64,000 nt of DNA from Anodontia alba (taxonomy: Eukaryota; Mollusca; Bivalvia; Lucinida; Lucinidae): the NCBI GenBank assembly GCA_964016985.1, contig OZ024835.1:1557501-1621500 (forward strand), read 5' to 3'. Shown here in pieces: positions 1 to 64,000 of this stretch; position 1 is the first letter of the stretch; each line of letters begins with the position of its first letter. Made by a program: the position numbers and the translations under genes. The notes beneath the pieces are model-generated. The model was not told the DNA's origin. It searched no databases and saw only the letters and a program-made list of their open reading frames with translations.

Positions 1-806
1 AATAGCCGCTTGTGCAACTCTGGACTTGTGCACAGGGGCATTATCATGCAAAAGAAGGACAACGGCAGCTAGCTTTCCCCTTCATTTTTCTTTTAATAGC
101 AACCATTAATTGTTTAATGACATTGGCATAGTATTCTCCTGTAATTGAAGTACCAGCAGGTACTCTATCAATAGAATCCCTTTGGAGTCCCAAAACACTG
201 TGGCCATTACCTTGCTGGCTGATGGTTGGGTACGGAATTTCTTAGGTGGGGGTGAGCCAGGGCGCTTCCATTGCTTGGACTCTTTTTTAGTATCTGGGTC
301 CCAGTGGTGAAGCCAAGCCAAGTTTCATCTCCTGTTACAAGACGAGTGTGAAAGTCTTCTGGATTGGCATTGTACACTTCCAGAAGTTCTTGATTTGACT
401 CCACCCTTTGCTGAGGAACTTGCATGTTCAGGTTTCTGGGTACCCACCTGGCAGATACTTTTGACATGCCTAAATGTTCATGGATTATAGTGTAAACACT
501 TCCATTAGAAATACCACATTCTGAAGCAAGTTCGGCAACTTTGATTCGGCGATTGTTTAGCATAAGTCTCTCAACACGGTCGATCATCTCCTGGCTGATG
601 ACATCAGCAGGGCGACCTGGCCTTGGGTCATCTTCTAAGGAGTCTCACCCACGTTTAAATTCTGCTGATCACTTTGCCACTGTGGAATACTTTGGGCTAC
701 TATCACCATACACATCAGCCATGCGCGGATGGATTTCTTTGGCCTTTGCACCCTCCTTAGTGAGGAACTTTATGACTGCTCTGAACTCAATATTCTGACT
801 TTCCAT
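1..806 (-). pseudogene. Decayed mariner-family transposase, cut by the window edge
   Basis: Read on the minus strand from the ATG at 806-804, the translation starts MESQNIEFRAVIKFLTKEG and continues through the mariner N-terminal helix-turn-helix region (PGRPADVISQEMIDRVERL, SNGSVYTIIHEHLGMSK). It reaches the first catalytic Asp in GDETW near 320-335 and the second in LLHDNAP near 34-48. The frame is broken: TGA codons interrupt it near 645 and 678, and the reading frame changes between the GDETW and HDNAP blocks. The C-terminal catalytic Asp would lie left of the window. A complete mariner transposase is about 345 residues; about 270 are represented here. Family assignment is firm from motif order. 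The element is certainly inactive as encoded. Confidence 0.9.
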
Positions 807-982
807 TTTTGCCTATGGGTATAGGTTTTCAAACAAAAAGTAAGAGCAAAAAATGTAAGTGTTGACTGAACGGCTGTTATCATTCAACTGACAAAGGTTT
901 ACACTGCACAAAAATGAAAAAAGAAATCTTGAATTGTATAGAAAAATACCGAGTTCTACGAACTTATTGAACTCCCCTCATA
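807..982 (-). mobile_element. 5' untranslated end and terminal inverted repeat of the mariner copy
   Basis: Upstream of the transposase start, the minus strand ends with TATGAGGGGAGTTCAATAAG (982 downwards), typical of a mariner terminal repeat. A TA at 981-982 would be the expected target dinucleotide. The other terminus is outside the window. Confidence 0.65.
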
Positions 983-1084
983 TTATGATCAATCGTAAAA
1001 GTTATGGTGCCCGATTGCAATATTAGGAAGCAGTGGATACGGCGCCCATATGCATGGGAATTATCGATGAACTATATGGCAACA

Positions 1085-1375
1085 GAGAATTTGCCAAAAC
1101 GGCTACCTAATTTTCCGAGAGCGGCAACAGCAGCTTTGTCAAGAGCGGCAACAGCTAATTTGCCGAGAGCGGCAACAGCTACTTTGCCAAGAGCGGCAAC
1201 AGAGTTTGCCATGATCTGCAACAGAGAATTTGCCAAGAGCAGCATAGAGAATTTGCCAGGAGTGGCAATAGAGCATGTGTCAAGAGTGGTAAGAATTTGC
1301 CATAAGCGGCATAGAAAATTTGCCATGAGTGGCAACAGAGCATTTGCCTAGAGCGGCAACAGAGAATTTGCATGA
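1085..1375. repeat. Degenerate minisatellite with GAGCGGCAACAG units
   Basis: Units of roughly 21-27 bp with the core TTTGCCAAGAGCGGCAACAG repeat about a dozen times with drift. The array is open in several frames on both strands for that reason alone. No protein is called. Confidence 0.85.
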
Positions 1376-2008
1376 GGTGGTAATTAACACACAGGAGACA
1401 ATTGCTAGATGCTTCAGAGAAAACTCTAGGAGCAACAAGAGAAATGTCAGATGTGACAAGAGATGATGCAAGCAGTCACTAATGAAAGTATACAAAACTG
1501 TAAATATCAAAAAAAGCAAGATATAATTCTGCAAGCAAGGATTCTACAGGAGAAAGAGATGGTACAGACTGAAGACTATCAAGACATGTGATATAGTGTC
1601 ATTACATAGTTGTCAGGATGGACAGACAACAGAGATGATTCTGTGATGTTTATTTGTTTTGTTTAAATTAAACAATTTCAGTTCATTTCAGAAGCCATGT
1701 TTCATTAAATGATTTGATCATAAGTAATTATAAATCAATAAAAATTTGTAGTTCAGAATATTAAGATTTAGATACAAAAATAATAGCTTTGACACAGGCT
1801 ATATCTTTTGAAAGTAACGGAGATATATATCCTAATGCCATGTCTTTCAATAGATTATTGTGATGTTTTGATGTAACGTCACAGGACGTCGTTACCTAGT
1901 TACAATTTATGTCTACCCACTGAAGAATACATACTTACAGAGACAGTTGTTAGTTATTAATTGTTTAGTACAGAAAAGCTTCGGACCGTTCTGTTGGGAC
2001 ATTGCAGT

Positions 2009-2100
2009 GGTACTTATTAGAAGTGCCTCAAAGGAGGCGCTTCTAATGAGTACCCACAACATACATTTTCTTGGAGAAATAAGAAAAATATTTCGTGGAT
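2009..2100. repeat. Hairpin MITE copy (GTACTCATTAGAAG palindrome)
   Basis: TACTTATTAGAAGTGCCTC is followed at once by its near-perfect inverse GAGGCGCTTCTAATGAGTA and the flank CCCACAACATA...GAGAAATAAGAAAAATAT. The left outer arm is missing, so this is a one-sided copy of the family seen intact near 59190 and 62085. Confidence 0.75.
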
Positions 2101-2119
2101 ACCCCTCTTATCTGGTCCT

Positions 2120-2355
2120 ATGGATAACTCTGTCAAAATCTGACGAAATTTGCCCATTAGCAATCCCAATCCACGCCCCCACAATATCAATGCACATACC
2201 AAGTTTGGTGAAAATCCATTGATATTCACTAAAGTCACCATCCGTAAATGAAAATACAGACAGATGAATGTATGACAGATGGACAGACAGATGTACAACA
2301 GACAGCTGGGTACACAGAGGACAAACATCAAATCATTATACCCCACCACTATCAT
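2120..2355. repeat. Interspersed repeat ending CATTATACCCCACCACTATC
   Basis: Shares GATAACTCTGTCAAAAT, CAATATCAATGCACATACC and AGTTTGGTGAAAATCCATTG with the element at 11808-12200, and ends in a GACAGA-rich stretch and a CCCCACCACTATCAT terminus. No coding potential. Probably a non-autonomous DNA element; family not identified. Confidence 0.65.
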
Positions 2356-2622
2356 AGCTTTAAATATAACAATTAGTTTTGTTTTTCCTTTTAACTAAAA
2401 CATGTTGATATTTTTCTTAGTTCAACATGAAAATCTTGTGAAGTTTCATGAAACTATTCCATAGGCTTTAAAGAGTTAATGCCCTTGCACAAAGTGTGAT
2501 GGTATCATGGAGACACAGAGGGACGGAATACTATATTTCCTCTACTTCACCAGTGGCAAAATCTTGGTACTTCTTACCATTCTTTTACTGACATTTGAAC
2601 AAGTCTATTTTACTACCTGCAT

Positions 2623-2800
2623 GTAAACCTTGTCACGCTGAATAATTTCAGATGCCACGCCCACTTCTAATTTCCAGCCAATCATATTCCTGATCCAGGT
2701 TGTTGATGCAAATTCACATACTTCTTCAGAAGCCAACTGATCTGGATCTACACTGTTTGCAAAATCAGAGTATATCCTTGTTCAGCCGGACCAGGGTTAA
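2623..2800. mobile_element. TTAA hairpin MITE, degenerate copy
   Basis: Left end (CTTGTCACGCTGAATAA) and right end (GTTCAGCCGGACCAGGGTTAA) match the family seen intact at 58366-58580. The internal hairpin has lost most of its left arm: only TCTTCAGAAGCCAACTGATC and the CTACACTGTTTGC side remain. Confidence 0.75.
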
Positions 2801-3094
2801 AACTGTTGCATGTGTGGCAAACAATGTAGACTCTGATCAGATGCAGTATTCTATGGCATCTGATTTGGGTGTAAAGTTTGCTTGTGTCTGTCTGCCCCAG
2901 TTTTTACACTGTTTGCTCAAGCCTGTCTGCCCCAATAATAAACATTAATGGATATAAAAATCAAGAAATCTGCTGAGTTCTACCCATCCATCATGTCTAA
3001 GTCGCAACCGGACATATGGCACAGAAAAACCAGAATATTCACTTTTCCCAAACAATGCCTTGTCAAGGTCAGTAGATGAACAGAATTTAGCCGT

Positions 3095-3750
3095 CAAAAT
3101 GCAACAAAGTTACCAATATTTATGTGCACGAACAAAGTTACCAATATTTATATGCACAAACAAATATTAGAACCCTGTTGAAAAACAAGGGATCGTTCAT
3201 CGGTTAATCGGTCAAAATTTACTTGTATGAACAAAGTTACCAATATTTATGTACATGAACAAAGTTACCATCATTTATGTACTTAAACAAAATTACCAAT
3301 TTACAATATATTATATGTGTGCACAAACCAGTGATTTTTTTACCTGCGCATCCCGAGTCCTGTACTCACATTTTTGCTTTGAGACTCACATTTTAAATCT
3401 CAGTGAGTCCCAGGACTCACAAAGTTATAGTGGAAAATTCTGTAATGGACTCAATAATTTTCTAGTAGGACTCACTTTATATAGCCCAAGCGAGTCCTGG
3501 GACGCATTTTCATAAAATTGTAAATAAATCACTGCAAACAAAATTATAAATACTTATAAGCATGAACAAATTATGAACAGTTATCTATATTTATGTACAT
3601 GACCAAAGTTACCAATATCTATGTGCATGAACAAAGTTACCAATAATTCTAAGCATGAACAAAGTTACAAATATTTAGTTGCATGAACAAAGTTATCAAT
3701 ATTTATGTGCACCAACAAAGTTACCAATATTTATGCACAGAATATACATT
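3095..3750. repeat. 28-bp minisatellite, AACAAAGTTACCAATATTTA
   Basis: Copies of roughly 28 bp (AACAAAGTTACCAATATTTA plus TGTGCATG) occur at 3095-3310 and 3555-3750, separated by about 240 bp of unrelated sequence containing several CCCAGGACTCAC-like pieces. The array stops just before the exon 5 splice donor region of the acyl-CoA oxidase gene, inside its intron 5. Confidence 0.85.
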
Positions 3751-3758
3751 TACAATAC

Positions 3759-3878
3759 CTGGTATTGGAGAGTGGTCCTCTAGACTTCTAATCTGTACCA
3801 CAAAGCTATGTATCCCATGGCATTTTCCTAGACTATACAACTGGGCCATCAGAACAACATAGTTACTTGTCTTTCCCA
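3759..3878 (-). CDS. ACOX1: Acyl-CoA oxidase (ACOX1-like), exon 5
   Basis: The minus strand reads CTTTTTCAG / TGGGAAAG at the acceptor and CCAG / GTATTG at the donor, giving 120 nt that enter with two bases of a codon and leave with one. The peptide is (M)GKTSNYVVLMAQLYSLGKCH followed by GIHSFVVQIRSLEDHSPIP. This matches the segment after the WPG motif of peroxisomal acyl-CoA oxidases (GKTSN.A..LAQL...GKC.G.H.F). It belongs to the middle beta domain that contacts FAD. The phase joins exon 4 exactly. The following exons (expected to begin with a GI/V.VGDIGPK-like segment) were not found between 1 and 3758 and should lie left of the window. Gene assignment as ACOX1 rather than a sister acyl-CoA oxidase rests on these exons only. 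Confidence 0.93.
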
Positions 3879-3974
3879 CTGAAAAAGAAAGCATTTATGA
3901 TGGACTTTCAAAGCTCTACATAAGAGGGCTAACATATATTTACCCTAAGTATTTGATTAGGATCCTTAGGTTTT

Positions 3975-4172
3975 TAAAAGCCAGGTCAAGACTGTTAGGA
4001 TCATGTTAAGCCAGTCAGTTTACCTACATGCTTTTTCCTGGACAGGCTTAGTCCTCTAATATTTCAAGATCAATCTCCAAGAAAGAATGTTGCTGGACCT
4101 GGCGCAGATGAAACCTGCTACCTCCTGATCACCTGTCAGATGCGCATCTGACTGAGCCAACAAGGTTGGCCC
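3975..4172 (-). mobile_element. tRNA-derived SINE, degenerate copy
   Basis: Minus-strand match to the SINE family best seen at 60357-60668: a tRNA-like head with GATGCGCATCTGACTGA near 4140-4160, then a body with GATTGATCTTGAAATATT and GGACTAAGCCTGTCC. The middle of the body is deleted. Confidence 0.7.
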
Positions 4173-4282
4173 CTAAGTATTTGAACAGCCTGGCCTGATT
4201 CTGAGGCATCTGATTATGGTCTACACTGTTTGCCACAGACCCATCATATTTGGCTTACAACAACAGGTACTAAAATGATTCT

Positions 4283-4352
4283 GTAAGCAGACAGTGAAGG
4301 CCCAAATCAGACTGCGCAGATGCGCAGCCTGATCTGGGCCTTCACTGTCTAC
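4283..4352. repeat. Variable-core hairpin (CAGTGAAGGCCC arms)
   Basis: GACAGTGAAGGCCCAAATCA is followed by the core CTGCGCAGATGCGCAG and by TGATCTGGGCCTTCACTGTC, a long near-perfect palindrome. The outer arms resemble those of the hairpins at 7290, 53782 and 55508, but the core differs. Confidence 0.8.
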
Positions 4353-4415
4353 ATAGGCTCCGAGGCACAGTTTTGCATGTCGTTGCTTAATTAATTCAGC
4401 CCTCTAGATCTTTGT

Positions 4416-4715
4416 TTGAGTTGGAGTTTTATGGCCTAGCCAACACTGTTAAGGTTATTCTGAGCCAGTCAGTTAACCTACTCACACTTTTTCCTGGGAA
4501 AGCTTAATCTGCTAAGCCGTTAACCAGTATTTGTGCACATACTTTCACCAGTAATTGACAACAGCCCTTTTTTAAAATCAGCAGACGGGAGAGAATAACC
4601 CTAGAAAATATTTCATGATCAAGCTCCACAAAAGAATGTTGACAGACCTAGTGGGGATCGAACTTGCAACCTCCTGATCACCAGTTGGGTGCACATCTGA
4701 CTGAGCACCGAGACC
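4416..4715 (-). mobile_element. tRNA-derived SINE
   Basis: Full-length diverged minus-strand copy. The tRNA-like head (4650-4715) has an AGTTCGATCCCC B-box, followed by the body with GATCATGAAATATTTTCTAG, and an end near the TTGGAGTTTTATGGCC stretch (opposite strand). Confidence 0.75.
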
Positions 4716-4965
4716 AGCTTTTCCACATTATTAGAACTATCGCAGCTCTAGCAGGAGACTTGTTAAGGAGATGTATTTGATAATTCTGGGATAATTTCCC
4801 ACAACATATGTTTTAATGGAGAAATAAGATTATCTTAGAATTATCATCAAATACTCCTACTTAATAAGTCCTCTGTCTAGACAAGACAGATCCAAGGCAA
4901 CTATAGTTGGTGCCCAAAAAACATTTTCAAGGAGAATTATGAGGAAGAATATTTTTAGGTTGCAG

Positions 4966-4995
<30 letters not shown>
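4966..4995. repeat. Poly(A) tract
   Basis: Uninterrupted run of about 30 A within intron 4 of the acyl-CoA oxidase gene. Upstream, 4796-4835 holds a one-arm remnant of the hairpin MITE (CCCACAACATATGTTTTAAT, GGAGAAATAAG). Confidence 0.9.
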
Positions 4996-4997
<2 letters not shown>

Positions 4998-5044
4998 CAT
5001 CTTATCTGGAGGAGTCAGTTGGTCAATCTCAGGCTTTTGTGGAA

Positions 5045-5238
5045 AATTCCGTGAAAAAATTCTTGTCTAAAATGTTCTGAAAAAGTTCTTGTCTAAAATG
5101 TTCTGAACAATTTCTTGTCTAAAATGTTCTGAAAAATTTCTTGGCTAAAATTATTTGAAAAAATTGTCTTAAATGTTCTGAAAAATTTCTTGTCTAAAAT
5201 GTTCAGAAAAATTTCTTGTCTAAAATTTTCTGAAAAAA
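5045..5238. repeat. 26-bp minisatellite next to the exon 4 splice donor
   Basis: About seven units of AAATTTCTTGTCTAAAATGT plus TCTGAA, ending roughly ten bases from the GTAAGT donor of exon 4 (5244-5249). In the transcript it would be the first sequence after that donor. Confidence 0.88.
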
Positions 5239-5249
5239 TTTGTACTTAC

Positions 5250-5357
5250 TTGCTCCTGGCCAGAATTTCATTGAGGTCAAGGTTGGACTGTTAATAACAA
5301 ATTCTTCTGTTGAAGGGTCATAGGTGGCTGTTGTTTCCAGTCCTCTGATATTTGAAC
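5250..5357 (-). CDS. ACOX1: Acyl-CoA oxidase (ACOX1-like), exon 4
   Basis: Acceptor TTTCAACAG / GTTCAAAT and donor GAGCAA / GTAAGT bound 108 nt, entering with two bases and leaving with one. The peptide is (G)[19 protein letters not shown] followed by [16 protein letters not shown]. The family signature [18 protein letters not shown]...KWWPG is almost fully kept, with Phe replacing the first Trp of WWPG. In the family this stretch is the start of the beta domain, and the Gly after WWP helps hold the flavin. It joins any of the three upstream exon-3 copies, all of which end in CATG, to restore HG at the splice. Intron 4 (3879-5249) carries SINE copies and a minisatellite. Confidence 0.95.
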
Positions 5358-5952
5358 CTGTTGAAACACAAGGGATGGTTCATCAGTTAACCCTTAAAGT
5401 GCCAGTCAAAATTGTACCAGACGACATTCTAAAACATTTTTTACTATTCTTGTTATTGTATTTTCTTTAAGAAAACGGCCAGACATTTCATGTGAACTGT
5501 CTGCCTAGTGAATACATGAACTGTAAAGGCTTTTCAACAACTGGTTAGGTTGGTAAGGGACTCTTTAATCTCTTGAAACAACAGATGGTTTCAGAAGTTT
5601 GGTCAGTAATAACTTCAATATTTGCAAAAAATTATTTCCAGATATTTCAGGTCATTTAAGGTAAACTGTCAGTTCTTTATTGAATTTTGTTAGTTTTTAA
5701 TTTTTCTGAAGGTTTTTCTGATCAAAGAAGTGGAACATGCAAGTTTTCATCTCTAAAATTTGGTCACATGACCAGAAGTGACATCAGCCTAACCTAATCA
5801 GTGAGAGATAAAATCATATTAGATAGAAGGCTTTTTTGAGCTGTATTTGTGTACTAACTTAGCTGTTTGTTATTGTAGGTTATAATTTAGCAAGAGGCTG
5901 ACAACAAACAATTAAAATTTGTTGAAATTATAACTGCCATAACTACCAAAAG
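5358..5952. other. Intron 3 start: no gene; one MITE-like remnant
   Basis: A TTAACCCTTAAAGTGCCAGT end at about 5388 matches the terminus of the MITE at 62750-62990, but the opposite end is not clear here. The rest is AT-rich with no supported feature. Confidence 0.5.
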
Positions 5953-6255
5953 CAAATGATATCTAAGCTCTTAGCTAATCAAATGATATCTAAGCTCTTA
6001 GCTAATCAAATGATATCTAAGCTCTTAGCTAATCAAATGATATCTAAGCTATTAGCTAATCAAATGATATCTAAGCTCTTAGCTAATCAAATGATATCTA
6101 AGCTCTTAGCTAATCAAATGATATCTAAGCTATTAGCTAATCAAATGATATCTAAGCTCTTAGCTAATCAAATGATATCTAGAAGCTATTAGCTGAGCAA
6201 ATGATATTTAAGCTATTAGCTAAGTAAATGAAATCTAAGCTATTAGCTAAGCAAA
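5953..6255. repeat. 27-bp minisatellite, ATGATATCTAAGCTCTTAGC
   Basis: About ten to eleven units of ATGATATCTAAGCTCTTAGC plus TAATCAA. The unit is a multiple of three, so it produces an artificial open frame repeating MISKLLANQ. Further diverged units reappear at 6553-6700, after about 295 bp of unrelated DNA. Confidence 0.95.
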
Positions 6256-6552
6256 TGACAAGAATTCCGCCGAAGGTTATGTTGTTCGTGAGAGGGAGCG
6301 AGGTTGATGCAAATTACTAAGTCGGTGGACTGTGAAATGTAGGTCAAAGTCAAATGTGAATACTGTTTTCTGAGTTGTCATCTCTAAGTACAAGCTTATA
6401 ACGATTATCATCACTGTAGCCTTTATAGTTATTGGAAAATGAACTTGAACATTAGGGTTGAAGCAAATGTTGACGGACTGATGGACTAACAGGGCAAGGG
6501 AGGGAAAACTGGATCCCTACATCGTGCCATGCTAAAAGCAGGTGCGACAATA

Positions 6553-6700
6553 ATGAAGCTATTAGCTAATCAAATGATTACTGAATTATTAGCTAAGCAA
6601 ATGATATCTAAATTATTAGCTATTAAGCAAATGATATCTAAGCTTTTAGCTAAGCAAAGATATCAAAGTTATTAGCTATGCAAATGATATCACAGTTATC
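6553..6700. repeat. Second block of the 27-bp minisatellite
   Basis: Five to six diverged units (AAGCTATTAGCTAATCAAAT and variants). The block is separated from 5953-6255 by a stretch with no similarity to the unit, which looks like an insertion into an originally continuous array. Confidence 0.85.
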
Positions 6701-6895
6701 AGTTAAGCTTATATATACAGATTTTTAAAGTAAAAGCCTCATAACTTTGACTTCAGACACCTTTTACAAAAAGAAACTAACTTGGACATCTAATTTAAGC
6801 CTGTTTAATTTTTAGTGACCTTGTCAAAAATCAACATACACAAGAGCATGTGTATTCTCTGTATTATTCAATCTGGTTTTCACACATAGAGAGCA

Positions 6896-7139
6896 GGGCC
6901 CAGTTGTTCAAAGCTAACGATATCGTTAGTTAACGATTCGTTAAAATTTACACCGAGTGATACGCAAATATGCTGAAATTTTTTGCTGAAAAAATGTGAG
7001 TAGCTTTTGCAGTGCAAAAGCTACTCACATTTTTTCAGCAAAAAATATCAGAATATTGTATATTGAATCTGCTAAAACAGTTAACGAAATGACCCTTAAC
7101 GAGCTCGTTAAGCTAACGATGCTTTGAATAACTGGGCCC
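6896..7139. mobile_element. MITE with GGGCCCAGTTGTTCAAAG ends and hairpin core
   Basis: Terminal inverted repeats GGGCCCAGTTGTTCAAAGCT and its inverse at the right end flank a central palindrome: GTGAGTAGCTTTTGCA meets TGCAAAAGCTACTCAC, with AAAAAATT.. and TTCAGCAAAAAA outside. A second copy lies at 40572-40833. Superfamily not assigned. Confidence 0.88.
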
Positions 7140-7289
7140 AGATTGCCATATTATCCAAAGTGTGTAAAGTGTGTTTAATAGGAATGAGTCAAAGTTTACT
7201 CTGTTTGGGCGCAACAATGATTTGGGTCATTTTGAGCAACCATACACATTTAAAGCTCCTCTTCTCAAATAACCCTAAATACTGGGACA

Positions 7290-7372
7290 GAGAGGCCTGA
7301 GCAAGCAGTGTAGACCCAGATCAGATGCCACAGAATGTGGCATCTGATCTGGGTCTACACTGCTTGTCACTC
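7290..7372. repeat. Variable-core hairpin (AGTGTAGACCCAGATCAGA arms)
   Basis: GCAGTGTAGACCCAGATCAG, core TGCCACAGAATGTGGCA, then CTGATCTGGGTCTACACTGC: an almost perfect palindrome of about 70 bp with a tiny loop. Confidence 0.88.
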
Positions 7373-7427
7373 ATCCAGCAGTCTCTTGACACATCAACAG
7401 ATAGTAAAATGGAGTTATTCAAACTTC

Positions 7428-7560
7428 TGTGTTGAGGTTTTACAGCCCAGTCAACCCAATGGGGTCATGTCGAGCGCAGTCAGTTTACCTAACCATACTT
7501 TTACTGGGCAGTCCTCTAAGTGGTTACAATCTTTCCCAAGAAACAGACAACAGTTATTCA
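7428..7560 (-). mobile_element. SINE fragment (body only)
   Basis: GGTTTTACAGCCCAGTCAAC, CCAATGGGGTCATGTCGAGC and CAGTTTACCTAACCATACTT match the tail-proximal body of the SINE at 60357-60668. The tRNA-like head is absent. Confidence 0.78.
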
Positions 7561-7700
7561 AATTTTAGGACAAGTATAGTAGAAATTATGGTGTCCCATT
7601 AATTCAGGTAATTACGGTAACACAGTCTGCAGGAAAGCATATATATCCATAACTCTAGACAAGACGCAGCACTTTTTAACCAAAAAGTGTTGATGCATTT

Positions 7701-7820
7701 ATTTTTTTTTCTTATTTCTCCACATAAAACATATGTTGTGGGTACTCATTGGTAGCGCATAACGGAGGTGCTTCCAATGAGTACCACATTATATGTTATC
7801 ATGGAGAAATAAGAAAATAT
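7701..7820. mobile_element. Hairpin MITE copy (GTACTCATT palindrome)
   Basis: TTCTTATTTCTCCACATAAA, ATATGTTGTGGGTACTCATT, then the inverse arm AATGAGTACC..ATATGTTATCATGGAGAAATAAGAAAATAT. The inner part (GGTAGCGCAT / GGTGCTTCC) is no longer fully paired. Confidence 0.82.
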
Positions 7821-8310
7821 TTACTGATACTTCCACTTACCTGAAGCTATGAATTCATTCATGATAGCATAACTCATTATGTTTATAAGCAAAGGGCAGA
7901 AGAAAGCACAAAGTTAAGCACCATTCATATTGAATTAAGGCTTGTGTTAAAATAAACTAGTCAAAAGTTCTAACTGGCCACCATTTGGCTTAAACCTCTA
8001 TAAACGGTATTTGACATTTTCTATTCATAAAAGCAGCCGATAAACTTTTAAGTTTTTTCACTGAATAAATCATCAGGATAGCAATACTCAAGAGAGCAGG
8101 CTGGAAATGGAATAGCCAATTTGTTGTTGTGTTACGAACTGACTAAGTTTCCATTGAAGAGAACGGAAAATTACAAAATTCGAAATTTTTAAACTTCATT
8201 GTCATTTTCTTGTTTTGCACTTCGACAGAGCTGCTGTTTTTAATATTTTTAATGTTAGTGATGAAGTTTCACTTGTGGCTGTTTGCTTTTTGGAATTGAA
8301 ATTCATAGAA

Positions 8311-8490
8311 TTAGGGGATAACTGCTTTCAAATTTGGCATTTGGGGAGATAAATTGGCGGTTTTACGGTCGGAAATTTCGTTTTACGGCGACACGTCAGC
8401 AGGGCCATAAAACGTAATCTGCGACCGTAAAAACCGCCGATTTACCTCCCCAAATGACAAATTTGATGCAGTTATCCCCATTCTAATGCA
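8311..8490. mobile_element. MITE with TTAGGGGATAACTGC ends
   Basis: Long inverted repeats: TTAGGGGATAACTGC...GGCATTTGGGGAGATAAATTGGCGG on the left and the inverse (CCGCCGATTTACCTCCCC...GCAGTTATCCCCATTCTAA) on the right, around a short centre with CGTTTTACGGCGACACGTC. Non-coding. Confidence 0.82.
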
Positions 8491-8902
8491 TTTATTCATT
8501 TTTTTCTATTGAAAACATGTACTATTTGCACAAAACGACAAGTGCTTCGAGCTGCGTAAAACCAAATGCCAGCCAATGAGAAGCGACGTTACGTGATGAC
8601 GTCGGATTTGCGACACTATATTGCAGAATATACCGTCGCAAATTTTTGACGTTATCCAATCAGACGTCGCGTTACATACGCGAGTACATTAGAATAAGGA
8701 TTTGCGCATGAAAATTTAATGTTTTTCTTTTTTTAATTTTGCTAGAAAACTGTCTTTTCATCTCAAATTGCCTTAATATTTACCAACTAATCATAGTAGA
8801 GTGTCTAGAAAATTATTTCAGACTAAGTTTATTTCAGTCCATGCACATTTAATAGGATTTACCAAGAAAACAAAAGTGGTCAGTTAGATGATTTGCCCAG
8901 TA

Positions 8903-9260
8903 CAGTCAAACCTCAATGGCTTGAATATCTTTGGAACCATGGAAATTCATTCCAGACATGGGTAGTTTGAGCCACTAGTGGTAATCATGGCACAAGTTCA
9001 GGAAGCAAATAGCGATAATTTAGGGAAATTGTTTCGATTTTCTACACAATGATTGTATGTTGAGTGTACTCATTAGAATTGCCTCAATAAGGCAATTCTA
9101 ATGAGTACACACAACATACAATCATATAATAAAATAGGAAAATATCATTAAATATTTGTTTTCTTGAGCTATTGGAAGACTTTTGTAGGGACAGAAAAAA
9201 AGAGTTCGAACCATCCACGGTAAACGAGCCATCCGTGTTCGAGCCATTGAGGTTATACTG
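8903..9260. mobile_element. Pogo/Tigger-like MITE carrying a GTACTCATTAGAA hairpin
   Basis: Left end CAGTCAAACCTCAATGGCTT is preceded by TA; right end is ..GAGCCATTGAGGTTATACTG, its imperfect inverse. The CAGT start and TA context suggest the pogo branch of Tc1/mariner. In the middle, 9056-9118 is a palindrome (TGTACTCATTAGAATTGCC and inverse) of the same design as the independent hairpin MITEs. It lies directly downstream (in transcription) of exon 3.3. A related element is at 61833-62392. Confidence 0.72.
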
Positions 9261-9338
9261 AATATGTATAAATGTACTGTGAACAGGTAAAATGTCCCCT
9301 ATTTAGGATCAATATAGCAGATATAAAATCCAATTTAC

Positions 9339-9499
9339 CATGACCTAGTTCTGTCTGTGCATAAGTCCCAACAATCTCGTAGTTTTCGGCCTTTTTACCA
9401 TATTTAAGATACTGTTCCTTGTTTCCCTGTTTTACAATGTGAGGTGTGAACATTACCTGATGCAAGCCAAGAGGATTCGATTCATGAGCTGCCATTGCC
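9339..9499 (-). CDS. ACOX1: Acyl-CoA oxidase, alternative exon 3 copy 3 (last in transcription order)
   Basis: Acceptor TTTGTGTAG / GGCAATGG and donor GGTCATG / GTAAAT bound 161 nt. One base completes the split codon from exon 2 (GA+G), 53 codons follow, and one base is left for exon 4. The peptide runs AMAAHESNPLGLHQVMFTPH, then IVKQGNKEQYLKYGKKAENY, then EIVGTYAQTELGH. The GTYAQTE.GHG block is the flavin-binding motif of acyl-CoA oxidases, preceded by the alpha-domain helix that packs over the substrate. It is clearly related to the copies at 10517 and 12677, closest to 10517 (shared PLGLHQVMF and KKAEN.EI). Frame, motifs and splice sites are intact, so it looks functional. The alternative, a decayed duplicate exon, is disfavoured by the lack of any lesion. 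Confidence 0.93.
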
Positions 9500-10006
9500 C
9501 TACACAAATAGAAAATATTGAGCCTCCTATTATCCATTCCACAAAAGACACCCTTCAACCAAGACTCAAGAAATAGCGGTATGTGTATTTCACCATATTA
9601 TCAGAGAAAGTTGTTAAAGGCTCCATATTCATCAAAAATCGTCATTTTTTGTCCAAGAAAGGTTTAATAAAATTGATATATGGTATCAATACGATCACAA
9701 AATGTGCCATATGACAGCCTGTAAAATTTCAGTTACTTTCTCATTTTTGAACTGGATCAAAAATGAAACGACCATTTATCGTACCTCTGAATTAATTGTT
9801 GGCAACATTAATTCAGTGTTAGGATAAAAAAATCATTTCACTTTTGATCCAGGTCAAGAATAAGAGAAAAATAATGAAAAATAAGTAAAAATATTTAATA
9901 ATTTTATCTGCTGTATATTTTCCCAGCATACTAAGTAATTAAGGAGATAAGATATCCCAATATTTTGAGTAACTATGGTAAACCCCCAAATATTCAGAAT
10001 AAATAT

Positions 10007-10454
10007 GGTACTCATTTTATCTGGAGTCTTGGTTTAAGGCAAAAACAACAGTTGGGCCACAAAGAAATATGGTACCCATTTTATCTGGAGTCTTGGTTTA
10101 AGGCAAAAACAACAGTTGGGCCACAAAGAAATATAGTACCCATTTTATCTGGAGTCTTGGTTTAAGGCAAAAACAACAGTTGGGCCACAAAGAAATATGG
10201 TACCCATTTTATCTGGAGTCTTGGTTTAAGGCAAAAACAACAGTTGGGCCACAAAGAAATATGGTACCCATTTTATCTGGAGTCTTGATTTAAGGCAAAA
10301 ACAACAGTTGGGCCACAAAGAAATCTGGTACCCATTTTATCTGGAGTCTTGGTTTAAGGCAAAAACAACAGTTGGGCCACAAAGAAATATGGTACCCATT
10401 TTATCTGGAGTCTTGGTTTAAGGCAAAAACAACAGTTGGGCCACAAAGACAAAA
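10007..10454. repeat. 64-bp tandem repeat between alternative exons 3.2 and 3.3
   Basis: Seven copies of a 64-bp unit (GGTACCCATTTTATCTGGAG, TCTTGGTTTAAGGCAAAAAC, AACAGTTGGGCCACAAAG..) start at 10007, 10071, 10135, 10199, 10263, 10327 and 10391, nearly identical from the second onward. The array ends about 60 nt from the splice donor of exon 3.2. The first unit is the most diverged. Confidence 0.96.
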
Positions 10455-10516
10455 GCAAGCCAATGCAGAAGCAAGGAATGCTAGCAAAATAGGATCAGAA
10501 TGGTAAAACAAGTTAC

Positions 10517-10677
10517 CATGACCAAGTTCCGTCTGCGCGTATGTTCCAAGAATCTCATGGTTTTCTGCCTTTTTGACATATTGATCTACCTGTTCTCTGG
10601 TTCCCTGTCGCTGAATGGTGGGAATGAACATGACTTGGTGCAAGCCCAGGGGGAAAACCTCATGGCTTTGAGCTGCC
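10517..10677 (-). CDS. ACOX1: Acyl-CoA oxidase, alternative exon 3 copy 2
   Basis: Acceptor TATATTCAAAG / GGCAGC and donor GGTCATG / GTAACT bound 161 nt, in the same phases as the other two copies. The peptide is AAQSHEVFPLGLHQVMFIPT, then IQRQGTREQVDQYVKKAENH, then EILGTYAQTELGH. It keeps the flavin-site motif YAQTELGHG and differs from its neighbours mainly in the first 40 residues. The polypyrimidine tract at its acceptor is weak (TTTTATATTCAAAG), which may make its use regulated; that is inference. A hairpin MITE lies about 90 nt upstream of it in the transcript and a 64-bp array about 60 nt downstream. Confidence 0.93.
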
Positions 10678-10768
10678 CTTTGAATATAAAACATATCATT
10701 ACCGTAAGCACCCAAAGGAACAAAGCTCAGATAAGACATTTTTTCCAACAAAAAAGTTTCAATAGCTT

Positions 10769-10877
10769 GCTTATTTCTCAATGAAAACATATGTTGTGGG
10801 TACTCATTAGAAGTGCCTCAGGCACTTCTAATGAGTACCCACAACATATTTTGTCATTGAGAAACAAGAAAAATATT
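10769..10877. mobile_element. Hairpin MITE just upstream of exon 3.2
   Basis: CTTATTTCTCAATGAAAACA, ATATGTTGTGGGTACTCATT, AGAAGTGCCTCAGGCACTTC, then the inverse arm to GAGAAACAAGAAAAATATT. The central 60 bp is a perfect or near-perfect palindrome. It would form a strong hairpin in the pre-mRNA about 90 nt before the exon 3.2 acceptor. Confidence 0.9.
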
Positions 10878-11033
10878 ATGTGGAAACTCCTTCTTATCTG
10901 TATGAAAGTAATCTACCACATTACCTAAACTTTTCAGCAGGCCACATTTTAAATTTCTCTAATTTTTTTCTAGTATTTTTTTTTACAGTTTAAATTTTAC
11001 AGTTTGAATAAGTGGGTTATCCAGAAAAGCATT

Positions 11034-11366
11034 GTTTTCTTATTTCTCCATGAAAATATATGTTGTGGATACTCATTAAAAGCTCATTAAAAGCATCTTG
11101 GTGAAGCATTTTCGGGTTATTGTTTAACGACCCTTAAACCTGTGTGGGTCATTTTGTGTAATCTCCCGAAGATACTGAGAGGAGCAAATAAGAGGGAACA
11201 TAGGAGGTTCCAGAAAAAAATGAATGACAGTGCAGAACCAGAATACATATGCTAACATGCCCTGTTCCTTTACCTGCTGTAAATACAGAGGCCCTAAGCA
11301 CCAACCTGTCACCAGACTACCCATGACATAATTATGTAGTCATGGAGAAATCAGAAAAATATTATT
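11034..11366. mobile_element. Hairpin MITE copy, interrupted
   Basis: Left arm TTTCTTATTTCTCCATGAAA, ATATGTTGTGGATACTCATT is at 11034-11090. The matching outer right arm (TCATGGAGAAATCAGAAAAATATT) appears at 11340-11366. About 250 bp of unrelated sequence lies between. Confidence 0.6.
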
Positions 11367-11461
11367 CAGTTTTAGCTATAAGAAAAGCATCTAGTCTAGA
11401 GTTATGGGGTTAATATAATGAGATTCCAGTCTGAACAACAGTAGAGCAACCAGAGGATTGG

Positions 11462-11668
11462 TTAACGCTTGCTAATAAATTAAGACGCCACACCCACTTC
11501 TAATTTTCAGCCAGTCAGATTACTTGATCCAGATTATTGATATAAATTCACATACCTAATGGCAAACAGTGTAGATCCAGATCAGTTGGCTTCTTCAGAA
11601 GCCAACTGATCTGGATCTATACTGTTTACAAAACAGGACATACCCGGGTTCAGCAGGACAAGGGTTAA
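11462..11668. mobile_element. TTAA hairpin MITE (piggyBac-like ends)
   Basis: TTAA at 11462 and 11665 bound an element with the family's TAAGACGCCACACCCACTTC, a hairpin (CAGTGTAGATCCAGATCAGT, TGGCTTCTTCAGAAGCCA, and inverse) and right end GGGTTCAGCAGGACAAGGG. The left terminus is degenerate. Confidence 0.82.
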
Positions 11669-11807
11669 TTAAGGAGGAGTAACCGGTGATAATTCTGGGA
11701 TAATTTTCTCCAGTTCTCCATAAAATCATATGTTGAGGACAGTGCTTAGATAAGCTGTTTTGTGGGTATTTACCCAATTAAAATTTATGAATAAAACGTG
11801 AAACAAT

Positions 11808-12200
11808 AATACTCTGCCATCATCATGTCGTGGGCAGATAACTCTGTGAAAAATTGACAAAATTTGCCAATGAGCAATCCCAAAGCAGATCTCTACAATA
11901 TCAATGCACATATCAAATTTGGTGACATTTACTAAAGTTATTGTCCAGAAATGAAAATATGGACTTGTCGCGGACAGATAAATCTGTCCAAAATTGACAA
12001 AATTTGCGAATTAACAATCCCAAAACAGATCTCCACAATATCAATGCACTCACTAAGTTTGGTGAAAATCCATTGACATTTATTCAAGTTATCATCCAGA
12101 AACAACAATATGGACGGATGTAAGACAGATGGATGGACAGACACACAGACAGCCACTGTAATACCATAATACCCGCCACTATCATGTGGCCGGGTATAAA
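11808..12200. repeat. Interspersed repeat, two partial units, ending in a GGACAGAC-rich stretch
   Basis: Two related halves each carry GACAGATAA..CTGT, AAAATTGACAAAATTTGC and CACAATATCAATGCAC. It ends with ATACCCGCCACTATCATGTGGCCGGG, a short hairpin. Same family as 2120-2355 and the fragment at 16540-16603. Confidence 0.7.
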
Positions 12201-12423
12201 GAACAATTCAAATTAAATTTATGAGTTAAATACCCAAAGATCAGTAATTATTTTACCCATTCACAAAATAGTGTACCCAACCCCCTTCCCCACACCGGCA
12301 CACCCCTTACAAAAAAAACCCAAAAAAAACCCTGATATCCCATTAAATGAGAAATGAAAAATGGGTGGGTTAAAAATAGCCAAAGAATACCAAATTTCTC
12401 AAAAAACCTTATTTAAGGCACTG

Positions 12424-12481
12424 ATTGTGGGTACTTATTTGAAGTGCCCACAACATACGCTTTTATGGAGAAATAGAAAAT
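12424..12481. repeat. Hairpin MITE remnant
   Basis: TTGTGGGTACTTATTTGAAG joined directly to TGCCCACAACATACGCTTTT and GGAGAAATAGAAAATAT: a copy with most of one inner arm deleted. Confidence 0.65.
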
Positions 12482-12676
12482 ATAAACCTAATGACTGTAT
12501 TATCCCAGAATTATCCACAGATACTCCTCCTTCACCACTCCTTTGCTCTATGTCATTAAATGGACCCCAACTACATTATTTTAAAGGGACTGTCCAGTAT
12601 CAGCTGTCAGTTTGTGTCTTCCAATGTAGACCTGTTTCTTTTTTCATTTTCTTTTTCCTTTCAGTTTTAGACCTAC

Positions 12677-12837
12677 CATGACCTAATTCAGTCTGGGCAT
12701 AAGTTCCAAGTATCTTGAACTCCATGGCTTTCTCCAAGAGAGGTTTTGTTGCCTCAGTCCCCTGCATCATTAATGTGGGGATAAACATCCCTTGGTGGAG
12801 ATTAGTAATGGGATCATCTTCAAATGGGGTATTCGCC
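12677..12837 (-). CDS. ACOX1: Acyl-CoA oxidase, alternative exon 3 copy 1 (first in transcription order)
   Basis: Acceptor TTATTTCTCTGTCAG / GGCGAA (the best polypyrimidine tract of the three) and donor GGTCATG / GTAGGT bound 161 nt with the same phases. The peptide is ANTPFEDDPITNLHQGMFIP, then TLMMQGTEATKPLLEKAMEF, then KILGTYAQTELGH. The MFIPTL..QGT stretch resembles the common vertebrate ACOX1 exon 3 product, whereas the two other copies have PLGLHQVMF. Mammalian ACOX1 is known to use two mutually exclusive exon-3 versions, so this copy may correspond to one ancestral form and the 9339/10517 pair to the other; that mapping is inference from a few residues. Confidence 0.93.
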
Positions 12838-13117
12838 CTGACAGAGAAATAAGTGTGGCAATGAGCATGGTAGTTACCATTTAAAACCTCTCTAAAACAT
12901 GTAAAACTATGGTATTCTATTCAATAAAAACCAAATTCTGAGTCTTTATCTCTATCTTCTCTGTCTCTAAGACAATAAAACCTTTCCATTCAATCAAGAC
13001 CAAGCCCATTTCCAAGATAGACAATGTGGTCATCTATAGTCTGTCTGATGTTTGTGAGATACATGTAACAACTTAATATAAACATGCAACGTTAATACTC
13101 TGCCACTATCTGACTGA

Positions 13118-16100
13118 TGGCTTGGTGTTCTATCTATTGTGGTTTGGCGGACGATCCTTTCTTTATAAGGACAACGGCAAAGCACACTGCCCGAATGCGG
13201 GAACGACGCGCATACTCAGATGCCGTAAAAGAACTGAGTTGGGATGTCAGCTAGGACAGGCGATCCCGTAAAAACAATTGTTCCAAAAATTCTACATGGC
13301 AAGAAGAAAAATAGGTTCAGAGTTAGGCGGTGCCAACAGACATTCTGTTGGTAACGTCTCCGGCTTGGCCTCCTGTCAGGTGTGGGAGGCAGGGTCGGGC
13401 CATTGTGGCGAATCCAGCAAGCACCTGAGGAAATTCAGGGTGGGAACACTCAATGTGAACACCCTGAGAGGAAGAGTTTGTGAGGTAGTGGAAACACTAT
13501 CCCGCAGGAAAGTGGATGTCTGCTGCATTCAGGAGACCAGATACGGTGGTGACAGCTGCCGCACAATCAAGGGCAAGGACACCAGGTACAAGCTCTACTG
13601 GTCAGGAAATGACAAAGGCACTGCTGGTGTAGGAGTGTTTGTGGCAGAAGAGTGAAAAGAGAAAGTTTTTGAGGTTCAGAGAGTCTCAGACAGAATTATT
13701 TTAGTGAAACTCATAGTCGGCCAGCGTGTGGTTACCTTTCTGTCTGTGTATGCCCCACAGAGTGGTCTAAGTGATGAGGTTAAGGACCTGTTCTTTGATC
13801 AGCTGCGTGCTGTGACTGCCAGGATCCCAGCATCAGAATTTCTGATCCCATGTGGAGATTGGAATGGCCATGTTGGCCGTGCAGGCACTGGATACAAGGA
13901 AGTGAATGGTGGGATGGGGTATGGCAGGCCGGAACCAGATGTTGAGGGTGAGAGAATCCTAGAGTACGCCCTAGCATTTGACCTGCTTCTTGGGAACACA
14001 TGTTTCAAGAAACGTGACAGCCATCTCATCACATACAAGTCTGGAAATATAGCCACACAGAGAGACTTCATCCTTTTCTGTAGGACCATGCGCAAACTTG
14101 TCACAGATGTAAAAGTGATCCCTGGTGAGGAAGTAGCTCTGCAACATCAGCTTCTTGTATGTGACATGAGGATTCATGTGCCTCCAAAATCCAAGCGCAA
14201 GTTCACCCCTAGCCTCAATGTTTGGAAGCTTAAAGACCCTCAGACAAGCAATCATTTCCAGGAGGTCTTCAACTTGCATGTGAGCACATCTGCAGCTGTA
14301 GCTGATGGGGCCACTGAGGATATCTGGAACAACATCAAGACTGGACTGCTCAAGACAACTGAGGAGGTATGTGGCACAACTCGGCCACACCGTTGGCATC
14401 GTGAAACCTGGTGGTGGAACGAACACGTGGAAAGGCCATTGCTGCCAAGCGGACAGCTTTCAAGGCCTGGAAGGCTGGTAAAGGCACTAGGGCATCATAT
14501 GATGCAGCCAAACGAAATGCCAGACATGCAGTGCACAATGCTTGTAAAGAAGCCCGTAAGAAGGTCTACGAGAATATTGACCTAAAGCCTTTCAGAAGTT
14601 TACCGCCTTGCTAACCAGTTTAGAAGAGAGAACACTGATGTTGTTGGTGACAAACCTGTGAAGAATGATGCAGAAGAGATGTCAATGAGCGAAGACTCAA
14701 AGCAGAAGGCCTGGCTGAAGCACTACCAAAGGCTTCTCAATGTTGAGTTTGACTGGGACCCAGACCACCTGTCATATCAATCAGCAGTGGAAGGCCCGCC
14801 CATCCCAATCACCATTGATATGATTAAGAAGGCTATCTCACAGATGAAGGCAGGCAAAGCACCGGGCCCATCAGGCATAGTGGTGGAGATGATAAGAGCG
14901 GCCGGTGACATGGGCGCCTCCATGATCTGTGACCTCGCAGTGGCATCATTCGTGATGGCAAGGTACCCTCTGACTGGGAGCAGAGTTTCATTGTCTGCCT
15001 CTACAAGGGAAAAGGGGACGCATTGGAAAGGGGCAACTACCGCGATCTCAAGCTGACAGAGCAGGTTATGAAAATCCTGGAGAGGATTGTGGACGGCCTC
15101 ATCAGACAGTTGGTGTCAATTGACGATTCCCAGTTTGGCTTCGTCCCAGGCAGAGGCACTACAGACGCAATCTTTGTTGTCAGGCAGCTGCAAGAGAAGT
15201 ATCTAGCTGCCAATAAGAGACTCTACATGGCTTTCGTAGACCTGGAGAAGGCGTTTGATTGAGTGCCTCGGAAGGTCATCTGGTGGGCGCTGAGAAAACT
15301 TGGTGTGGAGGAGTGGATTGTGCGACTGGTGCAGGGGATGTATGCAAATACACGGAGCCGTGTCCGTGTTGGTGAGGGGTACAGTGAAGAGTTTGAAGTG
15401 AAGGTTGGTGTTCATCAAGGATCAGTACTCAGCCCACTGCTCTTCATCATTGTGCTTGAAGCCTTATCACGAGAGTTCCGCTCTGGGGTCCCCTGGGAGG
15501 ACCTCTATGCCAATGACCTTGTTATCATTGCTGAATCGCTTGAGGAATGTGTCAGGAGGCTCTTGATTTGAAAGAAGCAATGCAGAAAAAAGGACTGATA
15601 GTAAATGCAGGAAAGACAAAGATCATGATCTGCGGTACGGGACTGGACCTCCTGCAGAGTTCAGGCGAGTTTCCATGCGCTGTCTGTCGCACTGGAGTGG
15701 GTAGCAACAGCATCTTCTGCAATGGCTGCAAACACTGGGTGCACAAGAAATGCAGTGGGCTCAAGCGCTTGAAAAAGGACCCTGACTATAGATGTACACG
15801 GTGCCAGGGAACTGCACGCCCCTTGGATGGCAGACCACAGAAGGAAGTCCAGGTCGGACCTGACAAGCTTGAGGTGGTAGCTTCCTTTTGCTACCTAGGA
15901 GACATGCTCTCAGCAGCAGGTGGCTGTGAACTTTCAACCACAACACGTGTGAAAACCGCCTGGAAGAAGTTCAAGGATCTGCTACCAGTCCTCTCTTCAC
16001 GCCACCTCTCTTTCAAAACACGTGGCCATGTGTACAGCTCTTGTGTGCGGAGCGCAATGCTCCATGCCAGCGAGAGTTGGCCATTGACAAAGCCAAACCT

Positions 16101-16535
16101 TCAGCGTCTGCAGCGAAATGACAGGGCAATGATCAGACAGATCTGCAATGTCAGGCCGCAAGACATTGTCACCACCAGATCCAATGATCTACTTGTGCGG
16201 CTTGGCATTGAGGATCTGGACCTCATTTTGAAGGAGAGAAGACTTCGATAGTATGGACATGTGGAACGCTCCAGTGGTGCAATCAAGACAGCCTTTGACA
16301 TACAGGTTGATGGAAAGCGTGGGCCTGGGAGGCCCAAAATGACATGGAAGCAGCTGACAGAGAGGGATTGCAGAGAGTGGAAGCTCTCGGCTATCAACCC
16401 TCATGATAGACGTACCTGGAGATCTAGTGTGAGATCTGCCATGCGTGCAGCAAGCCAGTTACCTGGAAGGGGGCCCACTGATGTGGATGCTGCCCCTGTA
16501 CCTGCATGTTAATCAAAAATCCGATTATGATGATA
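13118..16535 (+). mobile_element. Near full-length non-LTR retrotransposon (APE endonuclease + RT, RTE-like), dead
   Basis: Homology with a second copy at 41389-42899 defines the left end (GATGGCTTGGTGTTCTA) and the right end (AATCAAAAATCCGATTATGA followed by a TGATA-type short repeat). There is no poly(A) tail. The copy sits in intron 2 of the acyl-CoA oxidase gene, opposite to its transcription. The RTE-like assignment rests on the single APE-RT order, the RWYGHVER-type C-terminus and the microsatellite tail. A sister APE clade is possible. Confidence 0.88.
13278..16512 (+). pseudogene. Retrotransposon polyprotein: APE endonuclease, reverse transcriptase, zinc finger
   Basis: Endonuclease signatures: RVGTLNVNTLRGRVCEVVET, CCIQETR and SVYAPQSG, then GDWNGHVG. 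Reverse transcriptase: KAPGPSGIVVEMIRAAGD, FGFVPGRGTTDAIFVVRQLQ, LYMAFVDLEKAFD, VHQGSVLSPLLFIIVLEAL. The catalytic YADD box reads YAND (near 15508), losing one metal-binding Asp. After the RT comes a Cys/His cluster, CAVCRTGVGSNSIFCNGCKH and WVHKKCSGL (about 15676-15805), resembling a PHD-type finger, and then the C-terminal RGPGRPKMTWKQLT region. In-frame stops are at 13653 (TGA), 15260 (TGA in FD*VPRK, a CGA to TGA change) and 16249 (TAG). Frame shifts occur near 14430, 14590, 14940 and 15550. It cannot make an active protein. Confidence 0.92.
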
Positions 16536-16539
16536 TATA

Positions 16540-16660
16540 CTGTGCAGTGGGCAGATAACTGTGCCTAAAATTGATGAAATTTGCCCATTAGTAATCCCAA
16601 ACCATTTTACTTGCTTCTCCAAAGAAACATATTGTAGGTACTCATTAGAAAAGCTCAGCA
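16540..16660. repeat. Fragments of two interspersed repeats
   Basis: 16540-16603 matches the 11808-12200 family (GTGGGCAGATAACTGTG, AAATTTGCCCATTAGTAATC). 16615-16650 is half of a hairpin MITE (AACATATTGTAGGTACTCAT, TAGAA). Confidence 0.6.
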
Positions 16661-16754
16661 CACCACCCATTAGATATTAAAAGTTAGCAAGAAGAAAATA
16701 AAAAATACTTTTTTGTTGAAAATAAAAAAAACAACAAAAAAACAAAAAAAAACT

Positions 16755-16939
16755 TTAACTCTTGCGCTGCTGAATAAATTAAGATGCCACGCCCACTTTT
16801 AATTTTCAGCCAGTCAGATTACTTGATCTAGATAGTCGATACAAATTCAAATACTGAATGGCAAACAGAGCAGTTGGCTTCTTCAGCTACACTGTTTGCA
16901 AAGGTAGGACATATCCAGGTTCAGCAGAACTAGGGTTAA
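16755..16939. mobile_element. TTAA hairpin MITE, hairpin mostly lost
   Basis: TTAA at 16755-16758 and 16936-16939. The ends (CTCTTGCGCTGCTGAATAAA; GGTTCAGCAGAACTAGGG) match the family. The internal palindrome is reduced to GCAGTTGGCTTCTTCAGC. Confidence 0.8.
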
Positions 16940-17173
16940 CATCTAAAGTATTGTATTATAATTATTCTATATCTTACAAGCTCATTTGGCTGCTTTGAGG
17001 TGTGTCTAAAAGGTGTCTTGAATGGCAACTAGTGTAGACCCTGATCTGAGAGTTACCTTTGGAGCAGTCCAATCTAAGTTTATAATATTTTGTAAGGCAT
17101 GATTGTCCAAATATTTTATGTGAATACCGTACTAGATTAAGCAAACTGGAGGTCACAAATGTTATCGCCCATG

Positions 17174-17385
17174 TTAACCCTTGTCCTGCTGAACCCGGAT
17201 ATACCTCGTTTTGCAAACAGTGTAGATTCAGATCAGTTGGCTTCTGAAGAAGCCAACTGATCTGGATCTGCACTGTTTGCCATCAAGAATGCAGATTTAT
17301 AGCAACAATCTAGATCAAGCCATCTGATTGGCTAAAAAATAAAGTGGGTATGGCCTCTTAATTTATTCAGCAGGACAAGGGTTAA
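17174..17385. mobile_element. TTAA hairpin MITE, inverted orientation
   Basis: TTAACCCTTGTCCTGCTGAA starts at 17174 and TTCAGCAGGACAAGGGTTAA ends at 17385. The central hairpin reads GATCAGTTGGCTTCTG / AAGAAGCCAACTGATC. The CCACGCCC-type flank (here as GGGTATGGCCTCTTAATT) is on the right, so it is inverted relative to 57461. Confidence 0.9.
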
Positions 17386-17717
17386 AAATGGCAGAAAATC
17401 TACCAAGTTTATCTGTTCCCTTAAGTGCACGGTGGGTACAGGTTTTTTGTTGTTTTTTTTTCAGTCATTCTGAAAAGCCTATTTAAACTGATGTACATAA
17501 TTAGGTCAAAAAAGTTACGGTTTTAGAAATGAATTTCGTTGTCATGGATTTTATCAATGAGTAAATGCCTGCTAACCTTTCAAAAGCTGAAAAACTTTGT
17601 GTTAACTTTGTGAGCAATATGCTGGCATTTTCACAAAAAATAAAATTCATTTCTTATAATTCCAACTCAGGTTTATATTGATAACGTGCTGAATAGAGGT
17701 ATTTTAGAGGAAAACCA

Positions 17718-17818
17718 ATGAAAAAAAAAAAAAAAAAAAAAGGAAAATCAATGCAAAAAAAAAAAAAATAATAATAATAAAAAAAAAAAAAAAAGGAAAA
17801 TCGATGAAAAAAAAAGAA
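17718..17818. repeat. A-rich low-complexity triplet
   Basis: Three A-rich runs separated by GGAAAATCAATG-type spacers. On the other strand they give artificial Phe-rich frames. It sits just after the exon 2 donor (17969) in the transcript, where it would be a long U-rich tract. Confidence 0.85.
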
Positions 17819-17969
17819 AAGTTCAAGATTCCTGTTCCTGTTCAGTGGATTTATCAAAGTATAAATACTGTTTTGAATCTGCTCTAAATCACAATGCTCT
17901 AAGTTAGTGTAAGCTTTCTGAGTTGGAATTATACATGTATAAAGCATTTTTTTTCCTTCAGACACTTAC

Positions 17970-18132
17970 TCTCTCAGAAAGAACATATCTAGATTGTTTG
18001 TGATACCCATATCCTTGATCAGCTTGTTAAGATATACATTCTTTTTCAGTCCAGTGTCATACTCATCCTCCCTTGATCTGTTCCACCAGGGCTTGAATGA
18101 CTGCAGATACTTGTCTTGAAATACCACATTCT
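17970..18132 (-). CDS. ACOX1: Acyl-CoA oxidase (ACOX1-like), exon 2
   Basis: Acceptor TTCTTTTGACAG / AGAATG and donor CTGAGAGA / GTAAGT bound 163 nt. Two bases complete the codon begun by exon 1 (C+AG), 53 codons follow, and GA is left for exon 3. The peptide is NVVFQDKYLQSFKPWWNRSR, then EDEYDTGLKKNVYLNKLIKD, then MGITNNLDMFFLR. This fits the N-terminal alpha domain of acyl-CoA oxidases (a D.xF region, the SR...Y..A.K helix and the G....L end before exon 3). Similarity here is weaker than in exons 3 to 5, as expected for this part of the family. Assignment relies on position, exact phase fit on both sides and motif order. Confidence 0.88.
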
Positions 18133-18217
18133 CTGTCAAAAGAATTTTGAAATACAATCACAGGTCTGCAGGAATATCGTGCTGTGGCTTCTATGTAATG
18201 CCTGCAGACATGCAAAA

Positions 18218-18500
18218 CATTACGAAAACACGCCTATTCAAATATATTGAAAATTTCACCACAAAAAATGAAAAGTTTTAGATAAAAAAATTCTGATATT
18301 TTTCATATTTCTGCTCAAAACATAGATTGAGGGTACTCGTTAGAACCGCCTCGGTGAGGCAGTTCTAACAAGTACCCACAATCTATGTTTTTGAGCAGAA
18401 ATAAGAAAAATAATGTATACTCCTGTAAACCCCAGTTTTACTATACATGTATAAGTGGGGTTTAAGGGGGTCAAATTTATATAGGTATGTTTTTGTGACA
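18218..18500. mobile_element. MITE with CATTACGAAAACACGCCTAT ends
   Basis: Left end CATTACGAAAACACGCCTAT; degenerate inverse at the right (ATAGGTATGTTTTTGTGAC). The centre is the hairpin ACATAGATTGAGGGTACTCG, TTAGAACCGCCTCGG and its inverse, flanked by TTTCTGCTC / GAGCAGAAATAAGAAAAAT. A TAAACCCCAGTTTTACTATA block (with a matching GTGGGGTTTA) forms a second small hairpin. It lies 86 nt upstream of exon 2. Confidence 0.88.
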
Positions 18501-19279
18501 AGTTCAAATCTGACTGTGCATATTCAGTCCGATAAGCATTCGCTGGGCACTCTGTGGCTAAACGAGGATCAATGCCTTCTATGTATATGTGCCTGCTGAT
18601 CTGAGTCATTGCTGAGTGCCCATGCTACAGACTAAGCAAAAACTTTTCAAAATTTGTCTGACACCATCCTCAGACAAATGATAAAAATGTACTTGAAAAA
18701 TCTTTGTATTTTTTCCGCACCAAACATAACTTCGCTGTCTTCTTCTTTCTCTCCCACGGGTAGTAATCTTCTCAGATTGCTGGTTACCCTGCATAAACAG
18801 TCAGGAGCATAACTTCTACAAGTTATTATTGTGTTTAACCAAAAGAGTTTTACTATAGTTTGTGGATTTAACTTGTTTCAGTTATTTTTTAATTTGTATG
18901 ATTTTTTCACCTCCTGATTGTAGACTTACAGCAATTTTCATGTGCAATTGGTTAATTTTGTACGAAAGATCTGTTATGTAATTTTATGATCAAGCAATAA
19001 AATTTTGTATGGATCATCTAGAAACGCGTATGCAGCGCCTTTGAAGTTAATGGAAAAATATACTTTTTTCACTGAAAGCAGTTATGAGAAATAACCTAAG
19101 TAAGTTAAAATCTTCAGCCAAAGGAAAGTTAACGCTTACACTTTGGAAGGGAGGTAATTTTATAGTTGAATTTTAACTTAACCAAGTCACTGTTATAAAT
19201 CTTCTCAAAATTTTAAACTTTTAGAAGTTATGCTCCAGACTGATAAAACTGATTAAACTGAAAAAATGCCCCACATCCC

Positions 19280-20340
19280 CAGACAAAACTATGTACAGGT
19301 AGCTGGATGTCTAGGAGGACTGCAGTAGAGAGGAAGGCAAGTTTGCACTGAATTCGAATCCCTGGAATGTCTGGATGTTGGTAACGGAGATTGGGAGGTG
19401 ATTCCATTCACTGATGGTATGAGGGTAGAATGAGAAGTTGTAGACGTCTTTGGATGCCGGTAATTGGCATAGACGCTCTGATCCTCTTGTAAGGCTCTCA
19501 TCAGGATGGACAATATCTGTGTGAATATTAACTAGACCATGTTACATACAGACATAGCAAGCCTGTCAAGGTAGCTTCTATGTTCATTACGAAAACACGC
19601 CTATTCAAATATATTGAAAATTTCACCACCAAAAACTGAAAGTTTTCAGATAAAAATTCTGATATTTTTCATATTTCTGCTCAAAACATAGATTGAGGGT
19701 ACTCCATAGAACCGCCTCGCCGAGGTGGTTCTAACGAGTACCCATAATCTATGTTTTTGAGCAGAAATAAGAAAAATAATGTATACGCCTGTAAACCCCA
19801 GTTTTACTATACAAAAGTGGGGTTAAAGGGGGTCAAAATTATATAGGCGTGTTTTCGTGATGGAAGGGTCTCCCATCCAAGGCGCTGGACCATACTGGTG
19901 ACACATCCTGGAGTGCGTTCAGTGTAGTTATGGTGCACAAATCTGGCTGCCCTGTGCTGTACTTGTTCCCTAATGTGAAGGTCGGTTGCTAGATGAGGGT
20001 CCCAAACAGTGGAATGTTCCATTACGGGTTGCACTAAAGTTGTATAGGCAACTTCACTGCACCAGAACAGTCATTAAGGTTGTGGCGAATAAAACCAAAC
20101 GTTCTGTTGGCCTTGTTGACTGCGCTTTCTATATGCTTTCTCAATCCTCGCTGATAGGGACACCCAAGTACTTGCTACTGTCTGCTATGTGTGGCTGTGG
20201 ATTTGGTAAGCTGTATTAATAATCTGCCATCTGTTGGTGCAGATCCTAATGACGCTGCATTTCTTGGGGTGGAGTTTCATCTGCCACATTTCTTCCCAGC
20301 TCTCTAGGGCTGTTAGGTCTTCCTGTATGTCTTACATCTC
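19280..20340 (-). pseudogene. CR1/Jockey-type non-LTR retrotransposon fragment (RT C-terminal region)
   Basis: Minus-strand translation contains WEEMWQMKLHPKKCSVIRIC, AYTTLVQPVMEHSTVWDPHL, QVQHRAARFVHHNYTERTPG and CVTSMVQRLGWETL, the typical end of the RT and post-RT region of CR1/Jockey-like elements. After interruption by a MITE (19585-19862) the C-terminal part continues (DVYNFSFYPHTISEWNHLP near 19380-19450). Several stops and shifts show that it is dead. Confidence 0.82.
19585..19862. mobile_element. MITE with CATTACGAAAACACGCCTAT ends, inserted in the CR1-like fragment
   Basis: Both ends are clear: CATTACGAAAACACGCCTAT and ATAGGCGTGTTTTCGTGATG. The centre is the GTACTC..TAGAACCGCCTCG hairpin. 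It splits the retrotransposon reading frame right after GWETLPS. Confidence 0.93.
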
Positions 20341-20690
20341 TGAACAACACAGAACTGAAGTAGACTGTGGTAAAATCAAGCCAGCAGACAGTAGTCCGTA
20401 CGGTAACTCATCGCGAACAGTAGGGAAAGATTTTTGGATTGCGTCCCTTGAATTGTACTTTTTTACGAACCAAAATAATCAGTATTCCGATATTTTCTTC
20501 ACGTTTTAGAATTTTTAAAACACTGGAATAAGACGGATACTGATAAATTTGCAAATAATGGAAGTCCCGTATATTTTAACAAGTATCAGCTTTCGCAAAA
20601 GTCATTTAAATTGCACATAAGCGAACATTTAGTTAATTTAAAACGATACCTGAACTTATAAATAACATTGAACACACCATTTCACTAAAC
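20040..20690. other. Retrotransposon remnant and AT-rich spacer
   Basis: Up to about 20340 this is the decayed retrotransposon above. 20340-20690 is AT-rich with no supported feature before the satellite begins. Confidence 0.5.
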
Positions 20691-23600
20691 AACATCCCAA
20701 TAATCATTTGAAGGAAAAAGGAAGTTGGAACACGGTAAAAAAATATTGAAATTAGCCAACCGTTGATTTTTTAAATAAATTTTTGACGTAATTTTCAACA
20801 TATTTGCACCCCCCCCCCCCCCCACAACGTAGCCCCCGTAACAGAGATTGTGACGGAATCTACCACACACAGAATGTACCCAGCTACTAAATACACATAA
20901 TCATTTTTAAGAAAATAAGAGGTTGGAACACCGAAAAAAATTAATTAAACTGGCCAACCCTTGATTTTTCGATATTTTTGGCATATTTTCATCAAATTGC
21001 CTCCCCCCCACCCCCCCCGCTCCAACATACATGTATTAGCCCTCTGTAGCCCCCAAACCAGGGAATGTGATGGAATAAACTTCTACTCATGATGTACCCA
21101 GGGTATCTAGCTACTAAATGCACATAATCATTTTAAGAAAATAAGAGGTTGGAACACCGAAAATAATATTGAAATTTACCAACTATAAATTTTCCTATAT
21201 TTTTGACGTATTTTAAACATATTGGGCCCCCTGTAGCCCCCATACCAGGGAATGTGACGGAAACTACCCACACCCATGATTCACCCAGAGTACCTAGCTA
21301 CGAAATGCACATACTCATTTTAAGAAAATAAGAAGTTGGAACACCGAAAAAAAATATTGAAATTAGCAAACCCTTGAATATTCGTTATTTCTGATGTATT
21401 TTCAACATATTGGCCCCTGTAGCCCCCATACGAGGTAATGTGACAATATCTACCCCCATAAAGGATGTAGCCAGGGTACCTAGCTACGAAATGCACATAA
21501 TCATTTTAAGAAAATAAGAGGCTGAAATACAGAAAAAAAATACTTAACTTAGCCAACCTTTCATTTTCCTATATTTTTGACGTATTTTCACCATATTGGT
21601 CTCCTGTAGCCCCCATACAAGAGAATGTGACGGAAACTCCTCCCACCCATGATGTACCCAGGGTACCTAGCTACCAAATGCACATAATAATTTTAAGAAA
21701 ATAAGAGGTTGAACACCGAAAAAAAGATACTGAAATTAGCCAATTCTGATTTTCGATATTTTTTACCTATTTTCAACATATTGGCTCTTGTAGACTCCCA
21801 AACTACAGAATGTGACCGGATCTACCCAACCCAGGATGTACCCAGGGTACCCAGGTAATAAATGCACATAATCATTTTAAGAAAATAAGAGGTTGCAACA
21901 CCGAAAATAATATTGAAATTTACCAACCATAAATTTTCCTATATTTTTGACGTATTTTAAACATATTGGGCCCCTGTAGCCCCAAACCAGGGAATGTGAC
22001 GGAAACTACCCACACCCATGATTCACCCAGGGTACCTAGCTACGAAATGCACATAATCATTTTAAGAAAATAAGAGGTTGGAACACCGAAAAAAAAAATA
22101 CTGAAATTAGCAAACCCTTGAATATTCGTTATTTCTGACGTATTTTCAACATACTGGCCTCTGTAGCCCCCATACGAGGTAATGTGACGATATCTACCCC
22201 CATAAAGGATGTACCAAGGGTACCTAGCTACGAAATGCACATAATAATTTTAAGGAAATAAGAGGTTGAAATACATAAAAAAAATACTTAAATTAGCCAA
22301 CCCTTCATTTTCCTATATTTTTGACGTATTTTCACCATATTGGTCTCCTATAGCCCCCATACAAGGGAATGTGACGGAAACTCCTCCCACCCATGGTGTA
22401 CCCAGGGTACCTAGCTACCAAATGCACATAATAATTTTAAGAAAATAAGAGGTTGGAACACCGAAAAAAAAATACTGAAATTAGCCAATTCTGATTTTCG
22501 ATATTTTTTACCTATTTTCAACATATTGGCCCTTGTATACTCCCATACAACGGAATGTGACCGGATCTACCCCACCCAAGATGTACCCAGGGTACCTAGG
22601 TAATAAATGCACAGAATCATTTTAAGAAAATAAGGGGTTTGAATAGTTAAAAAAAAGTTGGAATAAGCAAACCTTGGTTTTTCGATATTTCTTGCGTATT
22701 TTCAACATATTGACCCCCCCCCCCCCCGCTTAGCCCCCATACCAGGGCATGTGACGGAATCTATTTCCACCCAGGATGTACCCAGGGTACCTAGCTACTA
22801 AATGCATATAACCATTGTAAGAAAACAAGAGGTTGGAATACCGAAAATAATATTGAAATTTACCAACCCTTGATTTTCCTATATTTTTTTACTATTTTCA
22901 TTATATTGTCCCCCTGTAGCCCCTTATACCAGGGAATGTGACGGAAACGCCCCACCCCCCACCCATGATGTACTCAGGGTACCTAGCTATGAAATGCATA
23001 TTGGCCCCCTGTAGCCCCCATACCAGGGAATGTGACGGAAACTACCCCCACTTGTGAAGTACCCAGGGTACCTAGCTACCGAATGCACATAATCATTATA
23101 AGAAAATAAGAGGCTTGAACACCCAAAATAATATTAAAATTTACCATCCCTTGATTTTAGTATATTTTTTTACTGTTTTCGAAATATTGGCCCCCCCCCC
23201 CCCCCCCCCCCCATTTAGCCCCTTATACTAGGGAATGTGACGGAAACGCCCCGCCCATGATGTACCCATGGGACCTAGCTACGAAATGCACATAATCATT
23301 TTAAGAAAATATGAGGTTGGAACAGAAAAAAAACTGAAATTAGCAAACCCTTGATTTTTCGATATTTCTGGCATATTTTCAACATATTGGCACCCTGTAG
23401 CCCTCATACGAGGTAATGTGACGGAATCTACCCCCACCCAGGATGTACCCAGGGTACCTACTTACTAAATGCACATAACCGTTTTAAGAAAATAAGAGGT
23501 TGGAACACCGAAAATAATTTTGAAATTAACCAACCCTTTATTTTCTTATATTTTGACGTATTTTGAACATATTGCCCCCCTCTCCCCCCTCCCCCTGTAG

Positions 23601-26600
23601 CTCCCATACCAGGGAATGTGACGGAAACTACCCCCACTTGTGAACTACCCAGGGTACCTAGCTACCAAATGCACATAATCATTTTAAGAAAATAAGAGGC
23701 TGGAACACCGAAAATAATATTGAAATTTACAATCCCTTGATTTTAGTATATTTTTTACTGTTTTCGAAATATTGGCCCCCGCCCCTTTAGCCCCTTATAC
23801 TAGGGAATGTGACGGAAACGCCCCGCCCATGATGTACCCAGGGGACCTAGCTACGAAATGCACATAATCGTTTTAAGAAAATATGGGGTTGGAACAGAAA
23901 AAAAAAAAAAAAACAACTGACATAAGCAAACCCTTGATTTTTAGATATTTCTGGCATATTTTCAACAAATTGGTCCTCTGTAGCCCCCATACGAGGGAAT
24001 GTGACGGAATCTATCCCTACCCCGGATGTAGCCAGAGTACCTACTGACTAAATGCACATAACCATTTTAAGAAAATAAGAGGTTGGAACACCGTAAATAA
24101 TATTGAAATTTACCAACCCTTTATTTTCTTATATTTTGACGTATTTTGAACATATTGGCCCCCTGTAGCCCCCATACCAGGGAATGTGACGGAAACTACC
24201 CCCACTTGTGAAGTACCCAGGGTACCTAGCTACCGAATGCACATAATCATTATAAGAAAATAAGAGGCTTGAACACCGAAAATAATATTGAAATTTACCA
24301 TCCCTTGATTTTAGTATATTTTTTTACTGTTTTCGAAATATTGGCCCCCCCCCCCTTTAGGCCCTTATACTAGGGAATGTGACGGAAACGCCCCGTCCAT
24401 GATGTACCCAGGGGACCTAGCTCCGAAATGCACATAATCATTTTAAGAAAATATGAGGTTGGAAGAGAAAAAAAAACTGAAATCAGCAAACCCTTGATTT
24501 TTAGATATTTCTGGCATATTTTCAACAAATTGCTCCCCTGTAGCCCCCATACGAGGGAATGTTACGGAATCTATCCCTACCCCGGATGTAGCCAGAGTAC
24601 CTACTGACTAAATGCACATAACCATTTTAAGAAAATAAGAGGTTGGAACACCGAAAATAATACTGAAATTTACCAACCCCTTATTTTGTATATTTTTGAA
24701 GTATTTTGAACATAATGCCCCCCTCCACCCCGCCCGTAGCCCCCATACCAGGGAGTGTGACGAAAACTACTCCCACTCGTGATGTACCCAGGGTACCTAG
24801 CTACCAAATGCACATACTCATTTTAATAAAATAAGAGGTTGGAACACCGAAAATTATTGAAATGCACAGCACCAGCCCTTGATTTGCGTATATTTTTTTA
24901 TATTTTCGATATATTGCCCCCCCCCCCACCCCCCGCCCCAGGGACTGTAACGAAAACGCCAACACCATTGATGTACCCAGGATACGTAGCTACGATTCAC
25001 ATAATCATTTTAAGAAGATATGAGGTTGGAACAGTAAAAAAAATGAAATTAGCAAACCCTTGATTTTTCAATATTTCTGGCATATTTTCAACATATTGGA
25101 CCCCCCCCCCCCTGCAGCCCCCATACCAGGGAATGTGACGGAATCTTCTCCTAACCAGGATGTAGCCAGTGTACCTACTTACTAAATGCACATAACCATT
25201 TAAAAAAAAAAAGAGGTTAGAACACCGAAAATAATATTGAAATTTACTAACCCTTTATTTTCCTATATTTTTGACGTATTTTCAACATATTGGCCCCCTG
25301 TTGCCCCCATACCAGGGAATGTGACGGAAACTGCTCCCACTCGTGATGTACCCAGGGTACCTAGCTACCAAATGCACATAATCATTTTAAGAAAATAAGA
25401 GGTTGGAACACTGAAAATAATATTGAAATTTACCAACCCTTGAAATGCGTATATTTTTTACTTTCGACATATTGGCCCCCCTGTAGCCCCTTATACCAGG
25501 AAATGTGACGTAAACGCCCCCACGCATGATGTACCCAGAGTACCTAGCTACGAAATGCACATAATCATTTTAAGAAAATATGAGGTTGAAACAGTAAAAA
25601 AAATGAAATTAGCAAACCCTTGATTTTTCGATATTTCTGGCATATTTTCAATATATTGGCCCCATGTAGCCCCCATACCAAGGAATGTGACGGAATCTAC
25701 CCCTACCCAGGATGTACCCAGGGTACCTAGGTACTAAATACACGCAACCATTTAAAGAAAATAAGAGGTTAGAACACCGAAAATAATATTGAAATTTACC
25801 AACCCTTGACTTTCCTATAGTTTTGGCTATTTTCAACATATTGGCCCCCTGTAGCCCATTATGCCAGGGAATATGACGGAGACGCCCCCCATCCATGATG
25901 AATCCAGGGTACCTAGCTACGAAAAGCACCTAATTATTTTAAGAAAATATGAGGTTGGAACAGTAAGAAAAAATGAATTTAGCAAACCCTTGATTTTTCA
26001 ATATTTCTGGCATATTTTCAACATATTGGCCCAATGTAGCCCCCATACCAGGGAACGTGACGGAAACTACCGCTACCCAGGATGTAGTAAGTGTACCTAG
26101 GTACTAAATGCACACAACCATTTTAAGAAAATATGAGGTTGGAACACCGAAAATATTATTGAAATTTACCAACCCTTGATTTTCCAATATTTTTGACTAT
26201 TTTCAACATATTGCCCCCCCCCCCCCCCCCCCGCCAACCTGTAGCCCATTATGCCAGGGAATGTGACGGAAACGCCCCCGCACCAATGATGAACCCAGGG
26301 TACCTAGCTACGAACAGCACCTAATCATTTTAAGAAAATGTGAGGTTGAAACAGTAAAATAAAAATGAAATTAGCAATCCCTTGAGTTTTCAATATTTCT
26401 GACATATTATCAACATATTGGCACCCTGTAGTCCCCATACCAAGGAATGTGACGGAATCTACCCCTACCCAGGATGTACCCAGGGTACCGAGGTACTAAA
26501 TGCACACATCCATTTTAAGAAAATAAGAGGTTGGAACACCGAAAATGATATTGAAATTTACCAACCCCTTGATTTTCCTATATTTTTGACGAATTTTAAA

Positions 26601-29600
26601 CATATTGGGCCCCCTATAGGCCCCGTCCGATCACATAACAGGGAATGTGACGGAAACTTACCTCACCCATGATTTACACAGGGTACCTAGCTACGAAATG
26701 CACATAATCATTTGAAGAAAAGAAGAGGTTGGAACACGGAAAAAATATATTAAAATTAGCAAACCCTTGGTTTTCCGATATTTCTGACGTATTTTTCAAC
26801 ATATTGGACCCCCCCCCCCCCCCCCATGTAGATTTCATACAAGGTAATGTGACGACATTTACCCCATAAAGGATGTACCCAGGGTACTTAGCTACTAAAT
26901 GCATGAAATTAGAGTTTGGAATACCGAAAAAAATACTTCATTTAGCCAACCCTTCATTTTCCAATATTTGTTTTACGTATTTTCGCCATATTGGTCTCCT
27001 GTAGCTCCATATAAGGGAATGTGACGGAAACTCCACTCACACATGAAGTACTTAGGGTACCTAGCTACCAAACGCACATAATAATTCTAAGAAAATAAGG
27101 GGTTTGAACACCGTAAAAAATATTGAAATTAACCAATCATGATTTTCGATATTTTTTACCTATTTTCAACTTATTGGCCCTTGTAGACTCCCATACTAGG
27201 GAATGTGACGGAATCTACCCCCACCCAGGATATACCCATGGTATCTAGGTACTAAATGCACATAATCATTTTAAGAAAATAAGGGGTTCGAACAATAAAA
27301 AAAAAGTTGAAATAAGCAAACCTTTCATTTTTCGATATTTCTTGCGTATTACCAACATATTGGCCCCTCTTAGCCCCCATACTTTTTTTTAGTATTTCCA
27401 ACATATTGCTCCCCCCTCCCCACTCCCGCTGTAGTCCCCAAACCAGGGAATCTGACGGAAACTACCCCCATCCATGATGTACCCAGGGTACCTAGCAAGC
27501 AAATGCACATAATCATTTTAAGAAAGTAAGAGGTTGGAACACCGAAAAAAATTTAATTAGAGAAACCTTGATTCTCCTATGCTTTGACATATTTTCAACA
27601 TACATGTATTAGCCCTCTGTAGCCCCCAAACCAGAGAATGTGACGGAAACTACCCCCATCCATGATGTACCCAGGGTACCTAGCAAGCAAATGCACATAA
27701 TCATTTTTGAAATTTACAAACCCTTAATTTTCCTATATTTTTGACGTATTTTAAACATATTGGGCCCTCTGCAGCCCCCATACCAGGGAATGTGACGAAA
27801 ACTACCCACACCCATGATTTACCCAGGGTACCTAGCTACGAAATGCACATAATCATTTTAAGAAAATAACTGGTTGGAACGCCGAAAAAAAATATTGAAA
27901 TTAGCAAACCCTTGAATGTTCGGTATTTCTGAAGTATTTTTTCAACATACTGCCGCCCCCCCTCCCCCCGCAGCCCCATACGAGGTAATGTGACGATATC
28001 TACACTAATAAAGGATGTACCCGGGGTACCTAGCTACGAAATGCACATAATCATTTTAAGGAAATAAGAGGTTGAAATACAGAAAAAAAAAAATACTTAA
28101 ATTAGCCAACCCTTCATTTTCCTATATTTTTGAAGTATTTTCACCATATTGGTCTCCTGTAGCCCCCATACAAGGGAATGTGACGGAAACTCCTCCCACC
28201 CATGATGTACCCAGGGTACCTAGCTACTAAATGCACATAATTATTTTAAGAAAACAAGAGGTTGGAACACTGAAAAAAATACTGAAATTAGCCAAATCTG
28301 ATTTTCGATATTTTTTACCTATATTCAACATATTGGCCCTTGTAGACTCCCATACAACGGAATGTGCCGGGATCTACCCCCACCCAGGATGTACCCAGGA
28401 TGTACCCAGGGTACCCAGGTAACCATTTTAAGAAAACAAGGGGTTGGAACATTAAAACAAAAACTTGAAATTAGCAAACCCTTGATTTTTCGATATTTCT
28501 GGCGTATTTTGAACATATTGGCCCCCTGTAGCCCCCATACTAGGGAATGTGACGGAATCTACCCACACAAAGGATGTACCCAGGGTACCTAGCTACTAAA
28601 TGCACATAATCATTTGAATGAAATAAGAGGTTGGAAAACCGAAAAAAATTACTTAAATTAGCGAACACTTCATTTTCCTATATATTTGACGTATTTTCAC
28701 CATATTGGTCTCCTGTAGCCCCCTTACAAGGCAATGTGACGGGACCTCCCCCCACCCAGGATATACCCAGGGTTCCTAGGTACTAAATGCATATACTAAT
28801 TTTAAGAAAATAAGGGGTTGGAACGGTAAAACAAAAACTTGAAATTAGCAAACCCTTGATTTTTCGATATTTCTGGCGTATTTTCAACATATTGGCCCCC
28901 TGCAGCCCCCATACTAGGAAATGTGACGGAATCTACCCCAACAAAGGATGTACCCAGGGTACCTAGCTTCTAAATGCACATAATCATTTGAATGAAATAA
29001 GAGGTTGGAAAACCGAAAAAAAAATATTAAATTAGCAAACACTTCATTTTCCTATATTTTGACGTATCTTCACCATACTGGTCTCCTGTAGCCCATTACA
29101 AGGGAATGTGACGGAATCTAACTCCATCCAGGATATAACCAGGGTTCCTAGGTACTAAATGCATATACTAACTTTAAGAAAATAAGGAGTTGCAACGGTA
29201 AAAAAAAAAGTTGAAATTAACAAACCCTTGATTTTTCGATATTTCTTGTGTATTTTCAACATATTGACTCCTGTAGCCCCCATACTAGGGAATGTGACGG
29301 AATCTACCACCAAAAAGGATGTACCAAGGGTACCTAGCTACTAAATGCATATAATCATTTGAATGAAATAAGAGGTTGGAAAACCGAAAAAAATTACTTA
29401 AATTAGCGAACACTTCATTTTCCTATAGTTTTGATGTATTTTCACCATATTGGTCTCCTGTAGCCCCATTACAAGGTAATGTGACGGGATCTACCCCCAC
29501 CTAGGATATAGCCAGGGTTCCTAGGTACTAAATGCATATAACCATTTTAAGAAAATAAGGGGTTGGAACAGTAAAACAAAAAGTTGAAATTACCAAATCC

Positions 29601-32600
29601 TTGATTTTTCGATGTTTCTTGCGTATTTTCAACATATTGGCCCCCTGTAGCCCCCATACTAGGGAATGTGACGGAATCTACCCACACAAAGGATGTACCC
29701 AGGGTACCTAGCTACTAAATGCACATAATCATTTGAATGAAATAAGAGGTTGGAAAACCGAAAAAAATTACTTAAATTAGCGAACACTTCATTTTCCTAT
29801 ATATTTGACGTATTTTCACCATATTGGTCTCCTGTAGCCCCCTTACAAGGCAATGTGACGGGACCTCCCCCCACCCAGGATATACCCAGGGTTCCTAGGT
29901 ACTAAATGCATATACTAATTTTAAGAAAATAAGGGGTTGGAACGGTAAAACAAAAACTTGAAATTAGCAAACCCTTGATTTTTCGATATTTCTGGCGTAT
30001 TTTCAACATATTGGCCCCCTGCAGCCCCCATACTAGGAAATGTGACGGAATCTACCCCAACAAAGGATGTACCCAGGGTACCTAGCTTCTAAATGCACAT
30101 AATCATTTGAATGAAATAAGAGGTTGGAAAACCGAAAAAAAAATATTAAATTAGCAAACACTTCATTTTCCTATATTTTGACGTATCTTCACCATACTGG
30201 TCTCCTGTAGCCCATTACAAGGGAATGTGACGGAATCTAACTCCATCCAGGATATAACCAGGGTTCCTAGGTACTAAATGCATATACTAACTTTAAGAAA
30301 ATAAGGAGTTGCAACGGTAAAAAAAAAAGTTGAAATTAACAAACCCTTGATTTTTCGATATTTCTTGTGTATTTTCAACATATTGACTCCTGTAGCCCCC
30401 ATACTAGGGAATGTGACGGAATCTACCACCAAAAAGGATGTACCAAGGGTACCTAGCTACTAAATGCATATAATCATTTGAATGAAATAAGAGGTTGGAA
30501 AACCGAAAAAAATTACTTAAATTAGCGAACACTTCATTTTCCTATAGTTTTGATGTATTTTCACCATATTGGTCTCCTGTAGCCCCATTACAAGGTAATG
30601 TGACGGGATCTACCCCCACCTAGGATATAGCCAGGGTTCCTAGGTACTAAATGCATATAACCATTTTAAGAAAATAAGGGGTTGGAACAGTAAAACAAAA
30701 AGTTGAAATTACCAAATCCTTGATTTTTCGATGTTTCTTGCGTATTTTCAACATATTGGCCCCCTGTAGCCCCCATACTAGGGAATGTGACGGAATCTAC
30801 CCACACAAAGGATGTACCCAGGGTACCTAGCTACTAAATGCACATAATCATTTGAATGAAATAAGAGGTTGGAAAACCGAAAAAAATTACTTAAATTAGC
30901 GAACACTTCATTTTCCTATATATTTGACGTATTTTCACCATATTGGTCTCCTGTAGCCCCATTACAAGGCAATGTGACGGGACCTCCCCCCACCAAGGAT
31001 ATACCCAGGGTTCCTAGGTACTAAATGCATATACTAATTTTAAGAAAATAAGGGGTTGGAACGGTAAAACAAAAACTTGAAATTAGCAAACCCTTGATTT
31101 TTCGATATTTCTGGCGTATTTTCAACATATTGGCCCCCTGTAGCCCCCATACTAGGAAATGTGACGGAATCTACCCCAACAAAGGATGTACCCAGGGTAC
31201 CTAGCTTCTAAATGCACACAATCATTTGAATGAAATAAGAGGTTGGAAAACCGAAAAAAAAATATTAAATTAGCAAACACTTCATTTTCCTATATTTTGA
31301 CGTATCTTCACCATACTGGTCTCCTGTAGCCCATTACAAGGGAATGTGACGGAATCTAACTCCATCCAGGATATAACCAGGGTTCCTAGGTACTAAATGC
31401 ATATACTAACTTTAAGAAAATAAGGAGTTGCAACGGTAAAAAAAAAAAGTTGAAATTAACAAACCCTTGATTTTTCGATATTTCTTGTGTATTTTCAACA
31501 TATTGACTCCTGTAGCCCCCATACTAGGGAATGTGACGGAATCTACCACCAAAAAGGATGTACCAAGGGTACCTAGCTACTAAATGCATATAATCATTTG
31601 AATGAAATAAGAGGTTTGAAAACCGAAAAAAATTACTTAAATTAGCGAACACTTCATTTTCCTATATTTTTTAGGTATCTTCACCATATTGGTCTCCTGT
31701 AGCCCCATTACAAGGGAATGTGACGGGATCTACTCCCACCCAGGATATACCCAGGGTTCCTAGGTACTAAATGCATATAATCATTTTAAGAAAATAAGGG
31801 GTTGGAACAGTAAAACAAAAACTTGAAATTAGCAAACCCTTGATTTTTCGATATTTCTGGCGTATTTTCAACATATTGGCCCCCTGTAGCCCCCATCCTA
31901 GGAAATGTGACGGGATCTACCCCCACCCAGGATATAACCAGGGTTCCTAGGTACTAAATGCATATAACAATTTTAAGAAAATAAGAGGTTGGAACAGTAA
32001 AACAAAAAGTTGAAATTAGCAAACCCTGTTATTTTTTTATATTTCTGGCGTATTTTCAACATATTGGCCCCCTGTAGCCCCCATACTAGGGAATGTGACG
32101 GAATCTACCCCAACAAAGGATGTACCCAGGGTACCTAGCTACTAAATGCACGAAATCATTTGAATGAAATAAGAGGTTGGAAAACCGAAAAAAATCACTT
32201 AAATTAGCGAACACATCCTTTTTCTATATATTTGACGTATTTTCACCATATTGGTCTCCTGTAGCCCCATTACAAGGCAATGTGACGGGACCTACCCCCA
32301 CCCAGGATATACCCAGGGTTCCTAGGTACTAAATGCATATACTAATTTTAAGAAAATAAGGGGTTGGAACAGTAAAACAAAAACTTGAAATTAGCAAACC
32401 CTTGATTTTTTTTTATATTTCTGGCGTATTTTCAACATATTGGCCCCCTGTAGCCCCCATACTAGGGAATGTGACGGAATCTACACCCACAAAGGATGTA
32501 CCCAGGGTACCTAGCTACTAAATGAACATAATCATTTGAATAAAATAAGAGATTCGAAAACCGAAAAAAATTACTTCAATTAGCGAACACTTCATATTCC

Positions 32601-35600
32601 TATATTTTTGACGTATTTTCACCATATTGGTCTCCTGTAGCCCCATTACAAGGGAATGTGACGAGATCTACCCCCACCCAGGTTATACCCAGGGTTCCTA
32701 GGTACTAAATGCATATAATCATTTTAAGACAATAAGGGGCTGAAACAGTAAAACAAAAACTTGACTTAGCAAACCCTTGATTTTACGATATTTCTGGCGT
32801 ATTTTCAACATATTGGCCCCCCCTGTAGCCCCCATACTAGGGAATGTGACGGGATCTACCCCCACCCAGGATATAACCAGGGTTCCTAGGTACTAAATGC
32901 ATATAACCATTTTAAGAAAATAACGGGTTGGAACAGTGAAACAAAAAGTTGAAATTAGCAAACCCTCTTATTTTTTTTTTTTTTATATTTCTGGCGTATT
33001 TTCAACATATTGGCCCCCTGTAGCCCCCATACTAGGGAATGTGACGGAATCTACCCCAACAAAGGATGTACCCAGGGTACCTAGCTACTAAATGCACATA
33101 ATCATTTGAATGAAATAAGAGGTTGGAAAACCGAAAAAAATTACTTAAATTAGCGAACACATCATTTTTCTATATATTTGACGTATTTTCACCATATTGG
33201 TCTCCTGTAGCCCCATTACAACGCAATGTGATGAGACCTACCCCCACCCAGGATATACCACGGGTTCCTAGGTACTAAATGCATATACTAATTTTAAGAA
33301 AATAAGGGGTTGGAACAGTAAAACAAAAACTTGAAATTAGCAAACCCTTGATTTTTCGATATTTCTGGCGTATTTTCAACATATTGGCCCCCTGTAGCCC
33401 CCATACTAGGGAATGTGATGGAATCTACACCCACAAAGGATGTATCCGGGGTACCTAGGTACTAAAAGCACATAATGATTTGAATAAAATAAGAGGTTAG
33501 AAAACCGAAAAAAATTACTTAAATTAGCGAACACTTCATTTTCCTATATTTTTTATGTATTTTCACTATATTGGTCTCCTGTAGCCCCATTACAAGGCAA
33601 TGTGACGAGATCTACCCCCACCCAGGTTATACCCAGGATTCCTAGGTACTAAATGCATATAACCATTTTAAGAAAATAAGGGGATGAAACAGTAAAACAA
33701 AAACTTGAAATTAGCAAACCCTTGATTTTTCGATATTTCTGGCGTTTTTAAAACATATTGGCCCCCCTGTAGCCCCCATACTAGGGAATGTGACGGAATC
33801 TACCCCCACAAAGGATGTACCCAGGGTACATAGCTACTAAATGTATATACTCATTTGAATGAAATAAGAGGTTGGAAAACCGAAAAAAAAAAATTACTTA
33901 ATTTAGCGAACACTTCATTTTCCTATATTTTTGACGTATTTTCACCATATTGGTCTCCTGTAGCCCCATTACAAGGGAATGTGACGGGATCTACCCCCTA
34001 CCAGGATATACCCAGGGCTGCTAGGTACTAAATGCATATACTAATTTTAAGAAAATAAGGGGTTGGAACAGTAAAAAAAATTGAAATTAGCAAACCCTTG
34101 ATTATTCGATATTTCTGTCGTATTTTCAACATATAGGCCCCCTGTAGCCCCCATACTAGGGAATGTGACGGAATCTACCCCTACAAAGGATGTACTTAGG
34201 GTACCTAGCTACTAAATGCACATAATCATTTGGATGAAATAAGAGGTTGGAAAACCGAAAAAAAATTACTTAAATTAGCGAACATTTCATTTTCCTATAT
34301 TTTTTTACGTATTTTCACCATATTGGGTCTCCTGTAGCCCCATTACAAGTGAATGTGACGGGATCTACCCCCACCCAGGATATAACCAGGGTTCCTAGGT
34401 ACTAAATGCATATAACCATTTTAAGAAAATAAGGGGCTGGAACAGTAAAACAAAAACTTGAAATTAGCAAACCCTTGATTTTTCGATATTTCAGGCGTTT
34501 TTAAAACATATTGGCCCCCTGTAGCCCCCATACTAGGGAATGTGACGGAATCTACCCCCACAAAGGATGTACCCAGGGTACATAGCTACTAAATGCATAT
34601 ACTCATTTGAATGAAATAAGAGGCTGGAAAACCGAAAAAAAATTACTTAATTTAGCGAACACTTCATTTTCCTATATTTTTGACGTATTTTCACCATATT
34701 GGTCTCCTGTAGCCCCATTACAAGGGAATGTGACGGGATCTACCCCCTACCAGGATATACCCAGGGCTGCTAGGTACTAAATGCATATACTAATTTTAAG
34801 AAAATAAGGGGTTGGAACAGTAAAAAAAAAAACTTGAAATTAGCAAACCCTTGATTTTTCGATATTTCTGTCGTATTTTCAACATATAGGCCCCCTGTAG
34901 CCCCCATACTAGGGAATGTGACGGAATCTACCCCTACAAAGGATGTACTTAGGGTACCTCGCTACTAAATGCACATACTCATTTGAATGAAATAAGAGGT
35001 TGGAAAACCGAAAAAAAATTACTTAAATTAGCGAACATTTCATTTTCCTATATTTTTTACGTATTTTCACCATATTGGGTCTCCTGTAGCCCCATTACAA
35101 GGGAATGTGACGGGATCTACCCCCACCCAGGATATAACCAGGGTTCCTAGGTACTAAATGCATATAACCATTTTAAGAAAATAAGGGGCTGGAACAGTAA
35201 AACAAAAAGTTGAAATTACCAAACCCTTGACTTTTCGATATTTCTGGCGTATTTTCAACTGAACATATTGGCCCCCTGTAGCCCCCATACTAGGGAATGT
35301 GACGGAATCTACCCACACAAAGGATGTACCCAGGGTACCTAGCTACTAAATGCACATAATCATTTGAATGAAATAAGAGGCTGGAAAACCGAAAAAAATT
35401 ACTTAATTTAGCGAACACTTCATTTTCCTATATTTTTTGACGTATTTTCACCATATTGGTCTCCTGTAGCCCCATTTACAAGGAAATGTGACGGGATCTA
35501 CCCCCACCCAGGATATACCCATGGTTGCTAGGTACTAAATGCATATACTAATTTTAAGAAAATAAGGGGTTGGAACAGTAAAACAAAAACTTGAAATTAG

Positions 35601-36525
35601 CAAACCCTTGATTTTTCGATATTTCTGGCGTATTTTGAACATATTGGCCCCCTGTAGCCCCAATACTAGGGAATGTGACGGAATCTACACCCACAAAGGA
35701 TGTACCCAGGGTACCTAGCTACTAAATGCACATAATCATTTGTATGAAACAAGAGGTTAGAAAACCGAAAAAAATTACTTAAATTAGCGAACACTTCATT
35801 TTCCTATAGTTTTGATGTATTTTCACCATATTGGTCTCATGTAGCCCCATTACAAGGGAATGTGACGGGATCTACCCCCACACAGGTTATACCCAGGGCT
35901 CCTAGGTACTAAATGCATATAACCATTTTAAGAAAATAAGGGGTTGGAACAGTAAAATTAAAAGTTGAATTGAATTTAGCAAACCCTTGATTTTTCGGGT
36001 TCTAGCATATTTTCAACATATTGGCCCCCCTGTAGCCCCCATACTAGGGAATGTGACGGAATCTACCCCCACAAAGTTGTACCCAGGGTACCTAGCTACT
36101 AAATGCACATAATGATTTGAATGAAATAAGAGGTTGGAATACCAAAAAAAACCAACAAAAAACTTAAATTAGCGAGCACTTCATTTTCCTATTTTTTTGA
36201 TGTATTACACCATATTGGTCTCCTGTAGCCCCCATACATGGGAATGTGATGGAAATTCCATCCATCTATGATGTACCCAGGATACCTAGCTACCAAATGC
36301 ACATAATAATTCTAAGATAATAAGAGATAGGAACACCGTAAAAAAATTATTGAAATTAGACAATCCTGATTTTCGATATTTTTACCTATTTTCAATATAT
36401 TGGCCCTTGTATACAAAATCACTTCCCTATTTCTTTGCAGCTGGTACATCTACTTACATACTTGAAAGTCATAATTATGAGAAAATAAGAGGCTGGATAT
36501 CTGAGAAAAAATATTTAAAATTCAA
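20690..36525. repeat. Tandem satellite, about 186-bp monomer, inside acyl-CoA oxidase intron 1
   Basis: About 85 monomers in one orientation. Landmarks in order: GATGTACCCAGGGTACCTAG, CTACTAAATGCACATAATCA, TTTTAAGAAAATAAGAGGTT, GGAACACCGAAAA, a TGAAATTAGCAAACCCTTGA stretch, TATTTTCAACATATTGG, a variable C run, TGTAGCCCCCATAC and AGGGAATGTGACGGAATCTA. Monomers in the left half are individually diverged and carry C homopolymers of up to about 20 in the CCCC-TGTAG segment. From about 28500 on they alternate between two types (CATTTTAAG / AGGGGTTGGAAC and CATTTGAATG / GTTGGAAAACCG). Short open frames here are by-products and are not called. The array makes up most of a 21.3-kb intron. Confidence 0.97.
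28561..31640. repeat. Higher-order satellite block, 1119-bp period (six monomers)
   Basis: The landmark ACCCACACAAAGGATG occurs at 28561, 29680 and 30799, exactly 1119 bp apart each time. The first two 1119-bp blocks looked identical wherever I compared lines; the third carries a few substitutions (for example CACCAAGG for CACCCAGG near 31000) and diverges after about 31610. This is a recent block amplification. Confidence 0.9.
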
Positions 36526-36572
36526 CATGTGCTACAATAGATACAGTGATCTACAGCATATTCTGTTTCAAT

Positions 36573-36745
36573 GTCCGCTAGCTCAGCCGGGAACGCGTTC
36601 GACTGGCAATCAGGAGGTCTGGTGTTCGATCCTCCAGTCCGGCAGCATTCTTTAGTTGAGATTATGAAATATTTTCTACGATCATTCCCTCCATTCTGCT
36701 GATTGACGAAGGACAGTTGTCAGGTACTGGCAAGGAATATGCACT
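36573..36745 (+). mobile_element. tRNA-derived SINE with a divergent head
   Basis: GTCCGCTAGCTCAGCCGGGA (A-box) and GGTGTTCGATCCTCC (B-box) form a tRNA-like head. The body (GAAATATTTTCTACGATCAT, GACGAAGGACAGTTGTCAGG, ACTGGCAAGGAATATGCAC) matches the SINEs at 58663 and 60357. The anticodon stem does not pair well, so this is not a tRNA gene. Confidence 0.78.
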
Positions 36746-37180
36746 GAGAAGGTTAGCCGCTTTAAGGAAAGGTTTCGTGAACTTAACTGACCGTCCTGAC
36801 ATGACCATGTCTGTTTACCATGCAGTTGCAGTTATGCAAGAAATCAATCAAAGAAACAAACATTACAAGTACAACACAACAAAATCAGTTTTATATATGT
36901 CACACTGTGACAATTTCAGCCCAATAAATAAAAGCAGTCTCGAAAAATCTCTGAGCGAAAAATATGTGCATATACCAGGATGACAGAAAATGAGGCCTTT
37001 CACACAGAAATCCAGAAAACTCGGGTCATTCATATACTTTTTGTTGAAAAAAGGGGGCCAATCATATACCTGGCAGAGCTAAAAAAGGAGTGGAGGGGGG
37101 GGGGGGGAGGTGCGGCATTCGGCACGCACATTCGTATTATGCCGTATATAGGAAGTAACCGCACACCCCTACCCCACAAC
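36745..37180. other. Spacer without a supported gene
   Basis: Contains a 13-G run at about 37096 and a short frame (36717-36983) starting in the SINE body. Nothing links it to a known protein. Confidence 0.5.
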
Positions 37181-38820
37181 ACGAGCCTGGGCCCCATATA
37201 ATAAAATGTGATGCCAACCACACCAGTTCTTTATTTAGTCATGGGAACTGGCTAGCTGATAAGCACAATCAAAACAGAAAAAGAAGAGGATGAAAGGTGG
37301 AAAAAAATTAATAATACATCGAACATACAGTACTTTGTCGCATTAGATACATGTAAGAACATAGTCTACCCTCCTGGGCCCCAAATAAGGGAATGTCATG
37401 CCAACCACTCCTGTTCTATATTTAGCCAACGGATCTGGTTAGCTCATAAGCATAGTGAAAACCATAAAATAAGATAAATGTTGGAAAAAAAACTAACCAA
37501 ATATCGAATATACGGATTTCCCCTCCCCTCCTCCCCACCCCCCACCCCCCCTCCCCCTCCCATTTCATACGTGCAACAACATATTTTCCCCTTCTGTGTC
37601 CTTTACAAGGGAATGTCACACCAAACACTCCTAATTCGTATTTAGCCTTGGTGTCTGGGTAGCTGATAAGCACATTTGAAACAAAAAAAAAACAAAAAAC
37701 AAAAAAAAAAAAAAAACAAAAAAAAACATTTCCCCATTCTGGGTCCCTTATATGAGAAGGTGACTCCAGCCACTCCTAATTTGCATTTAGCCAAGGGATC
37801 TCTCTAGCTGTTTAGCATAGCTGAAACAAACTAGAAATGTGTCCACAGTACACGGATGCCCCCGCTATGGGCTACCTGGCTGTAAAACTGCAAAATTCTA
37901 CCTGGTACAAATGCCTTAACCTGTCTCTAAGTGCTTTTGCCTGGGGTCGAACCCACGCCATGCAAGCTCTGACCAATGCGGAGACGGCGCCTAGCACTGC
38001 AGCGTCCAACGTCTTTACCAATTGCGCTACCGAGACAACCCCAAAAAAGGTTGCAAAGCGCTTATAACCTAAGTCTAACAGGATCATATACGTATGTACA
38101 CACATTCGTACAGACGGGCGTACATTCGTACGCACGTAACCACGTACGAACGTAAGGAAAACCGAAAAACTATATGCCCCCGGCATCATCCGATGCGGGG
38201 GCAAAAAAAAAAAAAAAAAAAAAGAAGTCAAATGTTGGGGAAAACTTGGAATATACGGAATTTAGTCGCATTTAATACGTTTAACAACATTTTCCCATTA
38301 ATGGCCCCTTATAAAGGAATGTGACGCCAACCACTCCTAATCTGTATTAACTACGGGATCTAACTAGCTGATAAGCATAGCAGAAACAAAAAAGAAAAAG
38401 TTCAAAGAGGTCGAATGTTGGGAAAAAGAATGGAATATACGGCATTTCGTACCATTTGATGCGTGAAACAACATTTTCTCATTCTGGGCCCCTAATAAGG
38501 GAATGTGACGCCAACCTAATTTCAGTATTTTATCTTCGGATCTGAATATAGCTGATAAACATGGCTGAAACAAAAAATAATACGTCGAATGCTGGGGAAT
38601 CAAATCAGGAATATATACGGAATTTCGTCGCATTTGATACGTAAACAACATATCTGTTACATGTAACAACATATTTCCCCTCATCGGTCCCGTATAAGGG
38701 AATGTGACGCCTACCACTCCTGTTCCGTATTTAGCCACTGGATCTGGCTACCTGATAAGCAGTGAAAACAGAAAAAGAAGAGGCTGAATGTTGTAAAAAA
38801 ATAAAATATAACAAAATATC
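37180..38820. repeat. Sister satellite, about 180-200 bp period
   Basis: Units contain GGGAATGTGACGCCAACCAC, TCCTAAT.TGTATTTAGCC, GGATCTGGCTAGCTGATAAG, a GTCGAATGTTGGG(A)n stretch, GAATATACGGAATTTCGTCG and TTTGATACGT.AACAACATAT. GGAATGTGACG and the C-rich GGGCCCC segment are in the same order and at a similar spacing as in the 186-bp satellite, so the two are probably old relatives. Interrupted by the SINE-like element at 37845-38223. Confidence 0.8.
37845..38223 (-). mobile_element. SINE-like element with a tRNA-like head containing a long insert
   Basis: On the minus strand, GTCTCGGTAGCGCAATTGGT (A-box type) and GGGTTCGACCCCAGG (B-box type) are separated by about 70 nt, longer than in a tRNA, and the ends GTTGTCTC / GAGACAGG can pair. 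At the edges are TGCCCCCG copies; at the right, TGCCCCCGGCATCATCCGAT continues to GCGGGGGCA and a run of about 20 A. The element type is uncertain. Confidence 0.55.
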
Positions 38821-39440
38821 GACTACACACACATCTTTGCACAGATCCATTGATTCATTTACATTAATATTCGGTTAAATTACATTAATTGCATTCCCCT
38901 AGTGTAAGATTTACACATGAAAAATAAAACTCGCTTTTCTTAACGCAATTAATGTTGTATTTTGCTATTTATTGGTGCTAAGCAGCTGCGAACAATAATT
39001 TGGCCGAAAACGTCCATCGCGATTCAGTTACGACGTTTACAAGGGAAGTAATTACTGTTCGCTAGGTCAGAAAGGTTACTGTATGCTGTCTTGATTTCAG
39101 TGTAGACTGTCAAGATGTAGAACTTTGACAGATCATCAAGGTTGGTAGATGCTTTTTAAATCTTGAGTTGTGAACTTTAGTCAGGGGAATAACATCGGGA
39201 TATGATAAATTTAGGCCATTTTAGGGTTCATCGTGAATAACAACCCCACTCGGCCACTGCTAAGGAAATCGCATGCGACCATGTGCAGTCAAGGTAGAAA
39301 GAAAGAGGTATCACTGTTGCGGATTTTCTGCCAGACATAGCAGTCAACTTCGTTCCAAATAATAACCCCACCACAATCAGCAGCTGACGTGCTAGAATAT
39401 GACCCCAATCAAAATGATGAATTAGAAGATCCTTGGAGAC
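38820..39440. other. Intron 1 sequence near exon 1, no feature seen
   Basis: AT-rich unique-looking DNA between the sister satellite and the exon 1 donor. No repeat unit, coding motif or RNA gene recognised. Confidence 0.5.
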
Positions 39441-39444
39441 TTAC

Positions 39445-39559
39445 GTAAGTATCGCCTTCGCCTGACATTTGTTTTGCCTCCATAGATGACCTCCGTCAGT
39501 TTCTCTGGATCGAATGTGGCATTATTCCGTTCCTTAGCCAAGTCTGCATTCACTGCCAT
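39445..39559 (-). CDS. ACOX1: Acyl-CoA oxidase (ACOX1-like), exon 1 with start codon
   Basis: The minus strand opens with ATGGCAGTGAATGCAGACTT (start at 39559) and ends CGATACTTAC / GTAAGT, 115 nt, leaving one base for exon 2. The peptide is MAVNADLAKERNNATFDPEK followed by LTEVIYGGKTNVRRRRYL. Acyl-CoA oxidases begin with the same pattern: a short M..DL..ER..A.F....LT..I.GG....RRRR block. The frame is open further upstream, but this Met aligns with the family N-terminus and has A at -3 relative context (TCATCATGG), so it is chosen. The reaction of the family is FAD-dependent desaturation of acyl-CoA to trans-2-enoyl-CoA with H2O2 release in peroxisomes. The exons present give about 222 of an expected 660 or so residues. 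Confidence 0.9.
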
Positions 39560-39679
39560 GATGCTGAAGTACCGGCTGACAAGTGAAGTATGGAGCGCTC
39601 GATTAATTGCGGTGTTATCTACCGGAACATGTGCCACGGCACGTTCGCCGCAGAGATAAAAAAAAAAAAATAACACTAG

Positions 39680-39945
39680 CACTCTGGGTAAAATTTTCAG
39701 CAGACGACATATTGAAATATTTTTCTTATTTTTCACAGAAAACAAATTTTGACATTTCATGCAATTGTCTCTAGTGTGAGATAACAAACAGATTAATTAC
39801 CTTAGCAGTTTCCAATGGAGATAATTTTCGTGAAATGTCAAATCCTGATATCTGGAATAATATTAATAGATCTATCTAATTAAAAAAATATCATCAATTT
39901 GTCGTCTGCTGAATTACTTGGCCATGACAGTGGTAAATTTTATCT
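39680..39945. mobile_element. Degenerate MITE in the acyl-CoA oxidase upstream region
   Basis: Left part CACTCTGGGTAAAATTTTCA, GCAGACGACA and right part TTTGTCGTCTGCTGAATTAC, GACAGTGGTAAA are inverses. Inside are ACAGAAAACAAATTTTGACA and ATTTCATGCAATTGTCTC. The same modules occur at 53040-53235 and 54655-54870. It starts about 120 nt upstream of the start codon, so it would lie in the 5' UTR or promoter. Confidence 0.7.
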
Positions 39946-40442
39946 ACCCACTATTTCCACGATATTTTTTTTTTAATTACAATGATAGCAATGATAAAGC
40001 ATAAAAAAGCTGTGTTTCCACTAATGTATGCTGAAAAAAAAATTGGTCGGTAGATATGAGAAACTGTTTCTTATTTTTCTATTTTTTCTCCAGAAAAGGA
40101 CAGGGTCGGGCCTGTAATTTTATGAAAATAAGGTATTTTGTTGAGGGTCGGTGCTTTACTTTTTTATTTTGCATTTTTACTTACAAAAAGTAGCAGAGTC
40201 GGGTGTTTGAAACAGGGTCGGTCGGATTAGTGGAAACACAGCTATTTTTTTTAGGCCTAACTGACAGTCAAACGAAATTTAATTAAGTACAAGTTGCGCG
40301 CTCTGCAGCTGTATAGGACAGGTAGGTTTAATCGAGCAGAGCAAACGTAGGCTACAGACCACCAAATTTTGAGGCCCTCTTGTGGGGTATTTTATTTCCC
40401 GGGTTTATTTGTGTGCTGGTTGTGTTTTAATTGCGGATATTG

Positions 40443-40474
<32 letters not shown>

Positions 40475-40571
40475 GATAAGTCTGCGCATAGGTACAGTAT
40501 GAGTAGGGCTTTCGCTGTCTGCTCCTGATGAGCCAGTGCTGCAAGCCTAGCATACACCACTTTAACAACCA
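39946..40571. other. Non-coding upstream DNA with a poly(A) run
   Basis: Contains an A run at about 40443-40471 and no recognisable gene. Confidence 0.5.
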
Positions 40572-40833
40572 GGACCCAGTTGTTCAAAACAAACGATGTC
40601 GATAGTTAACGTATCATTAAACTTTGATCACTAAATGTGGCATATAAACTAATATTTTTGCTGAAAAAATGTAAGTAACTTTTGCATTTGCATAAGCTAC
40701 TCACATTTTGTTTTTTCAGCAAAAAATACTTGGGAATTAGATATTGTAGGCCACAAGTTACTAGAACAGTAAACATTTTGACCGCTAACGAGCTCGTTAA
40801 CTGTTAAGCTAACGATGCTTTGAACTGGCCCAG
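40572..40833. mobile_element. MITE with CCCAGTTGTTCAAA ends, second copy
   Basis: Ends match 6896-7139 (ACCCAGTTGTTCAAAAC; AACGATGCTTTGAACTGGCC), with the TTTTTGCTGAAAAAATGTAA / ACATTTTGTTTTTTCAGC hairpin inside and GAGCTCGTTAAC near the right end. Confidence 0.85.
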
Positions 40834-41388
40834 ATTCTTTTAGCAAGTTCATTTTATTAATTATCAGTTATTATTATTTCTCAATGGAATGGTGAAAACT
40901 GTGCCATTGCTCGCGTTCTGACACATTTTTTTCTTCTTCCATGATAGTCTGTCAGGTAGCTCAGGCTGCGTAGGAATGTTTTCTGCATCACGAAAACATG
41001 CCTATATAATTTTGAATTACAGTCAAAACGGCCCCAAGTCAGAACGGCCCCAAGTCAGAACGGCCCCCATTTGGTCAAAACGGCCTCATAAATTGGTCAA
41101 AACGGCCCCACATCCCAAAAATCAACGGCCTCAAGTCAAAACGGTCCTTTTTTTGTAAAAGCATAGACAAACAGACGGACAACTTAGTGTTTAGGAGTAG
41201 GAAATACTTGTAATGGCAAAATTATGTATATACTTGTAAACAACAATGAAACAGGTGAGTATTATGTTATATAAGCAATGAAATGTAATAAAATAAATGA
41301 TACTGAAAACAGAGTTTGTGTTTTGTTTTCTTTTGTTATAAAAAACAGTTAATTGCAAATATTTACCATTTGATTATTATTATATACT

Positions 41389-42378
41389 CATATCATATCA
41401 TATCATAATCGGATTTTTGATTAACATACAGGGGCAACATCCACATCAGTGGGCCCCCTTCCAGATGGCTGGCTTGCTGCACTCATGGCAGATCTCACAC
41501 CAGATCTCCAGGTACGTCTATCATGAGGGTTGATAGCCGAGAGCTTCCACTCTCTGCAATCCCTCCCTGTCAGCTGCTTCCATGTCATCTTGGGCCTCCC
41601 AGGCCCACGCTTTCCATCGACCTGTATGTCAAAGGCTGTCTTGACTGCACCACTGGAGCGTTCCACATGTCCATACCATCGGAGTCTTCTCTCCTTCAGA
41701 ATGAGGTCCAGATCCTCAATGCCAAGTCGCACAAGTAGCTCATTGGTTCTGATGGTGACAGTTTCTTGCGGCCTGACATTGCAGATCTGTCTGAGCATTG
41801 CCCTGTCATTTCGCTGCAGACGCTGCGGGTTTGGCTTTGTCTAAGTCTCGCTGGCATGGAGCATAGCGCTCCGCACACAAGAGCTGTACACACGGCCACG
41901 TGTTTTGAAAGAGAGGTGGTGTGAAGAGAGAACTGGTAGCAGATCCTTGAACTTCTTCCAGGCGGTTTTCACACGTGTTGTGGTTGAAAGTTCACAGCCA
42001 CCTGCTGCTGAGAGCATGTCTCCTAGGTAGCAAAAGGAAGCTACCACCTCAAGCTTGTCAGGTCCGACCTGGACCTCCTTCTGTGGTCTGCCATCCAAGG
42101 GGCATGCAGTTCCCTGGCACCGCGTACATCTGTTGTCAGGTTTTTTTTTTTTTTCAAGCGCCTTTGTCATTTCGTGGAGCGCTGTGGTGCAGTGGTAAAG
42201 CGTCGGACTCGAGATCGAGAGGTACCGGGTTCGATCCCCACTAACTGCAAGTGTTGTTTCCTTGAGCAAGAGACTTTATCCACATTGCTTAGTACTGGTT
42301 TCTACCCAGGAAAAAAGAGGGCCACATGGAAGATTAGTACTAGATTACTAAATGTATTACCCTCTATAAATAAAGTCG

Positions 42379-42411
<33 letters not shown>

Positions 42412-42899
42412 TCCTGACCAGTACCTAGTGTCCTTGCCCTTGATTGTGCGACAGTTGCCACCACGGCACCTGGTCTCCTGAATGCAGCAGACATCCACTT
42501 TCCTGCGGGATAGTGTTTCCACTACCTCGCAAACTCTTCCTCTCAGGGTGTTCACACTGAGTGTTCCCACCCTGAATTTCCTCAGGTGCTTGCTTGATTC
42601 GCTACAATGGCCCGACCCTGCCTCCCACACCTGACAGGAGGCCTAGCCGGAGACGTTACCAACAGAACTTTGCTGTCTGTTGGCATCGCCCAGCTGTGTA
42701 CCTATTCTTCTGCTTTCCATATAAGATTTTGGAACAACTGTTTTTACGGGATCGCCTGTCCTAGCTGACATCCCAATTCAGTTCTTTTACGGCATCTGAG
42801 CATGCACGCCGTTCCCGCACTCGGGCGGTGTGCTTTGCCGTTGTCCTTATAAAGAAAGGATCGTCCACCAAACCACAATAGCTAGAATACCAAGCCATC
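41389..42899 (-). mobile_element. RTE-like retrotransposon, internally deleted copy
   Basis: Minus-strand relative of 13118-16535: the 5' end and start of the endonuclease (RVGTLSVNTLRGRVCEVVET near 42580-42500) are joined to the post-RT part (from GCGCTTGAAAAA, 42160) and the C-terminus (RGPGRPKMTWKQLT; tail of TGATA repeats at 41389-41410). Compared with the first copy, the segment equivalent to about 13619-15765 is missing, with GC shared at the junction. RWYGHVER is intact here, unlike in copy 1. Confidence 0.9.
42174..42412 (+). mobile_element. tRNA-derived SINE with (ATT)n tail, inserted in the retrotransposon
   Basis: GTGGTGCAGTGGTAAAGCG (A-box) and ACCGGGTTCGATCCCCACTA (B-box) are followed by a body of about 150 bp and a tail of about ten ATT units. 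ATTTC at 42169-42173 and 42409-42413 flanks it as a likely target duplication within the element's endonuclease region. A different family from the SINEs at 56-63 kb. Confidence 0.88.
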
Positions 42900-43540
42900 G
42901 GTCTGTAAATGATTGCTGCCTAGCTCTGCCACCCAGGTTGTGGCAGCCTAGTAACCCTGAAGGTGGGGAGGCAACTGTGATATAGGGCAGCCTCACATTC
43001 CCACACTCATGTTGAGTGTCACAGCTTGATACAGTTTTACGTCATACCCAGGACTATACTATAACAATAATCACAGAAGTGTGAAACAAGACCAAATTGA
43101 AGATATTTTCAAACTCCCTTGTTATTACTAAGCTTTCTTTTCTTTTTAACGTGAAATAACCAATATCTATATTTTTAATTAGTGACATTTGCTTAGCCAT
43201 CATATATCATAATCAAGTCTGGATACTGGAATACTCGCATACTGCAACTATATAGTGTTAAACAAAAACGGAATCTTGTTATCTATATTACTTAAATTAT
43301 TTATTTTACTGCAATTTGAATAGTGAATAATAAAATGTGAATTGTGCATTTTTTTTATTTGCCTTAACAGCTATTATGAATCAATCCGCGTCAGAAAGGA
43401 TCAGCGCCCAAAAATGACCCCATTTTCGACTATTTTCCCTACAAAAAAAAGTTAATATAGACAAGATATATTCAGTTGAAATTGATTAGCGCTGAAAAAT
43501 GCATTTACATACATTATTCTTTACTAAAATCCTAGGTCGA
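42900..43540. other. Interior of the TIR transposon, no coding seen
   Basis: AT-rich sequence between the retrotransposon 5' end and the right terminal repeats. No transposase motif was recognised. Confidence 0.5.
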
Positions 43541-44045
43541 ATTTGGGGCCATTTTTGGGGCCGTTTTTTGGGGGGCCGTTTTGACCAATCTGCAACTGCA
43601 GTTGGGGTCGTTTTGACCAATTTGGGGCCGTTCTGACTTGGGGCCGTTTTGACCTGATACCATAATTTTGACCCCCTTAAACCCCACTTTTATATAGTAA
43701 AACTGGGGTTTACAGGGGTATACATTATTTTTCTTATTTCTACTCAAAAACATAGATTGTGGGTACTCGTTAGAACCGCCTCACTGAGGCGGTTCTAACG
43801 AGTACCTACAATCTATGTTTTGAGCAGAAATATGAAAAATATCAGAGGTTTTTATCTGAAAAAATTCAGTTTTTGGAGGTGAAATTTTCTACATATTTGC
43901 ATAGGCGTGTTTTCGTAATGGTACTTAATATAAGGGTTCAGGACAACTCCGCCCATTAAAAAGTCCGCCCAAGACAACAGCCCAACTGCAGAAGAGGACT
44001 CGGCCCAAGTCGCCCCAACTTTAGAAGACCTCTCTGCCTAATTAA

Positions 44046-46109
44046 AAACAAGAGGCCCACGGGCCACAGGTTGCTCACCTGAGTGACATAGCCACTGCAG
44101 ATATGCAGCTGTTATGCAACATTTTTCCAATCCTGTCATTGCAACTAATGAAAAGATCATCATTTAAGCAGTTCTTTATTTTGAAGAAGAAGATATATGG
44201 CATGCCAGTAAATTGAGCGTGATCATTTGAACAAACTCTAAATGGCAGCCAGCTTGGATTTACGATCGGCATGATTTTAGCTATGTTTGATCTACAAATC
44301 ACCCCAATGCTTCCTACCAAGTTTCGAGTCAACTGGCCTTTCAGTTCAGGAGAAGAGGCGAAAAATAGATTTTCAAGATGGCTGCCATGGCGGCCATCTT
44401 GGATATCCGATTGGCACGATTTTAGCTATTTTTGATCTACAAGTCACCCCAATGTCTCCTACGAAGTTTGGAGTCAATTGGCCTTTCGGTGCAGGAGAAG
44501 AAGCTAAATATAGATTTTCAAGATGGCGGCCATGGTGGCCATCTGGGATTTCTGATCAGAACGATTTTAGCTATATTTGATCTACAAGTCACCCTGATGC
44601 TTCCTATTAAGTTTCGAGTCAAGTGACTTTTGGGTTTAGGAGAAGAAGCGAAAAATAGATTTTCAAGACAGCCGCCATGGCGGCCATCTTGGATTTACGA
44701 TCGGCATGATTTTAGCTATTTTTGATCTACAAGTCACCCAAATGCTTCCTACCAGGTTTCGAGTCAACTGGCCTTTCGGTTCAGGAGAAGAAGCGAAAAA
44801 TAGATTTTCAAGATGGCTGCCATGGCGGCCATCTTGGATTTCCAATCGGCACGATTTTAGCTATTTTTGATCTTCAAGTCACCCCAATGCCTCCTACCAA
44901 GTTTGGAGTCAATTGGCTTTTGGGTTTAGGAGTAGAAGCAAAAAATAGATTTTCAAGATGGCGGCCATCTTGGATTTCCGATTGGCACGATTTTAGCTAT
45001 TTTTGATCTACAAGTCACCCTGATGCTTCCTAGCAAGTTTGGAGTCAAATGGCCTTTCGGTTCAGGAGAAGAAGTGAAAAATAGATTTTCAAGATGGCCG
45101 CCATGGCGGCCATCTTGGATTTCCGATTGGCACAATTTTAGCTATTTTTGATCTACAAGTCACCCTGATGGTTCCTAGCAAGTTTGGAGTCAACTGTGCC
45201 TTTCGGTTCAGGAGAAGAAGCGAAAAATAGATTTTCAAGATGGCATCATCTTGGATTTCCGATGGGAACAATTTTAGCTATTTTTGATCTACAAGTCACC
45301 CCGATGCTTCCTACCAAGTATCAAGTCAATTGGCCCAGGGGTGTAGGAGAAGTAGGCTTTTAAAGCAATTGTTGACGCCGCACGACGGACATTGACTGAC
45401 CACAATAGCTCACCATGAGCACTTCGTGCTCAGGTGAGCTAAAAATAGATTTTCAAGATGGCCGCCATGGCGGCCATCTTGGATTTCCGATCGGCACGAT
45501 TTTAGCTACTTTTGATCTACAAGTCACCCTGATGCTTCCTAGCAAGTTTGGAGTCAATTGGCCTTTCGGTTCAGAAGAAGCGAAAAATAGATTTTCAAGA
45601 TGGCGGCCATGGCGGCCATCTTGGATTTCCGATCGGCACGATTTTAGCTATTTTTGATCTACAAGTCATCCTGATGCTTTCTAGCAAGTTTGGAGTCAAC
45701 TGGCCTTTCGGTTCAGGAGAAGAAGCGAAAAATAGATTCTCAAGATGGCGGCCATGGCGGCCATCTTGGATTTCCGAACGGCACGATTTTAGCTATTTTT
45801 GAACTACAAGTCACCCTGATGGTTCCTAGCAAGTCTGGAGTCAATTGGCCTTTTGGTTCAGGAGAAGAAGCGAAAAATAGATTTTCAAGATGGCGGCCAT
45901 AGCGGCCATCTTGGATTTCTGATCGGAACGATTTTAGCTATTTTTGATCTACAAGTCACCCCAATGCTTCCTACCAAGTATCAAGTCAACTGGCCCAGGG
46001 GTGTAGGAGAAGTAGGCTTTTAAAGCAATTGTTGACGCCGCACGACGCACGACGGACATTGACTGACCACAATAGCTCACCATGAGCATTTCGTGCTCAG
46101 GTGAGCTAA
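44046..46109. mobile_element. Minisatellite-cored element(s), 145-bp unit, hairpin-CTAA end
   Basis: Starts ACAAGAGGCCCACGGGCCAC, AGGTTGCTCACCTGAG. The core is a tandem 145-bp unit (TCAAGATGGCGGCCATGGCG, GCCATCTTGGATTTCCGATC, GGCACGATTTTAGCTATTTT, TGATCTACAAGTCACCC.., GTTTGGAGTCAATTGGCCTT, TCGGTTCAGGAGAAGAAG); TCAAGA recurs at 44373, 44518, 44663 and 44808, exactly 145 apart. Two copies of a 3' module (GACGCCGCACGACGGACATT, ACAATAGCTCACCATGAGCA, CTTCGTGCTCAGGTGAGCTA A) end at 45442 and 46109. The GAGCAC-TTC-GTGCTC hairpin followed by AGGTGAGCTAA resembles a Helitron/Helentron 3' end. Short frames within it are by-products. Confidence 0.85.
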
Positions 46110-47280
46110 CAATGGAAATAACTCCAAAAAAGGGGATAATTTGGATAAGAAAAAAAATACGGGTCACCTAAATTTTCATTAGGAATCCATATATGAATTT
46201 TCAAAACATTAGCATACATGGTTCTGAACTTATGCTATGCAGATGAAGCAACAAATGGCCAAAAATTGCAAAGGGCCATAACTCCAACAAAATTTCACTA
46301 AGTTGGTTGAAATTTTAATCAGATGATCTCCTCCTCAGCTGAATCAGTATACCAAATATCAAGATTCTAGCTAAAATACTTTTTGAGATATCTTGCTAAT
46401 GAGATTTCAATGTTATTAGCACGCAGGGTTCTAAACTTATGCTATGCACATGAAAGCAACACGATTAAATAGCCAGAAATTGCAAAGGGTCATAACTCCA
46501 ACAAAATTTCATTAAACTGGCTGAAAATTTAATCAGGTGATCTCCTCCTCTGTTCCAATCTGTATACCAAATATCAAGGCTCTAGCTCAAATACTTTTTT
46601 AGATATCTTGCTAACGAGATTTCAATGTTATTTTATTAAAAGGGTCACAACTCTAAAATGGGAGATAATTCGGATATGAAAAAAAAACGGGCCACCTATT
46701 TTTTCATGAGGACTCCATATATGAATTTTCAAAACATTAGCATACATGTTCTAAACTTATGCTATGTATATGAAAGCAACAAGATCAAATAGCCAGAAAT
46801 TGCAAAGGGCCATAACTCCAACAAAATTTCATTAAACTGGCTGAAAATTTCATAAGCTGATCTCCTCCTCAGTCCCAATCAGTATACTAAATATCAGCTC
46901 AAATACTTTTTGAGATATCTTGCTAACGAGATTTCAGTGTTATTTTATTACAAGGGAAATAACTCTAAAATGGGAGATAATTCGGATAAGAAAAAAAAAT
47001 ACAGTTCACCTATTTTTTCCTGAGGAATCCATATATGAAATTTCAAAACATTAGCAGACATTGTTCTAAACTTATCCTATGCACATGAAAGCAATAAATG
47101 GCCAAAAATTGCAAAGCGACATAACTCCAATAAAATCTTATTAAATTTGTTGAAAATTTAATCAGGTGATCTCCTCCTCAGTTCCAATCAGTATACCAAT
47201 TATTAAGACTCTAGCTCAAATACTTTTTGAGATATCTTGCTAACAAGCTTTCAATGTTATTTTATTAAAAGGGAAACAAC
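46110..47280. repeat. Tandem repeat, about 315-bp unit (one unit truncated to about 205)
   Basis: Units share AACTTATGCTATGCACATGA, AATTGCAAAGGGCCATAACT, CCAACAAAATTTCATTAAAC, GATCTCCTCCTCAG, CAGTATACCAAATATCAAG and TTTTTGAGATATCTTGCTAA. The landmark CTTATGCTATG lies near 46231, 46436, 46755 and 47070. Non-coding. Confidence 0.85.
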
Positions 47281-47281
47281 T

Positions 47282-47510
47282 TAACTAGCAATACTTAACC
47301 TATAGATAATGTGCTATTCTATTCTGTTTTCACACCTTCCACAGACAGGTCCCTTAGGCAGTTTCCTGTGTGACGTAACTCTTCCCGCTTAACTGATCAC
47401 GTGTCAGTTTCTTTGATGTGTTAAAACAATAGAAACAGATAGAACAGAGCTGCGCGGGCAGGGAGGTGGGAGTCATGATTACCTATAGGTTAAATATTGC
47501 TAGTTCAAAT
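47282..47510. mobile_element. Short TIR element (TAACTAGCAATACTTAACC)
   Basis: TAACTAGCAATACTTAACCT at the left, inverse AGGTTAAATATTGCTAGTTC at the right (47486-47506), around about 190 bp of non-coding DNA. The AACCTATAGATAATGTGCTA segment recurs at about 47550, suggesting a second overlapping element whose other end may be the TTTAACTATTGCTAGTT at 48360. Confidence 0.65.
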
Positions 47511-49100
47511 ATGTTCTACTTTTAAAAACTTCATTTTAACTGCACAATACATTAACCTATAGATAATGTGCTAGAATTCGTAGAATAGGAGGGAGGAGCT
47601 CTCCAGTTCTAGCTTAATTGTAGAAAATCCCACCACTTCTGGATAAGACTCAGGAAACTCTAAGGAATCAGATACATTCTAACTCTATATGTAATAGTAA
47701 GAATGGTCTAGATTCACGTATATAACATATCTTAAAGGTGTTAGGGTCTTACTACCTTATATGTTAATATTAGACTCTAGAGGATGCCAGTTCTTAAGCC
47801 TCAGAGGCCTAATTATTGCCCTGCTCCCCCCCCCCCCCCCCCTCACCCCCTCTTCTTTTTTTTGTGGGGGGGAAACAACTGTTGGCCCCAAAAAAGAATA
47901 AAGAGTCATTGAGACATAACCTCAATACTGCATTTCAAATGCAAGCTCAAGAATATTTTTTGATAATATATTTGAAATGGAACTTGTCAAACAGAAGTCT
48001 AGACAATAAGCTGTCTATCTTAAGGCACAAATTAAAAGAGGAAAGTCTTCTCAGTCGAGTTTCCTATAGATAACCTACACATCTTGAGATTTTCGGATAA
48101 ATTCTAGACATGTAAAGATTATCTAATTGTAATAGTCTAATCTATTAGAATTAAGATTTCATTAGAGTCTGTTAATTGGAATGATAGGAATAAACGGGTG
48201 TCCAATAAACGGGTCATGAAATTGAGATAAACATAATGTTGTATAATTATTCCCTTTTTAATATCGAATAAAAGGGAAATAATAAATTGTGTAGGTGGTG
48301 TAGTCTTAACCGAATTTCAGTTATCCATCAGGAAATCAAAGTATATACATACTTTATGGTTTAACTATTGCTAGTTGCATAAATGAATTTTTAGTCTAGG
48401 CAAAGAGAAAATACAGAGATTGCCTAAATCTGCGGAGAAGAAAGACAACCTAAGTCATAAAATAAACACTTGTCATAGGATATATCAAGAGCGTTTCGTG
48501 TCCTGGACAAATTCAGAAAGGAAGAGACTGCTAACATCATATGTAGAGTTTGACAGACTTATATAAGAGAGAAAAATAACGACTGATAACTGTCAACTGT
48601 AAGACAGCCTTATATTGGCTTAAAATCCTGCCATACGTTGAGATTAAGCCATAGGAAATAACTGGATAGAATCTTTTCTATTGCCTGAAATAGAATACCA
48701 TGAATCTACTCCGAAGTACATAATCATGGTGTCCAAGCAAAAATCAAATATTAACTTAGTAATGAAGAATCAGAATGTTCCGGCAAGGGAAAGAACTCTA
48801 GAAAAAATGTAATTGGGCGACAGACATTCTCTAGGAATTTAATTCAATCATATTGATATATTATCTCTGATAACACTAAACTTATAGGTTTAGAGATAGA
48901 GTTACTGTTCTGCACTAATATTTAGGAATAGTGAGAACAGATATAGAAACACCAAATTAAGAATACACTACTAGGGCAAATTCCTGCTAAGAAAAAATCG
49001 TTACGCGTAACTATTTTATTCGGGCAAGGAATAACTCTATCTTTACCAGTTTAAAAGTGTATAAAGGACAGGTCCTTCACCGTGACTGAAAGACTGTCCA
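47511..49100. other. AT-rich DNA without a recognised gene
   Basis: Contains a C run at about 47823-47842. Open frames are short, and none shows a motif I recognise. 47550-48385 may be one element bounded by inverted TAACTAGCAATA-type ends. Confidence 0.5.
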
Positions 49101-49109
49101 AGGAAAATA

Positions 49110-49900
49110 GAGATAAACAAGAGCTCCGCCAAGCGGGGCATTATTACGCCCGTGGCAAGTAAAAAGATGTAGCACAAAAACTGGCTCCTTTATAATTCAG
49201 TGCTCTGGATATAAACTGTAAGTGGAATTACAAAAAAAAAAAAAAAAAATTTAAAAAATTTCATTGGGGCATATCTCTGCTGATATTTGGTGAACTGTAA
49301 CCTAAATGACTAAGCTGGCCCAGGAATTAAGGAAGAAATGACTTCTCCCTCCTGGGAAAATAGGGAGAAGTTTGCTGCTTCTAGGGAGAAGTGCTTTCTA
49401 ACAGAGGACACACCACAGAAGCATGACTATATTATAAGCTCACATGAGCCTTTGGCTGATTTGTTTTTCCTATACTTCAATATCGGACCAATAACAAAAC
49501 AAAAATAAACAACCAAAAAAAAAAAAAAAATGCTGCAAAAAATTTTTTTGTAAACCTTTAACTTGTTTAATACTGATTTTATTTTTGCTCTTCAAGGGAG
49601 CCAAATCAGAAGAGTATTTAAAAAAAAAAATCCAAAAAGAATTATGTATTATTAAGAATATTAAGATTTAATAATGGCAACTTTTCCTTGCAAATCTAAT
49701 AAAAAGAAAAAAAAAAAAAAAAAAAAAAAAATCAATATCTTGCCCATATGACCAAAACTTTAGTGATTTGCAAAAAATATACCTATTATAAAATAAAATT
49801 TGCACACTATTACCTCTAAACAATATGCTGCGAAAAGTTTACAAAAACTTTCAAAGGGGCATAAATCTGCAAATATTTGGTGCACTGTAACCTCGAAATA
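49110..49900. repeat. Interspersed element start (ACAAGAGCTCCGCCAAGCGG) and A-rich tracts
   Basis: ACAAGAGCTCCGCCAAGCGG, GGCATTATTACGCCC is the kind of ACAAGAG + hairpin start also seen at 44046. It is followed by repeated CATTGGGGCATATCTCTGCT and AAAGGGGCATAAATCTGC (two related internal units) and long A runs (49231-49249, 49515-49530, 49709-49730). No coding. Confidence 0.55.
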
Positions 49901-49903
49901 ATA

Positions 49904-50140
49904 CAGTCGACTCTCGTTATCTCGAACTTCACGGGACCTGATAAAAATGTTCGAGTTATCAGTAGTTCGCGACACCCAAATTGTGACGTCATAGGTATGA
50001 CGACTGTTCGCCTCTGTTCGCCAAAACGTGCATGGAAGGCACATGTATATGGCAATTTAAATAATTTACGCGTACTTCAGTTTGCATTGTTACTGTTTGT
50101 TTTAGGAGATGCAATGGTTCTCTTGGAATAATATCAACAA
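49904..50140. repeat. Pogo/Tigger-like terminal sequence, one end only
   Basis: CAGTCGACTCTCGTTATCTC preceded by TA at 49902-49903 is typical of pogo-type ends, with a secondary GTTCGAGTTATC inside. I found no matching right end nearby. Confidence 0.5.
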
Positions 50141-51009
50141 TAAATGTTAATAATAATAAATTTCAAACGTCTCTTGTTGTCTTTTAATACTCCTGCAAAT
50201 TTGGATTTCCATATGAGCTATAAATAAATTACTGGTTTCCGGGTCTTGTTAGCTATACGTTATGAACTGGTTTGGATTAGCTCCCTTCGCATAGACAACT
50301 TGATAAAGAGTTGACTGGTTTCCTCTTTTGCATAAAACGCTTACAATGTCAAGTGGCAGCTGCAGGCTAGTTTGGATTATCTCCCCTGGCTTAAACGAAC
50401 CATCTCAGCACGGCAAACTGTAGATCCAGCAGAGAAAGCTCGTTATGAACCGTCTCATCTGGACCTACACTATTTGTGCAGGTATCCGTACCAGTCTACA
50501 GGGTCGGAAGGGTTAACATTGGTACCCACGTATGATTCGTCTATTTGAGGCCGTGCACAACATTATTAGAAGACTGTGCGACTGTCAAAGACTGGGATCA
50601 GCCTGCACGCCCCAAATTTTCCATTATACGCACAAGCCTTATATGGGCTTACCAAAGAGCACCGCCTGACCAAAGAGTAACAAGCGAAGATTCAGACTTA
50701 GCTAGCCTGATCCATACAGGCTGATCTGAGTCGGAACCTGTCGCACACTGACTTTTCTTGAAGACGCTATATCATTCAGACGGACAGTACTTAATAATGA
50801 AGAGCATATCTAAAGAAACTTCGTTGATTAATCTTCCATAACACTATTCTGGGCCGCTTTTTATCTTACAAATCAATGACACGAGACGGTGTTGAGCGCC
50901 GCGTAGACACACCCGTGATTTCATAATTACGGATTTTAGACATTGTTTGTGTTGTTTGTAATTACCTGGACAAAGGGGAAAATTAAAATATGCAAAGATT
51001 CAGCAACAA
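50141..51009. other. Intergenic DNA with hairpin remnants
   Basis: Around 50410-50490 a weak GGCAAACTGTAGATCC .. GGACCTACACTATTTG palindrome resembles the variable-core hairpins. Otherwise nothing was recognised. Confidence 0.45.
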
Positions 51010-52464
51010 GCCATCCTCGGTTTTGGAGAATAAGATTTTTAAATGTTTTTTCCCATGCAAATGCATAAGGAAGCAACTTGACCTTGCCGTAAAAAGGTCA
51101 AATGTCAATGTATGACCATTATTTTAGCAACTTTGATAGACCCCCTGTCCCCGATGATTTATGCAAATATTCAGCCCCAAAGCATCCTCTGTTCTAGAGA
51201 AGGAGATTTATAAAGGTTTTTACCATATATGGGCATGGCGCCCATCTTGGTCAATGAACCGTGACCATTTTAGCAATCTTTTGTTCCCCCTATCTAAGGA
51301 GGCTCCATATGAAATTTGAGCAAAATTGGCCCAGAGGCTCCAGAGAAGAAGTTGTTTGAAATTCTGAACATTTTTCCCATACAAATGCATAAGGAAGCAA
51401 AATTGACCTTAACGTAAAAAGGTCAAATGTCAATGTACGACCATTATTTTAGCAATTATGGTAGCCCTCTTGTTCCCGAAGATATATGCAAAGATTCAGC
51501 CATAAGGCATGCTCAGTTTTGGAGAAGAAGATTTTTAAAGGTTTTTCCCATACAAATGCACAGGGAAGCAAACTTGACCTTGCCGTAAAAAGGCCAAACG
51601 TCAACGTACAACAATTCTTTTAGCAATGTTGGTAGACCTCCCATCCTCGATGATTCCTGCCAAGGTTCAGCCCAAAGGCATTCTCGGTTCTGAAGGAGAA
51701 GATTTTTAAAGGTTTTTACCATATATGGGCGTGGCGGCCATCTTGGTCAACGGACCGTGACCATTTTAGCAATTTTTTGTTCCCCCACCCTAAGGAGGCT
51801 CCATATGAAATTTGAGCAAAATTGGCTCAGCGGTTTCAGAGGAGAAGTTGTTTGAAATTCTGGTCATTTTTCCCATACAAATGCATAAGGAAGCAAAATT
51901 GACCTTAACGTAAAAAGGTCAAATGTCAATGTACGACCATTATTTTAGCAATTTTGGTAGCTCTCCTGTTCCCAAAGATATATGCAAAGATTCAGCCATA
52001 AGGCATGCTCGGTTTTGGAGAAGAAGATTTTTAAAGGTTTTTCCCATACAAATGCATAGGGAAGCAAACTTGACCTTGCCGTAAAAAGGTCAAACGTCAA
52101 CGTACGACAATTCTTTTAGCAATTTTGGTAGACCTCCCGTCCCCAATGATTCCTGTAAAGGTTCAGCCCCAAGGCATTCTCGGTTCTGGAGAAGAAGATT
52201 TTTAAAGGTTTTTACCATATATGGGCGTGGCGGCCATCTTGGTCAACGGACCGCGACCATTTTAGCAATTTTTCGTTCCCCCACCCTTAGGAGGCTCCAT
52301 ATGAAATTTGAGCAAAATTGGCTCAGCGGTTTCAGAGGAGAAGTCGTTTGAAAATGTTAACGGACGGACGCACGGACGGACGGACGGACGCACGGACGGA
52401 CGGACGGACGACGGACGAAAAGTGATCACAATAGCTCATCCTGAGCAGAGCTCAGGTGAGCTAA
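51010..52464. mobile_element. Minisatellite-cored element, 496-bp higher-order unit, hairpin-CTAA end
   Basis: Three to four related sub-units (TTTTTCCCATACAAATGCAT, AAGGAAGCAAAATTGACCTT, ACGTAAAAAGGTCAAATGTC, GTACGACCATTATTTTAGCA) form a larger unit: GGAGGCTCC recurs at 51298, 51794 and 52290, 496 bp apart. It is followed by a GGAC-type run (52361-52415), then ACAATAGCTCATCCTGAGCA, GAGCTCAGGTGAGCTAA ending at 52464. The hairpin CTGAGC-AGA-GCTCAG just before GTGAGCTAA parallels the end at 46109. Confidence 0.85.
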
Positions 52465-53039
52465 AAAATAGAAGCGTTTGGTTCATTTTCTTTTACCAGC
52501 GGAGATATATAGTCTGCAGAAACTTTGCTATATTTCGTTATGTTCTACACTACCCAATGATTCTCTAGGCGGACAGCGAAGGTCCTGATCAGACTGCGCG
52601 GATGCGCAGGCTGATCTCGCCTTCCCCGTTCGCATGAAGCGGCCCATATAATGGTGAAGATCTAAATCCTTTGAAACTGGTTTAACCTCCCTCCCCTCCC
52701 CTAGGCAGATTTTTTCTTTATATTACATTGAATTTCATAGCCTCTGACCGGGGAGGTTTTTTTTTATTCCATCCAGTTTGGTTAGTTCTTGTGTTTGTAC
52801 TATCTTGTCTAGCGTCTGGGGAAGAGGGGACTGACTGCTTGGATAGTTGTAGTTTTTTGTATTTTTTTTTTTTTTATTAAATCTGAATCTGTATTGGTTA
52901 CAGCGACACAGCAAATGACATTCTTGGTTACAGCGACACAGCAAATGACATTCGTTCGCCAGGATTTACGGATGTACTTGCTCGCTCTTCCTCTCGGTGT
53001 GACTTATACAACTTTATACAACGAAAAAAAAAAATCTGT

Positions 53040-53235
53040 ATTACTCGGTAAAAACTTCAGCAGACATTCTGAAATATTTTCTCATTTTTCCCAGAAAACC
53101 GGTTTGACGTTTCATGTAAATTGTCTCCAATGTCAAATCCTGTTTTCTGGATAAAAAAAAAAAAAAAATAAGAAAAAATGTCAGTTTGTCATGTGCTGAA
53201 TTAGCCCAAAGAGTGGTAAAGGTTAAAAGGTCGTC
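53040..53235. mobile_element. Degenerate MITE (CAGCAGAC...TGTGCTGAATT)
   Basis: AAAACTTCAGCAGACATTCT, CATTTTTCCCAGAAAACCGG, TTTGACGTTTCATGTAAATT and right end GTCATGTGCTGAATTAGCCC, AGAGTGGTAAAGGTTAA. Same modules as 39680-39945 and 54655-54870. Confidence 0.68.
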
Positions 53236-53393
53236 GGTCTCATGTTAAAGGTTAAGAAATAGAGGACGCTGATGATTCACAGGTGATGTTAGGCTTATTC
53301 AGGGTTGGATTCACAGGGTGTTCGTGGGGTTCAGTCGAACCCCCTTTTACTCAAAATTTCATTTTCATGGGAAGTTTGGGCTACATTCGGGAC

Positions 53394-53671
53394 ATCATGA
53401 AAACACACCTATATATTTTTGACCCCCGTAAACCCCCCTTTTATATAATAAAACTGGGGTTTACAGGGGTATTTATTATTTTTCTTATTTCTGCTCAAAA
53501 CATAGATTGTGGGTACTCGTTAGAACCGCCTCGACGAGGCGGTTCTAACGAGTACCTACAATCTATGTTTTGAGCAGAATTATGAAAAATATCCGAATTT
53601 TTTATCTGAAAAATTTTCATTTTTTGGTGGTAAATTTTTCAGTATATTTGAATAGGCTTGTTTTCGTAATG
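53394..53671. mobile_element. MITE with CATTACGAAAACACGCCTAT ends
   Basis: Left end CATCATGAAAACACACCTAT, right end AATAGGCTTGTTTTCGTAAT G. The centre is a clean hairpin, GTGGGTACTCGTTAGAACCG, CCTCGACGAGG, and inverse. Orientation of the CCCCAGTTTTA block is opposite to 18218. Confidence 0.9.
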
Positions 53672-53781
53672 TATTGTATCTTCTCTGAATATTCACACGC
53701 CTCGACTCTTTACCTTATATTTCTTTTTAACAAGTTCATTTTACTACCTGTGAATGTGTGTAAAATTGCTGGATGAGTGGC

Positions 53782-53850
53782 AAACAGTGTAGATCCTGAT
53801 CAGACGCCGCATTTTGCGGCGTCTGATCTGGGTCTACACTGTTTGCTCAA
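53782..53850. repeat. Variable-core hairpin (GCAAACAGTGTAGATCC arms)
   Basis: GCAAACAGTGTAGATCCTGA, TCAGACGCCGCATTTTGCGG, CGTCTGATCTGGGTCTACAC, TGTTTGC: near-perfect palindrome with core CGCCGCATTTTGCGGCG. Confidence 0.9.
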
Positions 53851-54529
53851 GCTTGTCTTTCCGAATACTTAGGATCAAATTTGATCAAATCGACACTCCC
53901 AACCTCCCCCCTCAGAAATCATCCTGGATCCGTGCTTTGTTCATTCTCTGTGGGGGGCTTGTGGCTGTTCACTTCTTTATGTTTTGTTCTTTTGTCTTAT
54001 GGTTGCGACTGTTTGATCAGTCTTGTCTGGCACTGCGATTACCTCGTTGGGGAAGAGGGCGCTGACTGCTTTTCTTTTCATTGGTCTGTGGCGTATAGGC
54101 TGAGGGTCAGGATGGGGTTTATTGACTACTGATTAATGGCCTTTTTTACTGACCACTGATTTTGGCCTAAAATTTTAGTGACTACTTATTTTTGTGATGT
54201 AGAATTTAACCATTAAGCCCCAAAATATACTGATTTTTGTGAAAACAGCTTTATTGATAACAGATTAAAAGGCTAAAATTTTAATGATTAGTGATTTTTG
54301 GTACTCCCCATCCAGACCCTCACAGATGCCAGGTGCTCTGTGCAGTCAAGAAAAATTATGAATTATTTGTTGTAGTGTTTAACTAAATCCTATAACTGGC
54401 AGGTGAAAGCAGTTAACTCATTGTAGACTGAATAGACTCCTCCACACTATATATTGGAAGAGTCAAATTTCAATTTTAAGTACGTCAGGCTATGAGATTT
54501 AGATATTTCAAGAGAAAAATGGCTAAACT

Positions 54530-54592
54530 ATTTGTAAACAGTGGAGACCCTTATCAGATGCCGCATTCTGCGGCATCTGCACTGTTTGCCAA
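54530..54592. repeat. Variable-core hairpin, one arm shortened
   Basis: TGTAAACAGTGGAGACCCTT, ATCAGATGCCGCATTCTGCG, GCATCTGCACTGTTTGC. The right arm lacks the ATCTGGGTCTA part. Confidence 0.8.
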
Positions 54593-54654
54593 TTACCCTT
54601 TTAGGGGTCTCCAGACTACAACTGGTTAAAATTTAATTAGATTTTCAAGAAAAT

Positions 54655-54870
54655 GTCCTATTAACCTTTACCACTCTCTGGGTTAATTCAGCAGTCAACA
54701 AATTGGTAATGTATTTTTTTTCCCAGAAAACAGGTTTTGACATTTCATGCAAATTGTCTCCAAAGGTGACAATTTGCATGCAATGTAAAAAACTGTATTC
54801 TGGGAAAAATAAGAAAAAATATTTCAAAATGTTGTCTGCTGAAATTTTTACCCAGCATGCTAAGCGTTAA
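54655..54870. mobile_element. MITE with TTAACCTTTACCACTCTCTG end
   Basis: TTAACCTTTACCACTCTCTG, GGTTAATTCAGCAG on the left; CTGCTGAAATTTTTACCCAG, CATGCTAAGCGTTAA on the right. The internal inverted pair is CAGAAAACAGGTTTTGACAT and AAAAACTGTATTCTGGG, meeting near CAAATTGTCTCC / GGTGACAATTTG. Confidence 0.78.
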
Positions 54871-55009
54871 ACAGGAAACTGAAAAGACTGAAGTAAGAAA
54901 TCTGGTTTCTATGGCAATTTATTACAAAGTCAACTAACAGAAAGCATACTTGTCTTAGGCACTATTTTGACAATATCTGCAAAGCATGATTGTTATAATG
55001 ATAAAAAAA

Positions 55010-55370
55010 AGCATGCAGACCCTGCATGATACCCCGCCCACTGCAGGGTAACAAAACATGTAGAGAAGATGGCTGTGTTTGATGTGGTACTTGATAAATC
55101 GAAAGCCAACATTAGAACTTGGTGTACTGCAACCTCAAGACAAAATGCCCTGCATCACCTCATGTCTAACTGTCCACCATGTTTCAACCCGATCGGATGA
55201 AAACTGTAGGAGACAAGTCTGAAAAATCTGTTAAAACTGTAATAACCATCTCAAAATATGGGTGATCAAACCCATGAACACTTTAGGAGTGCAAATGGAC
55301 GGACAGACAGACACTGGAGGGCACATCATAATACCCCACCACAAAGCCACTGTTGTGTGGTGGGGTATGA
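55010..55370. repeat. Interspersed element with ACCCCGCCCAC / GTGGTGGGGTAT ends
   Basis: Starts GATACCCCGCCCACTGCAGG and ends ATAATACCCCACCACAAAGC, CACTGTTGTGTGGTGGGGTA T, which itself folds into a hairpin, with a GGACGGACAGACAGACA stretch before it. Design as in 2120-2355 and 11808-12200. Confidence 0.65.
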
Positions 55371-55507
55371 AAAGAATTATAGTAAATGCCTTGAAGTTTA
55401 GAACACTTTCTTCCATTTCCATACTACCTTGTACATGTATTGTGTATTGCCTAAATTTTGATTTCTTTTATGAATTTGTGTCACAAAATACTTTGTGGAA
55501 ACAAACT

Positions 55508-55575
55508 GTAAACAGTGTAGACCCTGATCAGACTGCTCCTTCAGGAGCAGTCTGATCTGGGTTTGCACTGTTTGG
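55508..55575. repeat. Variable-core hairpin (GTAAACAGTGTAGACCC arms)
   Basis: GTAAACAGTGTAGACCCTGA, TCAGACTGCTCCTTCAGGAG, CAGTCTGATCTGGGTTTGCA, CTGTTTG; core CTGCTCCTTCAGGAGCAG. Confidence 0.9.
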
Positions 55576-55732
55576 ATATGCCATTTTTTCCAGAAAAGTT
55601 GGTGTAATAAATTTCATGACAATTATTATATCAAATAAAACAAATGAAGAAAATGTAGGCACACATCATATGCATTCCGAGAAGACTCGAGTCATAATGA
55701 TCATTTCAAGGGCAGACAACCCCTGGAACCGG

Positions 55733-55757
55733 GGAGGGGGGGGGGGGGGGGGGGGGT
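55733..55757. repeat. Poly(G) run
   Basis: About 24 bases almost entirely G. Length in the assembly should be treated as approximate. Confidence 0.85.
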
Positions 55758-56300
55758 GTGTGGAAACAATTTTGATTATAGCGAAAGGGTTTTGCCATTT
55801 TTATATGGCATATTTTACATGCGTGTTCTTCCACTACTCTTAATGCATTTGGAAAAAAAAACACCCAAAACTTTCCTACATTTTTCCTTCAGAAAGTACA
55901 GGGACATAAATCCAACAAAGCTTACTGGACAAACAAGAAAAATATCAGAGTTTGTCATCTGCTGAATTTGCCCAGACAGAAGTAATGATTAATAAAGAGC
56001 ACCCAAAGAAGACTGATCAGAGTGCTCAGATACTGATCAGAATCTTCGTTGGATATGTCGGAAGGTACTGTTCTTAGGTTTTAGCTGAAGTATTTCAATT
56101 TCTTCCTGATGTCTTGTCAGGTTTCTTTTTTTTTCAGGAAAATGTCCATTTGGTATATAATGTGTGTATAAAATCTCATTGGTATCTATGGCGGGTAAAT
56201 CTGCTAATTTTCTCATTTGAAGAGAAACTTCTGTTGAGATTCCAGGTAATGTTTGTATGGAAAGTCTTGTTTTCCTCCGACAGCAGAAAACTTGTTTTTC

Positions 56301-56537
56301 TCAGCGGAATGGTTGTCTTGCATCAAATCTCAACATCGACTGTTGCCCTCCCGGTGGTGGAGGGGGTGGATTCTGACCGAATAGTATTGTGCCGGGAAAA
56401 GGCTGTTGTTGCTGAACCTGTACGGGGTATAACATGGCCTGTTGCTGTATGACAGGCTGGGAGAGTATCATTCTGGGATTGACTGGTCGCGATTGGCTTA
56501 GACTGCTCCTCTGTGCAGCAATGCTGTGGACTGGTAC
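56301..56537 (-). CDS. Unidentified Gln/Pro-rich protein, terminal exon with stop
   Basis: Acceptor ATATTTTCCAG / GTACCAGT; 237 nt in phase 0 ending CCATTCCGCTGA, stop at 56303-56301. The peptide runs VPVHSIAAQRSSLSQSRPVN, PRMILSQPVIQQQAMLYPVQ, VQQQQPFPGTILFGQNPPPP, PPGGQQSMLRFDARQPFR. It is rich in Gln and Pro, with a QQQQ run and a PPPPPP run, predicted disordered, and has no catalytic motif. The phase matches the three upstream exons, so these four form one C-terminus of 210 residues. Composition is typical of transcription or RNA-binding regulators, but I do not recognise the gene. Confidence 0.82.
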   Translation of the reverse strand, partial: VPVHSIAAQRSSLSQSRPVNPRMILSQPVIQQQAMLYPVQVQQQQPFPGTILFGQNPPPPPPGGQQSMLRFDARQPFR

Positions 56538-56565
56538 CTGGAAAATATATTTACCTCATTGTAAT

Positions 56566-56790
56566 ATTTGTTTGTTTGTGTTGAGTTTTTACGGCCCTGT
56601 CAACCCAATGGGGTCATGTCGAGCGCGGCCAGTTTACCTAACCACACGTTTACTGGGCAGGCTTAGTCCTCTATGCGGTTAACCAGTATTGTGCACATTC
56701 TTTCGCCAGAAACTGACAACTGCCCTTCTTGAATTAGCGGAAGGGAGAGAATGACCGTAGAAAATATTTCATATCAATCTCTACGAAAGC
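56566..56790 (-). mobile_element. SINE, head truncated
   Basis: GTTTGTTTGTGTTGAGTTTT, ACGGCCCTGTCAACCCAATG, then TTCGCCAGAAACTGACAACT and GACCGTAGAAAATATTTCAT. The tRNA-like head is missing after about 56790. Lies in the last intron of the unidentified gene. Confidence 0.85.
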
Positions 56791-56844
56791 AGCCATATTC
56801 TAATCTATTCATTATCATTTAATTCTGGAGGATTTTTATTTTTC

Positions 56845-56940
56845 AATAAGAACACAAGTTGTGGGTACTCATTAGAAGTGACTCAGTGAGGCACTTCTAA
56901 TGAGTACCCACAAATATATGTTTTTAAGGAGAATTTGAGG
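56845..56940. mobile_element. Hairpin MITE copy (GTACTCATTAGAAG palindrome)
   Basis: ACACAAGTTGTGGGTACTCA, TTAGAAGTGACTCAGTGAGG, CACTTCTAATGAGTACCCAC, AAATATATGTTTTTAAGGAG. Confidence 0.87.
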
Positions 56941-57117
56941 AAATTGTCCCAGAACTATCACCAAATACTCCTCCTTTACAAGTGATGCTCCCAAATACTA
57001 ATTTTTCAATGAATTTATTTCAGCTTAATAAATTCATACGAATGTAAAGTAATAATTAAACATAATTTTTATGACTTTCAAACCAAAACTTCTCCTGTAA
57101 GGCAGTTGTCAATTTCT

Positions 57118-57215
57118 GCCCAGTACAAATACGGTTAGGTAAACTGACTGCACTCGACATGATCCCAATGGGTTGACTGAGCCATAAAATCTCAACACAA
57201 ACAAACATATCCTGT
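57118..57215 (+). mobile_element. SINE 3' fragment in the opposite orientation
   Basis: GGTTAGGTAAACTGACTGCA, CTCGACATGATCCCAATGGG, TTGACTGAGCCATAAAATCT, CAACACAAACAAACA: the tail end of the same SINE family on the plus strand. Confidence 0.82.
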
Positions 57216-57460
57216 GGGTATTCATGAGAAAACGTGTATATGAGCTTTACCAAAGAGAAATGGTCTTTGGGACATATACAATCAGTACTGATCCAGATCA
57301 GTCATGAAGCCTCAAGGCCATAATAGTCTGACTGTAGAGGACTTTACTACTTGTCCATATATTCTTACTGAATGCCTTGTCAGATCAAACTCTGTCATTT
57401 TTGCCATTTATCAAGCAGTTTTCTGACGCACAAACAGGTAGTAAATGTACTTGATCAATT

Positions 57461-57677
57461 TTAACCCTTGTCCTGCTGAATAAATTAAGATGCCACACCC
57501 GCTTATAATTTTCAGCCAATCAGATTGCTTGATCTGGATTGTTACTATAAATTCACATATTTAATTGCAAACAGTGCAGATCCAGATCAGTTGGCTTCTT
57601 CAGAAGCCAACTGATCTGGATCTACACTGTTTGCAAAGGCAGGGTATATCCGGGTTCAGCAGGACAAGGTTTATTAA
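57461..57677. mobile_element. TTAA hairpin MITE
   Basis: TTAACCCTTGTCCTGCTGAA at 57461, CACACCCGCTTATAATTTTC, hairpin CAGTGCAGATCCAGATCAGT, TGGCTTCTTCAGAAGCCA and inverse, right end GGGTTCAGCAGGACAAGG; the terminal TTAA is slightly altered (GTTTATTAA). Confidence 0.92.
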
Positions 57678-57805
57678 GGCACATAATGCAAGGAATTAAG
57701 GTGTCCAAACAGTTAAAGTAAATGCAGTTTATAATCAAAGCACTGACAGCACTGGTTGATCGATTGTCTCCAAGTGTATCTTAGCTCTTGATAAGATGCT
57801 TTTTT

Positions 57806-57960
57806 TTTCAATCCAAAAATACTGATATTTTTCTTACTTTTACACAAAAACATGTTGTGGGTACTCATTAGAAGTGCCTCAGGCACTTCTAATGAGTACC
57901 CACAACAGTTTGTGGAGAAATAAGAAAAATATTTACCTGATACCCACTATTATCTAGACC
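57806..57960. mobile_element. Hairpin MITE, extended copy
   Basis: TTTTTCAATCCAAAAATACT, GATATTTTTCTTACTTTTAC, then ATGTTGTGGGTACTCATTAG, AAGTGCCTCAGGCACTT and inverse, GAGAAATAAGAAAAATATTT, ACCTGATACCCACTATTATC. Confidence 0.87.
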
Positions 57961-58035
57961 TATGGTGTAGGCTGAGAAAATGGTCCTGAGCGGGGACCAG
58001 ATTGTTTCATTTAACTTAACTTCCTGTAATTTAAG

Positions 58036-58103
58036 CAAACAGTGCAGACCCTGATCAGACGCTGTGTTCTGCAACATCTGATCTGTGTCTGCACTATTTG
58101 CAT
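58036..58103. repeat. Variable-core hairpin, core partly decayed
   Basis: GCAAACAGTGCAGACCCTGA, TCAGACGCTGTGTTCTGCAA, CATCTGATCTGTGTCTGCAC, TATTTGC. Outer arms pair; the core is imperfect. Confidence 0.8.
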
Positions 58104-58365
58104 GTGTCACAGTCAAGGCTATATAGATATCCCTCTTTACACGGCACTGTAACGTCACAGCGACAAGAACAGCTCTGCTATTAATAACTCTTACCTGGAT
58201 TTTGTATTTGATGTTTGATTTCATTGGTCAATGATAATCACATGGACAACTACCTTAAGAAAATTTTGGTGTTTGTATACTATGGCTCTATTATAAATAA
58301 TCCACCCCAAAACACTTACTATGACCATTCATTTCCATTATCCTTTATAATCTATACAGTTTAAT

Positions 58366-58580
58366 TTAACCCTTGTCCTGCTGAACCCAGATATATCCTA
58401 CCTTTGCAAACAGTGTAGATCCAGATCAGGAGGCTTCTGAAGAAGCCAACTGATCTGGATCTTCACTGTTTGTCATTAAATATGTGAATTTGTAATCAAT
58501 AACCTAGATCAAGTAATTTGATTGGCTGAAAATTAGAAGTGGGCATGGCTTCTTAACTTATTCAGCAGGACAAGGGTTAA
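58366..58580. mobile_element. TTAA hairpin MITE, reference-quality copy
   Basis: TTAACCCTTGTCCTGCTGAA at 58366 and TTCAGCAGGACAAGGGTTAA ending at 58580 are exact inverses. The hairpin (CAGTGTAGATCCAGATCAGG and inverse) has a few mismatches. The GTGGGCATGGCTTCTTAA side is on the right. The TTAA target and CCC terminal bases fit the piggyBac superfamily; no transposase is present. Confidence 0.94.
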
Positions 58581-58662
58581 TCTAAACAAAAATGTATAGA
58601 TTATATGGAAAAATAACTATTTAATTTTTCTAAATAATCTATACTTTTTGTTTGGATACATT

Positions 58663-58967
58663 TGTTTGTGTCGAGGTTTTAGGGCCCAGTCAACCCAATG
58701 GGGGTCATGTCAAGCGCGGTAAGTTTACCTAACCACACGTTTACTGGGCAGGCTTAGTCCTCTAAGCGATTATCAAGTATTGTGCACATTCTTTCGCCAG
58801 AAACTGACAACTGCCCTTCTTGAATCAGCAGAAGGGAGAGAATGACCGTACAAAATATTTCATGATCAATCTCCACAAAAGAATGTTGCCGACCTCGGCG
58901 GGGGTTGAACCCACGACCTCCTGGTCTCCAGTCGGATGGCCCATTCAACTGAGCCACCGAGGCTGGC
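58663..58967 (-). mobile_element. tRNA-derived SINE, full length
   Basis: On the minus strand: head GCCTCGGTGGCTCAGTTGAA (A-box) and TCGTGGGTTCAACCCCCGCC (B-box), then GGCAACATTCTTTTGTGGAG, GAAATATTTTGTACGGTCAT, GAAGGGCAGTTGTCAGTTTC, GTTTACTTACC-type body, ending at GACACAAACAAAT. Located between exons B (59003) and A of the unidentified gene. Confidence 0.9.
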
Positions 58968-59002
58968 AGCAATAGTGTTATAAAGAGGTTGTGGTGTATT
59001 AC

Positions 59003-59122
59003 CTGTGTATTCATGAACACGCCCCTGGGGTTATTGGGCATCATAACAGGCTGAGGTAGTGGATTAGGTGGGGACAACTGCTGTGAGAAATGGGAGGCAA
59101 CTGGCTGACTCATCATTGGATT
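59003..59122 (-). CDS. Unidentified Gln/Pro-rich protein, penultimate exon
   Basis: Acceptor TTTCAACAG / AATCCA and donor ACACAG / GTAATA; 120 nt, phase 0 at both ends. Peptide NPMMSQPVASHFSQQLSPPN followed by PLPQPVMMPNNPRGVFMNTQ. Low complexity, Met/Pro/Gln/Asn rich, no recognised domain. A length that is a multiple of three, together with symmetric phase, means it could be skipped without breaking the frame. Confidence 0.8.
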
Positions 59123-59189
59123 CTGTTGAAAGAAGTAACATGATACAAGAGGTTATCACATAGCTACAGATAAGAGGGGGTATCCACAT

Positions 59190-59310
59190 AATATATTTCT
59201 TATTTCTCTATAAAAAACATATGTTGTGGGTACTCATTAGAAGCACCTTGCTGAGGCGCTTCTAATGAGTACCCACAACATATGTTTTCATGGAAAAATA
59301 AGAAAGAATC
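59190..59310. mobile_element. Hairpin MITE copy
   Basis: TTTCTTATTTCTCTATAAAA, AACATATGTTGTGGGTACTC, ATTAGAAGCACCTTG / CTGAGGCGCTTCTAAT and the inverse outer arm to TGGAAAAATAAGAAAG. The two inner arms are still largely complementary. Confidence 0.9.
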
Positions 59311-60229
59311 AGCATTTTTCGGATGAAAAAAGCACCTTATCTGTTGTTATGTTATCAACATTCCAGTGTACAAAGGTAAGTACCACATTTACAGTGTTTA
59401 CCATAAATACATTGTATTCACTCCTTAGCAAACAATGTAGACCTACATCAAACCTCTCCATGGTGGCATTGCACTGACTGCTTCCTCTGGTCTGCAGGGT
59501 GGGCAATGTTGGTGACTTCATGGCAAAGTCAAGAGAAGAGGAAGAGAAATACAACAGATTCTGTATATAGATCACTTCTACAGCCTTGCTAAGGAAGCTG
59601 GCTTTTTAAGGTGGCCTATGGCAATTCTTGTGGAGTGACTGGCTCTTTACGAAGTTAAGCAACATATATTGTGGTTAGTACCTAGATAACTGTGATGCTT
59701 GACAGGATGGAAGATCCGGTAAATGCAACACTATATTTCTACCCTTTAAATACTCAAATGTGCCCAATTCTCATTAGACTGGCACTTTCAACACAGTTTC
59801 AGATAAACAATTTGACTTGTTCAAATTTTAGATAACTATCCAATACCCTTTCCAAATATTAAGGATAATTAGCCCTATATACTGGCTCTATTACCGAACA
59901 AACTTGCAGAACAGGTTCCTACAGAAGTGAAAATTCAAATTATCCAAAGTCTAGGAGGCACTGGTTATCCCCACCTCCCAATCATTACTACCACCACCAC
60001 TTTGAAGAGTTACATTCTAAATTCTATGACAGGTCCTTAACATACTTCTAAAATTACAAGCTTTCCTTATCAGTTTTTAAAATTTCCCCAACTTTTTGCA
60101 TGTCACTAATTCTTTTTTTTCCCCCAAAATTTTTCATGATATGTGAAAGCTCTGTTAGAAGATACTGGTCTAGATAACTAACATGTAATTCATAGCCCCA
60201 GTGAAGGCATTTTTTCAACCCAAGGTTGT
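59311..60229. other. Intron DNA without a recognised feature
   Basis: Short frames on both strands are present, but none has splice-flanked coding with family motifs. Confidence 0.45.
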
Positions 60230-60345
60230 TGATATTTTTCTTATTTCTCCATGAAAACATGTTATGGGTACTCATTAGAAGCTGCTCACTGAGGTGCTTC
60301 TAATGAGTACCCACAACATTTGTTTTTGTGAAGAGATCAGACAAA
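60230..60345. mobile_element. Hairpin MITE copy
   Basis: GATATTTTTCTTATTTCTCC, ATGAAAACATGTTATGGGTA, CTCATTAGAAGCTGCTCACT, GAGGTGCTTCTAATGAGTAC, CCACAACATTTG. Confidence 0.87.
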
Positions 60346-60356
60346 TGTTTTCCAGT

Positions 60357-60668
60357 TTGTCTGTTTGTTTGTGTTGAGGTTTTATGGCCCAGTCAACCCA
60401 ATGGGGTCATGTCGAGCGTGGTCAGTTTACCTAATCACACGTTTACTGGGTAGGCTTAGTCCTCTAAGTGGTTAACCAGTATTGTGCACATTCTTTTGCC
60501 AGAAACTGACAACTGCCCTTCTTGAATCAGTGGAAGGGAGAGAATGACCTTAGAAAATATTTCATGATCAATCTCCACGAAAGAATGTTGCCGACCTCGG
60601 CGGGGATTGAACCCGTGACCTCCTGGTCTCCAGTCGGACGGCGCATCCAACTGAGCCTCCGAGGCCGG
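60357..60668 (-). mobile_element. tRNA-derived SINE, full length
   Basis: Head GCCTCGGAGGCTCAGTTGGA and TCACGGGTTCAATCCCCGCC at the right end; body GGCAACATTCTTTCGTGGAG, TTGATCATGAAATATTTTCT, AAGAAGGGCAGTTGTCAGTT, GTGCACAATACTGGTTAACC, GACTGGGCCATAAAACCTCA, tail ACACAAACAAACA. The most complete copy of the family, about 42 bp downstream of exon C (60710) in the transcript. Confidence 0.92.
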
Positions 60669-60709
60669 TTACCCTCTCTTATCTGGAGCTATGATGTATC
60701 CTACATTAC

Positions 60710-60850
60710 CTGTACAACAGAAGAAGAAGGAGGACCAATCATGGGGGAATATTTTGGACTGACACCTGCCTGTCGTCTGGCCTCACCATGCCTCTCTTCT
60801 TCTCTCTGTATTGCTGCAGAGATATTCTCCTGCACCCGTCTGTAGTCCGT
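60710..60850 (-). CDS. Unidentified protein, internal exon with charged helix
   Basis: Acceptor TTCATTATAG / ACGGAC and donor GTACAG / GTAATG; 141 nt, phase 0 at both ends. Peptide TDYRRVQENISAAIQREEER, HGEARRQAGVSPKYSPMIGP, PSSSVVQ. The first half is strongly charged and likely helical; the second half is Pro/Ser-rich like the following exons. I do not recognise the family. Like the next exon, it is phase-symmetric and skippable. Confidence 0.82.
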
Positions 60851-60915
60851 CTATAATGAAAACAAAACAGTAATAGAACAGTATGTTAAAAACAGTACTT
60901 GATGTGTCTGCGACT

Positions 60916-61212
60916 TTGTTTGTTTGTTTGTTTGTTTGTGTTGAGATTTTACGGCCCAGTCAACCCAATGGGGTCCTGTCGAGCATGGTCAGTTTACCTA
61001 ATCACACTTTACTTGGCAGGCTCAGTCCTCTAAGCTGTTAACCAGTATTGTGCACATTCTTTCCCCAGAAACTGCCCTTCTTGACTCAACAGAAAGAGAA
61101 TGACTGTAGAAAATATTTCATGATCAAACTGCACAGTAGAATGTTGCCGACCTGGCAGGGTTGAATTGGCAACCTCCTGATCACCAGTCGGACGCACATC
61201 CACCGAGCCAGA
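60916..61212 (-). mobile_element. tRNA-derived SINE, diverged
   Basis: Ends at GTTTGTTTGTTTGTTTGTTT (tail) and has a degenerate head near 61150-61212 (GGCTCGGTGGATGTGCGTCC, GACTGGTGATCAGGAGG). The body is as in 60357. Confidence 0.82.
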
Positions 61213-61220
61213 GGAAAGGT

Positions 61221-61292
61221 GTGGTTAGGTAAACTGACTGGCTCGACATGACCCCGTTGGATTGTCTGGGCTGTAAAACGCGCACACAAACA
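61221..61292 (+). mobile_element. SINE 3' fragment, inverted against the neighbour
   Basis: GTGTGGTTAGGTAAACTGAC, TGGCTCGACATGACCCCGTT, GGATTGTCTGGGCTGTAAAA. Directly next to the full SINE on the other strand. Confidence 0.72.
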
Positions 61293-61484
61293 AGCACCTG
61301 CACAAAGAATCACTGGATACTGAAGGAGATATCCACAAACAAACAGACTGCACAGGCTGGTTTGGCTGTTCCCTATTTGAATATGGTAATAGAGTCCTTT
61401 TTTATGCTGTTTATCATTTTGTGAGTCATGTTGTAAGAAATGCAGCAATGGCACAATTCAGCCACGTGCTGGACAGTCTTTCTG

Positions 61485-61665
61485 TTATTAACCACGCCCA
61501 CTTCTAATTTTCAGCCAATCAGGTTACTTGATCCAGATTGTTGCTATAAATTTGCATACTTGATGGCAAACAGTGCAGATCCAGATCAGTTGGCTTCTTC
61601 AGAAGCCAACTGATCTGGATCTACACTGTTTGCAAAACAGAGTATATCCGGATTCAGCCTGCTAC
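61485..61665. mobile_element. TTAA hairpin MITE, ends degenerate
   Basis: CCACGCCCACTTCTAATTTT, CAGCCAATCAGG, hairpin CAGTGCAGATCCAGATCAGT, TGGCTTCTTCAGAAGCCA and inverse, ATATCCGGATTCAGCCTG. Confidence 0.85.
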
Positions 61666-61832
61666 AGAATATATCAATAATCAACACTGACCCTGACTAG
61701 ACTGTGCAGATGGTTGCACTGATTGAGGTTTCCACTGTTCCAATAGGTCCCAAGAATCTTTCTTTAACTCATCCACAAGCTCCTATCATTTTCAAATTTA
61801 CATGAAAAGGCTTGTTGGTAAGCTCTTATCAA

Positions 61833-62392
61833 CAGTAGGACCTCAATGGCTTGAACATCCTTGGGACCATAAATTTTTTTTCGAGATACTGGTTGTTCGA
61901 GCAACTGAGGATTAATGATGGCGCCAGTTAAGGAAGCAAATGGCAATAATTAAGGGAAATCTTTTCAATCTTCTACACAATAATGGTATGTTGAGTGTAC
62001 TCATTAGAATCATTTCAATGAGATGATTCTAATGAGTTCACAAAACACATAGCACTAGTTAAGGCACTTTTTTCAGTCCAAAAGTATTGATATTTTTCTT
62101 ATTTCTCCACAAAAACATATGTTGTGGATACTCATTAGAAGCGCCTCGCCGAGGTGCTTCTAATGAGTACCCACAACATATGTTTTCGTGGAGAAATAAG
62201 AAAAGTATTTACCGGATACCCTCCCTTATGGAGACCTATGCAAAACATACAAATTTCATGATGAAATAAGAAAATTGCCCTGAATATTTGTTTTCTTGAG
62301 CCATCGGAATAATTTCTTAGGGACTCAAAAAACGAGTTCCAATTAGTCATGGTAAACAAGCCATTAGTGTTTGAGCAATTGAAGTTTGACTG
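61833..62392. mobile_element. Pogo/Tigger-like MITE with two hairpins inside
   Basis: Left end CAGTAGGACCTCAATGGCTT; right end CAATTGAAGTTTGACTG, followed by TA. It contains the palindrome at 61983-62040 (GTACTCATTAGAATCATT and inverse) at the place where 8903-9260 has its own. It also contains a second complete hairpin MITE at 62085-62215 (ATGTTGTGGATACTCATTAG, AAGCGCCTCGCCGAGGTGCT), which looks like a later insertion. Confidence 0.72.
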
Positions 62393-62411
62393 TAGTTTGT
62401 TTTGTTTTTTT

Positions 62412-62708
62412 TACACAATAAGAGCTGTCGCAGGACAGGGTAGCTCACCTGAATCATGCTTTGCCTCTAAAAACCATAAAATCTTAACAATTTCTTTTTC
62501 AAGTCTGTGACCTTGACCTCATGTGGATCGGGATGATACAGCATAGAACTTCAGACCCATATCTAACATCTGGGCAAACATGAACTCCGATCCACAGGTT
62601 CAAGAGATATAGCCTTTAAAAAAACTTTCAAAAAAAAAAAACTTGAAACAATACTGACATTGTGGTGACTGCTATAACTCTACCTGTACTTTCGTACAAG
62701 TGAGCTAA
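62412..62708. mobile_element. Short element with hairpin-GTGAGCTAA end
   Basis: Starts ACACAATAAGAGCTGTCGCA, GGACAGGGTAGCTCACCTGA and ends CTGTACTTTCGTACAAGTGA, GCTAA (CTAA at 62705-62708). The TGTAC-TTTC-GTACA hairpin lies just before AGTGAGCTAA, as in the larger elements ending at 46109 and 52464. Its interior lacks a minisatellite. Confidence 0.72.
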
Positions 62709-62744
62709 AAAACATAACTTCCCTAAATATTCAGACACCTTAAC

Positions 62745-62992
62745 CCTTAAAGCACCAGTCACAACTATTGTCGTCTGCTTTGTCATCTGCTTGTCATTTT
62801 AAAAGTCATTTTTGCAAACAGTGTGGACCCAGACCAGACTGCTCCTTTAGGAGCAGTCGTATCAGGGTCCACACTGTTTGCCTGTAAGCAAAAAAAGGTT
62901 TGAAAAGTCTGCAAGAATATTCAGCAGATGACATAAACAGACAACATTTTCAGATGCAGTTTTTCTTGGCGCTTTAAGGGTTAACTACCATA
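62745..62992. mobile_element. MITE with TTAACCCTTAAAGC ends carrying a variable-core hairpin
   Basis: TTAACCCTTAAAGCACCAGT at the left and GGCGCTTTAAGGGTTAA at the right; sub-terminal GTCGTCTGCTTTGTCATCTG against CAGCAGATGAC. In the centre is a separate palindrome (62815-62882): GCAAACAGTGTGGACCCAGA, CCAGACTGCTCCTTTAGGAG, CAGTCGTATCAGGGTCCACA, CTGTTTGC. Confidence 0.82.
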
Positions 62993-63087
62993 TCCAGCCT
63001 TGTAGACCAAATAAGTACAAAACAGTGTAGATGCAGATAAGCAATCGTTAGGATCTCCATTGCTCATCATTCCATTTTTGATTTTGT

Positions 63088-63390
63088 TTTGTTTGTTTGT
63101 GGAGGTTTTACTGCCCAGTCAACTCAATGGGGTCACGTTGAGTGCAGTCAGTTTACTAACCACACTTTTACTGGGCAGGCCTAGTCCTCTAAGCCGTCAA
63201 CCAGTATTGTGTACATTCTTTTGCCCGAAACTGACAACTGCCCTTCTTGAATCAGTGGAAGAGAGAGAATAACTGTAGAAAATATTTCATGATTAAACCT
63301 CCACGAAAATGTTGACGACACGGTGGGGGTCCAACATGCAACCCCCTGATCACCAGTCAGAAGCACATCCAACTGTGCCACCGTGGACGA
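63088..63390 (-). mobile_element. tRNA-derived SINE, full length, diverged
   Basis: Head near 63330-63390 (CCACGGTGGCACAGTTGGAT, CTGGTGATCAGGGGG), body GAAATATTTTCTACAGTTAT, TCAAGAAGGGCAGTTGTCAG, ending at the GTTTGTTTGTGGAG tail. Confidence 0.85.
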
Positions 63391-63548
63391 CTTTTTGATT
63401 TCCTACTGACTCTCTTATTTGTAATAATGGATATACCCAAATTCAAACTTGGAAGAGTTCATTTCAGAAACTATCTGCAGGGCGTAGAACCAGCTGAATC
63501 CATTTCAACAACTAAGCAGTGAAAATATGTAGGTTAGCAAATAAATAC

Positions 63549-63685
63549 CTCCACTGAAGTTGGACTAGGGCCAGTATTTGATGGTGCTTTCCCTGACGAT
63601 GACCTCTGACCTCCATTTGAACTTCCATTACTGGTTGACCTTGACCTTTCAGTTGTTGTGGTTGGTGTACTGATTGTAGCTTGGT
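63549..63685 (-). CDS. Unidentified protein, Ser/Thr-rich internal exon
   Basis: Acceptor TTTTTTTTACCCTAG / ACCAAG and donor GTGGAG / GTATTT; 137 nt entering with two bases of a codon and leaving in phase 0. Peptide QATISTPTTTTERSRSTSNG, SSNGGQRSSSGKAPSNTGPS, PTSVE. Ser/Thr/Gly/Asn rich and probably disordered. The strong polypyrimidine acceptor and exact phase fit to 60710-60850 support it despite low complexity. Upstream exons, which would identify the gene, lie right of the window. Confidence 0.75.
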
Positions 63686-63934
63686 CTAGGGTAAAAAAAA
63701 CATAAAATTTGAATATATTGTAAAACAAATTTGAATTGACTGAAAAACAAATAAAAATGTCATCCTCAGAATTTATGCAGCGAGTGTTAAATGTTATTGT
63801 TGTGCATGTTCTGAATGCTGCCAGGCACACAGACATTTGTACAGTTATCCTTATACAAAACAGCCCCTAGCTCTAGGTACCTACCATCCATCTACTTTAT
63901 ACTCAATCCAAGGCAAGTCCAGTATGAGAAAAGC

Positions 63935-64000
63935 GTCTGCAATTTTTTTGTCCCTAGTGGGGTTCGAACCCAAGACCATTCACTTGCAAGCTGAGGACAC
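63935..64000 (-). mobile_element. tRNA-like SINE part at the window edge
   Basis: Minus strand GTGTCCTCAGCTTGCAAGTG, AATGGTCTTGGGTTCGAACC, CCACTAGGGACAA contains a B-box and an anticodon-arm-like CTTGCAAG. The head is cut by the window, so a tRNA gene cannot be fully excluded, but the following A run and sequence fit a SINE better. Confidence 0.5.

What the first reader, a model, noticed from the sequence alone, without database searches (positions are those of the whole stretch)
9339..12837. Three alternative versions of exon 3 in an acyl-CoA oxidase gene
Seen: three intact exons of exactly 161 nt (12677-12837, 10517-10677, 9339-9499), each with good AG/GT sites, identical phases and a 53-residue product ending GTYAQTELGH, lie in series between exon 2 and exon 4. 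Known: mammalian ACOX1 uses two mutually exclusive exon-3 forms that change chain-length preference. Three in one gene would be an expansion of that switch, changing the segment in front of the flavin motif in an otherwise fixed enzyme.
Basis: partly seen in the sequence, partly recalled or inferred. Interest (0 to 1): 0.87.

Follow-up and report, generated by a model that had tools for sequence, protein, structure and literature searches.

The report
Clam fat-oxidizing enzyme, three swappable exons
In what is likely a bivalve, the gene for the fat-oxidizing enzyme ACOX1 carries three intact, homologous versions of one exon, and only an mRNA that keeps exactly one of them stays in reading frame, so the gene would likely make three enzyme forms predicted to differ in the part that holds the fatty acid.

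Summary
On the minus strand lie three 161-nt exons with AG/GT sites, the same phases and 53-residue products ending GTYAQTELGH, between single-copy exons 2 and 4. The gene runs beyond the window. I modelled all of it: 14 exons plus two extra exon-3 copies, 55 kb, three possible 667-residue ACOX1 proteins ending ARL. Skipping exon 3, or joining two or three copies, shifts the frame and hits a stop by codon 177. All three copies show protein-level constraint. The gene's nearest relatives are heterodont-bivalve ACOX1. Copies 3b and 3c are closest to bivalve exon 3. Copy 3a is divergent, of unresolved origin, and lacks a glutamine kept in 40 of 40 aligned homologues. None of 180 retrieved homologues shows three copies; two tandem copies appear in vertebrates, a sea urchin, a sea slug and Mya. 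Best reading: a three-way, likely mutually exclusive exon-3 switch, an enlarged version of the two-way vertebrate ACOX1a/1b switch. Transcripts, exclusivity and changed substrate preference are untested. New variant of a known kind.

The parts
39445..39559 (-). ACOX1 exon 1 (ATG at 39559), 115 nt, donor gtaagt
17970..18132 (-). ACOX1 exon 2, 163 nt, leaves two bases of a split codon, donor gtaagt
12677..12837 (-). Exon 3a, 161 nt, first and most divergent copy (ANTPFEDDPITNLHQ...GTYAQTELGH)
10517..10677 (-). Exon 3b, 161 nt (AAQSHEVFPLGLHQ...GTYAQTELGH)
9339..9499 (-). Exon 3c, 161 nt (AMAAHESNPLGLHQ...GTYAQTELGH)
5250..5357 (-). ACOX1 exon 4, 108 nt (shared by all modelled isoforms)
3759..3878 (-). 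ACOX1 exon 5, 120 nt; exons 6 to 14 follow outside the window (contig C16 1556414 down to 1542115)
10001..10449 (.). Seven 64-nt tandem copies in the intron between 3b and 3c, beginning 67 nt past exon 3b; role unknown
   Evidence: partial complementarity to 9552-9591 upstream of 3c not significant

Best explanation
A single ACOX1 gene, likely of a bivalve, carries three homologous copies of exon 3 in series, each of which fits the reading frame alone, and they are likely spliced as mutually exclusive alternatives to give three oxidase isoforms that would differ in acyl-CoA preference. Shown by sequence: the three 161-nt exons share phases, fit the same exon 2 and exon 4, and each gives a full-length 667-residue enzyme on paper; inclusion of none, two or three copies shifts the frame. 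Inferred: the spliceosome uses each copy in some tissue or condition, and wrong combinations are removed by nonsense-mediated decay. Inferred from a model of a homologue: exon 3 encodes a loop, two helices and the first FAD-binding strand, so swapping it would change the wall of the acyl pocket while leaving the flavin motif intact. Not determined: what chooses the exon. Crowding in a short intron (smallest gap 1017 nt) and mixed U2/U12 sites are not the device.
For: Single gene, exons 1, 2, 4 and 5 single copy. Exactly three exon-3 copies in 104 kb. Frame arithmetic: 161 nt is 2 mod 3; no copy gives a stop at codon 106, two copies at 162 or 177, three at 177. Splice-site scores of the three copies lie within the range of the gene's other sites. 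Constraint: 3b-3c dN 0.26, dS 1.93 (saturated; dS of the 3a pairs not computable); 0 of 20000 neutral simulations matched to overall 3b-3c divergence and 0 of 5000 matched to third-position divergence, for each of three pairings, retain the observed residues. In 3a versus 3b, 17 of 29 identical residues use a different codon. The same protein segment is doubled in tandem in 27 of 180 retrieved proteins (23 named vertebrates, 2 without an organism name but vertebrate-like, one sea urchin, one sea slug), plus Mya P0021. Mouse and human isoforms that differ only in exon 3 differ in tissue level (mouse) and substrate (recombinant human) (PMC11178532, passages). Exon 3 maps to residues 94-146 of a model with mean pLDDT 90.6, best PDB matches 2ddh, 1is2 and human 7q84/7q86.
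Against: No RNA evidence of any kind. 3a lacks one residue near position 120 and has no Gln at 122, which is kept in 40 of 40 aligned homologues, so it may be altered or failing; a search with 3a gave at best 58% identity over 98% of the segment (61% over 72% for an unnamed protein). No docking/selector pairing was found: the candidate tested was matched by 24 of 300 shuffles. No three-copy case in 180 homologues, though clustering at 90% identity hides isoforms. Codon-position asymmetry for 3b-3c alone is modest (p 0.019). [quoted passage not shown] The model stretch 144-152 next to the FAD loop has pLDDT under 50.
Confidence: 0.68

Rival explanations
1. Two-way switch plus a relic: 3b and 3c are the working alternatives and 3a is an old copy that is being lost or makes a weak enzyme.
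For: 3a has the lowest profile score (53.5 against 80.3 and 74.2 bits), the longest end branch of 48 rows (1.12), a compensated +1/-1 residue change and no Gln at 122.
Against: 3a keeps an open frame, good splice sites (acceptor score 7.69) and the flavin motif; 0 of 5000 neutral simulations retain its identity to 3b or to 3c, so it was constrained for much of its history.
Confidence: 0.2
2. Only one copy is spliced in normally; the other two are unused or serve as 'poison' exons whose joint inclusion throws the frame and lowers ACOX1 output.
For: Each double or triple inclusion gives an early stop, as a poison arrangement would.
Against: A poison exon needs no conserved protein sequence, yet all three copies conserve protein; each alone keeps the frame.
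Confidence: 0.09
3. Assembly error or separate genes: the copies belong to different loci or haplotypes misjoined.
For: Bivalves do expand ACOX1 by gene duplication (PMC9332717, passages); the genome also has a second ACOX gene on C8.
Against: Copies differ at 32 to 48% of aligned nucleotides, too much for haplotypes; exons 1, 2, 4 and 5 occur once; the C8 gene has its own single exon 3 in the 60 kb examined.
Confidence: 0.03

Closest known systems
Vertebrate ACOX1a/ACOX1b exon-3 alternatives
   Same: Same gene and same protein segment; isoforms of equal size that differ only in exon 3 (PMC11178532, passages). Tandem copies visible in read-through models. All five predicted FAD residues and 28 of 55 positions kept between the human forms (PMC9741552, passages).
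   Different: Two copies there, three here. 3b and 3c are closest to bivalve exon 3. Expression and substrate differences are reported for mammals and untested here.
Eastern oyster alternative oxidase (CvAOX) duplicated exon 10
   Same: A bivalve oxidase with a tandem duplicated exon used one at a time; the first copy is the divergent one with changes near functional sites, as 3a is here (PMC5589949, abstract).
   Different: Different enzyme, last exon, two copies, shown by mRNA and stress response.
Tandem-duplicated mutually exclusive exons in general (FGFR2, Dscam and others)
   Same: Adjacent homologous exons of like length and phase. [quoted passage not shown] Human clusters of three to ten exist (PMC5740500, passages).
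   Different: No docking/selector pairing detected here; exclusivity not observed.
Bivalve ACOX1 gene expansion (scallops, oyster)
   Same: Diversifies ACOX1 in bivalves; two scallop species have four ACOX1 genes each (PMC9332717, passages).
   Different: Whole genes there; exon copies in one gene here. Exon 3b, searched against this genome at E 0.001, found only this gene and the C8 gene.

Membership tests
Peroxisomal acyl-CoA oxidase 1 (ACOX1) | ACOX domain architecture over the full length | tested here: met
   PF14749, PF22924 and PF01756 above cut-off in the 3a isoform; PF02770 at 33.1, just under its cut-off 33.3
Peroxisomal acyl-CoA oxidase 1 (ACOX1) | Groups with animal ACOX1 in a tree without exon 3 | tested here: met
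   In a 14-row set with 13 rows of Mercenaria, Ruditapes, Mactra, Mya and Dreissena, SH-aLRT 99; with Sinanodonta 100 (quick tree of 38 chosen rows, midpoint root)
Peroxisomal acyl-CoA oxidase 1 (ACOX1) | C-terminal peroxisome signal | tested here: met
   Model ends ARL; that ARL is an accepted variant of SKL is recalled
Mutually exclusive tandem exons | Neighbouring homologous exons with the same phases and like length | tested here: met
   Three of 161 nt
Mutually exclusive tandem exons | Shared single-copy flanking exons | tested here: met
Mutually exclusive tandem exons | Junction reads from each copy to both flanks, none between copies unless frame is lost | not testable with these tools
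   No RNA reads available
Frame/NMD-enforced exclusivity | 0, 2 or 3 copies disrupt the frame | tested here: met
   Early stops in all five combinations; decay itself not testable
Steric or U2/U12 exclusivity | Very short intron between copies or mixed splice-site types | tested here: not met
   Gaps of 1999 and 1017 nt; all sites GT-AG and no donor resembles the U12 consensus as recalled
Dscam-type docking/selector exclusivity | Selectors at each copy complementary to one docking site, conserved between species | tested here: inconclusive
   Array versus upstream of 3c: 24 of 300 shuffles as good; no second species' DNA to compare
Vertebrate ACOX1 exon 3I/3II pair (common origin) | Copies orthologous to 3I and 3II | tested here: inconclusive
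   3b and 3c with 16 bivalve rows at SH-aLRT 96 in a quick tree, but in no starred set in the careful tree. 3a: trees holding it with 3b and 3c, or with vertebrate 3II, both score above the free quick tree (by 11.75 and 4.96 log units; p-AU 0.764 and 0.625)

The most novel reading that the evidence does not exclude
Exon 3 of ACOX1 is a hot spot that animals have duplicated again and again (vertebrates, sea urchin, sea slug, Mya, and this bivalve) to build substrate-specific oxidases from one gene. This gene has reached the ceiling of three copies that reading-frame policing allows, with 3a giving a third, chemically new acyl pocket without the otherwise invariant glutamine.
Probability: 0.3. 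Interest if true: 0.68.

Novelty: new variant of a known kind. Interest (0 to 1): 0.52.

Why it matters
If true, one gene would supply three peroxisomal oxidases that share everything except the acyl-facing segment: a natural domain-swap experiment on chain-length choice. It would show the ACOX1 exon-3 switch, known from zebrafish to humans, evolving independently and further in molluscs, beside the gene duplications that other bivalves use. It also offers a clean test of whether reading-frame policing caps such clusters at three copies.

Tried and rejected
RNA docking/selector search: 165 inverted-repeat pairs lie in the exon 2-to-4 stretch, the 25 longest shown, many of them hairpin elements repeated over the window. 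One pairing, between the 64-nt array after 3b and the stretch before 3c, was tested and matched by 24 of 300 shuffles; rejected as evidence. Other flank-to-intron energies had no shuffle control; the strongest were hairpin elements upstream of 3b.

Searching for kin of 3a alone: 6 hits among 16 candidates, best 58% identity over 98% of the segment; no orthologue of 3a seen.

Three-copy fused query (best 120 of 6480 shown): no three-copy relative. Of 180 proteins, by anchor motif, 143 hold one, 36 two and one none. Nine of the 36 have the motifs 383 to 686 residues apart and were set aside as joined genes, leaving 27 (spacing and organism names read by me). P0021 of Mya is the one without the motif; its two copies were found by eye.

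Trees of exon 3 (48 rows, from 41 chosen proteins plus the three copies; 56 rows): 54 columns, most forks open or weak, and constrained trees beat the free one, so the free tree was not optimal; 3a cannot be placed. In one search the Tegillarca and P0006 rows were dropped before building. In one search proteins with two motifs were left out.

Structure of the window's own isoforms was not requested, because spliced proteins are not among the sequences the tool says it takes; a homologue (P0002 with 39 others) was modelled instead.

Literature searches: their listings and the passages I opened held no report of three ACOX1 exon-3 copies or of a mollusc ACOX1 exon-3 duplication; the library holds open-licence papers only.
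Full report
Observation. Each is 161 nt, flanked by AG and GT, and the second frame is open, giving 53 residues that end GTYAQTELGH. tblastn of exons 1 to 5 against the window finds exons 1, 2, 4 and 5 once and exon 3 three times. A profile from 215 exon-3 segments of homologues finds only these three in 104 kb of the contig and one in 60 kb around a second ACOX gene on contig C8.

The gene. The window is bases 1557501-1621500 of contig C16 of a 1.86-Gb assembly. With a Ruditapes protein as guide and splice sites read from the DNA, the gene runs from the ATG at window position 39559 to a stop 15.4 kb below the window, in 14 exons plus two extra exon-3 copies. With any one of 3a, 3b or 3c it gives a 667-residue protein ending ARL. 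Pfam finds three ACOX domains above cut-off in the 3a form, with the middle domain at 33.1 against a cut-off of 33.3. In a quick tree of 38 chosen rows without exon 3 it joins 13 rows from Mercenaria, Ruditapes, Mactra, Mya and Dreissena (support 99), then Sinanodonta (100) (root at the midpoint). These are heterodont bivalves and a freshwater mussel (recalled), so the animal is most likely a heterodont bivalve; the species is not known.

Frame logic. Exons 1 and 2 leave two bases of a codon over, and exon 3 leaves one; 161 leaves remainder 2 on division by 3. With no copy the first stop is at codon 106, with two copies at 162 or 177, with three at 177. One copy at a time is the only productive choice. 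[quoted passage not shown] Gaps of 1999 and 1017 nt and GT-AG sites without a U12-like donor (consensus recalled) rule out crowding and mixed spliceosomes. Splice-site scores of the copies lie within the range of the gene's other exons: donors 4.9 to 6.3 against 3.9 to 11.0, acceptors 2.2 to 7.7 against -2.3 to 14.6.

Are all three kept by selection? 3b and 3c share 36 of 53 residues, with dN 0.26 and dS 1.93, the latter saturated; dS of the 3a pairs could not be computed. 3a shares 29 of 52 with 3b and 25 of 52 with 3c; of the 29, 17 use a different codon. In neutral simulations started from one copy and run to the observed third-position divergence, 0 of 5000 kept as many residues, in each of three pairings. 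A second design gave 0 of 20000 for 3b and 3c. These tests show constraint over the history of the pair, not that each copy is used today. Codon-position asymmetry for 3b-3c alone is modest (27 of 106 against 24 of 53 mismatches, p 0.019).

What the swap changes. A model of the Mercenaria homologue P0002 from 40 sequences has mean pLDDT 90.6 and matches rat 2ddh and 1is2 and human 7q84 and 7q86 best. Exon 3 covers residues 94-146: the end of one helix, a loop, helices 104-117 and 120-131, and strand 137-140 with the start of the flavin loop. The last part is identical in all three copies from G137 on; the loop and helices vary. In the alignment used, 3a has one extra residue before helix 104-117, lacks residue 120, and has Ala at 122, where all 40 aligned homologues have Gln. 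That this alters acyl preference is inference from position and from the mammalian case. The mouse isoforms that differ only in exon 3 differ in tissue level, and of the recombinant human pair only ACOX1a acts on DC6-CoA (PMC11178532, passages). Another paper calls the human isoforms relatively similar in activity and tissue distribution and their specificity unclear (PMC10864527, passages). In the human pair 28 of 55 residues and all five predicted FAD residues are kept (PMC9741552, passages).

Comparison. Three protein searches gave 180 proteins (only the best 120 of 1963 and 120 of 6480 were shown). By anchor motif none holds three exon-3 segments and 36 hold two; nine of these are 383 to 686 residues apart and were set aside as joined genes. 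The other 27 look like tandem exon-3 copies read through by gene prediction: 23 named vertebrates, two unnamed but vertebrate-like, Lytechinus and Elysia. A Mya model, P0021, also joins two nearly equal copies. The two Elysia copies pair with each other (98) and so do the two Lytechinus copies (91), which speaks for repeated independent duplication (quick tree). 3b and 3c lie among 16 other bivalve rows (96) and pair weakly (87) there; in the careful tree they pair at 90/75 and no starred set holds any of the three. By BLAST the best partners of 3b and 3c are Mya and Mercenaria segments, 67 to 70% identical. 3a is unplaced: holding it with 3b and 3c, or with the vertebrate second form, gives trees that score higher than the free one by 11.75 and 4.96 log units (p-AU 0.764 and 0.625), so a common origin of the three copies fits somewhat better but is not shown. 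Bivalves elsewhere expand ACOX1 by gene copies (PMC9332717, passages). An oyster alternative oxidase has a two-way duplicated exon whose first copy is divergent (PMC5589949, abstract).

Limits. No RNA was available. The protein collection is clustered at 90% identity, so isoforms of one gene usually appear as one row, and absence of three-copy relatives is weak evidence. A count of all ACOX genes in this genome did not complete by the server; the two answered searches show this gene, the C8 gene and weak places with stops inside on C12 and C3.

Verdict. The reading as a three-way exon-3 switch is likely but unproven. It is a new, enlarged variant of a known switch rather than a new kind of system.

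Noticed in passing
window 13272-16512 (+): The intron between exons 2 and 3a holds, on the opposite strand, broken reading frames that look like an endonuclease/reverse-transcriptase retrotransposon (name by eye; the 309-residue frame at 13656-14585 had no Pfam match); similar letters recur at 41421-42642 (by eye).
   Followed up: partly
window 207-644 (-): Mariner-like transposase fragment beyond exon 5 (name by eye; weak HTH_32 match, E 0.0003, 21.7 bits against a cut-off of 33.7).
   Followed up: partly
window 10761-10877, 9049-9125, 7728-7817, 12430-12480: Repeated hairpin elements with arms like CTTCTAATGAGTACCCACAACATA in the exon-3 introns; one ends 83 nt upstream of exon 3b.
   Followed up: partly
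window 10001-10449: Seven 64-nt tandem copies, 98% alike, begin 67 nt past exon 3b. A genome search for the unit did not complete.
   Followed up: no
L012 (C8:92638376-92638513) and L018: A second ACOX gene on contig C8 with one exon 3 in the 60 kb examined; it resembles the Pinctada P0006 type by eye.
   Followed up: partly
P0150 (Elysia marginata) and P0110 (Lytechinus pictus): Gene models with two tandem exon-3 copies in a sea slug and a sea urchin; each pair groups together, suggesting separate duplications.
   Followed up: partly
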